This document shows, piece after piece, positions 1-64,000 of a stretch of DNA of 64,000 nt. This DNA comes from Acinetobacter lwoffii. GTDB taxonomy: Bacteria; Pseudomonadota; Gammaproteobacteria; Pseudomonadales; Moraxellaceae. Every line of letters begins with the position of its first letter. Within the stretch, counting starts at the first letter, position 1. Both the position numbers and the translations under genes were made by a program. The notes under the pieces are model-generated. The model searched no databases and was not told the DNA's origin. It worked only from the letters and a program-made list of their open reading frames with translations. The stretch covers positions 620,001 through 684,000 of the forward strand of contig NZ_CP072549.1 of assembly GCF_019343495.1 (NCBI RefSeq). Reading direction: 5' to 3'.

Positions 1-26
1 CTCAGTGTTTAGTTTTGTACCAGCTA

Positions 27-131
27 AAATAGCCTAAGTATATTTTTCTACTGAAAAGATGAAGATGCAACCATCTAAACTTATATAAAAATAGCCTAAG
101 TAAACTTGCATTCCTTTATAAATAGCCTAAG
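27..131. repeat. Three short direct repeats
   Basis: The 12-mer AAATAGCCTAAG occurs three times in the same orientation, at 27-38, 89-100 and 120-131. The start-to-start distances are 62 and 31 bases, so the copies sit on a 31-base period with one position unoccupied. The copies lie just downstream of the LysR gene stop and in an AT-rich stretch. Nothing beyond the 12-mer is conserved. It could be a binding-site array, a small transposon scar or chance; the window edge cuts off the left context. Confidence 0.5.
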
Positions 132-1017
132 CAAAAATTTTATAAATTTCACTTCTCAAAAATTGATGTCTTTTATTCTCTTGCAAATCCTTATGCCAAT
201 ACATCCCCATATTAATTTTCGGCAGTTCCACAGGGACTTCAAAAATATTTAGACTGGTAGCCAATTGTAAATGCGTCAATACATTTTTAGGAATAGTCAG
301 CATGGCTGTCTTTTGCTGCTCCAGAATTTGCAGAGCAGTTGAGTAATGCTGACAGCGTAAAAAAATCTGTCGTGAATATTGTTTCCGACTTAAATAAATA
401 TCTTCAACCAAAACACCAGTACGGCGTGATGACACGCCAATATGAGGCGAGGCAAGATAAATCTGCTCATTCATTTCTGTTAATTGTGTACACACTACAA
501 ATTCATCTTGCACCAGGCGTTCAAACTGGATTTTTTCAGCAATGTTTTGTTCCAGATCTATGACAAAATCAATCTGTTGAGAGGCGAGGTCTGCTGCTAT
601 ATTTTTACGGTCCAGCTTCATGCTGCTAAGTTGAATTTCCAGATTGAGTTGCTGAAAGTGCTGAACGAGTCTGGGAAAGATCATTGGCTCAATTTCATCA
701 TGAACGGCAATTTTCAAACTCTGAATCATTTCTGGTCTGAACTGCTGATGCTGTATTGAAATATTTTGAATCGCAAAAAGTGCATTCTTCAGCTCAGGAT
801 AGATCTGTTCCGCAAACGGCGTAGGCTGCATTTTGCTACCAGTACGTACAAATAAATCATCTTGTAAATGCTGTCTTAAACGTTGCAGAGCATGACTGGC
901 AGCAGACTGGCTAACTGATAAAATCTGTGCAGCTTTAGAAATACTATTCTGCTCATAAATTGCCATAAAAAGCGGATAAAGGTTAATGTCGATACGATGA
1001 AAATTTCGCAGGTCCAT
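127..1017 (-). CDS. LysR-family transcriptional regulator
   Basis: This is a LysR-type regulator of about 296 residues. The N-terminal winged helix-turn-helix lies at roughly residues 18-40, with the typical run SISKAAQILSVSQSAASHALQRL, here split by no gap. The remainder is a periplasmic-binding-protein-like effector domain, and the length is normal for the family. The frame is open nine codons further upstream to 1044. I chose the ATG at 1017 because the protein then starts MDLRNF, as in NodD-like members, and because it leaves an 18-bp palindrome upstream as a candidate operator. No strong ribosome binding site decides between the two. It is divergent from the acyl-CoA dehydrogenase cluster at 1140, so it probably controls that cluster. 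The effector is unknown. Confidence 0.85.
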   Translation of the reverse strand: MDLRNFHRIDINLYPLFMAIYEQNSISKAAQILSVSQSAASHALQRLRQHLQDDLFVRTGSKMQPTPFAEQIYPELKNALFAIQNISIQHQQFRPEMIQSLKIAVHDEIEPMIFPRLVQHFQQLNLEIQLSSMKLDRKNIAADLASQQIDFVIDLEQNIAEKIQFERLVQDEFVVCTQLTEMNEQIYLASPHIGVSSRRTGVLVEDIYLSRKQYSRQIFLRCQHYSTALQILEQQKTAMLTIPKNVLTHLQLATSLNIFEVPVELPKINMGMYWHKDLQENKRHQFLRSEIYKIFA

Positions 1018-1032
1018 GACTGTTTTGGAATG

Positions 1033-1050
1033 AATATTATGCATAATATT
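1033..1050. promoter_or_regulatory. Perfect 18-bp palindrome, candidate LysR operator
   Basis: AATATTATGCATAATATT is a perfect inverted repeat located between the divergent LysR gene and the acyl-CoA dehydrogenase gene. Its arms end in AT and it contains T-N11-A spacing, as is usual for LysR boxes. Its position just upstream of the preferred LysR start fits autoregulation. This is inferred from sequence only. Confidence 0.45.
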
Positions 1051-1139
1051 GTATGGGTTAAAATCATTTTATTCATAATAGGTTTTGGGTTAAGGTGTTG
1101 TAAAGCGTATGAATTAGAATATTTAGAGGGATAAAAGAG

Positions 1140-2381
1140 ATGTTTGAGCTTTCAGCACGTGCACAAGATTATTTAAATAGAACCAAAAAATTTATTGCTG
1201 AGGAAATTGAACCAGTTGAAGCTGATTTCTGGCAGCAGGTTCATGAGTTGAATCAAGGCGGTGACTGGACCAAATGGCAATGGCCAGCAGAACTGGAAAG
1301 CTTAAAAGCCAAAGCCAAGGCAGCTGGCCTCTGGAATATGTTTCTCCCTTGTCCTGAACGTGGCCAAGGTTTATCAGTTCAGGAATATGCACATATTGCC
1401 GAACTTTCAGGTCGTAGCCTGATTGCACCAGTCGTATTTAACTGTAATGCGCCAGATAGCGGCAATATGGAAGTATTGTGGCGTTATGGTTCTGAAGAAC
1501 AAAAACAAGAATGGCTGATGCCACTTTTAGAAGGAAAAATCCGTTCAGTCTTTTGTATGACTGAACCTGCAGTTGCATCCAGTGATGCCACCAATATGCA
1601 GGCAACGGCGATGGTGGAAGGTAATGAGATTGTTTTGAATGGCCGTAAATGGTGGTCATCAGGTCTGGGCGATCCTAACGCCAAAATCATTATTTTTATG
1701 GCACATACTCCAGATGAAACAAAAGACCGTCATCATCAGCATTCGATGGTTCTAGTTCCGGTAAATACCGCAGGGGTAAAAATTGAACGTATGCTGCCAG
1801 TGTTTGGTGACTACGATGCACCACATGGCCACGGCGAAGTCAGTTTTGAAAATGTCCGCGTTCCGGTAGCGAATTTTATTGGTGGCGCCGGTCAGGGTTT
1901 TGAAATTGCTCAAGGTCGTTTAGGACCAGGCCGTATTCATCATTGCATGCGCTGTATTGGTGCTGCGGAAAAATCCTTAGAGTTGATGATTGACCGTGGT
2001 ATGAGCCGTAGCGCATTTGGCAAAGAGATTTTAAAACTCGGTGGCAACCTGGAGCGTGTCGCGGAAGCACGGGTTGCGATTGATCAGGCACGTCTTTTGA
2101 CCTTGTATGCCGCCTATAAAATGGATACTTTAGGGAATATGGCAGCACTGACTGAAATTTCTGCAATTAAAGTCGTTGCGCCAAGTGTGCTGGAAAAAGT
2201 TGTTGATATGGCCATCCAGATCCACGGCGGTGCCGGTGTTTCTCGGGATACACCATTAACCGGATTTTTTGCTCAGGCACGTGCCTTGCGTTTGGCTGAT
2301 GGCCCGGACGAAGTGCATAAGGGCATGATTGCCAAACTGGAACTGGCAAAACGTGGCTACAGTACTCGTCGCAAAAAATAA
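1140..2381 (+). CDS. Acyl-CoA dehydrogenase, ACAD10/11-like
   Basis: A 413-residue FAD-dependent acyl-CoA dehydrogenase family protein, which would act on a CoA thioester in the cytoplasm. The central FAD/substrate motif CMTEPAVASSDATN is near residue 140. The C-terminal helical domain ends with DGPDEVH at 387-393, where classical enzymes carry the YEGT catalytic-base motif. The DGPDEVH form is characteristic of the ACAD10/ACAD11/LvaC branch. The next gene encodes an APH-type kinase, which is fused to this same dehydrogenase type in animal ACAD10 and ACAD11. A role in handling 4-hydroxyacyl-CoA or similar hydroxylated or branched acids is therefore likely, but the substrate is not shown by the sequence. 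The ATG at 1140 follows AGAGGGATAAAAGAG, a good ribosome binding site. Confidence 0.93.
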   Translation: MFELSARAQDYLNRTKKFIAEEIEPVEADFWQQVHELNQGGDWTKWQWPAELESLKAKAKAAGLWNMFLPCPERGQGLSVQEYAHIAELSGRSLIAPVVFNCNAPDSGNMEVLWRYGSEEQKQEWLMPLLEGKIRSVFCMTEPAVASSDATNMQATAMVEGNEIVLNGRKWWSSGLGDPNAKIIIFMAHTPDETKDRHHQHSMVLVPVNTAGVKIERMLPVFGDYDAPHGHGEVSFENVRVPVANFIGGAGQGFEIAQGRLGPGRIHHCMRCIGAAEKSLELMIDRGMSRSAFGKEILKLGGNLERVAEARVAIDQARLLTLYAAYKMDTLGNMAALTEISAIKVVAPSVLEKVVDMAIQIHGGAGVSRDTPLTGFFAQARALRLADGPDEVHKGMIAKLELAKRGYSTRRKK

Positions 2382-2433
2382 GCTGGCTTTAACTAGAAAA
2401 TTGCAACGTATTAAAAAATTTTAAGGAAAAATT

Positions 2434-3555
2434 ATGGCGGTTATTGATGTAGGTGGAGCAGTTCGTCAAGGTGAAGAACTGGATGTACAAGCCATCACCA
2501 ATTGGTTAATTCAGCAAAATGTGAATGTTGAAGGCCCTGTGCAGGTGACCCAATATTCAGGCGGAGCTTCAAACTGGACCTACCGTTTACAGTATGCCAA
2601 TGCCGATTTAATTTTACGTCGTCCGCCACAAGGTACCAAAGCCAAATCAGCCCATGATATGGCACGTGAATATCATGTGCAGAAAGCCTTGGCTGAACAT
2701 TATCCCGTCGTGCCTGAAATGGTCGCGCTTTGTCAGGATGAATCAGTGATTGGTTGTGATTTCTATGTGATGAAACGGCTTGAAGGAATTATTCCTCGCG
2801 CCAAAATGCCAGCTGAGCTGCAGCTTACTGAATCCGATATCCGGACTTTATGTATCAATGTGATTGATAAACTGATCGAATTGCATCAGGTGCCTTATCA
2901 AGGAACTGAACTTGAAAATCTCGGTAAGGGTGAAGGCTATTGTCGCCGTCAGGTCGAAGGCTGGGATGTACGTTATGAAAAGGCTAAAACTTTAAATGTT
3001 CCATCATTTAAATATGTGCGCAACTGGCTTAAAGATAATATTCCTTCAGATTCTAAAACCTGTGTGATTCATAATGACTGGCGTTTTGATAATGTCATCT
3101 TAAATCCGGAAAATCCGACTGAAGTGATTGGCGTACTGGACTGGGAAATGGCGACACTCGGCGATCCGCTCATGGACCTAGGTTCTGCTTTAGCCTATTG
3201 GGTGGAAGATACTGACAATGCCATCTTTAAGGCAACACGCCGCCAGCCGACCAATCTAAAAGGTATGTTTACCCGTAAAGAAGTGGTGGATTACTACTTG
3301 GGAAAAACCGGCCTGCAACCGGAAAACTGGGCGTTTTATGAGGTGTTCGGAATTTTCCGTCTCGCGGTGATTGCCCAGCAGATCTATTATCGTTATTACC
3401 ATAAACAGACTAATAATCCAGCGTTCAAGGATTTTTGGGTGGTGATTCATGCCTTGCATATTCGTGCCTTAAAACTGATTGGCAAGCAAAAACTGGAAGC
3501 CAATGAGATTGCACAAAAGTATGTGCTTAAATTTAAAGAGATAATGCCAAAATGA
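2434..3555 (+). CDS. APH-family phosphotransferase (ACAD10/11 kinase-domain type)
   Basis: A 373-residue member of the aminoglycoside-phosphotransferase (APH/choline kinase) fold. The catalytic loop reads HNDWRFDNV at about residues 211-219 (HxDxxxxN), followed by the metal-binding LDWEMATLGDP. It is not an antibiotic-resistance gene by context. It lies 52 bases after an ACAD10/11-like dehydrogenase. In Pseudomonas LvaA and in animal ACAD10/11, this kinase type phosphorylates the hydroxyl of 4-hydroxyacyl-CoA, so the dehydrogenase partner can eliminate phosphate. The same two-step role here is an inference from family and neighbourhood. Its stop overlaps the start of the next gene by four bases (ATGA), so the two are translationally coupled. 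Confidence 0.9.
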   Translation: MAVIDVGGAVRQGEELDVQAITNWLIQQNVNVEGPVQVTQYSGGASNWTYRLQYANADLILRRPPQGTKAKSAHDMAREYHVQKALAEHYPVVPEMVALCQDESVIGCDFYVMKRLEGIIPRAKMPAELQLTESDIRTLCINVIDKLIELHQVPYQGTELENLGKGEGYCRRQVEGWDVRYEKAKTLNVPSFKYVRNWLKDNIPSDSKTCVIHNDWRFDNVILNPENPTEVIGVLDWEMATLGDPLMDLGSALAYWVEDTDNAIFKATRRQPTNLKGMFTRKEVVDYYLGKTGLQPENWAFYEVFGIFRLAVIAQQIYYRYYHKQTNNPAFKDFWVVIHALHIRALKLIGKQKLEANEIAQKYVLKFKEIMPK

Positions 3556-4250
3556 CAACCATTTACTTGATCCGGCATGGCCAGGCCTCTTTTGGCGCAG
3601 AAAGTTACGATCAACTTTCGCCCAACGGCGAGTTACAGGCAAAGCTTTTGGGTCGCTATTTTGACGAAATCCTGAAAGAAGCGCCTTATGTGGTGGCTGG
3701 TTCCATGCAACGCCATCAACAGACAGCGCAATTATCACTGGACAAATGTTTTCCGGAAAGTGAGATTCTGACCGATAGTGCCTGGAATGAATTTAATCAT
3801 CAGCAGGTATTCGCCCGTTATGAGCCGCGCTTTAATCAGCCTGAATTGCTGAAACAGGATGTATCAGAACATGAAAATCCACGGGATTATCTGAGCAAGA
3901 TTTTTAGCGGTGCAATTGCACGCTGGACTGGCGATGATTATCACCATGAATATGATGAATCTTGGCCAAGTTTCAAAGCACGCGTGGAAAGCGGCTTAGA
4001 AAATCTGTGTGACCAGTTGTCCAAAAGCCGACCACGCTATGCAGTAGTTTATACCTCAGGTGGGGTGATTTCTGTGGCTGTAGGCAAAATTTTGGGCCTT
4101 AGTCCGGAGAAAACCTTTGCTCTGAACTGGGCGATTACCAATACCAGTATCACGACACTACGTCTGGTGGGTAATGAACCGCAACTACTCAGTTTAAATG
4201 AACATCATTTTATTAAAGCACAGCGTCCAGACTTATTGACCTGGATTTAA
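3552..4250 (+). CDS. Histidine phosphatase family protein
   Basis: A 232-residue phosphoglycerate-mutase-like (histidine phosphatase) protein. The phosphoacceptor motif LIRHGQASFG is at residues 5-14, and a later GxxS/TSGGVISV stretch near residue 170 fits the core of the fold, although the usual second catalytic histidine is not in an obvious GHGG context. The start overlaps the APH kinase stop (ATGA), so it is expressed with that gene. A phosphatase next to a hydroxyacyl-CoA kinase may remove phosphate from the product or clear dead-end phosphorylated intermediates. The substrate is not known. Confidence 0.88.
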   Translation: MTTIYLIRHGQASFGAESYDQLSPNGELQAKLLGRYFDEILKEAPYVVAGSMQRHQQTAQLSLDKCFPESEILTDSAWNEFNHQQVFARYEPRFNQPELLKQDVSEHENPRDYLSKIFSGAIARWTGDDYHHEYDESWPSFKARVESGLENLCDQLSKSRPRYAVVYTSGGVISVAVGKILGLSPEKTFALNWAITNTSITTLRLVGNEPQLLSLNEHHFIKAQRPDLLTWI

Positions 4251-4302
4251 AATGAGATTGAAAACCTAATACGCTAGAAAAATAAAGGAATAGGGTAAAT
4301 AC

Positions 4303-5046
4303 ATGGCTAAAACAATTTTAATTACCGGTGCAAGTTCAGGGATCGGCGCCGGTATGGCACGTGAATTTGCGAAAAAAGGCTATAACCTGGCGATTTGTGC
4401 ACGTCGTTTGGAGCGTCTGGAAATCTTAAAGCAGGAACTGGAAAGCCAATATGGCATCAAAGTCATTGCCAAAACACTAGATGTCACCGATTACGATCAA
4501 GTGTTTGAAGTGTTTCGTGCTTTTAAAGAAGACTTTGGCACCATTGACCGAGTTATTGTGAATGCTGGTGTCGGTGAGGGCCGCCGGATTGGTAAAGGTA
4601 ATTTTGCTATCAATAAAGCCACGGTTGAAACCAACTTTATTTCGGCATTAGCACAATGTGAAGCTGCAGTTGAAATCTTCCGTGCACAAAACTCTGGCCA
4701 TCTGGTGATGATTTCATCTATGAGTGCAATGCGCGGTATGCCAAAACATTTAACGGCTTATGGTGCAAGTAAGGCCGGCGTGGCTCATTTAGCGGAAGGC
4801 ATTCGAGCTGAATTGATCGATACGCCAATAAAAGTGACCACCATTTTCCCAGGATATATTCGTACTGAAATTAATGAAGGGGCAAAAAAGCTACCTTTTG
4901 AAGTAGATGAAAAAACTGGTTCGCGTTTATTGGCAGCAGAAATTGAAAAAGCACCAGTTAAGGCTTATGTGCCGAAATGGCCTTGGTTGCCACTCGGTCT
5001 AGCCATGAAAGTATTACCACTTAAACTGGTGAACAAGTTAGGTTAA
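4303..5046 (+). CDS. Short-chain dehydrogenase/reductase
   Basis: A classical SDR of 247 residues. The nucleotide-binding motif GASSGIG is at 9-15, NAG at 87-89, the catalytic serine at 139-140, and Tyr153 and Lys157 in YGASK. It oxidises or reduces a hydroxyl or keto group with NAD(P). It ends the four-gene cluster and is followed by a strong terminator. It could act on the hydroxy or keto acid processed by the dehydrogenase and kinase pair; the exact substrate is unknown. The upstream AATAAAGGAATAGGG provides a ribosome binding site before the ATG at 4303. Confidence 0.9.
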   Translation: MAKTILITGASSGIGAGMAREFAKKGYNLAICARRLERLEILKQELESQYGIKVIAKTLDVTDYDQVFEVFRAFKEDFGTIDRVIVNAGVGEGRRIGKGNFAINKATVETNFISALAQCEAAVEIFRAQNSGHLVMISSMSAMRGMPKHLTAYGASKAGVAHLAEGIRAELIDTPIKVTTIFPGYIRTEINEGAKKLPFEVDEKTGSRLLAAEIEKAPVKAYVPKWPWLPLGLAMKVLPLKLVNKLG

Positions 5047-5068
5047 AAGCGCTCTTAGATCTATAAAA

Positions 5069-5097
5069 AGAGAAGCTAGAGCGCTTCTCTTTTTATT
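5069..5097 (+). terminator. Rho-independent terminator of the acyl-CoA cluster
   Basis: Arms AGAGAAGC (5069-5076) and GCTTCTCT (5083-5090) form a perfect 8-bp stem with a six-base loop, followed by TTTTATTTTT. It lies 22 bases after the SDR stop. Confidence 0.9.
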
Positions 5098-5100
5098 TTT

Positions 5101-5425
5101 TATGACAAACTGAGAAAAATTTCTGAATCAGTATTTTTTTCTAAAAAATGTATAGCTTGAATTTACAAAAAAGCGAAATTTTATAAATCCTAATATATTG
5201 ATTATTAAAATAAAGTTTTAAATTATCAAAAATTATATTTTTATTTTATTGGTGAATTTGCAATTAAATCAATTACTTTTAAATTTTCGTTTCATGAGAA
5301 AGACCATCTTTTACTTTTCCTAATTTTCGCCAATTTTAAGAACTTTTCCAAACTGTCCAAAACTTAGACATACTCACTCTAAAAGTGGAATGATAACTTC
5401 TCTTTTTTAGAATTTCCTTTAATGT
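5101..5425. other. AT-rich intergenic stretch
   Basis: Very AT-rich sequence between the SDR terminator and the desaturase. I see no open frame with coding character, no RNA gene and no repeat of note. It presumably holds the desaturase promoter, but no box pair stands out. Confidence 0.5.
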
Positions 5426-5451
5426 ACAACCGTTCAGAAATTAAAGGTTGT
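5426..5451 (+). promoter_or_regulatory. Hairpin covering the desaturase ribosome binding site
   Basis: ACAACC (5426-5431) can pair with GGTTGT (5446-5451). The second arm includes the GG of AAAGG, the only Shine-Dalgarno-like sequence before the ATG at 5456. The stem is six pairs with a 14-base loop. It may modulate translation, but it is short and could be chance. Confidence 0.3.
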
Positions 5452-5455
5452 CCAT

Positions 5456-6514
5456 ATGTCTACATCTGCGGATATGACTGACCAGCAGCGAATCTCCAAG
5501 GTCAGAAGTATCGTTACCCAGGCCGGGGAAGAGGTGCGTGCTCGTTATCCCATACTCAAACATCAGAACTTTATAGGTGCGAGTATTTTAGGCTTTGCCT
5601 GGGCAGGCATGATTGCATGCGCGGTAGCATATGGAACAGGTTATCTCTCAGCATGGTTTACCATTCCCTTGATTGCGATTTTTGTATCATTGACCCATGA
5701 ATTGGAACATGACCTGATTCATTATATGTATTTCAAAAAAACACCTTGGGCACATCATCTGATGCTGGCACTGGTCTGGTTGGCACGTCCAAACACCATC
5801 AGTCCGTGGGCACGTCGTCGTTTACATTTGCATCATCATAAATATTCAGGCACTGAACATGACCTGGAAGAACGTGGCATCAGTAATGGTATGCCTTGGG
5901 GCATTCGCCGAATTCTGGTGATTAGTGACCAGTTGATGTCAGTGTATCTGCGTCCATTTCAGATGATTAAAATGATTCATCTTTTTCTGGAAAAACAGCC
6001 TGAAAAAGAACGTAAAATTGCCATGATTTCTCAGCTATTTGGCTTTTTACCTCTCAGCATTATTTACTATGGATTGTGCTACCTGTTTGTGGTCTTTCAT
6101 GGTTTAAATGCAGTTTCACCGCTATTCGGTTATGAGATGGTCTGGTCGCAAGGCATTGTCGACGCGATGCCGATTGTAAATCTGCTGGCAGTCATCTGGG
6201 TGATTCCGAACTTTATCCGTTCTTTTAGCTTGCAGTTTGTCAGCTCAAATATGCATTACTATGGCGATATTGATCCACGTGATGTGATCAAACAAACCCA
6301 AGTGCTCAATCCATGGTGGATGGTTCCGTTCCAGTTATTCTGCTGTAATTTTGGTTCGACCCATGCGATTCATCATTTTGTGGTCAAAGAGCCATTTTAT
6401 ATCCGTCAACTGACGTCCAAAACGGCGCATAAAGTAATGAAAGAAGTGGGCGTGCGTTTTAATGATGTGGGAACTTTTAAGCGTATGAATCGCTGGAATG
6501 ACTATAAAATCTAA
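5456..6514 (+). CDS. Membrane fatty acid desaturase
   Basis: A 352-residue integral-membrane di-iron desaturase or hydroxylase-like protein. The three histidine boxes are visible: HELEH at 81-85, HLHHH at 124-128 and HAIHH at 303-307. Hydrophobic segments lie around 38-78, 185-215 and 230-255, consistent with four membrane passes bringing the boxes together on the cytoplasmic side. It would introduce a double bond, or a hydroxyl, into an acyl chain with oxygen and an electron donor. No ferredoxin or reductase gene is adjacent. It is monocistronic, with a terminator 18 bases after the stop. Confidence 0.88.
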   Translation: MSTSADMTDQQRISKVRSIVTQAGEEVRARYPILKHQNFIGASILGFAWAGMIACAVAYGTGYLSAWFTIPLIAIFVSLTHELEHDLIHYMYFKKTPWAHHLMLALVWLARPNTISPWARRRLHLHHHKYSGTEHDLEERGISNGMPWGIRRILVISDQLMSVYLRPFQMIKMIHLFLEKQPEKERKIAMISQLFGFLPLSIIYYGLCYLFVVFHGLNAVSPLFGYEMVWSQGIVDAMPIVNLLAVIWVIPNFIRSFSLQFVSSNMHYYGDIDPRDVIKQTQVLNPWWMVPFQLFCCNFGSTHAIHHFVVKEPFYIRQLTSKTAHKVMKEVGVRFNDVGTFKRMNRWNDYKI

Positions 6515-6532
6515 GCTTTAATTTCCATAAGA

Positions 6533-6560
6533 AATCCCGTTTTTAAGCGGGATTTTTTTA
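6533..6560 (+). terminator. Terminator after the desaturase
   Basis: AATCCCG (6533-6539) pairs with CGGGATT (6548-6554), with an 8-base loop and a run of seven T after the stem. Confidence 0.9.
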
Positions 6561-6731
6561 TATTTATCCTTGATGTTTTACCCAATGGCAAGATGTATAA
6601 GCCTGTATTTTGCAAGAATCCTATCTTAGTTAAATTTAGGTGAACATTCATTTAAAATGACTGTTGAGGAAATAGTTCAAAAGAATAAACTCAGGTAAAA
6701 TTAAGTATATCCCTATATAAATTAGCCCGCT

Positions 6732-7442
6732 ATGTTGCTGAAAGCCGCCACCATTGCCTTGATTCCTGCACTTGTCATTCAGGGTAATCGTGTCAAGAAA
6801 AATACCCTAAGACTGCCGGAACCTGAAGGTGCACGTGAAGGTCAAACCGGAACCGGCAACAAACTGTCTCTGCTGATTTTAGGGGATTCGGCAGCAGCAG
6901 GTGTAGGAGTAGAACATCAGGATGATGCATTACTGGGTGCAATTCTACATGAACTGAAAAATGACTTTGAAATTGACTGGAAATTACAGGCCAAAACCGG
7001 TGATACCAGCTCAAAAGTAATTCATGCTTTGGACCAAATAGAAGTCCAGCACTATGATGTAATCGTCACGTCGGTTGGCGTCAATGATGTGACCAAACTG
7101 ATGCCTGCTGATATTTGGATTCAGAAACAGGAACAGCTTTATAGTAAAATTCAGCAAAAATTTAGACCGAAACTGATCATTGCTGCCGGTGTTCCGCCAA
7201 TGAATATGTTTCCGGCGCTACCGAATCCTTTAGCCTGGCTATTTGGCCAGTATGCTAAACAGATGAACCAGCAACTGGAAAAATTTGTGAATCAGCAAGT
7301 GAATATGCAATGGATTGAATACGATATTGAGAAGTATCGTGCCATGAATTTACAAATGGCTGCAGATGGTTTTCATCCGAGTAAGGAAGTTTATACACTT
7401 TGGGGACAAGAAGTGGCTGGCAAGATTCGGAAGACCTTCTAA
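6732..7442 (+). CDS. SGNH/GDSL-family hydrolase
   Basis: A 236-residue SGNH hydrolase (esterase, lipase or thioesterase type, as TesA). Block I is GDSAAAG with Ser53, block III is in SVGVNDV near 117-123, and the catalytic Asp-His block is DGFHPS near the C-terminus. The first 18 residues are hydrophobic (MLLKAATIALIPALVIQG), a likely signal or membrane anchor, so it probably acts outside the cytoplasm. The spacing to the following gene is small and they may be co-transcribed. The substrate cannot be told from sequence. Confidence 0.85.
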   Translation: MLLKAATIALIPALVIQGNRVKKNTLRLPEPEGAREGQTGTGNKLSLLILGDSAAAGVGVEHQDDALLGAILHELKNDFEIDWKLQAKTGDTSSKVIHALDQIEVQHYDVIVTSVGVNDVTKLMPADIWIQKQEQLYSKIQQKFRPKLIIAAGVPPMNMFPALPNPLAWLFGQYAKQMNQQLEKFVNQQVNMQWIEYDIEKYRAMNLQMAADGFHPSKEVYTLWGQEVAGKIRKTF

Positions 7443-7474
7443 AATAGTTGAAATCTCTCAATTTAGTTAATTCT

Positions 7475-8059
7475 ATGTCTGATATTGAAACGCATCCGCT
7501 ACCGCCATTTTTACCGTCCAATGCCAAATTATTGATGTTGGGCAGCTTCCCGCCACCTGCCACACGCTGGAAAATGAACTTTTATTATCCAAACTATCAA
7601 AATGATATGTGGCGGATTTTTGGACTGATTTTTTTTGAAAATAAAGATTACTTTTTGGACTTACCTAATAAAAAATTTCAGGAACAATTAATCCGGGATT
7701 TTTTAACTGAAACGGGGATTGCGATTTTTGATAGTGGCTATCAGATCCGGCGTTTAAAGGGCAATGCTTCAGATAAATTTTTGGAAATTGTAGTACCCAC
7801 CAATATTGAGCAACTGCTCAGCCAAATGCCGCAGTGTAATCATATTATGACCACAGGCGACAAGGCCACAGACACCATGATGCTGTCCATGCCTGAAGGG
7901 ACTTTCAAGCCGAGTATTGGCCAGCCAAGTCAGGCTCATTTTGTCGGACGTGATCTGTATTTATATCGCATGCCTTCATCTTCTCGAGCATATCCGGTTT
8001 CTCTGGAGAAAAAAGCCGAAAGTTACCGGACAATGTTTGAGCATGTGGGTCTGGTTTAA
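7475..8059 (+). CDS. Uracil-DNA glycosylase-family protein
   Basis: A protein of about 194 residues resembling the Mug/UDG superfamily. The N-terminal LMLGSFPPP block corresponds to the glycosylase motif that usually reads GxxPG, and is followed by FYYPNYQNDMWRIFG, which fits the aromatic DNA-base pocket region. The C-terminal RMPSSSRA resembles the second conserved strand-loop motif. The role would be excision of a damaged or deaminated base. An upstream in-frame TTG at 7448 exists; I prefer the ATG at 7475 because the protein then starts at the conserved MSDIETHPLPPF. There is no good ribosome binding site at either. Activity is unproven for this subfamily. Confidence 0.7.
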   Translation: MSDIETHPLPPFLPSNAKLLMLGSFPPPATRWKMNFYYPNYQNDMWRIFGLIFFENKDYFLDLPNKKFQEQLIRDFLTETGIAIFDSGYQIRRLKGNASDKFLEIVVPTNIEQLLSQMPQCNHIMTTGDKATDTMMLSMPEGTFKPSIGQPSQAHFVGRDLYLYRMPSSSRAYPVSLEKKAESYRTMFEHVGLV

Positions 8060-8123
8060 TATTTAATCCAATAATCAGATGAAAAAATAGTTAAAGAAGT
8101 TTCTGGGCTGCAGATAAGAAATG

Positions 8124-8145
8124 AACTTACTATTTGTAAGTTTTT
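8124..8145 (+). terminator. Terminator after the UDG-family gene
   Basis: AACTTAC (8124-8130) pairs with GTAAGTT (8136-8142), followed by TTT. It is a moderate hairpin with a short T tract, and also lies downstream of the oppositely oriented gene that ends at 8158. Confidence 0.6.
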
Positions 8146-8157
8146 GGTTGTATTTAT

Positions 8158-8634
8158 TCACATATTTGGATATTCGACCCAGCGATAGCTATTGATCTTA
8201 ATCTCCCGGACATGATGAAAGCTTGACCAGATTAACTGGCTACCTTTGGTCCATTTTAAAGCTCGAATACGCGAATCCACCTGCTGTATTTCCTCAGGTG
8301 AGGCCGGACGTAAAGGCTCAATTTCTGCATATAAGCGTACTCCTGGATAACGCTTAAATTTACCTTTAAGCAACGCATGAAACCAAAACATTTTGCTACT
8401 GTTCACAGCCTGTATACAGGCCATCGGCTGATGCTGCAAATTCTCAGAAAAAGTAGTGGAATAAGTATCAAAAAAGAAACCCGTACTGGTCTTTTTGTTG
8501 AGGAATACGGTTCCGATCGGAGTAATACTAGGAAAGCCTTTGGAGTTGACTGTTGCAATAGAGCAATGCATGGCGGCCCGTTGTGCATCAGCGACCACCC
8601 GGCGAATCTGTTGCCATTCATTATCAGAAATCAT
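8158..8634 (-). CDS. Pyridoxamine 5'-phosphate oxidase-family protein
   Basis: A 158-residue split-barrel flavin-binding-type protein. The conserved core is seen in MHCSIATVNSKGFPSITPIGTVFL near residues 22-45, followed by a strand that carries the TGFFFDTYSTTFSENL segment. Family members bind FMN, F420 or haem and carry out small reductions or oxidations; this one is too short and divergent to be the PdxH enzyme itself. It stands alone on the minus strand. Function not assigned beyond the fold. Confidence 0.75.
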   Translation of the reverse strand: MISDNEWQQIRRVVADAQRAAMHCSIATVNSKGFPSITPIGTVFLNKKTSTGFFFDTYSTTFSENLQHQPMACIQAVNSSKMFWFHALLKGKFKRYPGVRLYAEIEPLRPASPEEIQQVDSRIRALKWTKGSQLIWSSFHHVREIKINSYRWVEYPNM

Positions 8635-8751
8635 GCCTTGATTCTCTTATTATTTTTATAAATTTTATAACAAGTTACCCAGCTCGGCATTGCCTGAAAA
8701 AACTGAAGCTACGGCAGTTTGATCAATCTAAATCGTTATTCAGATTATAAA

Positions 8752-8779
8752 AAAGAGCCCCATAGGCTCTTTAAAAAAT
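8752..8779. terminator. Terminator between two minus-strand genes
   Basis: AAAGAGCC (8752-8759) and GGCTCTTT (8765-8772) form a perfect 8-bp stem. On the minus strand the stem is followed by a T-rich run, so it terminates the gene that ends at 8794. Confidence 0.85.
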
Positions 8780-8793
8780 GCAAAACTCGGCGA

Positions 8794-9231
8794 TTAGCCA
8801 TCGTATTCGACATAATCCCATAAGTTTAAACGTGCTTTAATTTCCTGACGGATCTCGGGCAACATCGGCAAAAGAGTGCCATCAATCCATAAGCTCAATG
8901 CTTGGGCAGAGAGTACTTGCTGCAGTTCATCGACCAGTTGTGCACCTTTCAACATAATACCGGTCTCATCAGTGGCTTCGGTTTCTACACCTTTAAATAA
9001 AACCTGTAATTCATAACCGCTATCCTGAATCAGCCATTCCAGTTCAAGTTGAATATTTTCACTGGATTTCAAAACTACCTGTCCCTCGACCGTATCGGAG
9101 TCGGACAGACAGTCATGTTCCACACGAATTTTGGCCAAATACCATTCTTGCTGGGATAAATCATGGAGAGTTTTTACAGGCGTCAGAATATCACTGAACT
9201 TAAACTGACGGCTTAAATCAAAAAATTGCAT
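8794..9231 (-). CDS. Hypothetical protein, acidic, 145 residues
   Basis: I do not recognise this family. The protein is acidic, with no signal peptide, membrane segment or cysteine motif. It begins MQFFDLSRQFKFSDIL and alternates beta-strand-like stretches (EGQVVLKSSENIQLELEW) with a C-terminal helix and ends WDYVEYDG. The codon use matches its neighbours. It has its own terminator, so it is likely a single-gene unit expressed from the region 9232-9398. Confidence 0.7.
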   Translation of the reverse strand: MQFFDLSRQFKFSDILTPVKTLHDLSQQEWYLAKIRVEHDCLSDSDTVEGQVVLKSSENIQLELEWLIQDSGYELQVLFKGVETEATDETGIMLKGAQLVDELQQVLSAQALSLWIDGTLLPMLPEIRQEIKARLNLWDYVEYDG

Positions 9232-9398
9232 GGGAGTGGAGGGCGAACAATCGCAAAATACGAGAAAAGTGTAATTCTAAAGTAAGCGCAATCGACTGTA
9301 AAACCTTTTAAAAGATGATCGGACTAAGTTAGGTTAATCGGCTATTCTCGAAATACGGGCTTTTCATAGCATGTAATTTTAAGGTCACTCCAATGTCA

Positions 9399-12189
<2,791 letters not shown>

Positions 12190-12205
12190 GCTGTTTTAAT
12201 CTAAA

Positions 12206-12233
12206 AAAGACCGGTATTAAACCGGTCTTTTTT
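12206..12233 (+). terminator. Terminator after adhC
   Basis: AAAGACCGGT (12206-12215) and ACCGGTCTTT (12221-12230) form a 10-bp perfect stem with the loop ATTAA, followed by more T. Confidence 0.95.
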
Positions 12234-12397
12234 ATGCGGCTTTCACCTGATTCAGGATACATTAGTGCATGAAAGCCTCACAGAGAGTCACTGAAACAAC
12301 ACACGCCTGCTAATGTCATTACATGCCAGATGCTTATATTAAATAGGACGTATGAAAATACGTGCTAAAACCATTTTAAAGAATAAGGATAAGCTCT

Positions 12398-12928
12398 ATG
12401 TCGAATGATAATTTTGATCGTGATTTAATTAAGAATGCGCCTAAAGATGTCCGCGATGATTTGAATGCCGATCCAATTACTGGTGAACCTGGCGCGCATC
12501 CTGTGGGTACAGGTGTCGGTGCCGCAGGTGGTGCAGCGGCAGGTGCAGCCATTGGTGCTGCAGGCGGTCCAGTGGGTGTCGCTGTCGGTGGTGTAGTTGG
12601 TGCGGTTGTTGGCGGTCTGGCAGGTAAAGGTGTAGGCGAAGCTATAAATCCAACAGAAGAACAGGCTTACTGGCGTGATAATTCGATCAATACGCCATAT
12701 TATTCAGATGCCCGTACTACTTATAGCGATCTGGATTATGACCGTGATTATGATACGGCCTATCGAGTTGGTTATGAAAACCGTGGCAGCTATGATGCCC
12801 ATACCCGTTTTGAAGACGTAGAACCTGATTTGAGACTGAAATGGGAACAAATGAAAGGCGAATCACGTTTAAACTGGGAACAGGCTAAATTTGCAGTGCG
12901 TGATGCCTGGAATCGTGTTTCACGTTAA
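12398..12928 (+). CDS. Glycine-zipper-domain protein
   Basis: A 176-residue protein with a glycine-zipper block at about residues 38-84, built from GxxxG steps (GAAGGAAAGAAIGAAGGPVG and onward), which is a membrane-inserting or helix-packing segment. There is no signal peptide. After it comes a Tyr/Asp-rich segment (YSDLDYDRDYDTAYR) and a charged C-terminal helix with two RLNWEQ/RLKWEQ repeats. Such proteins in Acinetobacter are often stress-related or envelope-associated; no function is proven. It is a single gene, and ATAAGGATAAGCTCT precedes the ATG. Confidence 0.8.
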   Translation: MSNDNFDRDLIKNAPKDVRDDLNADPITGEPGAHPVGTGVGAAGGAAAGAAIGAAGGPVGVAVGGVVGAVVGGLAGKGVGEAINPTEEQAYWRDNSINTPYYSDARTTYSDLDYDRDYDTAYRVGYENRGSYDAHTRFEDVEPDLRLKWEQMKGESRLNWEQAKFAVRDAWNRVSR

Positions 12929-12962
12929 TTTTTAATCTTCGGATTAAAGAGAAGTTTCTATG

Positions 12963-12994
12963 GTAAAACCCGCGATAAGTTTGTGGGTTTTTAC
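12963..12994 (+). terminator. Probable terminator after the glycine-zipper gene
   Basis: GTAAAACCC (12963-12971) can pair with GGGTTTTTAC (12985-12994) with one bulge. The T run is part of the second arm, so this is a moderate call. Confidence 0.55.
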
Positions 12995-13077
12995 CACTTT
13001 TAGTGATACATCTCTCGGTTTGATGAATCGATAAATAAAAGTAGAAAAGTTAATAAATATTTTTTTATATTTAATGC

Positions 13078-13106
13078 TTGTCAAATGATCACAGAGCGCG
13101 TATTTT
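13078..13106 (+). promoter_or_regulatory. Sigma-70-type promoter of the aroG leader
   Basis: TTGTCA at 13078-13083 and TATTTT at 13101-13106 are separated by exactly 17 bases. The predicted transcript start, near 13113, lies about 27 bases before the first leader-peptide start codon. This spacing makes a long transcribed leader of about 340 bases before aroG. Confidence 0.6.
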
Positions 13107-13139
13107 AATTTCAGAATCACATTTTATGAAAGACATAAC

Positions 13140-13196
13140 ATGTTAAAGCAACCTATCATTTCAAACGCATATTTTTATTTCTGGCAGTTTAGCTAA
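13140..13196 (+). CDS. Leader peptide 1, aromatic-rich (attenuation of aroG)
   Basis: A short frame of 18 codons reads MLKQPIISNAYFYFWQFS and stop. Six of its last eight residues are aromatic: Tyr11, Phe12, Tyr13, Phe14, Trp15 and Phe17. GAAAG at 13128-13132 lies seven bases before the ATG as a weak ribosome binding site. The stop codon overlaps the first arm of an RNA hairpin series that ends in a terminator at 13244-13273, the textbook arrangement for ribosome-mediated attenuation. The peptide senses supply of charged Phe, Tyr and Trp tRNA. It is too short for usual gene finders. Confidence rests on composition and position. Confidence 0.8.
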   Translation: MLKQPIISNAYFYFWQFS

Positions 13197-13273
13197 TTGC
13201 CTGAACGCGTTTGGGCAATGAAAAGGTTGCCCACCAGTTTATACCTGATCGGCAACCCTGATCAGGTTTTTTT
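13196..13273 (+). promoter_or_regulatory. Attenuator: competing hairpins and terminator before aroG
   Basis: Five pairing segments are visible. A is ATTGCC (13196-13201), B is GGGCAAT (13213-13219), C is GGTTGCCC (13225-13232), D is GGCAACC (13251-13257), and E/E' is CCTGATC (13244-13250) with GATCAGG (13260-13266), followed by seven T. A can pair with B, B with C (GGGCAA/TTGCCC), and C with D (seven pairs). The C:D pairing is incompatible with the E:E' terminator. A ribosome stalled at the Tyr/Phe/Trp codons would leave A free, so A:B then C:D form and the terminator is blocked. A ribosome at the stop codon masks A, so B:C forms and the terminator can fold. Folding energies were not computed. 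Confidence 0.72.
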
Positions 13274-13309
13274 ATGCCTTTCATTTTTTTACAATATTTG
13301 GAGACAGCC

Positions 13310-13414
13310 ATGACAAACTTTAACTATTCATACTTTAACAACTTTTATTGGTCTTATTTTAGTCAGCTAATGACACTCACAACACCTTCGATTAGACCCA
13401 TAACGCTCAAATAA
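13310..13414 (+). CDS. Leader peptide 2, aromatic-rich, between attenuator and aroG
   Basis: A second short frame of 34 codons begins MTNFNYSYFNNFYWSYF. Nine of its first 17 residues are Phe, Tyr or Trp, and the rest are mostly Asn and Ser. The second half (SQLMTLTTPS and on) is ordinary. It has a good ribosome binding site, GGAG at 13300-13303, six bases before the ATG, stronger than that of leader 1. It ends 36 bases before the aroG start and is followed by a 7-bp hairpin. It would let translation sense aromatic amino acid supply a second time, after the terminator. A gene this short with this composition by chance is unlikely, but expression is not proven. Confidence 0.72.
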   Translation: MTNFNYSYFNNFYWSYFSQLMTLTTPSIRPITLK

Positions 13415-13420
13415 AAGTTT

Positions 13421-13437
13421 GGACTGATTGTCAGTCC
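13421..13437 (+). promoter_or_regulatory. Hairpin directly before the aroG ribosome binding site
   Basis: GGACTGA (13421-13427) pairs perfectly with TCAGTCC (13431-13437) around the loop TTG. The aroG ribosome binding site, AGGA at 13439-13442, starts two bases later. There is no T run, so it is not a terminator. It may hinder or organise ribosome loading depending on translation of leader peptide 2. Confidence 0.5.
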
Positions 13438-13450
13438 CAGGATTAAAGTC

Positions 13451-14500
13451 ATGAATACCTCAAATACATCACAACAACATCATGCTGAAAGCATTTTAAC
13501 TTTACCCCAGCAGCTTAAGCAACAATTGCCACTGTCTCCGCAATTGGCCAGCCAAGTCGCTGAACATCGTCAAACCATTCAAAATATATTAGAAGACAAG
13601 GATCATCGTTTAATGGTGGTCACCGGCCCATGTTCCATTCATGATGAAGCTTCCGCGCTAGACTATGCAGAAAAATTAAAACAGCTTCAGTCACAGCTAT
13701 CTGATCAGATTTTCCTGGTGATGCGTGCTTATATCGAAAAACCACGGACTACCGTAGGCTGGAAAGGTTTCCTTTACGATCCAAATCTGGATGGTTCATC
13801 CAATATGCAATTGGGCTTGGAAAAATCCCGTGACTTATACCTCAAAATCATTGCAATGGGTCTGCCGATTGCCTCTGAAATCCTCAGTCCGATGGCAACC
13901 GCATATTTCGATGACTTACTAGGTTGGGGGGCGATTGGCGCACGTACTAGCGAATCGCAAATTCATCGCGAAATTTCCAGCCATATGCCATATAGCATTG
14001 GTTTCAAAAATGGTACTGACGGTTCGATTCAAATTGCTCTGGATGCCATTCAGTCTGCCTCTCATCCGCATCAATTCCTGGGGATGAGCCAGTCTGGTTT
14101 ACCATGCATTTTACACTCGCAAGGTAATCCTAAAGCACATTTGATTTTACGTGGCTCGAATAGCGGACCAAATTATCAATTGTCAGAAATTGAGAAAATC
14201 CGCGCCAAACATCAGATCGACTTACCCGCATTGGTGATTGACTGTAGTCATGGCAATAGCTCAAAAAATCCGATGCTGCAGCCTGAAGTACTGGAGCAGA
14301 TCGTGGCAGAACGCTTACAGACCAATGTTCGTGGTGTAATGCTAGAAAGTCATCTTGTTGACGGGAATCAAAAAATTTCTGAGCAAATGACTTATGGTCA
14401 GTCAGTCACTGATGGATGTCTGGGCTGGAAAAAAACCGAACAACTATTGTTAAATATGACTGACTCACTACGAATTGAAGGTTTGAAGCGTAGTGCTTAA
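13451..14500 (+). CDS. aroG: 3-deoxy-7-phosphoheptulonate (DAHP) synthase, class I
   Basis: A 349-residue class I DAHP synthase, first enzyme of the shikimate route: phosphoenolpyruvate plus erythrose 4-phosphate give DAHP. The metal-site motif GPCSIH lies at 59-64 with Cys61, and EKPRTTVGWKG near 100-110 and the late DCSHGNSSKNP motif are intact. The length matches AroG/AroF/AroH. Which aromatic amino acid inhibits it allosterically cannot be told from sequence here. The gene is alone, behind a leader of about 340 bases with two Phe/Tyr/Trp-rich peptides. This suggests transcriptional and perhaps translational control by all three aromatic amino acids. The symbol aroG is used for the family; aroF would be equally defensible. 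Confidence 0.93.
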   Translation: MNTSNTSQQHHAESILTLPQQLKQQLPLSPQLASQVAEHRQTIQNILEDKDHRLMVVTGPCSIHDEASALDYAEKLKQLQSQLSDQIFLVMRAYIEKPRTTVGWKGFLYDPNLDGSSNMQLGLEKSRDLYLKIIAMGLPIASEILSPMATAYFDDLLGWGAIGARTSESQIHREISSHMPYSIGFKNGTDGSIQIALDAIQSASHPHQFLGMSQSGLPCILHSQGNPKAHLILRGSNSGPNYQLSEIEKIRAKHQIDLPALVIDCSHGNSSKNPMLQPEVLEQIVAERLQTNVRGVMLESHLVDGNQKISEQMTYGQSVTDGCLGWKKTEQLLLNMTDSLRIEGLKRSA

Positions 14501-14510
14501 AACTGAATGA

Positions 14511-14588
14511 TGTCTTTCCTCAATTGATTGGGGAAAGACAGAATCGGATGAAGCTGATCAGTGCATCTCCCAGATGCTTAAATCAGCT
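14511..14588. other. Inverted repeats after aroG
   Basis: TGTCTTTCC (14511-14519) pairs with GGAAAGACA (14532-14540) just after the aroG stop. A nested cruciform follows: AGCTGAT (14552-14558) with ATCAGCT (14582-14588) around GCATCT (14563-14568) with AGATGC (14572-14577). Neither is followed by a T run, so they are weak terminators at best and may be RNA 3'-end structures. Confidence 0.5.
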
Positions 14589-14745
14589 CATCAGAGCGTT
14601 TGAAAATAAAAATAATGATTAGAACGATTTTATAAATTGAATAAAAATAATTAAATTAAAAAATAAACAATAACAATAATTTATTAGAGATTTTGCTCCA
14701 GCTCATTCTATACGGCTGACCAGTCATGATCTCAGGAATCTCGAT

Positions 14746-14939
14746 ATGTATACAACCGAATTGCTCGATGAAGCACGTAAATTTATGCACCATATGCTAA
14801 GCGTAATACGGACTCCAATAATGAACTGCGCTTGCAAATCAAATTGAAAAGTAATCGTCTTAACCCAGTTTTGCAGGCGGAAAGTACTCAAATATCTATG
14901 CTTGAGCAGTCTAGATCACGCACACTTTCTACCGATTAA
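14746..14939 (+). pseudogene. pilU remnant with large internal deletion
   Basis: The frame from 14746 starts MYTTELLDEARKFMHHMLS, closely matching the first residues of the intact PilU at 20700 (MFTAELLDEAKKFMHHMLT). Near 14800 it jumps, in another frame, to a stretch reading RNTDSNNELRLQIKLKSNR, which matches residues about 348-366 of the intact protein. It then continues with a divergent tail to a stop at 14937-14939. About 1 kb encoding the whole ATPase core is missing. The nucleotide sequence differs from the intact copy, so this is a decayed paralogue or foreign allele, not a recent duplicate. Confidence 0.8.
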
Positions 14940-14974
14940 TACTGAGGATCTGGGCAACGCATAATTTGGCTAAA

Positions 14975-15059
14975 AACGTATGGCCAATGTCACTTTTAAT
15001 GTTAGGTGGCATAATCAATGCCAGAGTCTGAAAGCGGATATTTCTATTTTGGACTTACA
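14975..15059. mobile_element. Orphan end of an IS1202/ISNCY-type element
   Basis: On the minus strand the sequence from 15059 begins TGTAAGTCCAAAATAGAAAT, nearly the same as the end of the element at 16552-18034 (TGTAACTCCAAAATAGAAAT). It diverges after about 25 bases, although a second subterminal AAAAGTGACATT-type motif is present. No transposase remains. It ends five bases (AGGGC) before the next IS. The inner boundary is uncertain. Confidence 0.55.
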
Positions 15060-15064
15060 AGGGC

Positions 15065-16546
15065 TGTTATTCACCAATTAAAATGTTTATGCGATAAACC
15101 ATTTAAAATGTCCTGTTTTTAACCACAAGAGTCAAGCACAGGATTTAACTTTCTTTGTTCAATAACAGCTTTCTGAGCTTTACGACTCGGCATACTTTTC
15201 TTGAGACGGGAACGTTTATTCTGTTTTTCCAACTCTTCATGCTGTTGCTGAATATGTGCCAGAACTGTACCTAACCGTTTATTCTCAACGATCTCATTCT
15301 GCTGTAGCCCAGCTAATTTATTGAAAATGCTGTAGTTGAGCTTTCGTCCCTCGTGCATGAGGGCCACAGTCCCATCCGGGTACTCCAGAAATGAAATATA
15401 TTGCCCAACAAGCTTATGATTCAGCTCTGTCGGTTCAAGCAGATAAATACATTTGTCATAGGTCAGGGTCAGATTCTTGGTGACCTTACGCGGTTCCTGC
15501 CAGGTAAAAATATCATCCAGTTCAAGATGAGATTCGGTTAATGGCCGATGTAAATTCTTTGAGTTTCGCGCACACTTGGCAAACTTCTGATTGAAATGCT
15601 CAATAAAGCAGGGCAGCCAGGCATTTGCCTCGGCAATTGAACAGATACCTTCTAGGCGCATTTCCTTGATCAGGCGATCCTGGAGTGTTCTATTGGCACG
15701 TTCCACACGGCCTTTGGCCTGGGGTGAGTTGGCGAAGATAATATCAATATTTAACTCATTCAGAATCCGCCCAAATTACGTGATCTGGCTATCTTGGCTC
15801 GATTTCTGATTCACTCGGAATACCGAGTGTTTATCGCTATAAAACGCTAAAGGCTTGCCGTATTGCTCAATGTAGGCTCGGGTTGAAAGCATATAATCAA
15901 AGGTCGTTTCAGCCTCACAAAAGCGCAGATGCAACAGCTTTCCAGTGGCGTCATCGATATAAACCAGCAAGCAGCATTTGGAAGCTCGACCTTCAAACCA
16001 GTCATGATATGAGCCATCGATCTGGATCAGCTCACCGAAGCAATCACGGTTGTATCGAGGCTGATATGGACGTTTCAGGCGCTTGGATCGAGGAATCCAG
16101 AGGTCATTTGCAGTCATCCAGCGACGAACCGTTTCTACCGGGATATGCAGGCCAAACATGCTGCTGAGCTTCTCATGAGCCAATGTAGGACCAAAGCCAA
16201 GTAAATGTTCAGAAATAATGGAAAGACATTCTGATTTTAACAGGACGTCATGGCGACGATGACCCAGTTGACCACGACTGGCATGTGCCATACCTGAGAC
16301 ACCATCTTGATTGAGCTTCTGCAATAACCGGGTAATTTGACGGGTGGAAAGATTCAGGATTTCAGCAGCACGGACCTGGGTAATACGATGATCTCTAACG
16401 TCTTGCAGAACTGCAAGACGTTGAATTTCTTTATCAGACATAGTGATCAGCATCTATATTTTATATCCAGTCCATGGTGATAAAAACCATCATAAACCAG
16501 ACATTTTTATTGGTGAGAATATAGACACTTTAAATGGGTTCTAACA
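15065..16546 (-). mobile_element. IS1202/ISNCY-type insertion sequence A (inactive)
   Basis: A 1482-bp element. The right end begins TGTTATTCACCAATTAAAATG at 15065, and the left end is the complement of TGTTAGAACCCATTTAAAG at 16546. Both carry a subterminal TCACCAAT-AAAATGT motif. Its single transposase gene carries a nonsense codon. It is separated by five bases, AACAC, from element B in the same orientation. Flanks of A alone (AGGGC and AACAC) do not match. AGGGC recurs after B (18035-18039), as if A-AACAC-B had entered as one unit. Confidence 0.8.
15119..16453 (-). pseudogene. IS element A transposase, interrupted by an in-frame stop
   Basis: A DDE transposase of the IS1202/ISNCY type (N-terminal helix-turn-helix, then an rve-like catalytic core). 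Codon 226 is TAA (complement at 15776-15778), where the hybrid element at 18797 has CAA in the same context, so a single C-to-T change stops the protein after 225 residues. The frame stays open beyond it to 15119. The truncated protein keeps Asp146 and Asp207 but loses the catalytic Glu251, so it should be inactive. The C-terminus NPVLDSCG differs from that of elements B and the hybrid. Confidence 0.88.
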
Positions 16547-16551
16547 AACAC

Positions 16552-18034
16552 TGTTATTCCCAAGTAGAAATGTCCTACCTAATAACCAAATAGAAATGTC
16601 CTATATGGACATTTCCAAGTCAAGCACAGGATTCAGATTTCGTTGTTGAATTGCTGTTTTCTGTGCACGTCTGCTTGGCATCTTTTGAGAACGATTACGT
16701 TTGTTTTGCTGTTCCAGTTCTTCATGCTGTTGTTGAATATGCAGCAATACAGAACTTAAACGTTTATTCTCAACAATCTCTCGCTGGTTAAGCTGACTTA
16801 ATTTATCGAAGATGCTGTAATTGATCTTCCGTCCTTCATGCATGATCGCTACAGTACCATCCGGATATTCTAGAAACTCAAGATATTTACCGATCAGCTT
16901 CTGATTTTCTTGGATATTATCCAGAATATATACACATTTATCATAAGTAATGGTCAGGCTATTGGTGACTCTGCGGGGTTCACGCCAAGTAAAAATATCA
17001 TCTAATTCTTCAGCTGTTTCAGTGACAGTCCGGTGGAGATCCTTAGGATTAAAGGCCATCTTGGCAAATTTACGATTAAATTGCTCAATAAAGCAGGGCA
17101 GCCAGGCATTGGCATCTGCAATCGAACTGATAGCTTCTAAGCGCATCTCCTTAATCAGACGATCCTGAAGCGTTCTATTGGCTCGTTCTACACGTCCTTT
17201 GGCCTGTGGTGAATTGGCGAAGATGATATCGATATTGAGCGTACTGAGTACTCGCCCAAATTGGGTAATCTTGGTGTCTTTCTTGCTGCTTTGATTTACC
17301 CTAAAGACTGAATGTTTGTCGCTGTAAAACGCTAAGGGCTTACCGTGCTGTTCAACATACAAACGTGTCGAAATCATATAGTCAAAGGTTGATTCTGACT
17401 CACAGAAGCGTAAATGCTGTAATTTGCCTGTGGCATCATCAATAAACACCAGCAGACAGCATTTAGCAGCACGCCCTTCGAACCAGTCATGGTGAGAGCC
17501 ATCAATCTGGATCAGTTCACCATAGCAATCCCGGTTATATCGAGGCTGATATGGGCGTTTCAGGCGCTTGGCGCGAGGAATCCACAAGTCGGCTGCAATC
17601 ATCCAAGAACGCAGGGTTTCTACTGAAAGATCGAATCCATGTACGGTGGTGAGCTTTTCATGCGCTAAAGTGGGTCCGAAACCATGGAGTTGGTCAGAAA
17701 CAATATTGAGGCACTTGAGTCTGAGTTCTTCAGGAAGTTTGGAATTGCTGGTTTGGCCACGACCGGCATGGGCTAATGCAGCTGGACCTTGAGCTTTGTA
17801 TTTCTGCAGTAAGCGTCTGATCTGACGTTCTGAGATATGAAGTAGCTGAGCAGCCTGGGATTGAGTTATGCGTTGATCGCAGATTTCCTGCAAGACCGAC
17901 AATCGTTTAAGTTCTTTATCCGACATAGACACCAACATATCAAACCGTCCGCTTCGATAATCGCAAAAGCGCATATTCTAAAAGCGGACATTTTTACTTT
18001 GGAGAAACCGGACATTTCTATTTTGGAGTTACAA
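16552..18034 (-). mobile_element. IS1202/ISNCY-type insertion sequence B
   Basis: An element of about 1482 bp. The ends are TGTTATTCCCAAGTAGAAAT at 16552 and, on the other strand, TGTAACTCCAAAATAGAAAT from 18033. They share TGT, then TCC, AA and TAGAAATGTCC as imperfect inverted repeats. Further AAATGTCC copies lie inside each end, typical of this group. The right boundary is 18033 or 18034. If it is 18034, the next five bases, AGGGC, match those before element A, and they end exactly where a pdif XerC half begins (18040). Confidence 0.82.
16601..17938 (-). CDS. IS element B transposase, IS1202/ISNCY type
   Basis: A 445-residue transposase. The N-terminal helix-turn-helix (ITQSQAAQLLHISERQIRRLLQ, split here only by description) is at about 24-45. 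The catalytic triad is Asp146 in QIDGSHHDWFEG, Asp207 in SDKHSVFR and Glu251 in GRVERANRTLQDR. The frame is open 12 codons further to 17974. I use the ATG at 17938 since MLVSMSDKEL aligns with the MLITMSDKEI start of the related copies and gives the same length. The ORF is intact, so the element may be mobile. The C-terminal 40 residues are identical to those of the hybrid element. Confidence 0.9.
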   Translation of the reverse strand: MLVSMSDKELKRLSVLQEICDQRITQSQAAQLLHISERQIRRLLQKYKAQGPAALAHAGRGQTSNSKLPEELRLKCLNIVSDQLHGFGPTLAHEKLTTVHGFDLSVETLRSWMIAADLWIPRAKRLKRPYQPRYNRDCYGELIQIDGSHHDWFEGRAAKCCLLVFIDDATGKLQHLRFCESESTFDYMISTRLYVEQHGKPLAFYSDKHSVFRVNQSSKKDTKITQFGRVLSTLNIDIIFANSPQAKGRVERANRTLQDRLIKEMRLEAISSIADANAWLPCFIEQFNRKFAKMAFNPKDLHRTVTETAEELDDIFTWREPRRVTNSLTITYDKCVYILDNIQENQKLIGKYLEFLEYPDGTVAIMHEGRKINYSIFDKLSQLNQREIVENKRLSSVLLHIQQQHEELEQQNKRNRSQKMPSRRAQKTAIQQRNLNPVLDLEMSI

Positions 18035-18039
18035 AGGGC

Positions 18040-18067
18040 CTTTCGTATAATCGCCATTATGTTAAAT
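18040..18067 (+). other. pdif site 1 (XerC/XerD recombination site)
   Basis: A 28-bp site: XerC half CTTTCGTATAA (18040-18050), six-base centre TCGCCA, XerD half TTATGTTAAAT (18057-18067). It differs from the Acinetobacter pdif consensus halves ATTTCGTATAA and TTATGTTAAAT by one base. The XerD half faces the gene at 18081. Element B ends five or six bases outside the XerC half. Confidence 0.88.
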
Positions 18068-18080
18068 GGCACTAAGCATA

Positions 18081-18638
18081 TTAATTTTGTCTATATTTAC
18101 GATTATCAAATATGTTCATAAATATTAATGTAAAGAATACCATGAGGGCATATTGCAAACTAAAAGCAATAGCAGAAATATAAGGATGTGCGAAACTGTT
18201 TAAGTAGGTAAGAGTATCGCCTTTGCGCCATTCTTTATATGGTGGGAGAGGCTCATCATTAATAATAAACCAAGTCAGGTTCATTAGGCCTAAAGTAAAA
18301 AAGAAAAATACAATGCCAAGCCAGCCATTGATAGACTGCTGGTTCTTATTTAATGTTGCATAATGCTGACGTATTTGTCTTACATATTTGGCTGGTAGTG
18401 GGTGTCTTAAATAATTAATAACAATAAGCCCAATCACGAAAAAATTACATATTGCAAAATAGTCATTTAGAAACTTATGTTGGCTTGAAATCGAAGAGTC
18501 AATTGTGGTCGGAAATAAGCCCTGAAATGAGAAATCAAAACTGACTATGACTAATGCGATTACAGTGGGTACAAGATAAAAATAATAAAATGGTGCTGTA
18601 ACATCTAAATAATATAAAAAAGCTGATTTTTTTTTCAT
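18081..18638 (-). CDS. Unknown four-helix membrane protein, cargo of a pdif module
   Basis: A 185-residue protein that I cannot assign to a family. Hydrophobic segments lie near residues 17-40, 62-80, 103-125 and 155-177, with a short loop rich in Pro and charged residues (NDEPLPPYKEWRKGDTLTY) before the last. The C-terminus is basic. The gene is more AT-rich than its surroundings, which suggests acquisition. It is the only gene between two oppositely oriented pdif sites, so it is the cargo of a Xer-mobilised module. The ATG at 18638 is followed by three Lys codons. There is no partner gene, so a toxin-antitoxin pair is unlikely. Confidence 0.75.
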   Translation of the reverse strand: MKKKSAFLYYLDVTAPFYYFYLVPTVIALVIVSFDFSFQGLFPTTIDSSISSQHKFLNDYFAICNFFVIGLIVINYLRHPLPAKYVRQIRQHYATLNKNQQSINGWLGIVFFFFTLGLMNLTWFIINDEPLPPYKEWRKGDTLTYLNSFAHPYISAIAFSLQYALMVFFTLIFMNIFDNRKYRQN

Positions 18639-18670
18639 AGTTTTTGGTGATTTCGTTTAAGTTTTCCTAA

Positions 18671-18698
18671 AATTAACATAATACACGTTATACGAAAT
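18671..18698 (-). other. pdif site 2, inverted relative to site 1
   Basis: Read on the minus strand it is XerC half ATTTCGTATAA (18698-18688, perfect), centre CGTGTA, XerD half TTATGTTAATT (18681-18671, one mismatch). The XerD half faces the gene at 18081, so the gene is flanked by inverted sites as in plasmid pdif modules. The hybrid IS lies exactly five bases outside the XerC half, those five bases being its target duplication. Confidence 0.88.
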
Positions 18699-18703
18699 TA
18701 TCT

Positions 18704-20183
18704 TGTTAGAACCCATTTAAAGTGTCTATATTCTCACCAATAAAAATGTCTGGTTTATGATGGTTTTTATCACCATGGACTGGATATAAAATATAGATGC
18801 TGATCACTATGTCTGATAAAGAAATTCAACGTCTTGCAGTTCTGCAAGACGTTAGAGATCATCGTATTACCCAGGTCCGTGCTGCTGAAATCCTGAATCT
18901 TTCCACCCGTCAAATTACCCGGTTATTGCAGAAGCTCAATCAAGATGGTGTCTCAGGTATGGCACATGCCAGTCGTGGTCAACCGGGTCATCGTCGCCAT
19001 GACGTCCTGTTAAAATCAGAATGTCTTTCCATTATTTCTGAACATTTGCTGGGCTTTGGTCCTACATTGGCTCATGAGAAGCTCAGCAGCATGTTTGGCC
19101 TGCATATCCCGGTAGAAACGGTTCGTCGCTGGATGACTGCAAATGACCTCTGGATTCCTCGATCCAAGCGCCTGAAACGTCCATATCAGCCTCGATACAA
19201 CCGTGATTGCTTCGGTGAGCTGATCCAGATCGATGGCTCATATCACGACTGGTTTGAAGGTCGAGCTTCCAAATGCTGCTTGCTGGTTTATATCGATGAC
19301 GCCACTGGAAAGCTGTTGCATCTGCGCTTTTGTGAGGCTGAAACGACCTTTGATTATATGCTTTCAACCCGAGCCTACATTGAGCAATACGGCAAGCCTT
19401 TAGCGTTTTATAGCGATAAACACTCGGTATTCCGAGTGAATCAGAAATCGAGCCAAGATAGCCAGATCACGCAATTTGGGCGGATCCTGAATGAGTTAAA
19501 CATTGATATTGTCTTCGCCAACTCCCCACAAGCCAAAGGCCGCGTAGAACGTGCCAATAGAACTCTTCAGGACCGTCTGATCAAGGAGATGCGCCTGGAA
19601 GGTATCTGTTCGATTGCTGAGGCCAATGCATGGTTGCCCTGCTTTATCGAGCAGTTCAATCAGAAGTTCGCCAAATATGCGCGAAACTCAAAGAATTTAC
19701 ATCGGCCATTAACCGAATCTGATCTTGAACTGGATGATATTTTTACCTGGCAGGAACCGCGTAAGGTCACCAAGAATCTGACCCTGACCTATGACAAATG
19801 TATTTATATGCTTGAGCCAACAGTACTGAATCATAAGCTGATTGGGCAATACATTTCATTTCTAGAGTATCCGGATGGCACTGTGGCCCTCATGCATGAA
19901 GGGCGAAAGCTCAACTACAGCATCTTCAATAAATTGGCTGGGCTGCAGCAAAATGAGATTGTTGAGAATAAACGGTTAGGTACAGTTCTGGCACATATTC
20001 AGCAACAGCATGAAGAACTGGAACAGCAAAACAAACGTAATCGTTCTCAAAAGATGCCAAGCAGACGTGCACAGAAAACAGCAATTCAACAACGAAATCT
20101 GAATCCTGTGCTTGACTTGGAAATGTCCATATAGGACATTTCTATTTGGTTATTAGGTAGGACATTTCTACTTGGGAATAACA
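18704..20183 (+). mobile_element. Hybrid IS1202/ISNCY-type element with 5-bp target duplication
   Basis: A 1480-bp element. Its left end TGTTAGAACCCATTTAAAG is that of element A, and its right end (complement of TGTTATTCCCAAGTAGAAAT, ending at 20183) is that of element B. The five bases before it (TATCT, 18699-18703) are repeated directly after it (20184-20188), so it arrived by transposition as a unit. The left flank is five bases from a pdif XerC half. The change from A-type to B-type sequence falls between about 20003 and 20016, inside the transposase gene. Confidence 0.88.
18797..20134 (+). CDS. Hybrid IS transposase, intact
   Basis: A 445-residue IS1202/ISNCY-type DDE transposase. The helix-turn-helix is near 25-45; catalytic Asp146, Asp207 and Glu251 are all present, and Gln226 is CAA where element A has a stop. 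Up to about residue 405 the protein follows element A with several scattered differences (for instance LIGQ versus LVGQ), so the donor was a relative of A, not the local copy. From EELEQQNKRNRSQ to the end, NPVLDLEMSI, it is identical to element B, as is the DNA that follows to the IS end. Likely functional, given the clean target duplication. Confidence 0.92.
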   Translation: MLITMSDKEIQRLAVLQDVRDHRITQVRAAEILNLSTRQITRLLQKLNQDGVSGMAHASRGQPGHRRHDVLLKSECLSIISEHLLGFGPTLAHEKLSSMFGLHIPVETVRRWMTANDLWIPRSKRLKRPYQPRYNRDCFGELIQIDGSYHDWFEGRASKCCLLVYIDDATGKLLHLRFCEAETTFDYMLSTRAYIEQYGKPLAFYSDKHSVFRVNQKSSQDSQITQFGRILNELNIDIVFANSPQAKGRVERANRTLQDRLIKEMRLEGICSIAEANAWLPCFIEQFNQKFAKYARNSKNLHRPLTESDLELDDIFTWQEPRKVTKNLTLTYDKCIYMLEPTVLNHKLIGQYISFLEYPDGTVALMHEGRKLNYSIFNKLAGLQQNEIVENKRLGTVLAHIQQQHEELEQQNKRNRSQKMPSRRAQKTAIQQRNLNPVLDLEMSI

Positions 20184-20225
20184 TATCTATTTTATTTTAT
20201 ATAAATCATATTTTTATAATCGAAT

Positions 20226-20257
20226 AAAAAGCCTAACTTAGCTGAATTAGGCTTTTT
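20226..20257 (+). terminator. Orphan terminator after the hybrid IS
   Basis: AAAAAGCCTAA (20226-20236) pairs with TTAGGCTTTTT (20247-20257). No gene ends directly before it on the plus strand except the IS, so it was probably the terminator of a gene now displaced, or it insulates the region. Confidence 0.8.
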
Positions 20258-20699
20258 TAATAATTTACGAAGTTCCACGCCTATTATTTGAGCAAAGTTC
20301 CACGGTTTTGTTCAACTTTTATAAATATTGTCCTATTTTTCATAAGTCATTATTACATGTGGTAGAACCGAAATTGGTACATAAAAAATAGGGAAGTTGG
20401 TAATCATAAGGAAAAAAATAACACTCTATATGTCGTAAAAGACAAATTATGAGTCGTCTGATAGAGTTTTACCATTTAAATGACAATCTTCTTTTTGAGC
20501 AGAGTTGCTTTAAAAAAGCGTACATATTGCAGGTTAATTTCATTTTTATTGAAGTAAATCACATAAAAAATTTAAAATATTTTCTTTATAAATCAAATAT
20601 GTTTGAGGCTTTAAAAAAAACGCTGCACAATGAAATCAAAATATTTTGGCATAAATCTAAGATTGAGATTTGTGCCGTTGTGCATTTCCGGGGGAAAAG
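20258..20699. other. Intergenic stretch before pilU
   Basis: AT-rich. The 10-mer AAGTTCCACG occurs twice (20270-20279 and 20295-20304). A weak frame from 20449 runs into pilU in another phase and has no coding character. No pilT gene or pilT fragment is present, although pilT usually precedes pilU in this genus. Confidence 0.5.
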
Positions 20700-21896
20700 A
20701 TGTTCACGGCAGAATTGTTGGACGAAGCAAAAAAATTCATGCATCACATGCTGACTAAGGTGGTGGAATATGGCGGTTCAGATTTATTTATTACGGCTGA
20801 TTTTCCACCTAGTATTAAACATCAGGGCTTAATGAAACCTTTTGGACAGCAGGAACTCACGGCTGAAAAAACCAAGCTGTTTGCCTACAGCTTGATGAAT
20901 GATAAACAGCGTAAAGAATTTGAAACTGAACTCGAGTGCAATTTTGCCATCACCGTGCCAGGTGTTTCCCGTTTCCGGGTCAATGTGTTCCAGCAACAAC
21001 TCAATGTCGGCATGGTAATTCGTACCATTACTGCAGAAATTCCAAACTTCCAGAAACTGAAATTACCGGAATCGCTGAAACATGTGATTATGGAAAAACG
21101 CGGACTGGTGCTGGTGGTCGGTGGAACGGGTTCAGGTAAATCAACTTCACTCGCGGCGATGATTGACTACCGTAATGAAAATTCGGCCGGGCATATCATT
21201 ACCGTAGAAGACCCGGTTGAATATGTGCACAAGCATAAAAAATCCATGATTACTCATCGTGAAGTCGGAGTGGACTGCCATTCCTGGCACAACGCGCTGA
21301 AAAATACCTTGCGTCAGGCACCAGATGTGATTCTGATCGGGGAAATTCGCGATACTGAAACTATGGAACATGCGATTGCCTTTGCGGAAACTGGTCATTT
21401 GTGTTTGGGAACACTGCACTCCAACAATGCCAATCAGACTTTGGACCGAATTATTAACTTCTTTCCGGAAGAACGCCGGAATCAGTTATTAATGGATTTG
21501 TCATCCAATATGAAGGCAATTATTTCACAGCGTCTGATTCGTACTCAAGATGGTAAAGGCCGTCGCGCAGCGATTGAAATCATGTTGAATACACCACTTA
21601 TTTCAGACTTGATTCTGAAAGGTGAATTCCATGAGCTGAAAGCAATTATGGCGAAATCGCGTGAACTGGGCATGCAGACTTTTGACCAGGCCTTATTTGA
21701 CCTGTATAACCAAGGCGCCATTTCCTATGAAGAAGCTTTGCGTAATGCTGATTCTACCAATGAATTACGTTTGCAGATCAAGCTGAAAAGTAACCGACAG
21801 GACACTACCGTAGCCACAGAGGCAACCCAATTCACCATGATGCAAGAGCCAAAAGCGGAAGAGAAACAAGCAGAGAATACTTCGGTGTCAGAATAA
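20700..21896 (+). CDS. pilU: PilU-type type IV pilus retraction ATPase
   Basis: A 398-residue PilT/PilU-family hexameric ATPase that powers pilus retraction at the inner membrane. Walker A is GGTGSGKS near 141-148, Walker B is in ILIGEIRD near 212-219, and the His box is ETGHLCLGTLHSNNA. It reads as PilU, not PilT, from the tail RNADSTNELRLQIKLKSNR and from the C-terminal extension. The ATG at 20700 follows GGGGGAAAAG; an open frame to 20670 is less likely. It stands alone: no pilT precedes it, and a mobile patch sits upstream, so its original promoter may have been lost or changed. A deleted relative lies at 14746. Confidence 0.93.
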   Translation: MFTAELLDEAKKFMHHMLTKVVEYGGSDLFITADFPPSIKHQGLMKPFGQQELTAEKTKLFAYSLMNDKQRKEFETELECNFAITVPGVSRFRVNVFQQQLNVGMVIRTITAEIPNFQKLKLPESLKHVIMEKRGLVLVVGGTGSGKSTSLAAMIDYRNENSAGHIITVEDPVEYVHKHKKSMITHREVGVDCHSWHNALKNTLRQAPDVILIGEIRDTETMEHAIAFAETGHLCLGTLHSNNANQTLDRIINFFPEERRNQLLMDLSSNMKAIISQRLIRTQDGKGRRAAIEIMLNTPLISDLILKGEFHELKAIMAKSRELGMQTFDQALFDLYNQGAISYEEALRNADSTNELRLQIKLKSNRQDTTVATEATQFTMMQEPKAEEKQAENTSVSE

Positions 21897-21914
21897 ATAT
21901 TTGCTCAAAAAATC

Positions 21915-21943
21915 ACAGGCAGAATTTTCTGCCTGTTTTTTTA
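21915..21943 (+). terminator. Terminator after pilU
   Basis: ACAGGCAGA (21915-21923) and TCTGCCTGT (21928-21936) form a perfect 9-bp stem, followed by a T run. Confidence 0.95.
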
Positions 21944-21978
21944 TTGATCTTATTTATTATTCGATTCAATCCATAAAA

Positions 21979-23154
21979 CTAGACGGTTTTACGTTGCACC
22001 ACCAGCTTAAAATAAACAATACTGCTTAAGGTTAAAATACCGCATAGCATAAAAGCAAACTGATAACTGTAAGCTGCAATGATGGCACCAATCAGTAGTG
22101 AACCGATGGCAATACCCAGGTCATAAAACGTATAAAAAGTTGAAGTTGCATAGCCAATTCGATGCTTGGGCGCACATTGAATCGCCAAAGTTTGAATACA
22201 CGGCTGGACACTACCAAAGCCCACACCAACCATGACTGCAGCCAGCATAAATCCCCATAAGCTCTGAATCTGGCTCAGTAAAAATAAACCCGAACTAAAA
22301 GCCAGCAATGCCGGATAAATCACATATTGCGGGCCTTTACGATCATAAATCTTTCCGGTGATCGGCCGTAAGCTCATCATGGAAATCGCAAAAACCACAA
22401 AGAATAAACCTGCATAGGCCATTAAATCCTTGCTGGCTGCGAAGGGTGCGATAAAAGACATGATGCTCGCATAAGAAAAAGAAATCAGCATGGCCAATAC
22501 TGCGACAGGCAGCACTTTCTTTTCCACAAAATCTGTCAGCTCAAGCGAGGTTTTCTTATTGGTATTTTTGATGATTTTTTCAGGTTCTTTGACCGGAATC
22601 AAAAAACAGAAGGCAAATCCGATAAAAACCAAGACGATCAATAGCATACTGACCTGAAAATAAGACCAGTATTCCATCAGGCTTAGACCTATTAACGGAC
22701 CTAAGACAATCCCCAGATTAACCGACATGACAAAATAGCCCATGCCTTCACCTTTACGCTGCTCCGGAATAAATTGGTTCACCACAGGCACGCAAACTGT
22801 AGTCAATATACTGAACCAGATGCCATGGAAGAAACGGATGATAAACAGAATCGTGAGCTGATCTGCCAGCAGATAAGTAAGTGAAAACAGGCTAAAAAAC
22901 ACTTCTGAAATAATCAGGGTTCTACGTACCCCGAATTTTTCGATAATTAAACCGCTAAAAGGTCGCACTGCAATGGCAGAGACCATAAACAAGGTCATGG
23001 CCAGACCTGCCTGAGTCAGGTTGCCGCCTAATTCTTTTAAGATGTATATTGGCAAAATTGTGGTTTGTGCAAAATAGAAAATAAATAAAAATAGGTTGTT
23101 GGCCAAACAAAGCACAAATGACTTGGTCCATAGTGGCGCTGCAATGGCGTTCAT
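21979..23154 (-). CDS. MFS transporter
   Basis: A 391-residue major facilitator with twelve hydrophobic segments, the usual length. The loop 2-3 motif region reads RPFSGLIIEKFGVRR near residue 65. A charged central loop (VKEPEKIIKNTNKKTSLELTD) separates the two six-helix halves. It resembles the YfcJ/arabinose-efflux branch of drug and sugar exporters, but the substrate is not shown. It is a single gene with a convergent terminator shared with pilU at 21915. The start is the ATG at 23154. Confidence 0.85.
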   Translation of the reverse strand: MNAIAAPLWTKSFVLCLANNLFLFIFYFAQTTILPIYILKELGGNLTQAGLAMTLFMVSAIAVRPFSGLIIEKFGVRRTLIISEVFFSLFSLTYLLADQLTILFIIRFFHGIWFSILTTVCVPVVNQFIPEQRKGEGMGYFVMSVNLGIVLGPLIGLSLMEYWSYFQVSMLLIVLVFIGFAFCFLIPVKEPEKIIKNTNKKTSLELTDFVEKKVLPVAVLAMLISFSYASIMSFIAPFAASKDLMAYAGLFFVVFAISMMSLRPITGKIYDRKGPQYVIYPALLAFSSGLFLLSQIQSLWGFMLAAVMVGVGFGSVQPCIQTLAIQCAPKHRIGYATSTFYTFYDLGIAIGSLLIGAIIAAYSYQFAFMLCGILTLSSIVYFKLVVQRKTV

Positions 23155-23353
23155 GATTTTCCTAAAATGATATGCTGTAAGACGCTGGGCTCAGCATGGG
23201 AAATTATTGTTATAAATAAGCGCGAGCTATCTAGGAGCGAAGGAGATATGAGCAAGACTTTAAGAAAAATAAGTGAAAAATACAATGATATTTCATGATA
23301 AATGCATGAAATTTAATTTGAACTAGGAAATGCAACGCTTGATCTTTAATAAA

Positions 23354-23377
23354 AAAATCAGCCCGGAGGCTGATTTT
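23354..23377. terminator. Terminator after gcvH
   Basis: AAAATCAGCC (23354-23363) and GGCTGATTTT (23368-23377) with the loop CGGA. The T run follows on the minus strand, so it serves gcvH, which ends at 23394. Confidence 0.9.
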
Positions 23378-23393
23378 TTAAAGTTAAAATGGC

Positions 23394-23768
23394 TTAGAGG
23401 CCAGCTTCATATTCTGTATTGGAAAGCAGCTTTTCGACATCTGCCATATTGTCTGGCTTGATTTTATAGATCCAGCCTTTGCCATATGGGTCATCATTAA
23501 TGAAATCTGGATCATCTTCAAGATCAGGATTGATTTCAACCACTACACCAGACACTGGTGCATGAATATCGGAAGCTGTTTTTACTGATTCAACCACGCC
23601 AGCTTGTTCGCCCGCAGTAATATGTGAATCAAGATCTGGTGCTTCTACATAGACTAAATCGCCTAACGCATCCTGTGCATGGTCGGAAATACCGGTCACA
23701 ACAAGATCACCCTCAATGCGCACCCATTCATGTGTACTTGCGTACTTTAATTCTGCAGGATGATTCAT
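23394..23768 (-). CDS. gcvH: Glycine cleavage system H protein
   Basis: A 124-residue lipoyl-carrier protein of the glycine cleavage system, shuttling the aminomethyl group between the P, T and L proteins. The lipoylation site is Lys63 in [15 protein letters not shown], and the N-terminal [10 protein letters not shown] and C-terminal GKGWIYKIK are family features. The length is normal. No gcvP or gcvT lies in the window, so the system is split across the chromosome. AAGGAGTTATCA before the ATG is a strong ribosome binding site. No glycine riboswitch is apparent upstream. Confidence 0.96.
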
Positions 23769-23850
23769 TGATAACTCCTTAAAAATCTTAAGATCATTTT
23801 TGACATGTTTTATACATTCTTTTTAAGCAAAACAAAAGGCTTATACTTCC

Positions 23851-24879
23851 TTATAAATAAGGATCTTTGCGCCAGTTGCTCGGGCTGCGACCACTCCAGC
23901 GTTTAAATGCTCTGCTAAAATTGGCGACATCACTATAACCCAGTTCATCGGCAATCTGTTCCAGAGTGAAATCTGTCCGGGATAATAACGAGGTGGCATG
24001 CCGGTAACGCACTTCATCGACCAGGGTAGAAAAGGAGGTGCCTTCGGCGGCGAGTTGACGTTTTAAGGTGCGGTCAGACATGTGCAAGCGATCCGCCACA
24101 CTTTCAATACTGAGATAGTGTTGCTCAGCATGGGTTAATATATCCCGGACACGCATGGCAATCCGATGCCGTTCACCCAAGGCAGAAAGTTCCGTTTCAC
24201 ACTGGTTAATCGCAATCTGGCTGGCAATCGGATCGGCATGCACCAGCTTGTTCATCAGGTAGCTTTTATCAAAGCTCAGAATTAAATGCGGTTGTTCAAA
24301 ACGGAACTGATGGGTGGGGAACTTCGCCATAAAGCGTTCAAAATCTTCCGGCTTTTTGAAATCGAAGTCGATTTCTCCTGTCGCATCAGTAACGCCTGTA
24401 ATCGCTTTGGCCATACTGATCAGACCGATCATCAAGGCAATGGAAATTTCGGTGCGCAGAGGTTCAAGCTGAATATCGGTTTGCAACTGTACCGTGGCTT
24501 TGGCACCAAAAGTCGAGAAAAATAGTTGCAGGAAGGGTAAACGGAGTTGAATAAATCGGTTCGCCAGTACCAGCGCATCGGTAATATTATTCGCCGTCAT
24601 AATGGCATAGCCAATAAAGCCATGAATCGAGATCCGCATCTGTGTGCCGAGATGATAGCCCAAGGTCGGTTCGCCGGTCAGTTTCAGGGCATATTTCACC
24701 AGTTCGTTGGCGACAGGGGTTGGAATACGAAAATCAGGATCTGCCAACTGTTCACTGGTCAGGCCAAAAGGTTGGAAAAGCGACTCATTATTATAACCCC
24801 AGCGGGAAATGACATCGAGAAGCAGGAGACCGTAAACACCTGGAATTCCTTGGTCTTGGCGTGGAGCAATTGTTTTCAT
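23851..24879 (-). CDS. AraC-family transcriptional regulator (OruR-like)
   Basis: A regulator of about 342 residues. The N-terminal 200 residues resemble the arabinose-binding-like ligand domain of the OruR/ArgR subgroup (YGLLLLDVISRWGY and GYHLGTQMRISIHGFIGYAIMTA). The C-terminal 100 carry two helix-turn-helix units (SVADRLHMSDRTLKRQL and IADELGYSDVANFSRAFKRWSG). The frame extends eight codons further with a TTG start; the ATG at 24879 follows GGATCGCGC and is preferred. The target genes are not evident, since gcvH is a housekeeping neighbour. Confidence 0.88.
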   Translation of the reverse strand: MKTIAPRQDQGIPGVYGLLLLDVISRWGYNNESLFQPFGLTSEQLADPDFRIPTPVANELVKYALKLTGEPTLGYHLGTQMRISIHGFIGYAIMTANNITDALVLANRFIQLRLPFLQLFFSTFGAKATVQLQTDIQLEPLRTEISIALMIGLISMAKAITGVTDATGEIDFDFKKPEDFERFMAKFPTHQFRFEQPHLILSFDKSYLMNKLVHADPIASQIAINQCETELSALGERHRIAMRVRDILTHAEQHYLSIESVADRLHMSDRTLKRQLAAEGTSFSTLVDEVRYRHATSLLSRTDFTLEQIADELGYSDVANFSRAFKRWSGRSPSNWRKDPYL

Positions 24880-25341
24880 GCGCGATCCGTTGCACTCATT
24901 CAAATTTTTTTATTTATAAATAGATATTGGCATGAAGCCGCCAAATTTTTCATTAAAATTGTTGGACAAAATTTTGGCGATTGTGACTCTGCCACTGGCA
25001 GATTAGCCTGAATTCAGCATTAAAATCAATTTAAACCGCATAATTTTATTGATGAAATTAAAATTATTTTATTGAACAAGTCACATCCCAGCATCTGTTT
25101 GCTCAGGACAGGATGATTGGTCTAGTTTTTATTAAGTATTAAACAGGACTTCATCAGAGAGCTTTCAGCACTAGAGAGTGAGGTCATTTCATTAAAATGC
25201 CAGATAGATGGCAACTTAAGGTTCATCTATATAAAAGATTTTAAAAAGAAAGGTCTGGGCAAAGTTTTCTTTTGTCCCAGACCTGTTTAGTATTGAAGAT
25301 GATCAAATCATCAATAATTTTGAAATCTTCCAGATACTGTA
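24880..25341. other. Intergenic stretch between AraC regulator and ABC exporter
   Basis: It holds the promoter side of the AraC gene at the left and, at 25251-25284, the terminator of the ABC gene. Otherwise AT-rich with no frame of coding character and no RNA gene that I can see. Confidence 0.55.
25251..25284 (-). terminator. Terminator after the ABC exporter gene
   Basis: AGGTCTGGG (25251-25259) pairs with CCCAGACCT (25276-25284). On the minus strand it is followed by TTCTTTTT. Confidence 0.85.
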
Positions 25342-27192
25342 TTAATCATCCTTCGGTGCTTTGACCTGCTGTTGAATCAACATACCACCCGTTTGACGTT
25401 GCCAAAGTTGGGCATAGATGCCATTCAATGCTACTAGTTCTTCATGACTGCCTTGCTCGGCAATCCGACCTTGATCCAGTACAATCAGCCGATCCATCTG
25501 CGCGATGGTTGACAGGCGATGTGCAATGGCAATCACGGTTTTACCTTGCATCAAGTCATCAAGGCTATTCTGAATAGCGGCTTCGACTTCAGAATCCAGT
25601 GCACTGGTCGCTTCATCCAGAATCAGAATCGGGGCATCTTTCAGGAACACACGAGCAATCGCAATCCGCTGACGTTGTCCGCCGGAAAGTTTTACGCCAC
25701 GTTCACCGACATAGGCTTCATAGCCTTTTTTACCGCGTAAATCGGTCAGATTGGGAATAAACTCTTCTGCCTTGGCTTTACGCACGGCTTCAAACATTTC
25801 TTCATCGCTTGCATCAGGACGACCATATTTAATATTTTCCGCGACCGTGCGATGTAGCAGTGAAGTATCTTGAGTCACTAATGCAATGTTCTTGCGCAAA
25901 CTGTCTTGAGTGACTTCATCAATATCCTGACCATCAATCAAGATACGCCCCTGGTTGATATGATAGAAGTGCAGCAACAGTTGAATCAGGGTGGATTTAC
26001 CGGCACCTGAACGACCGACAATCCCGATTTTTTCACCCGGACGAATGGTCAGATTAAACTGATCAATCACATTTTTATCATTGTAGGCAAAGCTGACATT
26101 TTCGAATTTGATCTCACCATGATTGAGCTGTAGCTCTTTGGCATCCGGTTTATCTTCAATGGCAATTTTACGACCCAAAGTTTTCATACCATCCTGAATG
26201 GTACCGACATTTTCAAACAGGGCAGAGGTCTGCCACATCATAAATTCGGCAATACTGTTCAGTTTCAGTACCATTGCTGTAGTTGCAGCAATAATGCCCA
26301 GCTCGGCCTGACCTTCCATCCACAACCAGATCGCAGTACCCAGTACGCCGCCATATAACACTACACTCAGCAGTAAAATACTGATTTCGTATTGGGCACC
26401 CAGACGCATCTGTTTATATACCGTTACCATAAATTCCTGCATAGAGGTCTTGGCATACTGGCTTTCACGACCGGCATGAGCAAACAGCTTGACAGTCTGA
26501 ATATTGGTATAGGCATCCGTGATACGCCCGGTCATGACGGCACGGGCATCCGCCTGAGCATTGGAAATTTTGCTCAAACGTGGAATGAAATAACACGCTG
26601 CACAGATAAACAAGGCTAGCCAGACCATCAATGGAATGATCAGCAAGGGTGAAATTGCACCCAAAACAATATTGATGGTGATGAAATAAATCAGCACATA
26701 AGCCAGCATGTCACCCAGAATGACCCAGAATTCGCGTACTGCCAGAGCGGTTTGCATAACTTTGGCCGATAATCGTCCGGCAAAATCGTTGTGGAAAAAA
26801 TCCAGGCTTTGTTTCATCAGCAGATTATGAAAGCGCCAGCGTAAACGCATCGGGAAGTTGCTATACAGAATTTGATGCTTAATCAGTGATTGTGCGCTGG
26901 CGAAGAAAATATTGGCCAGCAGAACAATACTCAGTAAGGTTAAATTACTGGCATGTTGCTCCAGAAAAGTATCGGGCTGGCTTTTACTGAGCCAGTTCAC
27001 CAGATCACCAATTTTTGAATACAGAAAAGCTTCGAAGCTGGCAGCCCCGGCGGTACACAGCACCAGAATCAGCAAATAACGGCGTACGCCATAGGCCGCC
27101 TGCCAGACAAATGGAAAAAACTTGGTCGGTAAAGGTTGATTCAGATTTTTGGTGGGATAGGGGTCAACCAGTCTTTCAAGCCATCGAAACAT
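25342..27192 (-). CDS. ABC exporter, fused permease and ATPase
   Basis: A half-transporter of about 616 residues that would work as a homodimer. Six hydrophobic segments fall in roughly the first 320 residues. The ATPase domain has Walker A GRSGAGKST near residue 395, signature LSGGQRQ, and Walker B ILILDEATSALD followed by the switch His in IAHRLST. It belongs to the MsbA/MdlB-like exporter branch; the substrate is unknown. The frame opens at an ATG at 27213, but MFRWLERLVDPYP from 27192 is a more natural start, preceded by AAGAG. Both starts are plausible. Confidence 0.9.
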   Translation of the reverse strand: MFRWLERLVDPYPTKNLNQPLPTKFFPFVWQAAYGVRRYLLILVLCTAGAASFEAFLYSKIGDLVNWLSKSQPDTFLEQHASNLTLLSIVLLANIFFASAQSLIKHQILYSNFPMRLRWRFHNLLMKQSLDFFHNDFAGRLSAKVMQTALAVREFWVILGDMLAYVLIYFITINIVLGAISPLLIIPLMVWLALFICAACYFIPRLSKISNAQADARAVMTGRITDAYTNIQTVKLFAHAGRESQYAKTSMQEFMVTVYKQMRLGAQYEISILLLSVVLYGGVLGTAIWLWMEGQAELGIIAATTAMVLKLNSIAEFMMWQTSALFENVGTIQDGMKTLGRKIAIEDKPDAKELQLNHGEIKFENVSFAYNDKNVIDQFNLTIRPGEKIGIVGRSGAGKSTLIQLLLHFYHINQGRILIDGQDIDEVTQDSLRKNIALVTQDTSLLHRTVAENIKYGRPDASDEEMFEAVRKAKAEEFIPNLTDLRGKKGYEAYVGERGVKLSGGQRQRIAIARVFLKDAPILILDEATSALDSEVEAAIQNSLDDLMQGKTVIAIAHRLSTIAQMDRLIVLDQGRIAEQGSHEELVALNGIYAQLWQRQTGGMLIQQQVKAPKDD

Positions 27193-27369
27193 TATCGTAC
27201 TCTTATCATGCATTTTGCTTTTCGGGAATTATAAAGGATTCTGTTTTTTTAAGCCCGTAATTGGGTGAAATTGCCACAAAATGATTCACTCAATTAAAAC
27301 TTGGATTATAAAAATTAAACTAAAGCCAGATTTATGCCAGTCAGAATTTAAACATCTCATGAAATAAAA

Positions 27370-27399
27370 AAGCCTGAAATGCAGCAGCACCTCAGGCTT
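27370..27399 (-). terminator. Terminator after the MscS-type channel gene
   Basis: AAGCCTGA (27370-27377) pairs with TCAGGCTT (27392-27399). On the minus strand a T run follows. Confidence 0.9.
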
Positions 27400-27418
27400 G
27401 AGATTGGATGACTTGTGT

Positions 27419-28693
27419 TTAAGTAATAATCGAAGATGGTTGAGTAAATGCTTCCTTTAAATCAAGACCTGAAGGCGCTTGATACACTTTTAAACCAAAT
27501 TCCGGAATAATCGCCAGCAGATGATCCATGATATCAGACTGGATATTTTCATACTCCACCCAGGCGGTAGTATTGGTAAAAGCATAAATCTCTAACGGTA
27601 AACCTTCACTGGTCGGCTGCAATTGGCGCACCATCAGGGAATGATTTTTACTAATGCCCGAATGCTGTTGCAGATAAAATTCTACATAGGCACGGAAAGT
27701 TCCCAGATTGGTGAGACGGCGCTGGTTATATTGCGAATGATGGCTCAGTTGCAGATTAAATTGTTCCAGTTCCTCTGACTTGGTATTTAAGTATTGATCC
27801 AACAGAATAAAATTTTTCAGCTTGTTCTGTTCTTCAGCCGACATAAAATGCACGCTGCTTTGATCAATATGAATCGAGCGCTTGATCCGGCGTGCACCGG
27901 CTTCCTGCATGCCACGCCAGTTTTTAAAGGTGTCCGTCACCAGTTTGTTGGTCGGAATGGTAGTCACTGTTTTATCAAAATTCTGTACCGTAATGGTATG
28001 TAATGACATATCAATGACATCGCCGTCCGCATTCAGCGAGGGCATTTCGATCCAGTCGCCAATCCGCACCATGTCATAAGATGAAATCTGCACTGACGCC
28101 ACCAGTGACAAAATGGTATTTTGAAAGACCAGCATCAACACCGCGGCCATGGCACCGAAGCCAGCCAGCAAGGTAAAGACATCCTTTTTCAGGAAAGTGC
28201 CGAGAATCATCAGGCCACAGACAATAAAGATAATCAGTTTGACCAGCTGCAAATAACCTTTAATCGGTTTGTTACGTGACTTGGGATTACGCTGATAGAC
28301 CAGGTTAAAAATATTCAGTAATTCACCAAGAGCTAAGGCAATCGTCAGGAAGATAAAAGCCTGTGCCCCCATTTGCACAAAGGACTCAACCTTGTCAGAT
28401 AAATGCGGTACTGTGGTAATCCCGTTCATGATCACTACTGCGGGAACAATATTGGCAATCCGGCGAATCACGCTATGCTCAGCAAAAATCTGATTATTGG
28501 CAAAAGGCATTCTGGAAATCAGTTGACGTATTCCGCGTACCACAATCTGTTTAGCAAATAGATTGGCAAGAATCGCCAGTAAAATCACAATACTCAGTGA
28601 AGATAGCATTTCCAGCCATGGGTACTGATTTGCCCATTCTTGAATATTCCGAATAAAATTAAACTGTTCCAAACGATCTTTCTCTTCAATCAA
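27419..28693 (-). CDS. Mechanosensitive channel, MscS family (YbdG-like)
   Basis: A 424-residue protein. Five hydrophobic segments lie in the N-terminal 200 residues. The MscS pore and beta domain follow, with FGAMAAVLMLVFQNTILSLVASVQI as pore helix region near 175-200 and MVRIGDWIEMPSLNADGDVIDMSLHTITVQNFD, split by no gap, as the beta domain. The insertion and long C-terminus match the YbdG/MscM type better than the short MscS. It relieves turgor under osmotic downshock. Monocistronic, with its own terminator. Confidence 0.9.
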   Translation of the reverse strand: MIEEKDRLEQFNFIRNIQEWANQYPWLEMLSSLSIVILLAILANLFAKQIVVRGIRQLISRMPFANNQIFAEHSVIRRIANIVPAVVIMNGITTVPHLSDKVESFVQMGAQAFIFLTIALALGELLNIFNLVYQRNPKSRNKPIKGYLQLVKLIIFIVCGLMILGTFLKKDVFTLLAGFGAMAAVLMLVFQNTILSLVASVQISSYDMVRIGDWIEMPSLNADGDVIDMSLHTITVQNFDKTVTTIPTNKLVTDTFKNWRGMQEAGARRIKRSIHIDQSSVHFMSAEEQNKLKNFILLDQYLNTKSEELEQFNLQLSHHSQYNQRRLTNLGTFRAYVEFYLQQHSGISKNHSLMVRQLQPTSEGLPLEIYAFTNTTAWVEYENIQSDIMDHLLAIIPEFGLKVYQAPSGLDLKEAFTQPSSIIT

Positions 28694-28800
28694 AAATTTA
28701 GATCAAGTTTATAGTTTTGGATCAGATTTTTTAATATTGGATAACTTTTTAAAACATATTTGTTAATGTGAATTATTAAATAACAGCACATACAAATAAA

Positions 28801-28822
28801 AAACCGGCGAATTCGCCGGTTT
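28801..28822 (-). terminator. Terminator after the DUF2058 gene
   Basis: AAACCGGCGAA (28801-28811) and TTCGCCGGTTT (28812-28822) are perfectly complementary. On the minus strand TTTTTATTTG follows. Confidence 0.92.
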
Positions 28823-28858
28823 CTGATCTTCGATATTTCAGTAATGATATCGCGATGC

Positions 28859-29395
28859 TTACCACATCAAGTCATCAGGAATAACATAAGCTGCATATGG
28901 ATCTTCTTCATCGGTGGTTTCTTCATTTTTCTCTGAATTATTCACAATGATAAAGCCCTGCATTTTCGCATTGATACGCTCTGCCAGAGCTTTAGGCAAG
29001 AAAGCATAGCTGTCATTTTCACGTGCAATCACCAGACTGCCTGCCACCAACGCATTATAGATCTGCTGGTTTAAATAGACCTTTTTGACTTTGCTGTCAT
29101 CAATAAACTGATACACCGCATCGCCGTCAGTATTACGGATTTTGTGCTGATTAATCATTTGCATGATTGCGGCTTTCAGTTCTTTTTCCTGCAAAGCTGC
29201 TTTTTTCTCTTGCTCAATCGCCTGATCTTTGGCCATTTTTTGCTGTTTGTCTTGTTCAATCTTGGCCTTGATTTCAGCTTCGGTACCGTCACCGGTGCGT
29301 TTTTCATGCACAGCCTGTTTAGACAGTTTTTTGGCTTTTTTATTATCGACCAATCCTGCCTTTAACAATTGTGCCTGCAATGCATTTTTAACCAT
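28859..29395 (-). CDS. DUF2058 family protein (YaiL-like)
   Basis: A 178-residue cytoplasmic protein. The N-terminal half is a Lys/Glu/Gln-rich helix (MVKNALQAQLLKAGLVDNKKAKK through about residue 75), typical of YaiL/DUF2058. The C-terminal half has a small domain with IRNTDGDAVYQF and SLVIARENDSYAFLP. The role is unknown, though members have been linked to nucleoprotein or ribosome association. It lies 15 bases after the upstream yoaK-like gene on the same strand and ends in a strong terminator, so it is the last gene of that run. Confidence 0.88.
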   Translation of the reverse strand: MVKNALQAQLLKAGLVDNKKAKKLSKQAVHEKRTGDGTEAEIKAKIEQDKQQKMAKDQAIEQEKKAALQEKELKAAIMQMINQHKIRNTDGDAVYQFIDDSKVKKVYLNQQIYNALVAGSLVIARENDSYAFLPKALAERINAKMQGFIIVNNSEKNEETTDEEDPYAAYVIPDDLMW

Positions 29396-29410
29396 GAGAA
29401 TGTCCAGATA

Positions 29411-30085
29411 TTAGTCGTGTTGATGTCGATAACGTAAATAAATCACCCAATACGTGAGACTGAGAACCAGACTCAGCACTGCCGGGATCAGGAATGCATT
29501 TAATTTTAAATAAGGATATAGCCAGCTGGCAAGAATGCCGCCGCTTAAAAAACCGAGCAAAATAAGCAGATGCAAAACCACACGTCGTGATTCTACCTCT
29601 AAACCGCGCAACCGGTAGCCCATCGCCAAGCCAAGGTCGGTCAGTACGCCAGATAAATGCGTGGTGCGAATGATGGCACCTTTATAATGGCTGACCATGG
29701 CATTTTGCACCCCCATGGCAACACAGGCCCATAACAAGGCGTAGCGCGGGAAATAGGGCAACAATAACCAGCAGATCAAAATAAAAATAGCCACCAGACT
29801 TAAAGGGTAACCATAAAGTTGCCCTAGGCGAAAGTGACTATTTCCAAGAATGAGCCCGCTATAGGATGAACCAATGACATAGCAGAGTGTGACCAAAAAG
29901 AGATACAACATCTGTTCTGGTTGCCAGTTTAGCAGGGCCATGGCCAGCATGCTGACATTACCGGTCATATGTGAAACAGACTGGTGCAGTACCGTCACCA
30001 GACCCAAGACGTTAATCATGCCGGCATTGACGGCAAGAAAAAACGCCCCTAATTGTACCCAGGTAGGTAAACGCTGTAATGGCAT
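29411..30085 (-). CDS. YoaK/DUF1275 family membrane protein
   Basis: A 224-residue integral membrane protein with six hydrophobic segments. The N-terminal LAVNAGMINVLGLVTVLHQSVSHMTGN carries the family signature with the conserved SHMTGN. The family is a putative transporter or scaffold of unknown substrate. It lies 42 bases downstream of sstT and 15 upstream of the DUF2058 gene, all on the minus strand, so the three may share a transcript. Confidence 0.85.
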   Translation of the reverse strand: MPLQRLPTWVQLGAFFLAVNAGMINVLGLVTVLHQSVSHMTGNVSMLAMALLNWQPEQMLYLFLVTLCYVIGSSYSGLILGNSHFRLGQLYGYPLSLVAIFILICWLLLPYFPRYALLWACVAMGVQNAMVSHYKGAIIRTTHLSGVLTDLGLAMGYRLRGLEVESRRVVLHLLILLGFLSGGILASWLYPYLKLNAFLIPAVLSLVLSLTYWVIYLRYRHQHD

Positions 30086-30127
30086 AACAACATCATTGGC
30101 TAAACATATTGATTAATCAATATAAAA

Positions 30128-31324
30128 TCAATTTGATGCGCGGTCTACTGCTGTAGTAAATAAAACATCGGTCGATGAGTTTAGCGCGGTTTCAGTAGAA
30201 TCCTGCAATACGCTAATGACCATACCAATTGCAACGACTTGCATGGCAATATCCGAAGAAATCCCAAACAGGCCACATGCAACTGGAATCAGTAACAATG
30301 AACCTCCTGCAACCCCTGAAGCGCCACATGCCGAAACGGTTGCCACCACAGAAAGAATGAGCATAGTGCTGAAATCGACGCTAATCCCCAAAGTATTTAC
30401 AGCCGCCAATGACAATACAGTAATGGTCACAGAAGCACCTGCCATGTTGATCGTAGCACCCAAAGGAATTGCGATACTTGAAGTTGATTCCTTGACGCCC
30501 AGACGTTTTGCCAGATCCAGATTGACTGGAATGTTGGCTGCTGAACTACGGGTAAAGAAAGCGGTAATGCCACTTTCGCGCAAACAGGTGAACACCAGTG
30601 GATACGGGTTGTTACGCGTCATTAAGGCAACCAGAAGCGGATTAATCACCAGTGCCACAAACACCATTGTGCCTAACAATACAGTCAACAAATGTACATA
30701 GCTTGTCAGCGTGTCCAGACCAGATTCAGCAAAAGTCACCGCAACCAGACCAAAAATACCCAAAGGTGCAAAGCTGATCACTAAACGAATCACATAGTTC
30801 ACTGCAAAGGCTGCATCATTCAAAAGCGTCTTGGTGCTATCCGATGCATGACGGAAAGCAATGCCCAATGCTACTGACCAGGCCAGAATACCAATAAAGT
30901 TTGCTTCAGCAATTGCAACAACCGGGTTGGCGACAAAGCTGAGCAGCAAATTCTTCAGAATTTCCACCAGACTACCCGGTGGCTGCAAGTCAGCTTGTGC
31001 AGCAATATCCAGGAACAGCGTACTTGGAAATAAGATGCTCGACACCACAGCGCTCAGCGCAGCAAGGAACATACCGACCGCATACATCAGCATAATCGGC
31101 TTGATGGCGGCGTTGGATTGGCCCACTTTAAAATTCGCGATAGAAGCTAAAACTAAAATGAAAACCAGAATCGGTGCAACAGACTTCAAGGCTTTAATAA
31201 ACAGGTCGCCCAATAGGCTTAATGAGGGAGTAGCTTCGGGAAATACCACAGCCACACCCACACCTAAAATAATGGCGATGATGATTCGAGAGACTAAGCT
31301 CATGCGCATAAGGGCAGAAAACAT
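30128..31324 (-). CDS. sstT: Serine/threonine:sodium symporter SstT
   Basis: A 398-residue dicarboxylate/amino acid:cation symporter (DAACS family) in the SstT branch, importing Ser and Thr with sodium. The re-entrant hairpin Ser-rich region reads [13 protein letters not shown] near 247-259, and the later [12 protein letters not shown] and [13 protein letters not shown] are the usual substrate and sodium site stretches. The length is normal. It heads a possible three-gene run with a YoaK-like and a DUF2058 protein. Confidence 0.92.
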
Positions 31325-31652
31325 AAGGTTGCCTTGTGAAAATTACGAGGGCTAAATTTGGGAAAAAGTTGCGCTATTTTATACTTAATTTAAACAAGGC
31401 TTAAAATATATTTTCATATAAAAACCAAGATATTGATATTATTGATTTATTATAAAATCTATTGGTTTAAAACAGCGCTTATATTGAAGAAAGACTTCTT
31501 AAAATGATGAATAAATCAGCGCTTTTAAAATTGTATTCATGAAATAAATATCAAAGTTAAATAGATAAATTCAAATTATATTTGAAAATTCAGAAAAGAC
31601 TGCACTTATGACCGGTCGGAATCTCCGGCCATAAGTTCAAATATCTGCTGTT
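31325..31652. other. Intergenic stretch with SulP terminator
   Basis: This 328-base stretch holds the sstT promoter side and the terminator of the SulP gene at 31604-31636. The rest is very AT-rich with no coding frame. Confidence 0.55.
31604..31636 (-). terminator. Probable terminator after the SulP gene
   Basis: ACTTATGACCGG (31604-31615) pairs with CCGGCCATAAGT (31625-31636) with one mismatch. The T run on the minus strand is displaced by about six bases, so efficiency is uncertain. Confidence 0.6.
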
Positions 31653-33401
31653 CTAAATCGTATAATCTTTATGCTGTTCAAAGATCTCTGGTGCCAGGTC
31701 CTGAATCGCCTGAAAATGGGTCAGATAAATGCGCCCGCTCAGATGCGTCATCAATTTAGAAGCTTGCAGCTTGTCCATGACCGGACCTTTGACTTCGGCA
31801 AAATGCAGGCGAATATCTAGTTTGGCCAATTCTGCATTTAAATCTTCCAGCATTTCCAGAGCACTCAGATCAATCGCACTGATGCTGGAACAGTTAATAA
31901 TCACATGTTGCAGCTGGTCATTTAGACTGATCTCATTGATCAGATAACCTTTAAAGCTATTGGCATTCAGAAATGTCAGATTCTCATCAATCCGCAGTGA
32001 CAGCACCCGGTTTGAGGTACTGACCTGATGCCGCTGAATATTGCGAAAATGCTGGGTTCCTTCCACTAGACCGACAACCGCAATATGCGGTCGGCTGATT
32101 CGCCATAACATCAGCACAAATGTCGATACGATCCCAATGATCAAACCGGTCGAAATATCAATAAGAACCACGCCCAGAAAGGTAATCCACATGGCAAGGC
32201 CATCTGCCTTGGAATAGCGCCAGGCATCAAAAAATGGCTGAAAATTAACCAGCTTCCAGATGGAAACAATAATCGTCGCGGCCAGAATGGTCAGCGGCAG
32301 ATCTTCAAAAAATCCGGTAAAGAACAGGCTCACGAAAATAATCAGAATCGAGGATAAAACACCGGCCATAGGTGATTTGGCACCGGCATCGGCATTCACC
32401 ACCGTCCGCGACAGGCTGCCGGTCACAGGAAAAGCTGAACTCACGCCTGCACTGATATTGGCCAGACCGAGCGCGATCAGTTCCTGATTACTGTTTAAAT
32501 GACTGCGTTGCTGTAAGGCCGTGGCTTGAGCAATCGATAGTGACTCCACAAAACTGATCATGGCGATCATGCTGGCACCCGGTAACAAGGTCATCACCAA
32601 TTCCCAGTTCCAGTGTGGAAAAGACAAGGGTGGAAAACCGGAAGGAATTGCACCGACCGTTTTAATACCCTGAAGCTTTAAATCCAGAAAGACAATCGCC
32701 GCAATGCCGAGACACACCAAAATCAGGGGCACTGCACGTACCAGAAAATCTGTAGAGCCGATCCGGCTTTGTACAGCCTGAGATTTTAATAACTTGGGCA
32801 AATAGATTAGCAGACCGATAGAGAACAGGCCGAAAATCAGGCTCGGCACGTGCAGTAGCGGGAAATATTGCAGCAAACTGCTGACAAACTCCGGAAGGTT
32901 ATTGGCTTTTAAAGGAAGATCGACCAAAAACTTTAACTGCCCAAACGCAATCAATAAGGCAGAGGCAATAATAAAGCTTTGAATCACGGGATGACTGATC
33001 AACTGGATCAGAAAACCAAAACGGAATAATCCCAAAAGCAGGGAAATAATCCCGACCATCAGTGCCAATAAAGTCGCAGCTTCAATATAGACTGGTGAGC
33101 CGACTTCAAAAAGTGGATTGAGCGTAGCAAAAGTCATCATGGAAATGATGGCTACCGGGCCAATCGATAAAGTCGAACTCCCACCGAGCAGCGCATAAAT
33201 GATCATCGGCAGGATGCTGGCATATAAGCCCATGATCGGCGGCAATCCTGCCAGCATGGCATAGGCCATCCCTTGAGGCACCAGCATCGCCACCACAATC
33301 AGGGCAGCCAGCACATCAGACTTAAATTTGACCGGCGTGTAGTGGCTTAACCATGCCCAGGCAGGCAGTCTATGCAGAAGTTTAGACTTGAAATTTGGCA
33401 T
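31653..33401 (-). CDS. SulP-family anion transporter with STAS domain
   Basis: A 582-residue SLC26/SulP transporter. The membrane domain starts with the family motif PQGMAYAMLAGLPPIMGLYASILP near residues 42-66, and a cytoplasmic STAS domain spans about 455-570 (IINCSSISAIDLSALEMLEDL). It would import sulfate, bicarbonate or another anion. It lies downstream of an ArsR-type repressor on the same strand (217-base gap), with cysK divergent beyond that, which points to sulfur metabolism. The substrate is otherwise undetermined. Confidence 0.9.
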   Translation of the reverse strand: MPNFKSKLLHRLPAWAWLSHYTPVKFKSDVLAALIVVAMLVPQGMAYAMLAGLPPIMGLYASILPMIIYALLGGSSTLSIGPVAIISMMTFATLNPLFEVGSPVYIEAATLLALMVGIISLLLGLFRFGFLIQLISHPVIQSFIIASALLIAFGQLKFLVDLPLKANNLPEFVSSLLQYFPLLHVPSLIFGLFSIGLLIYLPKLLKSQAVQSRIGSTDFLVRAVPLILVCLGIAAIVFLDLKLQGIKTVGAIPSGFPPLSFPHWNWELVMTLLPGASMIAMISFVESLSIAQATALQQRSHLNSNQELIALGLANISAGVSSAFPVTGSLSRTVVNADAGAKSPMAGVLSSILIIFVSLFFTGFFEDLPLTILAATIIVSIWKLVNFQPFFDAWRYSKADGLAMWITFLGVVLIDISTGLIIGIVSTFVLMLWRISRPHIAVVGLVEGTQHFRNIQRHQVSTSNRVLSLRIDENLTFLNANSFKGYLINEISLNDQLQHVIINCSSISAIDLSALEMLEDLNAELAKLDIRLHFAEVKGPVMDKLQASKLMTHLSGRIYLTHFQAIQDLAPEIFEQHKDYTI

Positions 33402-33617
33402 AAAAAGGTCTAAATCACAAATATAGATATATTATGCACAAATTCTGCTAAGAAGTCTTAGCTGATCTGAATTCCTGATGATTCATGTTTAAAATGAATC
33501 ATCTGAGCCAGGCACGTATCATTTGAAAAACTCTATGATCGTGATCTTAGTGGTGTAGAACGACCTCAATAAGAGTTTAAAGAAACTTATCTTGATGACT
33601 GAAAAAAGAAAGATTCT

Positions 33618-33935
33618 TTATTTAGCTGAATTGCCGCAATACAATTGATAAAGGGTATTTAAGACCACAATCAAATTTTGATCTTTAATTGAATAATAAA
33701 TCTGTTTGCCATCGCGTCGGGTATCTACCACATCGCTTTTACGCAGCATCATGAGCTGCTGAGAAAGAGTCGGCTGTTTAATCTCAGTTATTTCCTCAAT
33801 TTCTGAAACATTTAGTTCCGCTTGAGACAGATGACATAAAATGAGAAGACGGTCGGTATTGGCCAGAGATTTTAAAATGCCGACGACCTGTTCTGCTGAA
33901 TCGCGCATAGTCGTGATTTCAAAATCGGTTTTCAT
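33618..33935 (-). CDS. ArsR-family repressor, BigR/SqrR-like dithiol sensor
   Basis: A 105-residue winged-helix ArsR/SmtB repressor. The recognition region is IKQPTLSQQLMMLRKSDVV near 52-70, followed by the wing DTRRDGKQIYYSI. There is no ELCVCD metal box. There are only two cysteines, Cys34 in LILCHLS and Cys100 near the C-terminus. Their spacing of 66 equals that of the redox pair in BigR and SqrR, which sense sulfide through persulfide chemistry. The neighbours, a SulP transporter and cysK, fit a sulfur role. A start at Met10 is possible and would not affect the pair. Confidence 0.85.
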   Translation of the reverse strand: MKTDFEITTMRDSAEQVVGILKSLANTDRLLILCHLSQAELNVSEIEEITEIKQPTLSQQLMMLRKSDVVDTRRDGKQIYYSIKDQNLIVVLNTLYQLYCGNSAK

Positions 33936-33972
33936 TCAATATGTCCATTATAAAGTTACAGCCCGCTAATTA

Positions 33973-33990
33973 TACGGGTCTTAGCCCGTA
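33973..33990. promoter_or_regulatory. Inverted repeat upstream of the ArsR gene
   Basis: TACGGG (33973-33978) and CCCGTA (33985-33990) around TCTTAG, 38 bases upstream of the repressor start and in the region divergent from cysK. It is a candidate operator for the repressor or a small RNA hairpin. Confidence 0.4.
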
Positions 33991-34216
33991 ATACCTTGCT
34001 AAAAACAGTTAAGTTTTATGGTTTTTAATGAATTGAATTATCAATTAAAATTATATTTTAAATATTGATAGATAAGATAAATTTATTGCATAGTGCAGAA
34101 AGTATTTTAGTTCACATTCGTGCAATGAAGTGCAAGTTTCATCAAACATCTACAAAGCAAAAAAATGCTTGTATGATGTTTAAGCGACTTGAACCAATAA
34201 CATCAGGGATATCATC

Positions 34217-35215
34217 ATGAGTACAGATTCAGCTTTTCCAACACCGAATAATTTAGGTATAGCGGTTTATAGTAATAATGCAGACGCGATTGGAAATACA
34301 CCGCTTGTTCGTATTAATCGTGTGATTTCCGCTCCGGCCACGGTACTTGCGAAAATTGAAAGCCGTAATCCGGCATTCTCAGTCAAGTGTCGTATTGGTG
34401 CAGCGTTGATTAATGATGCTGAAAAATCTGGCAAGCTCAAATCCGGTATGCATATTGTCGAGCCAACCAGCGGCAATACCGGTATTGCATTGGCTTTTGT
34501 TGCGGCAGCCAAAGGTTATGACATTACTTTGACCATGCCTTCAAGCATGAGTATTGAACGCCGTAAGGTGGTGAAAGCATTGGGTGCCAATCTGGTACTG
34601 ACTGATCCGGCCAAAGGCATGAAAGGCGCGATTGAAGAAGCACAACGTCTAGTCAATGAAAATCCTGAACTGTACTACCTGCCACAACAGTTTGAAAATC
34701 CGGCCAATCCTAAAATTCATGAAGAAACTACGGGCCCAGAAATCTGGGAAGCGACTGCGGGCAATGTCGATATTCTGGTCGCAGGTGTCGGAACGGGTGG
34801 AACCATTACCGGTATTTCACGCTACTTTGAAAAGGTAAAAAATAAGCCTTTATATTCAGTGGCGGTGGAACCCGCTGAGTCTGCAATTATTGGTCAGGCC
34901 AAACGCGGTGAAGACATTACACCTGGACCACACAAAATTCAGGGGATTGGTGCCAACTTCATTCCGGGTAATCTGGATTTAGACCTCGTTGATGAAGTGA
35001 TTGCCATTAATAGCGCAGATGCAGTCGAGTGGGCACGTAAAACGGCGGCTCAGGAAGGTATCCTGGTCGGCATTTCAAGTGGCGCGGCTATGGCAGCCGC
35101 GGCACAATTGGCGGCTCGCCCTGAAAATGCTGGTAAAAATATTGTGGTGATTTTGCCAGACGGTGGTGAACGTTACCTGTCTTCGATCTTATTTGAAGAT
35201 ATTTCTGCCGAATAA
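34217..35215 (+). CDS. cysK: Cysteine synthase A (O-acetylserine sulfhydrylase)
   Basis: A 332-residue PLP enzyme that makes cysteine from O-acetylserine and sulfide. The O-acetylserine-binding loop is [12 protein letters not shown] near 83-94, and the phosphate-binding GTGGTITG near 192-199. The PLP lysine is expected near residue 57 in [11 protein letters not shown]. The family normally shows S-x-K-D-R here; this protein reads VKCRIGAA, as is usual for this Acinetobacter/Pseudomonas type. It is monocistronic, with a terminator after it, and divergent from the ArsR repressor across 281 bases. Confidence 0.95.
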
Positions 35216-35250
35216 CATTGATGCATTTTATATTTTAAATACTGGCATAC

Positions 35251-35279
35251 AAGCCCGAAGTCATCTTCGGGCTTTTTTA
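35251..35279 (+). terminator. Terminator after cysK
   Basis: AAGCCCGAA (35251-35259) and TTCGGGCTT (35266-35274) form a 9-bp stem with a T run. Confidence 0.95.
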
Positions 35280-35338
35280 TTGGGTGACTTTAAATCGCAG
35301 CAGGACGCTACATTTTTTAAAATAGTCAGATGAAAGAC

Positions 35339-35369
35339 TTGACCTTACCATGATGGGAATGTTTAAGCT
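35339..35369 (+). promoter_or_regulatory. CueR-type promoter and operator of copA
   Basis: TTGACC (35339-35344) and TAAGCT (35364-35369) are separated by 19 bases, the stretched spacer used by MerR-family activators. The spacer contains the imperfect dyad ACCTTACC-ATGAT-GGGAATGT. The CueR homologue is two genes downstream. This is the expected copper-responsive promoter architecture. Confidence 0.8.
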
Positions 35370-35399
35370 ATAAGCTCAAAAGTGAGTTGAGGCATGGAG

Positions 35400-38099
35400 A
35401 TGGGCATGGCAGAACAAGATAGCAACCGCTTATATGAGCAGCAGGTGCAGATTGGCGGTATGACCTGTGCCTCCTGTGTCGCTCGCGTGGAAAAAGCCTT
35501 GAAAAAAATTGAAGGCGTGGTCGAGGCATCTGTCAATCTATCGACTGAAAAAGCTTTTATTAAAAGCCAGCAGCCAATTGCTGCCGCTGCGCTGGTTCAA
35601 GCAATTGAAAAATCCGGTTTTGATGTACCGACGCAACAGTTTGATTTGAACATTGAAGGCATGACCTGTGCATCCTGTGTGGCTCGCGTAGAAAAAGCCC
35701 TAAAAAAAGTGGAGGGCGTGCTGGATGCACAAGTGAATCTGGCCACTGAAAAGGCGCATGTGAGTGCGATCAATTCTGTGCCATTGTCCAAGCTGACTCA
35801 AGCCATGCAAAAAGCCGGTTTTGATATTCAGAGCGATCGCATTGAACTGGCTATTGAAGGCATGACTTGCGCTTCATGTGTGGCACGGGTTGAAAAAGCT
35901 TTATTAAAAGTAGAAGGTGTCAGCGAAGCACAGGTCAATCTGGCCACCGAAACTGCCTGGGTGAAAGCCTCGCATGCCCAGATTCCGGCCTTGATTGCTG
36001 AGGTGGAGAAAGCCGGTTATCAGGCCACCATAAAATCTGGTAGGGATATGTCGACAGATAGCCATGATGCTTTTCAGGAAAAGAAAGCCAATGAAACGGC
36101 ACAACTGAAACGAGATTTATGGCTTGCAGTCATTCTGACAGCACCTGTATTTATTCTGGAAATGGGCTCGCATCTGATTCCGGCATTTCATCATTTTATT
36201 GCCCATACGCTGGGAACCCAGAACAGCTGGTATCTGCAGTTTGTACTGACCACTTTGGTGCTGATTATTCCGGGACGGCGTTTTTATCAGCATGGGATTC
36301 CGGCACTATTGCGTCTGGCACCGGATATGAACTCGCTGGTGGCCGTTGGAACCATTGCCGCATATGGCTTTTCCTGTATTGCGACCTTTTTTCCGCAGCT
36401 GTTACCGCAGTCCACTGTGCATGTGTATTTTGAAGCGGCCGCCGTTATTGTCGCGCTGATTTTACTGGGGCGTTATCTGGAAGCTAAAGCCAAAGGGAAA
36501 ACTTCGGAAGCGATTCAGTATCTGGTCGGTTTGCAGCCAAAAACAGCCCGAGTACAACAAAACAATCACTGGGTTGATCTGGCAATTGCCGATGTACAAC
36601 AAGGGATGCTGATTGAAATTCGTCCGGGTGAAAAAGTCGCCGTCGATGGTGAAGTCGTTGCCGGGCAAAGCTATATCGATGAAGCGATGATTAGCGGTGA
36701 GCCTTTGCCTGTGGCCAAACAGGCTGGCGATCAGGTGGTTGGCGGTACAGTAAACCAGAACGGAACCTTGCAAATCAAGGCCACTGCGGTCGGACAGGAT
36801 TCGGTACTGGCGCAGATTATTCAGATGGTGGAACAGGCGCAAGGATCGAAGCTACCGATTCAGGCCGTGGTCGATAAAGTGACCTTATGGTTTGTGCCGG
36901 CTGTTATGGCATTGGCGGCCTTAACCTTTATGGTCTGGTTCCTGTTTGGGCCTGAGCCGAATCTGACCTACGCATTGGTAAATGCAGTCGCCGTACTGAT
37001 TATTGCTTGTCCATGTGCGATGGGGCTGGCGACTCCTACTTCAATTATGGTCGGCACTGGCCGTGCAGCAGAACTGGGCGTGTTGTTCCGTAAGGGTGAA
37101 GCTTTACAGTTACTGCAGCAAACCAAAGTCGTCGCCTTGGATAAAACTGGAACCTTGACTGAAGGAAAACCGCTGTTGACTGACTTTGAAGTTACGGCAG
37201 ATTTTAATCAGCAGACCGTATTACAGCTCGTCGCTTCAGTTGAGGCCAAGTCAGAACATCCGATTGCCCACGCCATTGTTCAGGCTGCTCGTGAGCAAGA
37301 ACTGGAACTGAGTAAAGTGACCGATTTTGATTCGATCACTGGTGCAGGGGTAAAAGCACAGGTTGCTGGTCAGCAGCTGCATATCGGTGCAGAACGTCTG
37401 ATGCAGGACTTGGGCTTAAATGTCGATCTGTTTAGAGCCACTGCACAAAAGCTCGGTGATCAGGGTCGTAGTCCTTTATATGTAGCGATTAATCAGAAAC
37501 TGGCTGCGATTATTGCAGTAGCCGATCCGATTAAACCAACTACTTATAGCGCGATTCAGGCCTTGCATGACCAAGGTCTTAAAGTGGCGATGATTACTGG
37601 TGATCATCAGCATACCGCACAGGCGATCGCCAAACAGTTGAAAATCGATCAGGTGATTGCGGAAGTTTTGCCGCATGAAAAAGTCGATGCAGTACGACAA
37701 CTCCAGCAGCAATACGGCGTGCTCACTTTTGTTGGGGATGGAATCAATGATGCACCGGCATTGGCCCAGGCCGATGTCGGTATGGCGATTGGAACCGGTA
37801 CCGATGTCGCGATTGAAGCAGCCGATGTGGTGTTGATGTCAGGCAATTTACAGCATGTGGCTACAGGCATTGGTTTAAGTCAGGCGACCATACGCAATAT
37901 TAAACAGAACCTGTTTTGGGCCTTTGTCTACAATATTGCCTTAATTCCGATTGCCGCGGGTGTGCTTTATCCATTTTGGGGTATATTGTTATCGCCAATG
38001 TTTGCCGCAGGTGCGATGGCGTTGTCCTCCGTGTTTGTCGTCAGCAATGCCTTGAGATTAAAAGCCTATCAACCGGTGCAGTTTAAGGAGTCAGTATGA
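35400..38099 (+). CDS. copA: Copper-exporting P1B-type ATPase with three metal-binding domains
   Basis: An ATPase of about 899 residues that pumps Cu(I) out of the cytoplasm. Three N-terminal heavy-metal-associated domains, each with GMTCASC, lie at about residues 15-80, 82-147 and 149-215. Two is common in bacteria, so three is at the high end. The membrane ion site is CPC near 540, the phosphorylation motif DKTGT near 580, and the ATP-site GDGIND near 775. Three ATGs lie at 35394, 35400 and 35406. GAGG at 35389-35392 is ideally spaced for 35400. It is co-transcribed with cueR, whose ATG overlaps or abuts its stop. Confidence 0.95.
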
Positions 38100-38506
38100 T
38101 GAATATTGGTCAGGCGGCAAAACGTTCTGGCATCTCTGCGAAAATGATTCGTTATTATGAAGACATTGGTTTGTTGCCGGCTCCGAAACGCAGTGATACA
38201 GGTTATCGGGTTTATAGTGATGCGGATATTAAAATCTTAAGTTTTATCCAGCATGCACGTGAACTCGGCTTTTCTTCAGAGCAGATGAAAGAATTACTTG
38301 GTCTGTGGCTGAACAGCTCACGCCAGAGCAGCGAGGTTAAACAGCTGGCACAAAAACATATCCAGTTTTTACAACAGAAAATTGCCGATATGCAGCATAT
38401 GCTGATGATATTACAGCAATCGGTGGAACAATGTGCCGGCAATGAACAGTCTGACTGCCAGATTTTAAAACAGATTGAACAGGGTGTCGTCCCTGAGCAG
38501 CACTGA
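38099..38506 (+). CDS. cueR: MerR-family copper regulator CueR
   Basis: A MerR-family activator of 135 residues. The N-terminal winged helix-turn-helix ([26 protein letters not shown]) is followed by a dimerisation helix and a C-terminal metal loop. With the ATG at 38099 the metal-binding cysteines are Cys112 and Cys120, the same numbers as in E. coli CueR. An ATG at 38096 overlapping the copA stop is equally possible. TAAGGAG at 38085-38091 serves both. It should activate the 19-bp-spacer promoter before copA. Having the regulator inside the operon gives positive feedback. Confidence 0.92.
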   Translation: MNIGQAAKRSGISAKMIRYYEDIGLLPAPKRSDTGYRVYSDADIKILSFIQHARELGFSSEQMKELLGLWLNSSRQSSEVKQLAQKHIQFLQQKIADMQHMLMILQQSVEQCAGNEQSDCQILKQIEQGVVPEQH

Positions 38507-38584
38507 CCTGATCTGCAGTTCAGCTCAGATTAAATATAGTCTGCCGAATCAGATAAACTTTAAACCGATCCTATGGAGCTAAAC

Positions 38585-38779
38585 ATGAAATTCCGTATTG
38601 AAAACATGACCTGTGGTGGCTGCGCGCGCAGTGTCACGGCTACGATTAAAGATCTGGATGAAAATGCCACTGTGAATATTGATGTGGCCACTAAACTGGT
38701 TGAAGTTGAATCGACAGCCAGTGAATCTGAGATTGTTGCAGCTTTAACCGAAGATGGTTTCCCGCCTGTGGCAGCCTGA
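38585..38779 (+). CDS. copZ: Copper chaperone, HMA domain (CopZ-like)
   Basis: A 64-residue single heavy-metal-associated domain. The metal motif is MTCGGCARSV with CxxC at residues 10-13, and the family end GFPPV is present. It carries Cu(I) to CopA and perhaps to CueR. The frame opens at 38573, but GGAG (38575-38578) fits the ATG at 38585, which gives the standard MKFRIENMTCGG start. It lies 78 bases after cueR, third gene of the copper module, followed by a terminator. Confidence 0.92.
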   Translation: MKFRIENMTCGGCARSVTATIKDLDENATVNIDVATKLVEVESTASESEIVAALTEDGFPPVAA

Positions 38780-38834
38780 TCATTGTCGAGTTAGATTGCG
38801 AAAGTGATCTTATGCACTCATACAGCCAAATAAA

Positions 38835-38862
38835 AAATGCCTGATTGAATCAGGCATTTTTT
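38835..38862. terminator. Bidirectional terminator after copZ
   Basis: AAATGCCTGA (38835-38844) and TCAGGCATTT (38850-38859), loop TTGAA, with T runs on both strands. It serves copZ and the convergent TetR gene. Confidence 0.92.
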
Positions 38863-38872
38863 ATTCTAGTGA

Positions 38873-39478
38873 TCATACCGATGAGATTTTATCTGGCGTC
38901 ATCAGCGCCTGATTAATATACAGCTTAATCAAACGTTCGCGTGATCCAATCGCTTTTTGGTAATTGGTCGAATTTAATAACAGCGAAGCGCCATAGGTGA
39001 CTGTCCAGATATAAGATAAATAATCGCGAATCGACATGGCACTTTCTAAAGCCACCAGATAATCATGGGTGATGTCTTTAATCCGGATAATCCGTTCTTC
39101 ACGAATACGATAAAGCTCCTGAAATAACTCTTTCAGATTTTTTTCGTTATTGGTTAAACGCTCTTCAATGACATGTAACAGGATGGTTCGGTTCGAATTG
39201 AGCATGTGATAGAGCATATATTGTGAAACATAATTTTTAATATCGTTATTATGCTTTTTTGATATTTCTAGAATTCTTTTTTCATTCAGAATAATCAGTT
39301 CTAAATATAACTGGTTCTTGCTTTTAAAATGTTTGTAGATGGTTCCTTTTGCGATGTCCAGTTCACTGGCCAGCTCACTCAGGGTAATGTCCTGATTATT
39401 ATCCAGTAGCAGGCTTTCCGCCATGCTGAGGATCTTCTCTTTACGAAGAAGGAAGTTCTGCTGTCTTACAGTCGTCAT
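38873..39478 (-). CDS. TetR-family regulator
   Basis: A 201-residue TetR-type repressor. The helix-turn-helix at about residues 29-50 reads ITLSELASELDIAKGTIYKHF. The ligand domain is unassigned. It is divergent from an acyl-CoA dehydrogenase and thiolase pair across 499 bases, a common arrangement for regulators of fatty-acid breakdown that sense acyl-CoA. The target is inferred from location only. Confidence 0.88.
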   Translation of the reverse strand: MTTVRQQNFLLRKEKILSMAESLLLDNNQDITLSELASELDIAKGTIYKHFKSKNQLYLELIILNEKRILEISKKHNNDIKNYVSQYMLYHMLNSNRTILLHVIEERLTNNEKNLKELFQELYRIREERIIRIKDITHDYLVALESAMSIRDYLSYIWTVTYGASLLLNSTNYQKAIGSRERLIKLYINQALMTPDKISSV

Positions 39479-39977
39479 CTTCTTGGTCCATACTTTTCGA
39501 AAAAGAACCTTCCAAGAATATGAAATTTTGCACGCGATGGCTATAAAACTAAGGTCGTGATATTTATCTCATTTTGTATATTTATGCAGCAACTGGTGAC
39601 AAATAAAAATAGCGATGCTGAGCAGACAGAAATATTGTCAAGAAAACTGAACCCTAGAGATCAACTTTGCTAAATAAAATTCCATTTTCAGTATAATTAT
39701 TTTATTGTTTCAGCGCACGAAGCTAAATCCTTTGACTGTTTTAAACCCATATTCATCAGGGTTTAGTACGGAAAGTAGATCAATATTAAGCTGGTATATT
39801 CAGTTACTCATACTGAACATGAAGACGTGATTTTCAATGCAACTTTATGAATCTAGATATAGATTTAATACTGCAAGAATTGGATATCACAATTTTAAAA
39901 TGGCCTGCCTGGATTCTAATGAAAATTAGAAAATATTTGGCAACAGGATTGAGTATCACCCTTTAAGGAATTTAAAA
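39479..39977. other. Long intergenic region between TetR gene and fatty-acid operon
   Basis: No gene is seen. Two inverted repeats stand out: TAAACCC/GGGTTTA (39742-39748 with 39759-39765) and TTCAGT/ACTGAA (39800-39805 with 39813-39818). Either could be an operator for the TetR protein, or part of a long 5' leader of the dehydrogenase transcript. AAGGAATTTAAAA precedes the ATG at 39978. Confidence 0.5.
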
Positions 39978-41759
39978 ATGCCGATTTATAATGCGCCGCT
40001 AAAAGACATGGAATTTATTTTAAATGATGTATTCCAAGCTGAACAATTTTGGCAAGGTAATGAAAATCTTGCACATTTAGATATGGCAACGGCAAATGCA
40101 ATTCTGGAAGAGATGGGCAAATTTTCGAAGAATGTTATGCTTGACCTGAATCGTCCTGCTGATGAAGAAGGTGGTGCTCAGTTTAACAATGGTGTGGTGA
40201 CAACACCCAAAGGTTTTAAAGAAGCTTTCAGACAGTTTGCTGAAGGTGGCTGGGTAGGCTTGGGTGCGCCTGAAGAATGGGGCGGACAAAACATGCCGAA
40301 GATGCTCACGGTTCTGGCGGATGAAATGATCTGGAGCACCAACCCATCTTTTATGCTTTATCCACTACTCACTGTGGGTGCAGGTATGGCGATCAATGAC
40401 CGCGCCTCACAGGAACAGAAAGAAACTTATTTACCAAAATTCTATACGGGTGAATGGTCAGGCACCATGTGTCTGACTGAACCACATTCCGGCACAGATC
40501 TTGGCATTATCAAGACCAAAGCTGAACCAAATGAAGATGGTTCGTACAATATTACCGGCACCAAAATTTTTATTACCAGCGGTGAGCATGATCTGAGTGA
40601 AAACATCATTCATCTGGTACTGGCGAAAACACCGTATGCACCAGCAGGTTCACGTGGTATTTCATTATTTATTGTGCCGAAATTCCTGGTCAATGCAGAT
40701 GGATCACTGGGTGAGCGTAATGCAGTATCTGCCGGTTCAATCGAACATAAAATGGGAATTAAAGGCTCGGCGACCTGCGTCATGAACTTTGACGGCGCCA
40801 AGGGCTATATGGTTGGCAATGAAAATGAAGGTCTGGCCGGCATGTTCGTGATGATGAACTACGAACGTTTGTCTATGGGAATTCAGGGCATTGGTGCAGC
40901 AGAATTTGCCTACCAGAATGCGGCACAATATGCGACGGACCGTTTACAGGGCCGTGCATCAACTGGTGCAAAATCTCCAGAAAAACCAGCCGATTCAATT
41001 CTAGTCCATGGCGATGTACGCCGTATGCTGCTCAATGTACGTGCTAACAATGAAGCTTCACGTGCGTTTGCGGTGTATGTAGGTCAACAACTGGATATTA
41101 CCAAATACTCAACCGACCCTGAAGCGGTGCGTAAAGCGACTGACCGTGTGGCGCTGTTAACGCCAATCGCCAAAGCTTATTTGACCGACAAGGCACTGGA
41201 TTCTGCACTGGAAGCGCAAATGTGCTTCGGTGGTCATGGCTATATCCGTGAATGGGGCATGGAACAGTGTATTCGTGACCTGCGTATTTCACAGATTTAT
41301 GAAGGCACCAATGGCGTGCAGGCGATTGACCTGATTGGGCGTAAAACCACCAAATGTAATGGGGCTTATATCGCGGAATATATTGCTGAAATCCGTGAAT
41401 TTGCCCAAAATTTAGATGATTCATTGACGATTAAAACGGCGACATTAGAAGCCTGCCAGCAACTTGAAGATATCACCAAATTCATCGTCGAGCAGTCTAA
41501 ACTGAACCCTGATTTTGCCAACGCGATTGCTGTCGATTATTTACATGCGGTTGGGCTACTAAGTTTCGTGTATATGTATGCGCGGATTAGCAAAGCCGCT
41601 GCAGCCAAAGACGACAGCTACTTCCAGAACAAACTGGTACTGGCCAACTATTATGTGGCCAAAATACTTCCGGATTTGAGTGCACGAATCCAACGTATTC
41701 AAGCCGGTGCGGAACTGGTGATGCAGTTGCCTGAAGACTATTTTACCGCACAGGCTTAA
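39978..41759 (+). CDS. Acyl-CoA dehydrogenase, long C-terminal type
   Basis: A 593-residue acyl-CoA dehydrogenase of the enlarged class (with an additional C-terminal helical domain, as in DmdC and long-chain enzymes of Acinetobacter). The FAD/substrate motif is CLTEPHSGTDLG near residue 164. The catalytic base lies in QIYEGTNGVQAIDLIGRK near residue 439, with Glu in YEGTNG. It carries out the first oxidation in beta-oxidation of a fatty or thio-acid. It is 83 bases upstream of a thiolase gene, so the pair covers the first and last steps. Chain-length specificity is unknown. Confidence 0.93.
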   Translation: MPIYNAPLKDMEFILNDVFQAEQFWQGNENLAHLDMATANAILEEMGKFSKNVMLDLNRPADEEGGAQFNNGVVTTPKGFKEAFRQFAEGGWVGLGAPEEWGGQNMPKMLTVLADEMIWSTNPSFMLYPLLTVGAGMAINDRASQEQKETYLPKFYTGEWSGTMCLTEPHSGTDLGIIKTKAEPNEDGSYNITGTKIFITSGEHDLSENIIHLVLAKTPYAPAGSRGISLFIVPKFLVNADGSLGERNAVSAGSIEHKMGIKGSATCVMNFDGAKGYMVGNENEGLAGMFVMMNYERLSMGIQGIGAAEFAYQNAAQYATDRLQGRASTGAKSPEKPADSILVHGDVRRMLLNVRANNEASRAFAVYVGQQLDITKYSTDPEAVRKATDRVALLTPIAKAYLTDKALDSALEAQMCFGGHGYIREWGMEQCIRDLRISQIYEGTNGVQAIDLIGRKTTKCNGAYIAEYIAEIREFAQNLDDSLTIKTATLEACQQLEDITKFIVEQSKLNPDFANAIAVDYLHAVGLLSFVYMYARISKAAAAKDDSYFQNKLVLANYYVAKILPDLSARIQRIQAGAELVMQLPEDYFTAQA

Positions 41760-41842
41760 CCCGCAATGATTGCGAAGGACCAGCCCTACAGCGCTTTGGC
41801 TATGTAGGGTTGATAACAATGATGAAAAAGGATGAAACTAAA

Positions 41843-43012
41843 ATGATCGTAATTGTAGATGCAGTACGTACCGCGATGGGCGGCTTTCAAGGTTCATTGT
41901 CAAGCTGTACCGCGCCAGATTTGGGTGCTGTGGCAATTAAAGAAGTGGTGGCACGTGCAGGATTGGCGGCCAATGATATTGATGAAGTGATCATGGGCTG
42001 CGTACTGCCAGCCGGTTTAAAACAGGGTCCGGCACGTCAGGCCATGCGTCAGGCAGGTCTACCGGATTCAACTGGTGCGACCACCATCAATAAAATTTGT
42101 GGTTCTGGCATGAAGGCGGTGATGCAGGCAGCAGATGCGATCAAGGCCGGTTCAGCAGAGATTGTGGTTGCAGGTGGTATGGAATCGATGTCAAACGCGC
42201 CATATTTAATGGACAAGGCACGTGCCGGTTTCCGTATGGGGCATGGAAAAGTCATTGATCACATGTTCCAGGAAGGTCTGGAAGATGCTGAAACAGGTCT
42301 GTCGATGGGAATTTTGGCTCAGGAAATGGCGGATAAAAAAGGCTATACGCGTGAGCAGCAGGATGACTATGCGATTGGCTCATTAAATAAAGCCGTGACC
42401 GCCGTCCAGCAAGGCTTCTTTAAAGATGAAATCGTGCCGGTCACTGTCAGCAGCCGTAAAGGTGATGTGATAGTAGAGCAGGATGAGCAACCTTTAAATG
42501 CCAAGGCTGATAAAATTCCAACTCTGCGTCCAGCGTTCAAAAAAGACGGCACCATTACTGCGGCAAATGCCAGTTCAATTTCAGATGGTGCTTCAGCATT
42601 GGTGATCACCTCGAGCGAAATTGCTGCACAGCGTAACTTAAAACCGCTAGCTAATATTCTGGCCTATGCCAGCCATTCGCAGCATCCGTCAGAATTTACT
42701 ATTGCACCTGTTGGTGCGATTGAAAAAGTCCTGAAAAAAACCGGTTGGGATGCTCAGGAGGTTGACCTTTGGGAAATCAACGAAGCGTTCGCCATGGTCA
42801 CTATGTTAGCCATTGATGGCTTTAAACTTGATCCAGCAAAAGTGAACATTAATGGTGGTGCTTGTGCGCTTGGTCATCCATTGGGTTCTTCTGGCTCTCG
42901 TATTATTGTGACCTTGATTCATGCCTTAAAACGTACTGGCGGCAAGAAAGGGATTGCGTCCTTATGTATCGGTGGTGGTGAAGCGACTGCGATTGCTGTG
43001 GAACTGATTTAA
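41843..43012 (+). CDS. Acetyl-CoA C-acyltransferase (thiolase)
   Basis: A 389-residue thiolase that cleaves 3-ketoacyl-CoA or, in reverse, condenses acetyl-CoA. The nucleophile is Cys86 in NKICGSGM; GGACALGHPLGSSG carries the His; SLCIGGGEA near the end carries the second Cys. The frame opens at 41810 with a TTG, and ATGs lie at 41819, 41822 and 41843. The last gives the standard start MIVIVDAVRT and has GGAT nearby. It is downstream of the acyl-CoA dehydrogenase in one operon, ended by a hairpin at 43071. Confidence 0.93.
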   Translation: MIVIVDAVRTAMGGFQGSLSSCTAPDLGAVAIKEVVARAGLAANDIDEVIMGCVLPAGLKQGPARQAMRQAGLPDSTGATTINKICGSGMKAVMQAADAIKAGSAEIVVAGGMESMSNAPYLMDKARAGFRMGHGKVIDHMFQEGLEDAETGLSMGILAQEMADKKGYTREQQDDYAIGSLNKAVTAVQQGFFKDEIVPVTVSSRKGDVIVEQDEQPLNAKADKIPTLRPAFKKDGTITAANASSISDGASALVITSSEIAAQRNLKPLANILAYASHSQHPSEFTIAPVGAIEKVLKKTGWDAQEVDLWEINEAFAMVTMLAIDGFKLDPAKVNINGGACALGHPLGSSGSRIIVTLIHALKRTGGKKGIASLCIGGGEATAIAVELI

Positions 43013-43070
43013 GCACATCCTAAATCGTATATTCAGGTAGCAAACTCAATACTGATTCATTGGAGACTTT

Positions 43071-43094
43071 CTGCTCTTGGTTTACCAGGAGCAG
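43071..43094 (+). terminator. Hairpin after the thiolase gene
   Basis: CTGCTCTTGG (43071-43080) pairs with CCAGGAGCAG (43085-43094) with one G-U pair. The T tract after it is weak (ATTCTTTAAAT). Confidence 0.6.
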
Positions 43095-43202
43095 GGATTC
43101 TTTAAATCATATTAATTTTTAAAATACACAATAAAATCCATATTTTCAGACTTTGCTGATCCCATTCCATCTATATTTTTACTATAAAAATTACTTTTTA
43201 AA

Positions 43203-44270
43203 TTATTTAAAAACTTTTTCCAGCACATGCCGGTGAATAAATCGTAACTTGTCTTTAACTGCTTCGCTCAGCTTGAAGGGGTAGGCATCTTCCAGACCCA
43301 TACAACGGTTTAAGGCATTCAGATTAAAGGTCAAGGTAACCCAGTTTTCCAGAATATGTTCAAAATCCTGTCCACCAATCGGGCATTCTTTAAAATCCAT
43401 ACTGGCCAGATAGCTGCCATTTCCTTCGACACGCATACCACCATAGTAGGCAGTTTCCAGTGTTTCCATCATATGCAGATAATGTGCCCAGGTTTCTGCC
43501 CAGTCTTCCCAGGGATGGGCGGTGGCATAAGCACTGATATACTTTTCCTGCCAGTTGATTGGTGCGCCTTCGTTATAATGGCGTTCAAGTGCCTTGCTGT
43601 AGTCTTGCCGCTCATCGCCAAAATACTGACGGAATTCATCTAGCAATTCCGGATGCATATGTTGCATGAGCGCAAAATAATAATGGCCGCTTTCATGACG
43701 AAAATGACCCAATAAAGTCCGGTAGTTTTCACCCATATTCACACGTGTAGTTTCACGATAAACCACATCAGCTTCAATGGCATTGAGGGTAATGACACCA
43801 TTGGCATGACCAATTAAAACAGGCTTATCTTCTTGGGGCAGGAGAAAATCAAAACGCAGACCAAATGGATCATCTTCAGACTTTTTAGGGCGTGGCATCA
43901 TGTTCATGCGCTGGGCCAAATACAGGAATCGACGTTTGGCTTCTTCCAGTCGAAACCAGTAAATCAGGTTCTCAGAATTTTCCAGATCAGGAATGACATG
44001 GGTCAACTGACAGGATTCACAAAATTCCTCGTCTTCATCGCTGGGGATCATCCAGTTGCATACCTGATAATTTACATAATTGTGACAGGGTTTATAACTG
44101 GCATGTTGGTAGTTCTTGGCGATTGGAACCCATCGCTCAGCACTCTGTTTTTCGAATGCGCATAGCTCTTTTTCCGAAGCGATATAACCGATCGGTGACA
44201 GACAGTGATCACAAACTGATTTGTAAAAAAACAGCTGTTGCTTGCAGACGGCACATTCAAAATGTTTCAT
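43203..44270 (-). CDS. Zinc-ribbon putative metallopeptidase
   Basis: A 355-residue protein of the putative zinc-binding peptidase group. The N-terminus has a zinc ribbon (CAVCKQQLFFYKSVCDHC, cysteines 7, 10, 22 and 25 approximately), with another Cys pair in FCESCQLTH near 83-89. The HExxH metalloprotease motif is HESGH near residue 189, in LLGHFRHESGHYYF. Downstream is an Asp/His/Trp-rich stretch (HPWEDWAETWAHYLHMMETLE), which may supply the third ligand. Substrate and pathway are unknown. It is a single gene. Confidence 0.8.
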   Translation of the reverse strand: MKHFECAVCKQQLFFYKSVCDHCLSPIGYIASEKELCAFEKQSAERWVPIAKNYQHASYKPCHNYVNYQVCNWMIPSDEDEEFCESCQLTHVIPDLENSENLIYWFRLEEAKRRFLYLAQRMNMMPRPKKSEDDPFGLRFDFLLPQEDKPVLIGHANGVITLNAIEADVVYRETTRVNMGENYRTLLGHFRHESGHYYFALMQHMHPELLDEFRQYFGDERQDYSKALERHYNEGAPINWQEKYISAYATAHPWEDWAETWAHYLHMMETLETAYYGGMRVEGNGSYLASMDFKECPIGGQDFEHILENWVTLTFNLNALNRCMGLEDAYPFKLSEAVKDKLRFIHRHVLEKVFK

Positions 44271-44954
44271 TAAACTCCCTGTAGGGAAGCGAACGACCTA
44301 AAATGTTTATGTTCGATGAACACCAAGAAAGGTTCAGAATGCCTACCTAAATTTCTTCCTGATAAAGAAACATCATAAAAATTTCATTGAAAATTCTATA
44401 TGGATGAATTGTAAAAAAGGTGTGAATGAATATCCCATCAAAGATAGTTTAATGATTATTGATATTGCTTTAGTTTTTGATTTATAAGAAAATTACCATT
44501 ATTTAATTATAAAAATTGGTTTAGTATGGCTTTTTCATTTCTTAGTAATTCATTTAGCAATGTTATCATTCAATTAAAAAAATATATTTCTGAAATTAAA
44601 GAAAGGACAGATATTGATGAGTGGGAAAAGGAGTTACTAAAAAATTTAGATTCTATAGATCTTTATGATAATGAAAGGCTAAATGAGTTTGAAGAACACT
44701 GTATAGAGATCAAAAAAAGAAATGATTTAAGTTTAAAGTTGGTATTTGATAATGAGTATGGGGAATTAGGGCATCATTTTGAATATTCGGATCGAATAAA
44801 GCTAGAGTATATAAATTTATTAATCTATGCATATTATAAAGAAGTAATGTTTAGGAAAGATTATAGATACTCTTTTCAAAAATCCTTTTTTGATTTTATT
44901 GAAAATAATGCAAATAAATTCAGTCCTGAAGTAAATTATATTTTTTCTTTTATA

Positions 44955-45812
44955 GGGTCTGTTGACATTTACTGTTCATAATTAACCCTATAAAGGTAGC
45001 CATAAAAATATACAGGCTAAAGCAACAGAACTTTGATAATTTCTTTTGAGCTTGTCATATCGAGTAGCTATTCCTCTAAATTGCTTTAATCTACAAAACA
45101 TATTTTCAACTAAATGCCTGATTTTATATAAATACCAGTCCATATGGTCATTGTTCGATTGGCTATTTGTTTTCTTTGGTATATTCGCTTTAGTCCCTGT
45201 TTTCCTGATCTGTTCACGCAGTGGTTCTGAATCATAGCCTTTATCTGCACATACCACTTTTGTCTCTTTTAAATCTAATGTTGATATTAAATCAGGTGCA
45301 ACTTTAACATCATGTGTGGTTCCATCGGTAATCACGAAATCAATAGGATTGCCATGTGCATCAACAATCAAATGTATTTTTGAGGAGTTTCCTCCTACAC
45401 TTTTAGAAATAGATTGATTCGCTATGCCGGCAGAATGTTGATGAGCACGTACATGAGAGCCATCAATAAAAATCCACTCCATATCGGGGCATGAGGCTAG
45501 TAATTTGAATAATCTAAGTAACTTACCGCTGCTTGACCAACGATTAAAACGTTTGAAAATAGAGTTTGAATGACCAAAACAACAAGGAATATCTCGCCAC
45601 GGACAGCCTGTTCTAATTCTATAGAGAATAGCTTCAATAAAATTGCGTAAATTTGAGTTGTGGTGAATGGATAAATTACGCAGAATAACTTTCAACTTTT
45701 GCCAGTGTTGATCTGTCAGCATGGTACGAGGCATAGCGAATAGTAAAATTGGGTTTGGCGATTTGATTTTACTACTTCGCTATTTTTTTAAGCTAAAAGT
45801 GTCAACACACCC
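44955..45812 (-). mobile_element. IS5-family insertion sequence
   Basis: An 858-bp element. The left end GGGTCTGTTGACATTT and the complement of the right end GGGTGTGTTGACACTT are imperfect inverted repeats. The flanking TA (44953-44954 and 45813-45814) is duplicated. It sits inside the membrane-protein gene and its transposase is on the minus strand. Confidence 0.85.
44988..45734 (-). CDS. IS5-family transposase
   Basis: A 248-residue DDE transposase in a single frame, IS427-like. The N-terminus MPRTMLTDQHWQKL is typical of the group. The catalytic residues lie in IFIDGSHVRAHQ (first Asp), VCADKGYDSEPL (second Asp) and HLVENMFCRLKQFRGIATRYDK (Glu). The ORF is intact, so the element may be active. 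Confidence 0.93.
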   Translation of the reverse strand: MPRTMLTDQHWQKLKVILRNLSIHHNSNLRNFIEAILYRIRTGCPWRDIPCCFGHSNSIFKRFNRWSSSGKLLRLFKLLASCPDMEWIFIDGSHVRAHQHSAGIANQSISKSVGGNSSKIHLIVDAHGNPIDFVITDGTTHDVKVAPDLISTLDLKETKVVCADKGYDSEPLREQIRKTGTKANIPKKTNSQSNNDHMDWYLYKIRHLVENMFCRLKQFRGIATRYDKLKRNYQSSVALACIFLWLPL

Positions 45813-46619
45813 TAGATAAATTGCCATTTAAACTGTTAAGTAAAGTTTATTCTAATCCAAATTTTCAAAAAATAATTGAAACTTTAACACCTGATCATTT
45901 TTCAAAATATATTGAATATTTAGAGTCTAATCACAGAAATATAGAAAAAATTGATGCTTGGACTAGTACATTTGAATCTAAAAAAAGTGAAGTATCAGAA
46001 TTAGAAAAGCGTCTTGAAAAAAATAAACAAACTTATGATTTCGTTTTGCTCAATAAAGGTTTTAAAGAGCTTTATGATCAGAAAAAAATAGAGTTAGATA
46101 ATGCAAAAGGTACTTATAGCTTTGTTGCAGCAACAATGTTTTCTATACCTTTTGTGGAATTAGGTGCATTAATTGGAGCATTTTTCTATTTTGATGGAAA
46201 GCTACCTACTGGTATGTGGTTTATTTCTATTCCCTTCATTACTTTAATTTTAATTACGTTATATCTTTTAAAAATTTCTTTACAAGACAAAAGAGCAGTC
46301 CAATCTCAAATGATGCAGCTAGAACTTCGCATGGCACTGTGTCAGTTCATCCATAACTATGCTGAAGATTCAGAAAAACTGCATAAGAAAAATGCAGCAG
46401 GCTTTGAGAAATTTGAAAATATTATCTTTTCACCGCTAGTTTCATCTGATGACAAGATTCCAACCACCTTTGATGGAATGGAGCAACTTGCCAAATTAGT
46501 GAGTGAATTTAGAAAGTAATCCAAACTTTCCGCTATCGGCGAGTATCCTATTTTTAATTAGTCAGCGCTTTTACTAAGGCATAGAATTAATTTACTTTTG
46601 AGGTAATAGCGATCAGTAG

Positions 46620-47507
46620 ATGGCATTCAGCTGGATTTTCTTCACTTTAATGGCTGCATTTATGCAGGCTTGGCGCAACGCCTTTCAAAAACAGCTCAGC
46701 ACCACGGTCGATGTGTGGGGAGTCACCCTGGCACGCTTTATTTTCGGTTTGCCATTCGCTGCGCTTTACCTGAGCAGCCTGTATTATTTCAAGCCAGTTG
46801 AAAGTGTGATTCACTTCACGCCCAAGTTCTGGGTCTATGTGGTGATTGCGGGTTGCAGTCAGATTTTAGCTACGGCGCTGATGGTACAACTGTTCAAGCA
46901 AAAAAATTATGCCGTTGGGGTGGGGCTGGCGAAAAGTGAAGCCATTCTTGCAGCCATTATTGGCGTGACCTTTTTAGCAGATCATTTGTCATTTCTGGCC
47001 TGGATTGGTGTGGCGCTGGGCGGATATGCGGTATTTTTATTGAGTAAAGGCCAACAGGTCAGCGGGTTTTCAGCGAGAACATTGGCGATCGGGATTGGCA
47101 GTGGATTAAGTTTTGCCATTACCTCGCTTCTGGTACGCGAAGCCAGTCTGGAATTAAGCACTTTACCCACCTTGCATCGTGCGGCCTGGGTGCTGTTAAT
47201 GGTGATCAGTTTTCAGTGCCTGAGTATGCTGCTTTACCTCAGCCTATTCAGTCGCCAGACTTTAGTGGCCATGTGGCAGCGTCTGGGCTTAACTTTTAAG
47301 GTGAGTGTGTGCAGTTTTATGGCATCACTCGGCTGGTTTACTGCCATGAGCATGATGAGTGTGCCGGTCGTGAAAACCTTAGGACAAATTGAGATTCTGT
47401 TTAGTATACTGATTTCGGCATATTTCTTTAAAGATAAACTGGCACGTGCGGAGCATTGGGGACTAGGCTTGGTAGTGATTGCGGCGATTCTAGTAATCTG
47501 GGCCTGA
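46620..47507 (+). CDS. EamA/DMT-family transporter
   Basis: A 295-residue ten-helix drug/metabolite transporter made of two EamA repeats (about 5-140 and 155-290). The second repeat ends ILISAYFFKDKLARAEHWGLGLVVIAAIL, a typical family signature. The substrate is unknown; relatives export amino acids or metabolites. The gene is alone. GAGG lies 20 bases upstream of the ATG, so the ribosome site is weak. A terminator shared with catD follows. Confidence 0.88.
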   Translation: MAFSWIFFTLMAAFMQAWRNAFQKQLSTTVDVWGVTLARFIFGLPFAALYLSSLYYFKPVESVIHFTPKFWVYVVIAGCSQILATALMVQLFKQKNYAVGVGLAKSEAILAAIIGVTFLADHLSFLAWIGVALGGYAVFLLSKGQQVSGFSARTLAIGIGSGLSFAITSLLVREASLELSTLPTLHRAAWVLLMVISFQCLSMLLYLSLFSRQTLVAMWQRLGLTFKVSVCSFMASLGWFTAMSMMSVPVVKTLGQIEILFSILISAYFFKDKLARAEHWGLGLVVIAAILVIWA

Positions 47508-47537
47508 TGCAGCACTAATTTTTTAAATCTAAGTATA

Positions 47538-47566
47538 AAAAAGCCACTGATCAACAGTGGCTTTTT
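47538..47566. terminator. Bidirectional terminator between EamA gene and the cat-ben operon
   Basis: AAAAAGCCACTG (47538-47549) pairs with CAGTGGCTTTTT (47555-47566), loop ATCAA, with T runs both ways. It closes the long catB-to-catD transcript. Confidence 0.93.
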
Positions 47567-47581
47567 CTTTGCATTTATTGT

Positions 47582-48361
47582 TTAAGCTGCGATAAATTTC
47601 TGAACTGCCTGATTAAAGGCCTCAGGTTGTTCCACATTGGAAATGTGCGAGGTATTGATTTCAAACAGTTGGCTATTGGCAATACGATCAACCATATACT
47701 GACCATCAGCCACAGTCGTTACAGGGTCTTGCTGACCGGCCACAATCAGTACCGGCACTGAAATCGTTTTGATCTGTTCACGTAAATCCGCCTTAGCCAA
47801 AGCTTCGCAACAACTTGCATAACCTTCCGGGCTGCCAGCTCCAAGGTCGTTTGAAAGTTCTGCAACTGTCGCTGCGTTGCTTTGGATAAAGGGTTCGGTA
47901 AACCAGCGTGATGCTGCAGTTGATGCAATCGGTGCCAGACCTTGTTCACGCACCAACGCGGCACGTTCCAGCCAGGCTTGTTCCTGACCAATCTTGGCAG
48001 CCGTATTGCAGATAATCACGTGGCTAAAACGTTCAGGCTTGTTAATCGCTAACCATTGACCGGTTAAACCGCCCATCGAGATACCACAGAAAGCGGCTTT
48101 CTGGATGTTCAGGTGATCCAGCAGATTCACTACATCCTGTCCTAGCTGGTCCAGGCTATACGGACCTTGTGGTGCAGAGGAAGCGCCATGACCACGAGTG
48201 TCATAGCAAATGACAAAATAGTCTTGCTGGAAAAATTCAATTTGTGGTTGCCACATGCTGAATTTAGTACCCAATGAATTAGAAAAAACCAGGGCAGATT
48301 TGCTGGCATCACCAAAGGTCTGGTAATTGATCTGGGCATCGTTGGATGTAAATGTTGGCAT
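47582..48361 (-). CDS. catD: 3-Oxoadipate enol-lactonase
   Basis: A 259-residue alpha/beta hydrolase that opens 3-oxoadipate enol-lactone to 3-oxoadipate. The nucleophile Ser95 is in GISMGG. The acid Asp lies in VAGQQDPVT and the His in TSHISNVEQPEAF near the C-terminus. It is the last gene of the catBCA-benABCDE-catIJFD block and is followed by a bidirectional terminator. The symbol catD is used rather than pcaD because of this context. Confidence 0.93.
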   Translation of the reverse strand: MPTFTSNDAQINYQTFGDASKSALVFSNSLGTKFSMWQPQIEFFQQDYFVICYDTRGHGASSAPQGPYSLDQLGQDVVNLLDHLNIQKAAFCGISMGGLTGQWLAINKPERFSHVIICNTAAKIGQEQAWLERAALVREQGLAPIASTAASRWFTEPFIQSNAATVAELSNDLGAGSPEGYASCCEALAKADLREQIKTISVPVLIVAGQQDPVTTVADGQYMVDRIANSQLFEINTSHISNVEQPEAFNQAVQKFIAA

Positions 48362-48376
48362 TGAAATCCCTCCCGA

Positions 48377-48397
48377 CCTCCCTTTAAAAAAGGGAGG
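48377..48397. repeat. Palindromic hairpin between catF and catD
   Basis: CCTCCCTTT (48377-48385) pairs with AAAGGGAGG (48389-48397). It is related in style to the larger palindromic element at 49652 and lies in the operon, just before the AGGG ribosome site of catD. Confidence 0.6.
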
Positions 48398-48420
48398 AGG
48401 TTTATCTTTTTAATAGGTTG

Positions 48421-49626
48421 TTAGACGCGTTCAATAATCAAAGCGATGCCTTGACCGACACCAATACACATTGAACATAGAGCGTATTGACCACCAGTCT
48501 GTTCCAGTTGGTTCAGTGCAGTCGTCACCAAACGCGCGCCAGATGCACCCAGTGGATGACCTAAGGCAATCGCACCGCCATTTGGATTGACTTTCTCTGA
48601 ACCGTCTTCGATACCCAAGTCACGCGTACAAGCCAAAGCTTGTGCTGCAAAGGCTTCATTCAGCTCGATCACATCCATCTGCTCTAAAGTCAGACCGGTT
48701 TGTGCCAACAGTTTCTTGATGGCAGGTGCAGGACCGAAGCCCATGATGCGTGGTTCAACACCAACGACGGTTGAACCAATAATTTTGGCACGTGGTTTTA
48801 AGCCGTGTTGAGCAACCGCTTCGTCAGATGCAATTAATAGGGCAGCCGCACCATCGTTAATCCCTGAAGCATTACCCGCCGTTACTGTACCGTCTGCTTT
48901 CACCACAGGTTTCAGTTTTGCCAGAGCTTCTGCTGTGGTTGAAGCACGTGGATGTTCATCAGTATCCACAACCACCGGATCGCCTTTACGCTGTGGAATC
49001 ACTACAGGAATAATTTCATTGGCAAAGAAACCATTGGCCTGCGCTGCTGCGGTACGTTGCTGGCTGGTCAGGGCAAACTGATCCTGGTCTGCACGGTTGA
49101 TGTTGAACTGCTCCGCCAGATTTTCAGCGGTTTGCGGCATGGTTTCCACACCGTACATTTCTTTCAGTTTCGGGTTGATGAAACGCCAGCCCATGGTGGT
49201 GTCTTCAATCTTTTGGCTACGGCCATACGCCGTTTCTGACTTGCCCATCACGAATGGGGCACGCGACATGCTTTCTACACCGCCGGCAATGATCAGATTG
49301 GCTTCACCGGCTTTAATCGCCCGTGCTGCCATTGCGATTGCATCCATTGATGAGCCACAAAGACGGTTCACGGTCGTTGCTGGAACCTGATAAGGCAGGC
49401 CTGCAAGCAGCGAAGACATGCGACCGACGTTACGGTTATCTTCACCGGCCTGGTTGGCACAGCCATAGATCACGTCATCGACCTGTTCCCAGTTCACCGA
49501 TGGATTACGTTCCATTAAGGCTTTAATTGGCAGCGCCCCAAGGTCATCTGCACGGACAGGTGCGAGACCACCGGCATAACGGCCGAATGGGGTACGGATG
49601 GCATCGATAATATATGCGTTTTTCAT
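48421..49626 (-). CDS. catF: 3-Oxoadipyl-CoA thiolase
   Basis: A 401-residue thiolase that cleaves 3-oxoadipyl-CoA to succinyl-CoA and acetyl-CoA, the last step of the pathway. The nucleophile is Cys90 in [26 protein letters not shown] carries the His; and [10 protein letters not shown] carries the second Cys. The length equals that of PcaF/CatF. It lies between the CoA transferase (catIJ) and catD, the same order as in the A. baylyi cat operon. Confidence 0.94.
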
Positions 49627-49651
49627 GGAGTATTCTCTTCTTTATAAAGTT

Positions 49652-49731
49652 CCCTCTCCTTTGAAGGAGAGGGTTAGGGAGAGGATGTCTGGAAATTCCC
49701 CTCATCCTAACCTTCTCCCAGAGGGAGAAGG
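49652..49731. repeat. Compound palindromic repeat between catJ and catF
   Basis: Two strong hairpins, CCCTCTCCTT/AAGGAGAGGG (49652-49661 with 49664-49673) and CCTTCTCCC/GGGAGAAGG (49711-49719 with 49723-49731). They are held in a larger inverted structure by GGTTAGG (49672-49678) with CCTAACC (49706-49712). It looks like a REP- or MITE-like interspersed element, without an open frame. Confidence 0.75.
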
Positions 49732-49789
49732 AACGTTCAATCTCTATTCAATGTGTCGTTTAAAAATAGCGATGTCTGTCTATTTATAC

Positions 49790-50440
49790 TCATCGAGTCG
49801 CATCAATCAGTTTGGCACCAGTCAACGACTGCAATTCTTCAAATGACAGACCTTCAACTTTCTCAATCACTTTCATCCCTTCAGGGGTGACATCAATCAC
49901 GCAGAGGTCGGTATAGATACGGTCAACACATTTCAGGCCAGTAGCCGGATAAGACAGTTCAGCCACGATTTTTGGCTCGCCTTTTTTGGTCACGTGATCG
50001 GTGGTGATAAAGACTTTTTTCGCACCCACAGCCAGATCCATTGCACCGCCGACTGCTGGAATCGCATCCGGTGCACCAGTATGCCAATTCGCCAAGTCAC
50101 CATTTTCAGCGACCTGGAATGCACCTAATACAGCGATGTCTAAGTGACCGCCACGCATCATCGCGAATGAATCACCGTGATGGAAGAAAGAACCACCTTC
50201 AAGTAAAGTTACGAATTCTTTGCCGGCATTGATCAGCTCAGGATCGCGGTCTTCTTCAGCAGGAGGAGGGCCGAAAGCCAGTAAACCATTTTCAGAATGC
50301 AGGAAGACGTCTTTATCGCTTGGCAGGTAGCTGGAAATCTTGGTCGGTAAACCAATACCGAGGTTCACATAAGCGCCATCAGGAATGTCTTGTGCCACAC
50401 GTTCAGCGATCTGGTCACGGGTCAGTTTGCTATAGCTCAT
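49790..50440 (-). CDS. catJ: 3-Oxoadipate CoA-transferase subunit B
   Basis: A 216-residue beta subunit of a succinyl-CoA:3-oxoadipate CoA transferase. The catalytic Glu is Glu50 in HSENGLLAFGP, and the glycine-rich LGIGLPTK is at 27-34. It works with CatI, encoded 19 bases upstream. They activate 3-oxoadipate using succinyl-CoA. Confidence 0.94.
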   Translation of the reverse strand: MSYSKLTRDQIAERVAQDIPDGAYVNLGIGLPTKISSYLPSDKDVFLHSENGLLAFGPPPAEEDRDPELINAGKEFVTLLEGGSFFHHGDSFAMMRGGHLDIAVLGAFQVAENGDLANWHTGAPDAIPAVGGAMDLAVGAKKVFITTDHVTKKGEPKIVAELSYPATGLKCVDRIYTDLCVIDVTPEGMKVIEKVEGLSFEELQSLTGAKLIDATR

Positions 50441-50459
50441 TATTTATCTCCGATGCCAA

Positions 50460-51131
50460 TTATTGTGCAGGTTTAACTTGAACAACGTGTTGAACAAAAA
50501 TTCCCGGGGTGATGATGTGCTCTGGATCCAGTGCACCGAGTTCAACCACTTCAGAAACTTGAGCAATCGTCACATCAGCCGCCATCGCCATAATCGGGCC
50601 GAAGTTACGCGCAGATTTACGGTAGACCAGATTGCCCCAACGGTCGCCTTTAGAAGCTTTAATTAAAGCAAAGTCAGCTTTAATTGGATTTTCTAAAACG
50701 TAGTCTTTACCTTCGTAGTTCATGGTCGGTTTGCCTTCAGCCAGCAAAGTACCAAAACCGGTAGGCGTGTAGATTGGACCTAAGCCCATACCTGCTGCCT
50801 GAATACGGCAAGCCAGATTACCTTGCGGTACCAGTTCCAGCTCAATTTTTCCAGCACGATATAATTCGTCAAATACCCAGGAATCAGACTGACGCGGGAA
50901 TGAGCAGATGATTTTACGCACTGCACCAGCTTTGAGTAATTTAGCCAGACCATAGTCGCCATTACCGGCATTGTTGTTGACAATAATCAGGTCTTTAATA
51001 CCCAATTCGATTAGACCATCAATCAGTTCAGCAGGCTGACCCGCTGTACCGAAACCACCGATCATAATGGTAGAACCGTCCTTGATCTGGGAGAGTGCTT
51101 CTTTCAATGATAATGAACTTTTATCTATCAT
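50460..51131 (-). CDS. catI: 3-Oxoadipate CoA-transferase subunit A
   Basis: A 223-residue alpha subunit of the 3-oxoadipate CoA transferase. The N-terminal GSTIMIGGFGTAGQPAELIDGL is the CoA-binding glycine-rich stretch, and VNNNAGNGDYGLAKLL follows. Together with CatJ it forms the transferase. It follows benE at 37 bases in the same direction. Confidence 0.94.
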   Translation of the reverse strand: MIDKSSLSLKEALSQIKDGSTIMIGGFGTAGQPAELIDGLIELGIKDLIIVNNNAGNGDYGLAKLLKAGAVRKIICSFPRQSDSWVFDELYRAGKIELELVPQGNLACRIQAAGMGLGPIYTPTGFGTLLAEGKPTMNYEGKDYVLENPIKADFALIKASKGDRWGNLVYRKSARNFGPIMAMAADVTIAQVSEVVELGALDPEHIITPGIFVQHVVQVKPAQ

Positions 51132-51168
51132 AATCTGGTCCTTACATATCCTAAACTGATGGATGTCT

Positions 51169-52389
51169 TTAAACTCGTTTTGAATCTGATGCTGTAACCG
51201 GAACTGCGTTACGGTTTTTCTGTGACAGCAGAAAATGTGCTACCAGGCCAATGCAAATTCCCCAAAAGACTGAACTCAGTCCCAAGAAATGCATGCCGGA
51301 AGCAGTCGCTAAAAAGGTGATAAGCGCTGCATCACGTTGTGACTCTTTGCCCATGGCCACGGAAATGTTGGTGGCAATCGCACCGAGCAATGCCAGTCCT
51401 GCCAAAGCCGCAATTAATTCTTTGGGCATCAGGCTAAACAGCATGACAATGCTGCCGGCAAATAAGCCGCCTAAAATATAAAAAAGCCCATTCGCCACGC
51501 CGGCGATATAACGCTTTTCTTTCAGTTCGTGCGCGTCTTTGCCTAAACACAAAGCAGCCGTGATAGATGCCAATACGATGGTAATACCCCCCACACAGGC
51601 CACTGCAAGCGAGGCAATACTGGTCGCACTGATAATCGGCTTGGCGGGCATGTCATAACCACTGAGTTTGATAATCGCCATGCCCGGTAAAAACTGGCCA
51701 GACAGGCTGACCAGAATCAGGGGGAGGGCCAGATTCAGGGTTGAACTCCAGGTCCATTCCGGTGCAATAAATTGCGGAATTGCCAGACTAAAATCTGCCG
51801 TGACCGGGTTAATCTTGCCCAGTAACATACTTAAAACCACACCGGCAACCAGTACCCAGACCATGGCATAGCGTGGACTGAAACGCTTGGCCAGCAAAAA
51901 TACCGCCAGCATGCCAAAGACGATATAGGGCATGGTATCGGTCGCGGTAAACAGCCCTAAACCAAACTGCAATAAGATCCCTGCCATCATTCCGGCAGCG
52001 ACTTCCTGAGGAATCCAGGACAGCAATTTATCAAAATAACCGGTGATCCCAATGAAAAAAATCACCACGGCAGAGGTGATATAGGCAGCAACCGCTTCAT
52101 TGAGCGAAATATCGGGAAACAGCGTGACTAATAAAGCTGTTCCGGGTGCAGACCAGGCGGTAACGACAGGTATTTTGTATTTAATCGATAAAAAGATACC
52201 TGCGAGTGCGGCACCAATAGAAATTCCCCAAATCCATGAAATCATCATGTCCGGGGAAACCTGGGCTTGCTGTGCCGCCTGGAAAAAAATGATCAGTGGC
52301 CCTGAATAGGAAATCAGCACTGCTAAGAATCCTGCAACAGTTGCTGAAATTGACCAATTATTTTTTAATGTCTGAAACAGGGTATTCAT
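51169..52389 (-). CDS. benE: Benzoate:proton symporter BenE
   Basis: A 406-residue membrane protein with about twelve hydrophobic segments, a member of the BenE family. It opens MNTLFQTLKNNWSISATVAGFLAVLISYSG and contains the family stretch AWSAPGTALLVTLFP near residue 75. It imports benzoate with protons. It is the last ben gene and is followed by catI. A second benzoate carrier, BenK type, is encoded at 60060. Confidence 0.93.
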   Translation of the reverse strand: MNTLFQTLKNNWSISATVAGFLAVLISYSGPLIIFFQAAQQAQVSPDMMISWIWGISIGAALAGIFLSIKYKIPVVTAWSAPGTALLVTLFPDISLNEAVAAYITSAVVIFFIGITGYFDKLLSWIPQEVAAGMMAGILLQFGLGLFTATDTMPYIVFGMLAVFLLAKRFSPRYAMVWVLVAGVVLSMLLGKINPVTADFSLAIPQFIAPEWTWSSTLNLALPLILVSLSGQFLPGMAIIKLSGYDMPAKPIISATSIASLAVACVGGITIVLASITAALCLGKDAHELKEKRYIAGVANGLFYILGGLFAGSIVMLFSLMPKELIAALAGLALLGAIATNISVAMGKESQRDAALITFLATASGMHFLGLSSVFWGICIGLVAHFLLSQKNRNAVPVTASDSKRV

Positions 52390-52447
52390 TGGTGATGTGC
52401 CTCCTTGCGTCTAACCATGAGCCTGTTAAAAATCGTGATGATCAGGA

Positions 52448-53233
52448 CTAGCCCTGATCACCACCACCGACCGGTACCACTGTACCTGTCATATAAGATG
52501 ATTCATCCGAAGCCAAGAATACAATTGCATTCACTTGCTCCTGAATCGTACCGTAGCGTCCCATGAAAGTACGGTCAATGGTCTGATCAACCACTTGCTG
52601 CATCCATTCTTTTTCAGATTCGGTCAGTGGGTCGGCATTACGTGGCACTTTACGTGGTGGTGCTTCAGTGCCGCCAGTCGCGATTGCATTGACACGAATA
52701 CCATCTTTGGCATGTTCAAAGGCAAGGGAAGCTGTCAGACCGTTCACACCACCTTTCGATGCCGAATACGGAACACGGTTAATGCCGCGTGTGGCAATAG
52801 AAGATACGTTTACAATCGTCCCTTTCTGATTTTTAATCATTTCCGGAAGTACTGCGCGGCAGCACCACAAGGTCGGGAACAGCGAACGGTTCACTTCCTT
52901 AAGAATTTCCTCTTCAGAAAACTCCTGGAAAGGTTTCATCCAGATGGCACCGCCCACGTTGTTGACCAGGACATCGACACGACCATAGGTATCCAGTGCT
53001 TTTTCAACGACTAATTGAGCACCAGCAAACGTTTCCAGATTGGCTTTGACGGTAATCGCATCACCATCGGCAGCTTCAATTTCAGCTAAAACTTCTTCCA
53101 CATAAGGGGAAAGGTCAGCCATGACCACTTGAGCACCTTCGCTGGCCACTTGCAGCGCGACACCGCGCCCGATGCCTTGGGCGGCACCAGTCACAATGAC
53201 AACTTTATTTTCAAATCTTTTTGCATGATTCAT
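52448..53233 (-). CDS. benD: Benzoate cis-diol dehydrogenase
   Basis: A 261-residue SDR that oxidises 1,6-dihydroxycyclohexa-2,4-diene-1-carboxylate to catechol, releasing CO2, with NAD. The cofactor motif TGAAQGIG is at 15-22, NNVGG at 91-95, the catalytic Ser near 144-145, and Tyr156 and Lys160 in YSASK. The position after benC and before benE is the classical order. Confidence 0.95.
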   Translation of the reverse strand: MNHAKRFENKVVIVTGAAQGIGRGVALQVASEGAQVVMADLSPYVEEVLAEIEAADGDAITVKANLETFAGAQLVVEKALDTYGRVDVLVNNVGGAIWMKPFQEFSEEEILKEVNRSLFPTLWCCRAVLPEMIKNQKGTIVNVSSIATRGINRVPYSASKGGVNGLTASLAFEHAKDGIRVNAIATGGTEAPPRKVPRNADPLTESEKEWMQQVVDQTIDRTFMGRYGTIQEQVNAIVFLASDESSYMTGTVVPVGGGDQG

Positions 53234-53257
53234 TCTATTCTCCGACTCAGTCTGAAC

Positions 53258-54367
<1,110 letters not shown>

Positions 54368-54859
54368 TTAAAGGTGATAGATGTCGATAACCTGATTGAT
54401 GTAATCATTTTTCAGTACCACGTATTTGCTTAAAATTTGTGGTTTATCGCCTGAAAAATCGATTTCATAACGTGACATACCGAAGTAGCTGTAGCTGTTT
54501 TTATAACGGAAACTCAAGGTGTTCCAGTTAAAACGTACAGTGACCTTGTCGCCATCACGTTCAACAACTTCAATATTGCTGATGTTGTGGCTGGTACGTG
54601 TATCCGGCATGGTGGCAGATGAGCGTTCAGTCTTGATCCGGAACACGCGGTCTTCTAAACCTTGACGGTCTGGATAATAAATCAGGGAGATTTCAGACTG
54701 TGGATCTGTAGTCAGTTTGTCGTCGTCATCCCAGGCTGGCATCCAGAAAGAAGCAGTAGGGGCATAACAAGTTAACCAGTCATCCCATTGTTCATCATCT
54801 AAAAAGCGAGCTTCTTGATACAGGAACTGCGCAATATTTTCTAAAGTGATGTCGCTCAT
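54368..54859 (-). CDS. benB: Benzoate 1,2-dioxygenase small subunit
   Basis: A 163-residue beta subunit of the ring-hydroxylating dioxygenase (cone-shaped NTF2-like fold), structural partner of BenA. Its ATG overlaps the benA stop by four bases, so the two subunits are translationally coupled for equal amounts. It ends [15 protein letters not shown], as family members do. Confidence 0.95.
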
Positions 54860-56244
54860 GCGTTTTCTCCTTCAGTAGATGCTGCAATTTCTTTTTCAGT
54901 CGCAATGCCTTTTTTGATCAATTCTAACCAGTACTGGTGCTGAGCCAGGTATAGACCTTCATCTTCAGTTTTAATACCAGACAGTTTTGGTTTTAAACCG
55001 ATTTCATTGGCAGCATCGTCCGGGCCTTGGATCCAGTGTTTAGAACCACGGCACATGTCGTTCCATTCCAGCGCGATACCGGCATAACCTGCCTGACATG
55101 CACGGAATTCTTCAAGATCGTCTGGGGTTGCCATACCTGAAGCGTTAAAGAAATCTTCATACTGACGGATACGACGGGTACGCGCTTCAGGCTCTTCGCC
55201 TACAGGTGCGATACAGTAAATCGTCACTTCAGTCTTATCGACAGAAATCGGGCGCAGGACGCGGATTTGTGAACCAAACTGATCCATGAAATACACATTT
55301 GGATAGATACACAGGTTACGTGAACGTTCGATCATCCACTTCGCCATAGCTTCGCCATATTGCGCAGTGTATTCATCTTTCTTGGCAAAGTTAGGACGGT
55401 CTTCCGGGTTTGCCCATTGCGTCCAAAGTAACATGTGACCATGTTCAAAGCCGTAAGAACCACCGCCTTGTTTGCCCCATGCACCTGCGCTCATGGCACG
55501 GATGTTGTCACCAGCTTCTTTTTCTTTACGTTGCTGAGTCGTTGCAGCATAGTTCCAGTGTACAGCAGACACGTGATAACCATCAGCACCGTTTTCAGCA
55601 GTCAACTTCCAGTTACCTTCATAGGTATAAGTCGAAGAACCACGTAAAACTTCCAGACCTTGCTCAGACTGATCCACGATCATGTCAATGATTTTAGTCG
55701 CTTCACCCAGGTATTCTTCCAGAGAAGGAACATCCGGATTCAAGCTACCGAACAGGAAACCTTTATAGTTTTCAAAACGGGCAACCTTTTTCAGGTCATG
55801 TGAACCGTCTTTGTTAAAGCAGTCTGAATAACCCGCTTCAGCCGGATCTTTGACTTTTAATAACTTACCTGAGTTATTAAACGTCCAGCCATGGAATGGG
55901 CAAGTATAAGTTGCTTTATTGCCTTTCTTGTTACGACACAATTGTGCACCGCGATGCGAACAGGCATTGATCATGGCATTCAGTTCACCTTGACGGTTAC
56001 GTGCAATGATGATCGGCTGACGACCCATATAGGTAGTATAGAAGTCGTTATTGTTTGGAATCTGGCTTTCATGTGCTAGATAAACCCAGTTGCCTTCAAA
56101 GATGTATTTCATCTCAAGGTCAAACAGGGCCTGGTCTGTAAATACTGAACGGTGTAGTTTAAATTCACCAGATTCATAATCATCAACCAGTAATTCGTCA
56201 ATGCGGTCTAAATGGCTGGTGTTAATTACGGGAATACGAGGCAT
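54856..56244 (-). CDS. benA: Benzoate 1,2-dioxygenase large subunit
   Basis: A 462-residue alpha subunit that adds dioxygen to benzoate to give the cis-diol. The Rieske centre has Cys95, His97, Cys115 and His118 (CSHRGAQLC and CPFHGW), and the mononuclear iron uses His224 and His229 in [11 protein letters not shown]. The frame opens at 56292, but [15 protein letters not shown] at 56244 follows GGAGAAAGGAC and is the family start. It lies 71 bases downstream of catA, so here catechol dioxygenase is upstream of ben in the same block. Confidence 0.95.
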
Positions 56245-56315
56245 GTCCTTTCTCCGACTTTCCAAGGGGGAAGTCAGCGGGATATATCTCAAGGCATATC
56301 CCGCTTCTTAATGTA

Positions 56316-57236
56316 TTAAGCGCTAGCGCGGCGACGATCAACTTCAGTAGAAGGCGCGTCTTGTTTCTCTTTCACAAGTTCAATATCAAATTGAATGTGT
56401 TTGAAAGGACCGTTCAGACCACGTTTTGTAATTTCAGCTTCATCAGTCACGTCAACCGCAGTTGCAACCAGACCTTCACGAGTAGCGAATGCAAAGTCAT
56501 CCCACAGGTATTGGTCGCCTTCAATGTTGAATTGAGTAGTCAGCTTGCGGTAACCCGGTGCAGATACGAAGTAATGTACGTGCGATGGACGGTTACCGTG
56601 ACGGCCTAGCTTGTCCAGTACAAACTGAGTTGTGCCTTCTGGAGGGCAGCCATAACCTACTGGCATTGTAGTCAATGCAGTATATTGACCATCGGCAGCG
56701 GTAATGATGCTGCGACGCAAGTTAAAGTCAGACTGTGACTTGTCAAAGAATGAGTAATTGCCCAGGCTGTTTGCATGCCAGATTTCAACTTTGGCACCTT
56801 CAACACGGTTGCCATCAGTATCTGTCACTGTACCTTCAATGATCAGCGTCGGGATTTTTCCTTCTTCAGAACCATCATCCATACGTGCAAAGCTTACTGT
56901 TTCAGGTGCGCCAGCTACATAAAGTGGACCTTCAATCGTACGTGGCGTACCGCCAGTAATACCTGCTTTAGCATCTGCTTCGTCAGCACGTAAGTCTAGG
57001 TAATGCTCCAGACCCAAACCTGCAGCCAATAAACCTAATTCGTTCGCTTGACCGGCATCAGTAAAGTATTCCAGACCTTTCCACAGTTCTGACTGAGAAA
57101 TATCAAGATCTTCGATCGCTTGGAAAAGGTCACCCAATAAACGCACAACAACTTGTTGTACACGTTCATCTACAGGACCTGTCGCTGTATCAACGTTCAT
57201 TTGCTTAACTAATGCATCAATTTCTTGGCGATTCAT
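56316..57236 (-). CDS. catA: Catechol 1,2-dioxygenase
   Basis: A 306-residue intradiol dioxygenase that opens catechol to cis,cis-muconate with a non-haem Fe(III). By alignment to the A. baylyi enzyme, the iron ligands are Tyr161 (in NSLGNYSFF), Tyr195 (VGYGCPP), His219 and His221 (SHVHYF). The N-terminal helical linker, about 100 residues, is normal. A 154-base gap separates it from catC; no clear promoter or operator is seen there, although one is possible. Confidence 0.95.
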   Translation of the reverse strand: MNRQEIDALVKQMNVDTATGPVDERVQQVVVRLLGDLFQAIEDLDISQSELWKGLEYFTDAGQANELGLLAAGLGLEHYLDLRADEADAKAGITGGTPRTIEGPLYVAGAPETVSFARMDDGSEEGKIPTLIIEGTVTDTDGNRVEGAKVEIWHANSLGNYSFFDKSQSDFNLRRSIITAADGQYTALTTMPVGYGCPPEGTTQFVLDKLGRHGNRPSHVHYFVSAPGYRKLTTQFNIEGDQYLWDDFAFATREGLVATAVDVTDEAEITKRGLNGPFKHIQFDIELVKEKQDAPSTEVDRRRASA

Positions 57237-57390
57237 ACTATTGCTCCTAAAGTATGTCTTTCATCTTTTAGTGGCGCACTTTTTTAGCTTTCATTGGCTG
57301 GCTAAATCTGGCTGGCCACAATCCTTGTTGAGGTACCCTCTGTTTTCGATTTGGAAGGGGAATCCGGTGACTCCCAATCCGCTCATTTAA

Positions 57391-57681
57391 TCAACTGTCG
57401 TCATCTCGAACTGAAGATGGGTGACGGTTTAATGCCATCACTTCAATGTTCATATAAGGATAGAGAGGCAAGCCTTGTAACAGGTTGTGCAACTCTTCAT
57501 TGCTTTCAACATCAAAAATACTGATGTTTGAGTACTGGCCCGTGATGCGCCAGATATGACGCCATTTGCCTTGACGCTGCAATTCCTGTGAATAAGCCTT
57601 TTCAACAGCCTTAATTTCGTTTGCCTGTTCAACTGGCAGATCACGTGGAATGTTTACATCCATACGTACGTGGAAAAGCAT
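57391..57681 (-). CDS. catC: Muconolactone isomerase
   Basis: A 96-residue muconolactone delta-isomerase that turns muconolactone into 3-oxoadipate enol-lactone. The N-terminus MLFHVRMDVNIPRDLP and the YPYMNIEVMALNRHPSS end are diagnostic. It is 13 bases after catB. Confidence 0.95.
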   Translation of the reverse strand: MLFHVRMDVNIPRDLPVEQANEIKAVEKAYSQELQRQGKWRHIWRITGQYSNISIFDVESNEELHNLLQGLPLYPYMNIEVMALNRHPSSVRDDDS

Positions 57682-57694
57682 GGGTTTCTCCTAA

Positions 57695-58804
57695 TTACTG
57701 ACGACGCAAGTTGTCAATCTTGTTTTCATCCAACTCAATCCCTAGACCTGGTCCTTTCGGAATCTCAAGTTCAAAGTTTTGATAGTTGAGCGGGGTTTTC
57801 AAAATATCTTCAGTCAGCAGTAGAGGACCAAACAGCTCGGTACCGAACGCCAGACTTTCAAAAGTAGAGAACACATGTGCCGAAGCAATTGTGCCCACCG
57901 GGCCTTCCAGCATGGTGCCGCCATACAGGTCAATACCTGCAAGTTTGGCAATCTTGCCTACTTCGCAACCTTCAATCAGGCCACCCGACTGGGCAACTTT
58001 GACTGCAAATACAGAAGAACCGTTTTGTTTGGCAATCTCATACGCTGAGTGCGGGCCCATTAACGATTCGTCTGCCATGATGGCAACATCAAAACGTCTG
58101 GTCAGACGGCGCATGGCGTCCAGGTTATCAATTGCACATGGCTGTTCAATCAGATCAACACCGCCATCTTGCAATAACTGAATGCCTTTAATCGCTTCCA
58201 GTTCTGACCAGGCACGGTTCACATCGACACGGATCGAAACGTCTTTGCCTAAGGCTTTCTTAATTGCCAGCACATGTTCAACATCTTCTTCTACCGGACG
58301 AGAACCGATTTTGAGTTTGAAAATGTTGTGACGTTTTGCCGCAACCATTTTCTCTGCTTCAGCAATATCTTTTTCGGTATTGCCAGAAGCCAATACCCAA
58401 AGAACTGGAATACTGTCACGTAAGCGGCCACCGAGGACTTCGCTTAATGGCAAACCTAAACGTTGTGCCTGAATGTCTAAAAGTGCAGTCTGAATCGCAC
58501 ATTTAGCAAAACGGTTACCATTAATATTCTTTTTGATTGCTTGTAATGTCTGTGCAACATTTAAACCGGATAATGTTTTTAAAAGAGGCGCAAAATAAGT
58601 TTCAATATTTACTTTTACGCTTTCCGGGCTTTCATCACCATAACCTAAGCCACCGATAGTTGTTGCTTCACCCCAACCGATGTAACCATCTTCAGTGGTG
58701 ATTTTGACCAATACCAGGGTCTGGGTTTGCATCGTCGCCACTGCCATCTTGTGAGGGCGAATGGTTGGAATTTCTACCAGCAAGGTTTCAACTGACTTAT
58801 ACAT
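57695..58804 (-). CDS. catB: Muconate cycloisomerase
   Basis: A 369-residue enolase-superfamily enzyme that cyclises cis,cis-muconate to muconolactone. The catalytic KxK motif is Lys163 and Lys165 in FKLKIGSRP, and the metal ligands Asp and Glu lie in RVDVNRAWSE, IEQPC and MADESLMG. It is first in the long minus-strand block, with the BenM-type regulator divergent across 115 bases, and so is the gene most directly activated. Confidence 0.95.
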   Translation of the reverse strand: MYKSVETLLVEIPTIRPHKMAVATMQTQTLVLVKITTEDGYIGWGEATTIGGLGYGDESPESVKVNIETYFAPLLKTLSGLNVAQTLQAIKKNINGNRFAKCAIQTALLDIQAQRLGLPLSEVLGGRLRDSIPVLWVLASGNTEKDIAEAEKMVAAKRHNIFKLKIGSRPVEEDVEHVLAIKKALGKDVSIRVDVNRAWSELEAIKGIQLLQDGGVDLIEQPCAIDNLDAMRRLTRRFDVAIMADESLMGPHSAYEIAKQNGSSVFAVKVAQSGGLIEGCEVGKIAKLAGIDLYGGTMLEGPVGTIASAHVFSTFESLAFGTELFGPLLLTEDILKTPLNYQNFELEIPKGPGLGIELDENKIDNLRRQ

Positions 58805-58844
58805 AATACGGGTTCACATTCTTGCTTTAATGCTTTGACTTGAT

Positions 58845-58911
58845 ATACCTTAAAAGAATAATGTTGATTGGTCTAAGATCGATTTAGCATTTTTTTATAC
58901 TTTAAAGGTAT
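58845..58911. promoter_or_regulatory. BenM/CatM operators between catB and the regulator
   Basis: A perfect ATAC-N7-GTAT site lies at 58897-58911, nine bases before the regulator ATG. A second, imperfect site, ATAC-N7-GAAT, lies at 58845-58859. ATAC-N7-GTAT is the known BenM/CatM recognition pattern. The strong site can give autoregulation, and the weak one, nearer catB, can give effector-dependent activation. Confidence 0.8.
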
Positions 58912-58919
58912 TCAGAGCC

Positions 58920-59831
58920 ATGGAACTCAGACATTTGCGTTACTTCGTTGCCGTCGTCGAAGAACAAAGTTTTACCAAAGCGGCAGAAAAACTGTTTATT
59001 GCTCAACCACCTTTGAGCCGACAGATTCAAAATCTAGAGCAAGAGCTCGATATTCAGCTATTTGAGCGTGGTAGCCGCCCGCTAAAAACCACTGAAGCCG
59101 GTCAGTTTTTCTATCAGCACGCTGTTAAACTTTTGTCTAATGCTGAAGAAATAAAATCGATGACCAAACGGATTGGCATTGCTGATCGCACCATAACCAT
59201 CGGTTTTGTTGGCTCTTTATTGTTTGGTTTGTTGTCACGGATTTTATTTTTATTTAAGCAGCAGCATCCTTATCTCAAAATCGAGATGATGGAAATGAAT
59301 ACCTATGAACAGATTCAGGCACTGAAAGAGGGAAGAATTGATGTCGGTTTCGGCCGTTTAAGAATCTCGGATCCTGCGATAAAACGGGTGTTATTGCGTG
59401 AAGAACGCCTAGTGGTGGCGGCTCATTCAAGTCATGTACTGGCCCATCGAGAAAATATACATTTATCTGAACTGGTCGATCAGCATCTGTTCTTATATCC
59501 GAATACTGGAAAGGCAAATTTTTCGACCCAGGTTCGTGGCATATTTTCCGAGTATGGTCTGGAACCGAAAAATATCCGGATTGTCCGTGAGTTACAGCTG
59601 GCACTGGGCTTTGTCGCTGCCGGAGAAGGCGTCTGCATCGTGCCGGAAAGTGCACAAAACATTAAATTAGCCCATCTCAACTTTGTACCTCTAGCAGATG
59701 CTTTTGCAGTGAGTCCTGTCTTTATGGCCATGCGCAATATGGATGAGAGCGAATACATCCGTTACCTGTTTGATGCTGTGTATCAAGTCTATGATCTTGA
59801 AGCGCTAAAATACGATCGATCGGTATTTTAA
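58920..59831 (+). CDS. benM: LysR regulator of benzoate/catechol genes, BenM-like
   Basis: A 303-residue LysR-type activator. The start MELRHLRYFVAVVEEQSFTK is that of BenM/CatM. It is closer to BenM: GSRP near residue 51 and GFVGSLLFGLL near 95. By residue alignment, Arg160 and a Tyr at 291 correspond to the Arg160 and Tyr293 that form the secondary benzoate site in BenM, so response to both muconate and benzoate is likely. CatM cannot be excluded by sequence alone. It is divergent from catB with operators between them. It is the only such regulator in the window. Confidence 0.9.
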   Translation: MELRHLRYFVAVVEEQSFTKAAEKLFIAQPPLSRQIQNLEQELDIQLFERGSRPLKTTEAGQFFYQHAVKLLSNAEEIKSMTKRIGIADRTITIGFVGSLLFGLLSRILFLFKQQHPYLKIEMMEMNTYEQIQALKEGRIDVGFGRLRISDPAIKRVLLREERLVVAAHSSHVLAHRENIHLSELVDQHLFLYPNTGKANFSTQVRGIFSEYGLEPKNIRIVRELQLALGFVAAGEGVCIVPESAQNIKLAHLNFVPLADAFAVSPVFMAMRNMDESEYIRYLFDAVYQVYDLEALKYDRSVF

Positions 59832-60059
59832 TCGCTAAAAATCGTGTGAATGATATAGCACAAAAACTTATGAGGACGCTATAAAAAAACCTGTTTTACA
59901 AAACATCTTGATTGAATAATATATTTATTAATTAATTGAATAGTTTAATTTGACCCAAACCTTATAGGTATAAAGCCATGCCTATTCAGTTTTAGACATT
60001 TTTTCCTATTTTCTGCATTGTGAGCAGCATAAGTTGAACTTCACAATTAGGAGGTGGAG

Positions 60060-61433
60060 ATGTCTACAAATAAAGTGAATATAAATACGCTGATTGATGA
60101 AGCGAAATTCACACCCTTTCATTGGGGTGTTTTGATCTGGTGTTTACTGATCATTATCTTTGACGGTTATGACCTGGTCATCTATGGGGTGGCATTGCCG
60201 CTGCTGATGCAAGAATGGTCGTTAAGTGCAGTGCAAGCTGGAATGCTGGCTAGTACTGCCTTATTCGGAATGATGTTTGGTGCCATGAGTTTCGGTACAT
60301 TGTCCGATAAACTCGGCCGTAAAAAAACCATCATGATCTGTGTGGCTATTTTTAGCGGCTTCACATTCATTGGTGCCTTTGCCACATCACCAATCGAATT
60401 TGGAATCTTGCGCTTCTTGGCTGGTTTGGGTATTGGCGGGGTCATGCCTAACGTGGTCGCTTTGATGACCGAATATGCGCCTAAACGTATCCGCAGTACG
60501 CTGGTTGCCCTGATGTTTAGTGGTTATGCCATTGGCGGGATGACTTCTGCGCTACTCGGTGCATGGTTGGTGCCACAATTTGGCTGGAAAATCATGTTCC
60601 TGCTTGCCGGTATTCCATTGCTCATCTTGCCGATTCTTTGGAAATATCTGCCAGAATCCCTGATGTACCTGACCAACAAACAACAGACGGCTCAAGCACA
60701 CATTATTATTCAGAAAATTTCTCCGACACAGGTCATTACCAGTGATACCCAGTTTGTGCTGAATGAAGTACAAAAAGGGGATGAGGCACCATTAAAAGCA
60801 CTCTTTCAACAAGGCCGTAGCTTCAGTACCTTTATGTTCTGGCTGGCATTCTTTATGTGCCTGTTGATGGTCTACGCCTTGGGTAGCTGGTTGCCAAAAC
60901 TGATGATTCAGGCAGGTTACTCGCTGGGTGCAAGTATGATCTTCCTGTTCGCCCTGAATATTGGTGGAATGGTGGGTGCCATTGGTGGTGGATATCTCGC
61001 AGATAAATTCCATATCAAAAAAGTGCTGACTATCATGTTCTTATGCGGTGCCATTGCATTGATTCTGCTTGGCTTTAACAGTCCGCAATTCGTGCTGTAT
61101 ACCTTGATTGCTGTGGCAGGTGCTGCAACGATTGGCTCACAAATTCTGCTCTATACCTTTGTGGCACAGTATTATCCATCGACGGTACGTTCTACCGGTA
61201 TGGGTTGGGCATCAGGTATTGGACGTATTGGTGCAATTGTTGGGCCGGTACTCACTGGTGCTTTATTAACCATGAATTTACCACATCAAATGAACTTCTT
61301 TGCAATTGCGATTCCTGGCGTAATCGCTGCGCTGGCAATTTTCCTGGTGAACTTAAAAACTTCCGTAGATGGCCAAGCCCTTGCAACACCTGATGTGAAG
61401 CCGAATCCATTGGCAAAAGAAGCGACACATTAA
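60060..61433 (+). CDS. benK: Benzoate MFS transporter, BenK-like
   Basis: A 457-residue aromatic-acid:proton symporter of the MFS, with twelve hydrophobic segments. The motif FDGYDLVIYG near residues 34-43 is the signature of the aromatic acid branch, with GTLSDKLGRKK in loop 2-3. It imports benzoate. The frame opens with GTG at 60054, but the ATG at 60060 is preceded by TTAGGAGGTGG, a strong ribosome site. It follows benM in the same direction and precedes a porin. Confidence 0.92.
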   Translation: MSTNKVNINTLIDEAKFTPFHWGVLIWCLLIIIFDGYDLVIYGVALPLLMQEWSLSAVQAGMLASTALFGMMFGAMSFGTLSDKLGRKKTIMICVAIFSGFTFIGAFATSPIEFGILRFLAGLGIGGVMPNVVALMTEYAPKRIRSTLVALMFSGYAIGGMTSALLGAWLVPQFGWKIMFLLAGIPLLILPILWKYLPESLMYLTNKQQTAQAHIIIQKISPTQVITSDTQFVLNEVQKGDEAPLKALFQQGRSFSTFMFWLAFFMCLLMVYALGSWLPKLMIQAGYSLGASMIFLFALNIGGMVGAIGGGYLADKFHIKKVLTIMFLCGAIALILLGFNSPQFVLYTLIAVAGAATIGSQILLYTFVAQYYPSTVRSTGMGWASGIGRIGAIVGPVLTGALLTMNLPHQMNFFAIAIPGVIAALAIFLVNLKTSVDGQALATPDVKPNPLAKEATH

Positions 61434-61541
61434 GTTAGATTTCAATCAATAAAGATAATATTCCCAATGATATAGATCGCCATCGTAACGGGTGGTGATC
61501 TGTTGCTAGAATCGAAACGCATAATAAAAAGCGAGTTTAGG

Positions 61542-62876
61542 ATGAACACGACACAATTATTTAATCAACCAACAATCACATTCAAGCGCACAGTTCTGAT
61601 GAGCATGATGGCAATGAGTTTAGGGGGCATCAGCTTATCGACTCAAGCACAAACCTCAGCTCAGTCGAATCAGCAGGAAATTGAACAACTGCGCCAGGAA
61701 GTTCAGGCTCTACGCGCACTGGTTGAGCAACAGCAAAGACAGACGGCTGTGGTCACTGCACATGTTGCAGCAACACCTGCTCCAGCAACAAAACCCGTAA
61801 TGAAAATTGCCAGTGGTGCCGAATTTAATCTTTATGGAAATATTCGTGCCGATGCCTCTTATCAGGCTGAAGGTGGTTCAGCAGCACGTATGTATAACCA
61901 GATTAATGCTGTACCTTTAGAAGGTGTCGGTGAGCGTAGTGATGAATTTAAATCTACTCTGGCTGCAACCCGTTTAGGCATGGATTTTAAAGCACCAGTC
62001 GGTGCTGGAGATAAAGCTTTAAGCGGTAAAGTTGAAGTGGATTTTCTGGGCGGCGCAAGCTTTGATAACTTGCGTATCCGTCATGCTTATATCAGCTATG
62101 CCAACTGGTTGATCGGTCAAACCTGGTCGAACTTTGCAGTGCCAGATTATATTCCGGAAACTGTAGATGCATTGGTTTATGCTGGCGGTTCAATTAAACG
62201 GACGCCACAAGTTCGTTATACCAGCACCATCAGTCCTGAAACCAATCTAGTATTTGCAGTAGAAGATCCTAAAGATGCAACCATTACTGGTATTAAACAA
62301 CGTCTACCTGCTTTAACGGCACGTTTAAATCATAAATTTGCTGATAATCTTACAGTCAGTGCCCGTGCGATGGGGAATGAAAAGCGTGTCAATGAAGATG
62401 AAAAAACCGCATGGGGTGTAGGGCTTGGTGCCAAGTATGATGTTGTGCCGGGTACAACGCTCAAAGCTGACTATTACCATGTCAAAGGCGATAGCAGCTT
62501 TGTATCTTATGCAAATACGGGTGTGATTACCGCTGCAAATGGCGATTTATTACAAAGTGAATTTGATTCAATTTCAGTCGGTCTAACGCAGCAGTTTAAT
62601 GACAAATTGCGCGGTACATTGGGTTATGGCTATATGAATTTTGATCAGGATACTGGTTATTTGGCTGCTGTTGATCAAACTAAAGCCAATAAAGACTTAT
62701 GGCAAGCTTGGGCCAATATTTTCTATAGCCCAACCAAGCCTTTAAGTTTTGGTTTGGAATATGTCTATGGTGAGCGTGAAGCCTATGGACCTGTCTTAAA
62801 TACTGAAGGTGATGCGATTAGTAGTCGTAAGGGTGAAGACAACCGTATTAATGCGGTTGCTATTTACAACTTCTAA
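61542..62876 (+). CDS. DcaP-like outer-membrane porin
   Basis: A 444-residue porin. The signal peptide is about 33 residues, ending STQA-QTSAQ. A Gln/Glu-rich coiled coil (QQEIEQLRQEVQALRALVEQQ) follows, then a beta-barrel beginning NLYGNIRADASY and ending in Phe, as expected for outer-membrane insertion. DcaP-type trimers pass dicarboxylates and small acids, and in this place it probably admits benzoate, like BenP of A. baylyi. The frame opens at 61503, but MNTTQLFNQ at 61542 is the likely start. It may be co-transcribed with benK. Confidence 0.88.
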   Translation: MNTTQLFNQPTITFKRTVLMSMMAMSLGGISLSTQAQTSAQSNQQEIEQLRQEVQALRALVEQQQRQTAVVTAHVAATPAPATKPVMKIASGAEFNLYGNIRADASYQAEGGSAARMYNQINAVPLEGVGERSDEFKSTLAATRLGMDFKAPVGAGDKALSGKVEVDFLGGASFDNLRIRHAYISYANWLIGQTWSNFAVPDYIPETVDALVYAGGSIKRTPQVRYTSTISPETNLVFAVEDPKDATITGIKQRLPALTARLNHKFADNLTVSARAMGNEKRVNEDEKTAWGVGLGAKYDVVPGTTLKADYYHVKGDSSFVSYANTGVITAANGDLLQSEFDSISVGLTQQFNDKLRGTLGYGYMNFDQDTGYLAAVDQTKANKDLWQAWANIFYSPTKPLSFGLEYVYGEREAYGPVLNTEGDAISSRKGEDNRINAVAIYNF

Positions 62877-62911
62877 GACTTCTTTCAATGAGAGAGTCTG
62901 AGCTGTAACAG

Positions 62912-62937
62912 AAGCGTGGATGAATTAATCCGCGCTT
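62912..62937. terminator. Bidirectional hairpin after the porin
   Basis: AAGCGTGGAT (62912-62921) pairs with ATCCGCGCTT (62928-62937) with one G-U pair, followed by TTGCTCTTTT. It overlaps the end of the convergent MocR gene. Confidence 0.75.
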
Positions 62938-64000
62938 TTGCTCTTTTGAAGAATGGTTTCTGTCAGCAGATTGACTGCATCTTCAACCTTGGCTGTCCAT
63001 TCAAACGAACAATTCAGGCGAATATAATGTTGGCTGGCAGGCTCAGGCTTAAACAGCAGTGCAGGGGCAATTGAAATATGCTGTTGAAGTAATTGTTCAT
63101 AGAGCTGTTGGGCATCGACTTCTTTAGGCAACTCAATCCAGAGAAAATAACCACTGGAATAATAGTAAATTTCACAGAGGGTGCCTAAACGTGCTTTAAG
63201 TTCCTGATAAAATTTCTTTTTATATTTTTCCAGATGCTGCCTTAAATGCCGCAAATGTTTTTCATAATGATGATGTGAAATAAACTCGACCAGCGCATTT
63301 TGAAGTAAGGGACTGACCGTTAAAGTGCTCATGAGCTGTAAGTGCTGAATGGCATCCGAAAATGGGCCGGCATACACCCAGCCGACGCGGGCGCCCATCC
63401 CCAGCGTTTTCGAAAATGAGGCACAGTGCAGCACCATCTGATGCTGATCAAAATATTTAACCGGTAGCGGTTTGGATGAACCATAATTTAATTCCTGATA
63501 AACATCATCTTCGATTAAATACACCTGATATTCATACAAAAGTTCCGCGATTCTCTGTTTGATTTCAGAACTGACGGTAAAACCAATCGGATTATGGGCA
63601 TTCAGCATCAGCCAGCAAACCTTGATCGGATATTGTTTTAAAGCCTGTTCAAATGATTCCAGATCAAAGCCAAACTGTGGATGTTCTGGAATCGTAATCA
63701 CCTGTAATCCCAGACGTTCGGCTGCCTGCCAAGCGCCATAAAATATGGTTTGCTGCAACAGAATAAAATCACCGGGTTGGGTTAAGGCCTGTAAAGACAG
63801 ATTCAGTGCTTCTAGTGCGCCGGACGTAATGACAATGTCATCTGGATTGCAGGTAATCCCTTGCAATTGATAACGGTTGGCAATCAGTTGCCGCAAGTCC
63901 TGATTACCAGGCGGCATATGGTTCTGATTGTTATAACTGCTTTTTCTTTTGGCCTGCTGCGCCAGAATCTGCATAAATTTAGCGTTATATAACAGCTCTG
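62925..64000 (-). CDS. MocR-type PLP-dependent regulator, partial
   Basis: The C-terminal part of a GntR/MocR regulator (aminotransferase-like domain). The PLP-binding lysine is expected in SFSKTLGMGARVGWVYAG. The visible frame continues upstream of the ATG at 63974 (reading ELLYNAKFMQILAQQAKRK) and runs off the window edge. The DNA-binding GntR domain is therefore outside. Such proteins control PLP- or amino-acid-related genes; the target here is unknown. Confidence 0.85.
   Translation of the reverse strand, partial: ELLYNAKFMQILAQQAKRKSSYNNQNHMPPGNQDLRQLIANRYQLQGITCNPDDIVITSGALEALNLSLQALTQPGDFILLQQTIFYGAWQAAERLGLQVITIPEHPQFGFDLESFEQALKQYPIKVCWLMLNAHNPIGFTVSSEIKQRIAELLYEYQVYLIEDDVYQELNYGSSKPLPVKYFDQHQMVLHCASFSKTLGMGARVGWVYAGPFSDAIQHLQLMSTLTVSPLLQNALVEFISHHHYEKHLRHLRQHLEKYKKKFYQELKARLGTLCEIYYYSSGYFLWIELPKEVDAQQLYEQLLQQHISIAPALLFKPEPASQHYIRLNCSFEWTAKVEDAVNLLTETILQKSKSAD

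Follow-up and report, generated by a model that had tools for sequence, protein, structure and literature searches.

Does the leader of aroG in Acinetobacter lwoffii sense aromatic amino acids once, by an ordinary attenuator, or twice? The gene is located in the window, which is the whole stretch of 64,000 nucleotides that was analysed. The sequence-only reading of this DNA proposed that aroG is controlled by ribosome-mediated attenuation involving an aromatic-rich leader peptide and competing hairpins. The proposal is supported by the conservation of the promoter, peptide, arms, and terminator, and by ribosome-blocked folding, but it is incomplete, because the attenuator forms only the first half of a leader with two peptides. 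The second aromatic-rich open reading frame (ORF) was missed by that reading, as was the hairpin that follows it. The features of the leader and the gene are:

13078-13106, plus strand: promoter TTGTCA-17-TATTTT (TTGTCA at 13078-13083, TATTTT at 13101-13106)
13140 (ATG) to 13196 (TAA), plus strand: predicted leader peptide 1, MLKQPIISNAYFYFWQFS, 18 codons
13196-13205, plus strand: arm 1, which abuts the peptide 1 stop codon and, in folds with a ribosome set on the aromatic codons, pairs with 13210-13219
13210-13219, plus strand: arm 2, partner of arm 1 or arm 3
13225-13232, plus strand: arm 3, partner of arm 2 or arm 4
13251-13257, plus strand: arm 4, within the terminator hairpin; its pairing with arm 3 is the antiterminator
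13243-13273, plus strand: intrinsic terminator, a 10-pair stem (13243-13267) and seven T (13267-13273)
13300-13303, plus strand: Shine-Dalgarno sequence GGAG of peptide 2
13310-13414, plus strand: predicted leader peptide 2, MTNFNYSYFNNFYWSYFSQLMTLTTPSIRPITLK, between the terminator and aroG
13325-13338, plus strand: stretch of aromatic codons in peptide 2, paired in the minimum-energy fold with the start region of aroG (13443-13457)
13340-13354, plus strand: further aromatic codons in peptide 2, paired in the minimum-energy fold with the end of the same ORF (13394-13398 and 13410-13419)
13405-13413, plus strand: GCTCAAATA, the conserved end of peptide 2, which can pair with TATTTTAGC in the genus
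13421-13437, plus strand: covarying hairpin that follows the stop codon of peptide 2 and precedes the Shine-Dalgarno sequence of aroG
13439-13457, plus strand: aroG Shine-Dalgarno sequence AGGA (13439-13442) and start region
13451-14500, plus strand: aroG, DAHP synthase of the aroFGH family (TIGR00034, 404.8 bits, cutoff 173.2)

The named records nearest to AroG of the window are from A. lwoffii and are 95–99% identical to it. The same genome encodes one other DAHP synthase, a paralog 48% identical to AroG, and the region upstream of the paralog contains no comparable pair of aromatic ORFs. No curated cis-regulatory family of Rfam, T-box or other, matches the window at its gathering score. The minus strand at 15119-17974 carries a 457-residue ORF (16601-17974) and a similar one split into 15119-15706 and 15776-16453, which we take, from the type of sequence, to be integrase-like.

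The leader was compared in 185 sequences from upstream of Acinetobacter aroG genes (59 named and 126 from genomes, overlapping in species), which yielded 135 distinct leaders. AroG was found at E ≤ 1e-150 in 126 of 149 Acinetobacter genomes. Among the 23 others, 22 were inspected (20 listed, G144, and G148), and 16 of these contain aroG with a leader. Only the paralogous DAHP synthase was returned by G029, G077, G128, and the small or fragmentary G030–G032. The 16 genomes together with G230 provide 17 divergent loci, with AroG identities of 53–73%; for two of them (L230 and L234), peptide 2 as picked automatically differs from the earlier, preferred choice. Folding tests employed non-redundant sets of 54 sequences for the first half of the leader and 71 for peptide 2, and the tests with 70 sequences leave out L157, in which peptide 2 has no Trp.

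Conservation and folding of the attenuator

The first half of the leader, referred to here as stage 1, extends from the promoter to the terminator. As a lone match the 17-base-spaced promoter is unremarkable, with six promoter-like sites near 13078 against 4.7 expected in shuffles. Across the genus, the pattern TTGNNA-17-TANNNT is present 25–85 bases 5' of peptide 1 in all 135 distinct leaders, 77 of which have exactly TTGTCA-17-TATTTT. The 18-codon frame at 13140-13196, recognized earlier as aromatic-rich, is a predicted short ORF with codons for the end products of the pathway: Y, F, Y, F, W, and F are found within the last eight residues. A counterpart ending in FW[QH][FY] and zero to two further residues occurs in every distinct leader, each time with Phe, Tyr, and Trp all present. 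The sequence-only reading called such a mixed aromatic peptide unusual, which is somewhat too strong, as the leader peptide AroR of Corynebacterium glutamicum aroF carries Phe-Tyr-Phe according to the passages of PMC11802643 and PMC4046766 that describe it.

An intrinsic terminator with a seven-T tract separates this ORF from the gene, as had been proposed, and its pattern is found in 134 of the 135 distinct leaders, L165 being the exception. The pairing of 13225-13231 with 13251-13257 does cross the terminator stem. The claim of three mutually exclusive upstream arms holds in part: competing arms are present where they had been placed, but the minimum-energy fold shows further arms inside peptide 1 (13148-13154, 13156-13168, and 13183-13189) that pair with the downstream ones. 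The terminator would remain able to form if 13213-13218 paired with 13227-13232 instead. The order of the arms matches in 132 of 135 leaders; in the remaining three, where the search began within arm 1, the arms can be recognized by inspection. Among 54 aligned representatives, no variation occurs in the segments UUGC, GGGC, UUGCC, and GGCA or in most of the terminator stem. The proportion of cells that are paired is 95.1% for the 1:2 plus 3:4 arrangement and 98.4% for 2:3 plus the terminator. Compensatory changes on both sides affect two pairs of the terminator stem, and none of 500 shuffles reached its covariation score. Both-side changes are few in the stage 1 arms because the arms hardly vary.

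Folding of the leader and its alignment across Acinetobacter had been suggested as checks, and both agree with an attenuator: the segment 13110-13275 is far more stable than its shuffles (z = −5.42, none of 200 as low), and the alignment provides the conserved peptide and the compensatory changes described above. The influence of a ribosome was modelled on RNA truncated before the 3' arm of the terminator, with means calculated over up to 54 sequences. With a ribosome on any of the four codons up to Trp, the mean pairing is 0.92–0.93 for arms 1:2 and 0.83–0.87 for arms 3:4. From three codons after Trp onwards, 1:2 falls to 0.01–0.05 and 3:4 to 0.54–0.57; without a ribosome, the antiterminator 3:4 has a value of 0.61. 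In the truncated RNA, the position of the ribosome thus sets a mutually exclusive antiterminator in silico. In the truncated RNA of the window itself, the antiterminator forms at every position folded, and the prediction for this single sequence is therefore weaker than the average of the genus. The complete stage 1 RNA shows no switch at equilibrium, where the terminator wins at every ribosome position, as would be expected of a kinetic switch. The polarity proposed earlier, from stalling through the first hairpin and the antiterminator to read-through, is supported by the conservation in the genus and by the ribosome-blocked folding. Taken from alignment and modelling, ribosome-mediated transcription attenuation of aroG by stage 1 is well supported, as is the conservation of this ordinary attenuator through the genus.

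Searched against 249 sampled genomes of the family, the covariance model of stage 1 matched 89 from Acinetobacter. The Acinetobacter genomes among the non-matching ones listed are G029 and G077. The paralog was the only DAHP synthase returned from these two, which looks like a joint loss of leader and gene. The match in G236 and the second match in G144 look like ordinary terminators without an aromatic peptide and were rejected as members. The match in G318 was rejected as well, being weak, from another genus, and without a DAHP synthase nearby among the ORFs listed. G236, like G318, comes from another genus of the family, and its match is likewise weak and not near a DAHP synthase. Among 194 genomes of the order, the stage 1 model matched only that of the window.

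A second aromatic-rich reading frame before aroG

Peptide 2 has a counterpart in all 135 distinct leaders, in one of them with a shifted frame. That leader (L087, Acinetobacter sp. WU_MDCI_Axc73) retains an intact peptide 1 and is a natural variant. The peptides contain a median of nine aromatic residues, and Phe, Tyr, and Trp are all present in 133 of 135. All 31 gap runs inside the coding part of peptide 2 are multiples of three, whereas most gaps after it are not, and the third codon positions are the most variable, with an entropy of 0.72 against 0.45 and 0.49. The frame-keeping gaps and the third-position variation are signs of translation. The position of an ORF with its own Shine-Dalgarno sequence upstream of the ribosome-binding site (RBS) of the gene to be regulated is that of translational attenuators of the ermC/rtpLP type. 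The core YFSNxYWFYF and the end RPxxLK of the peptide recur in much of the genus, and neither NCBIfam nor Pfam contains a match to peptide 2. CTC serves as the last Leu codon in 65 of 71 sequences, while it accounts for 7% of the Leu codons in the long ORFs of the window; this preference is a sign of a constraint on the RNA.

The divergent Acinetobacter loci encode peptide 2 in 17 of 17 cases, aromatic-rich though mostly different in sequence. In most Acinetobacter leaders, 38–49 bases with a hairpin separate the peptide 2 stop from aroG. Four divergent loci (L231, L239, L240, and L241) have a peptide 2 that overlaps the aroG start by 25 bases, so that a translating ribosome would itself cover the aroG RBS there. 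The hairpin at 13421-13437 has changes on both sides at five of its six pairs, and 18 cells carry such changes, compared with 3.1 in shuffles, none of 500 of which was as high.

Two competing complementarities connect peptide 2 with its surroundings. A helix between the YWFYF codons and the aroG start region reaches a mean pair probability of 0.37 over 71 sequences, and one between TATTTTAGC and GCTCAAATA at the end of peptide 2 reaches 0.24 in the same set. The two helices cross and are hence mutually exclusive. The second would explain the use of CTC as the last Leu codon. The window differs from the genus: its aroG start region pairs with the earlier cluster at 13325-13338, and its counterpart of TATTTTAGC is TACTTTAAC (13331-13339), which forms fewer pairs with GCTCAAATA.

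Opening the aroG RBS costs 3.4–3.9 kcal/mol on average with a ribosome within five codons of Trp. This cost climbs from codon +6 to 6.3 kcal/mol at the stop, and is 5.2 kcal/mol without a ribosome. Later codons are costlier than the aromatic ones in 64 of 70 sequences, and the difference between the stop and Trp alone is positive for 90% of the 70. In the window, the cost is clearly lower only for a ribosome at codons 3–7 (2.1–3.5 against 7–8 kcal/mol). Synonymous shuffles show a smaller difference than natural sequences (1.37 against 2.50 kcal/mol), and natural sequences exceed their own shuffles in 49 of 70 cases (51 of 70 in an earlier run) when relatedness is ignored. Tested by clusters of relatives, they are above the shuffles in 11 of 18 (p = 0.48).

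The anti-RBS pairing has 79.0% of its cells paired, against 39–52% when slid, yet its covariation does not rise above that of shuffles. The FYW:stop pairing and that of TATTTTAGC with GCTCAAATA are likewise well paired with little covariation. Cognate duplexes of peptide 2 and RBS differ little from swapped ones (−10.82 against −10.38 kcal/mol, median rank 0.39), and their mean z against synonymous shuffles is −0.61. By pair probabilities alone, the accessibility of the aroG Shine-Dalgarno sequence changes little with the ribosome position, and a stalled ribosome makes no difference in several of the 17 divergent loci. With the trend in opening cost set beside the 11 of 18 clusters, the lack of covariation, and the restriction to codons 3–7 in the window, a regulatory role of peptide 2 is likely, and translational attenuation appears to be the best of several readings of it.

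P15 leaders upstream of DAHP synthase genes

The window scores 18.3 bits against the Rfam family P15 (RF00627), whose gathering score is 70, and is not a member of the family by sequence. This weak match led to a P15 RNA in Pseudomonas massiliensis, which scores 82 bits and lies directly upstream of a DAHP synthase gene. P15 was matched at E ≤ 0.001 in 26 of 293 genomes of the order; 14 of the matches reach the cut-off, and the 12 below it were counted as well. In all 26 loci (L259–L284), P15 is directly upstream of a DAHP synthase gene on the same strand, and the enzymes are 46–56% identical to that of the window. P15 at L089:1049-1169 likewise lies directly upstream of a DAHP synthase gene. 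The remaining Rfam matches, a tRNA in L093 excepted, did not reach the threshold and were set aside.

P15 usually encodes an aromatic peptide such as YFGYWFSHWRA; the filter for peptide 1 missed 4 of the 26. The position of P15 together with an aromatic leader peptide is an observation made here rather than a curated criterion of the family, and gives P15 the look of the terminated leader of a DAHP synthase gene. A second ORF, defined by at least three aromatic residues among the first 30 and a Shine-Dalgarno-like stretch, is present in 23 of the 26 loci, with only three such residues in L275 and L284. The three P15-type loci without peptide 2 have the aroG start 40–61 bases after P15. The position of P15 in all loci and the second ORF in most point to a layout common to both leaders, though the RNAs are not detectably homologous.

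In five P15-type loci (L279–L283), the stop codon of peptide 2 falls in the range from 5 bases ahead of the aroG start to 4 bases into the gene, which is the kind of spacing that translational coupling typically shows. The trend in RBS opening is absent from the P15-type loci (12 of 24, the 23 loci and L089). This absence and the position of the stop in the five loci suggest that stage 2, the part of the leader with peptide 2, may work otherwise in P15-type loci. WRFS, followed in many by RS, is common to peptide 2 of many of the P15-type loci L089, L259–L267, and L279–L283. Several P15-type peptide 2 ORFs hold ACCTC or CCTCC, which are complementary to Shine-Dalgarno sequences. In the literature, PMC2375449 only lists P15 among the small RNAs not recovered there, and a passage of PMC2527527 suggests it as a possible riboswitch.

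Probable two-stage sensing, its alternatives, and known systems

The aroG leader is probably a two-stage sensor of aromatic aminoacyl-tRNA, with the stages in series on one leader RNA. In stage 1, a ribosome would translate peptide 1. If it stalled on the Tyr, Phe, or Trp codons, arms 1 and 2 would pair, arm 3 would take arm 4, and the terminator would be blocked. A ribosome at the peptide 1 stop would cover arm 1, so that arms 2 and 3 could pair and transcription would end near 13267-13273. The read-through transcripts would carry peptide 2 into stage 2, in which its aromatic codons could form pairs with the RBS of aroG. If a ribosome stalled on these codons, the RBS would stay open, whereas one running to the stop would allow its sequestration. 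Full output of DAHP synthase would thus need a shortage of aromatic amino acids to be sensed twice. The stalling, the direction of stage 2, and the operation of the leader in vivo are what we infer from the reading frames and RNA pairings.

Another account holds that only peptide 1 senses, and that peptide 2 is a coupling ORF that would bring ribosomes near aroG, open the leader, and shield it from Rho or RNases, its aromatic codons being a relic, for example of a leader duplication. Such a role would suit the five P15-type loci with the peptide 2 stop at the aroG start, the three that manage without peptide 2, the absence of the opening trend from P15-type loci, and the excess over synonymous shuffles that is not significant by cluster. 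However, coupling needs no aromatic richness, and this property is kept in all 17 divergent Acinetobacter loci with their differing peptides 2, while the spacer with its hairpin separates stop and gene in most Acinetobacter leaders. We regard the coupling account as unlikely.

It is improbable that peptide 2 is an arrest peptide or a functional microprotein, which would sense aromatics via its own sequence and not by codon supply. The recurrence of its core and end in much of the genus, and of WRFS and RS among P15-type loci, would be in keeping with this role, but the conserved end is kept at the nucleotide level, down to the CTC codon, the core is replaced by other aromatic-rich sequences in divergent Acinetobacter, and the protein family databases provided no match. 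Least probable is a terminated leader that acts chiefly as a small RNA in trans, with attenuation secondary. The Pseudomonas counterpart is indeed catalogued as the small RNA P15, but it precedes a DAHP synthase gene on the same strand in every sampled locus, and both attenuator and gene are missing from G029 and G077. The two-stage sensor may be extended, tentatively and with somewhat more doubt than confidence, to an order-wide class of Pseudomonadales leaders, in which DAHP synthase would be gated by two successive aromatic peptides, the first belonging to a transcription attenuator and the second to a translational attenuator, and P15 would be the terminated first half.

What makes the leader worth testing is peptide 2 with its conservation, together with the connection between P15 and DAHP synthase. 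If the two-stage reading is correct, DAHP synthase, the entry enzyme of the shikimate pathway and the first of aromatic amino acid synthesis, is controlled at two points by one signal, each time through a separate leader peptide. Such a double lock would sharpen the response and cut leakage, the catalogued small RNA P15 would gain a job, and dual-level attenuation would become directly testable by codon replacement. The gene aroAI-alpha, with which some Vibrio operons begin, presumably encodes a DAHP synthase. The tabulated passages of PMC1173090 list attenuators before tyrA operons, these Vibrio operons among them, and name none from Acinetobacter. The words Acinetobacter and aroG are absent from the main text of the attenuator survey PMC2965389, and searches by gene and leader words gave no relevant passage in PMC8297930, on 3' ends of P. 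aeruginosa, or PMC5094136, on start sites including those of A. baumannii. Searches of the open-licence literature, which leaves out most subscription papers, brought up no description of a single amino acid family served by two successive leader peptides.

The P15 leader, from Pseudomonas and its relatives, resembles the Acinetobacter leader in its aromatic leader peptide, terminator, second ORF, and downstream DAHP synthase, and differs from it in the peptides and stems. The trp, phe, and his attenuators of Escherichia coli combine a short ORF with codons for the end product, competing arms, and a terminator with a U-tract. In comparison, the four-arm relay of Acinetobacter ends in a 3:4 antiterminator and is followed by a second ORF. 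The trp and pheA attenuators of E. coli are also covered in part of PMC11802643. According to the passages on it cited above, the AroR-aroF system of C. glutamicum is alike in having a leader peptide before a DAHP synthase gene and transcription attenuation by ribosome stalling, whereas it has one leader peptide, and the Acinetobacter leader has a second aromatic ORF after the terminator and all three aromatic residues in peptide 1. Two short ORFs in one leader are described for mgtCBR of Salmonella in an excerpt of PMC3641672, where the signals are ATP and proline and both act on transcription.

Combinations of transcription termination and RBS sequestration within one leader provide a further comparison. 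The anti-TRAP rtpA leader has a single leader peptide. It also contains a T-box, as stated in the relevant passage of PMC11255114, and the yxjB leader of Bacillus subtilis joins termination to RBS sequestration through one antibiotic-stalled peptide, as outlined in part of PMC6851288. Both leaders unite the two levels of control as proposed here, with one peptide each and a T-box in addition in rtpA, whereas in Acinetobacter two aromatic peptides would divide the two jobs between them.
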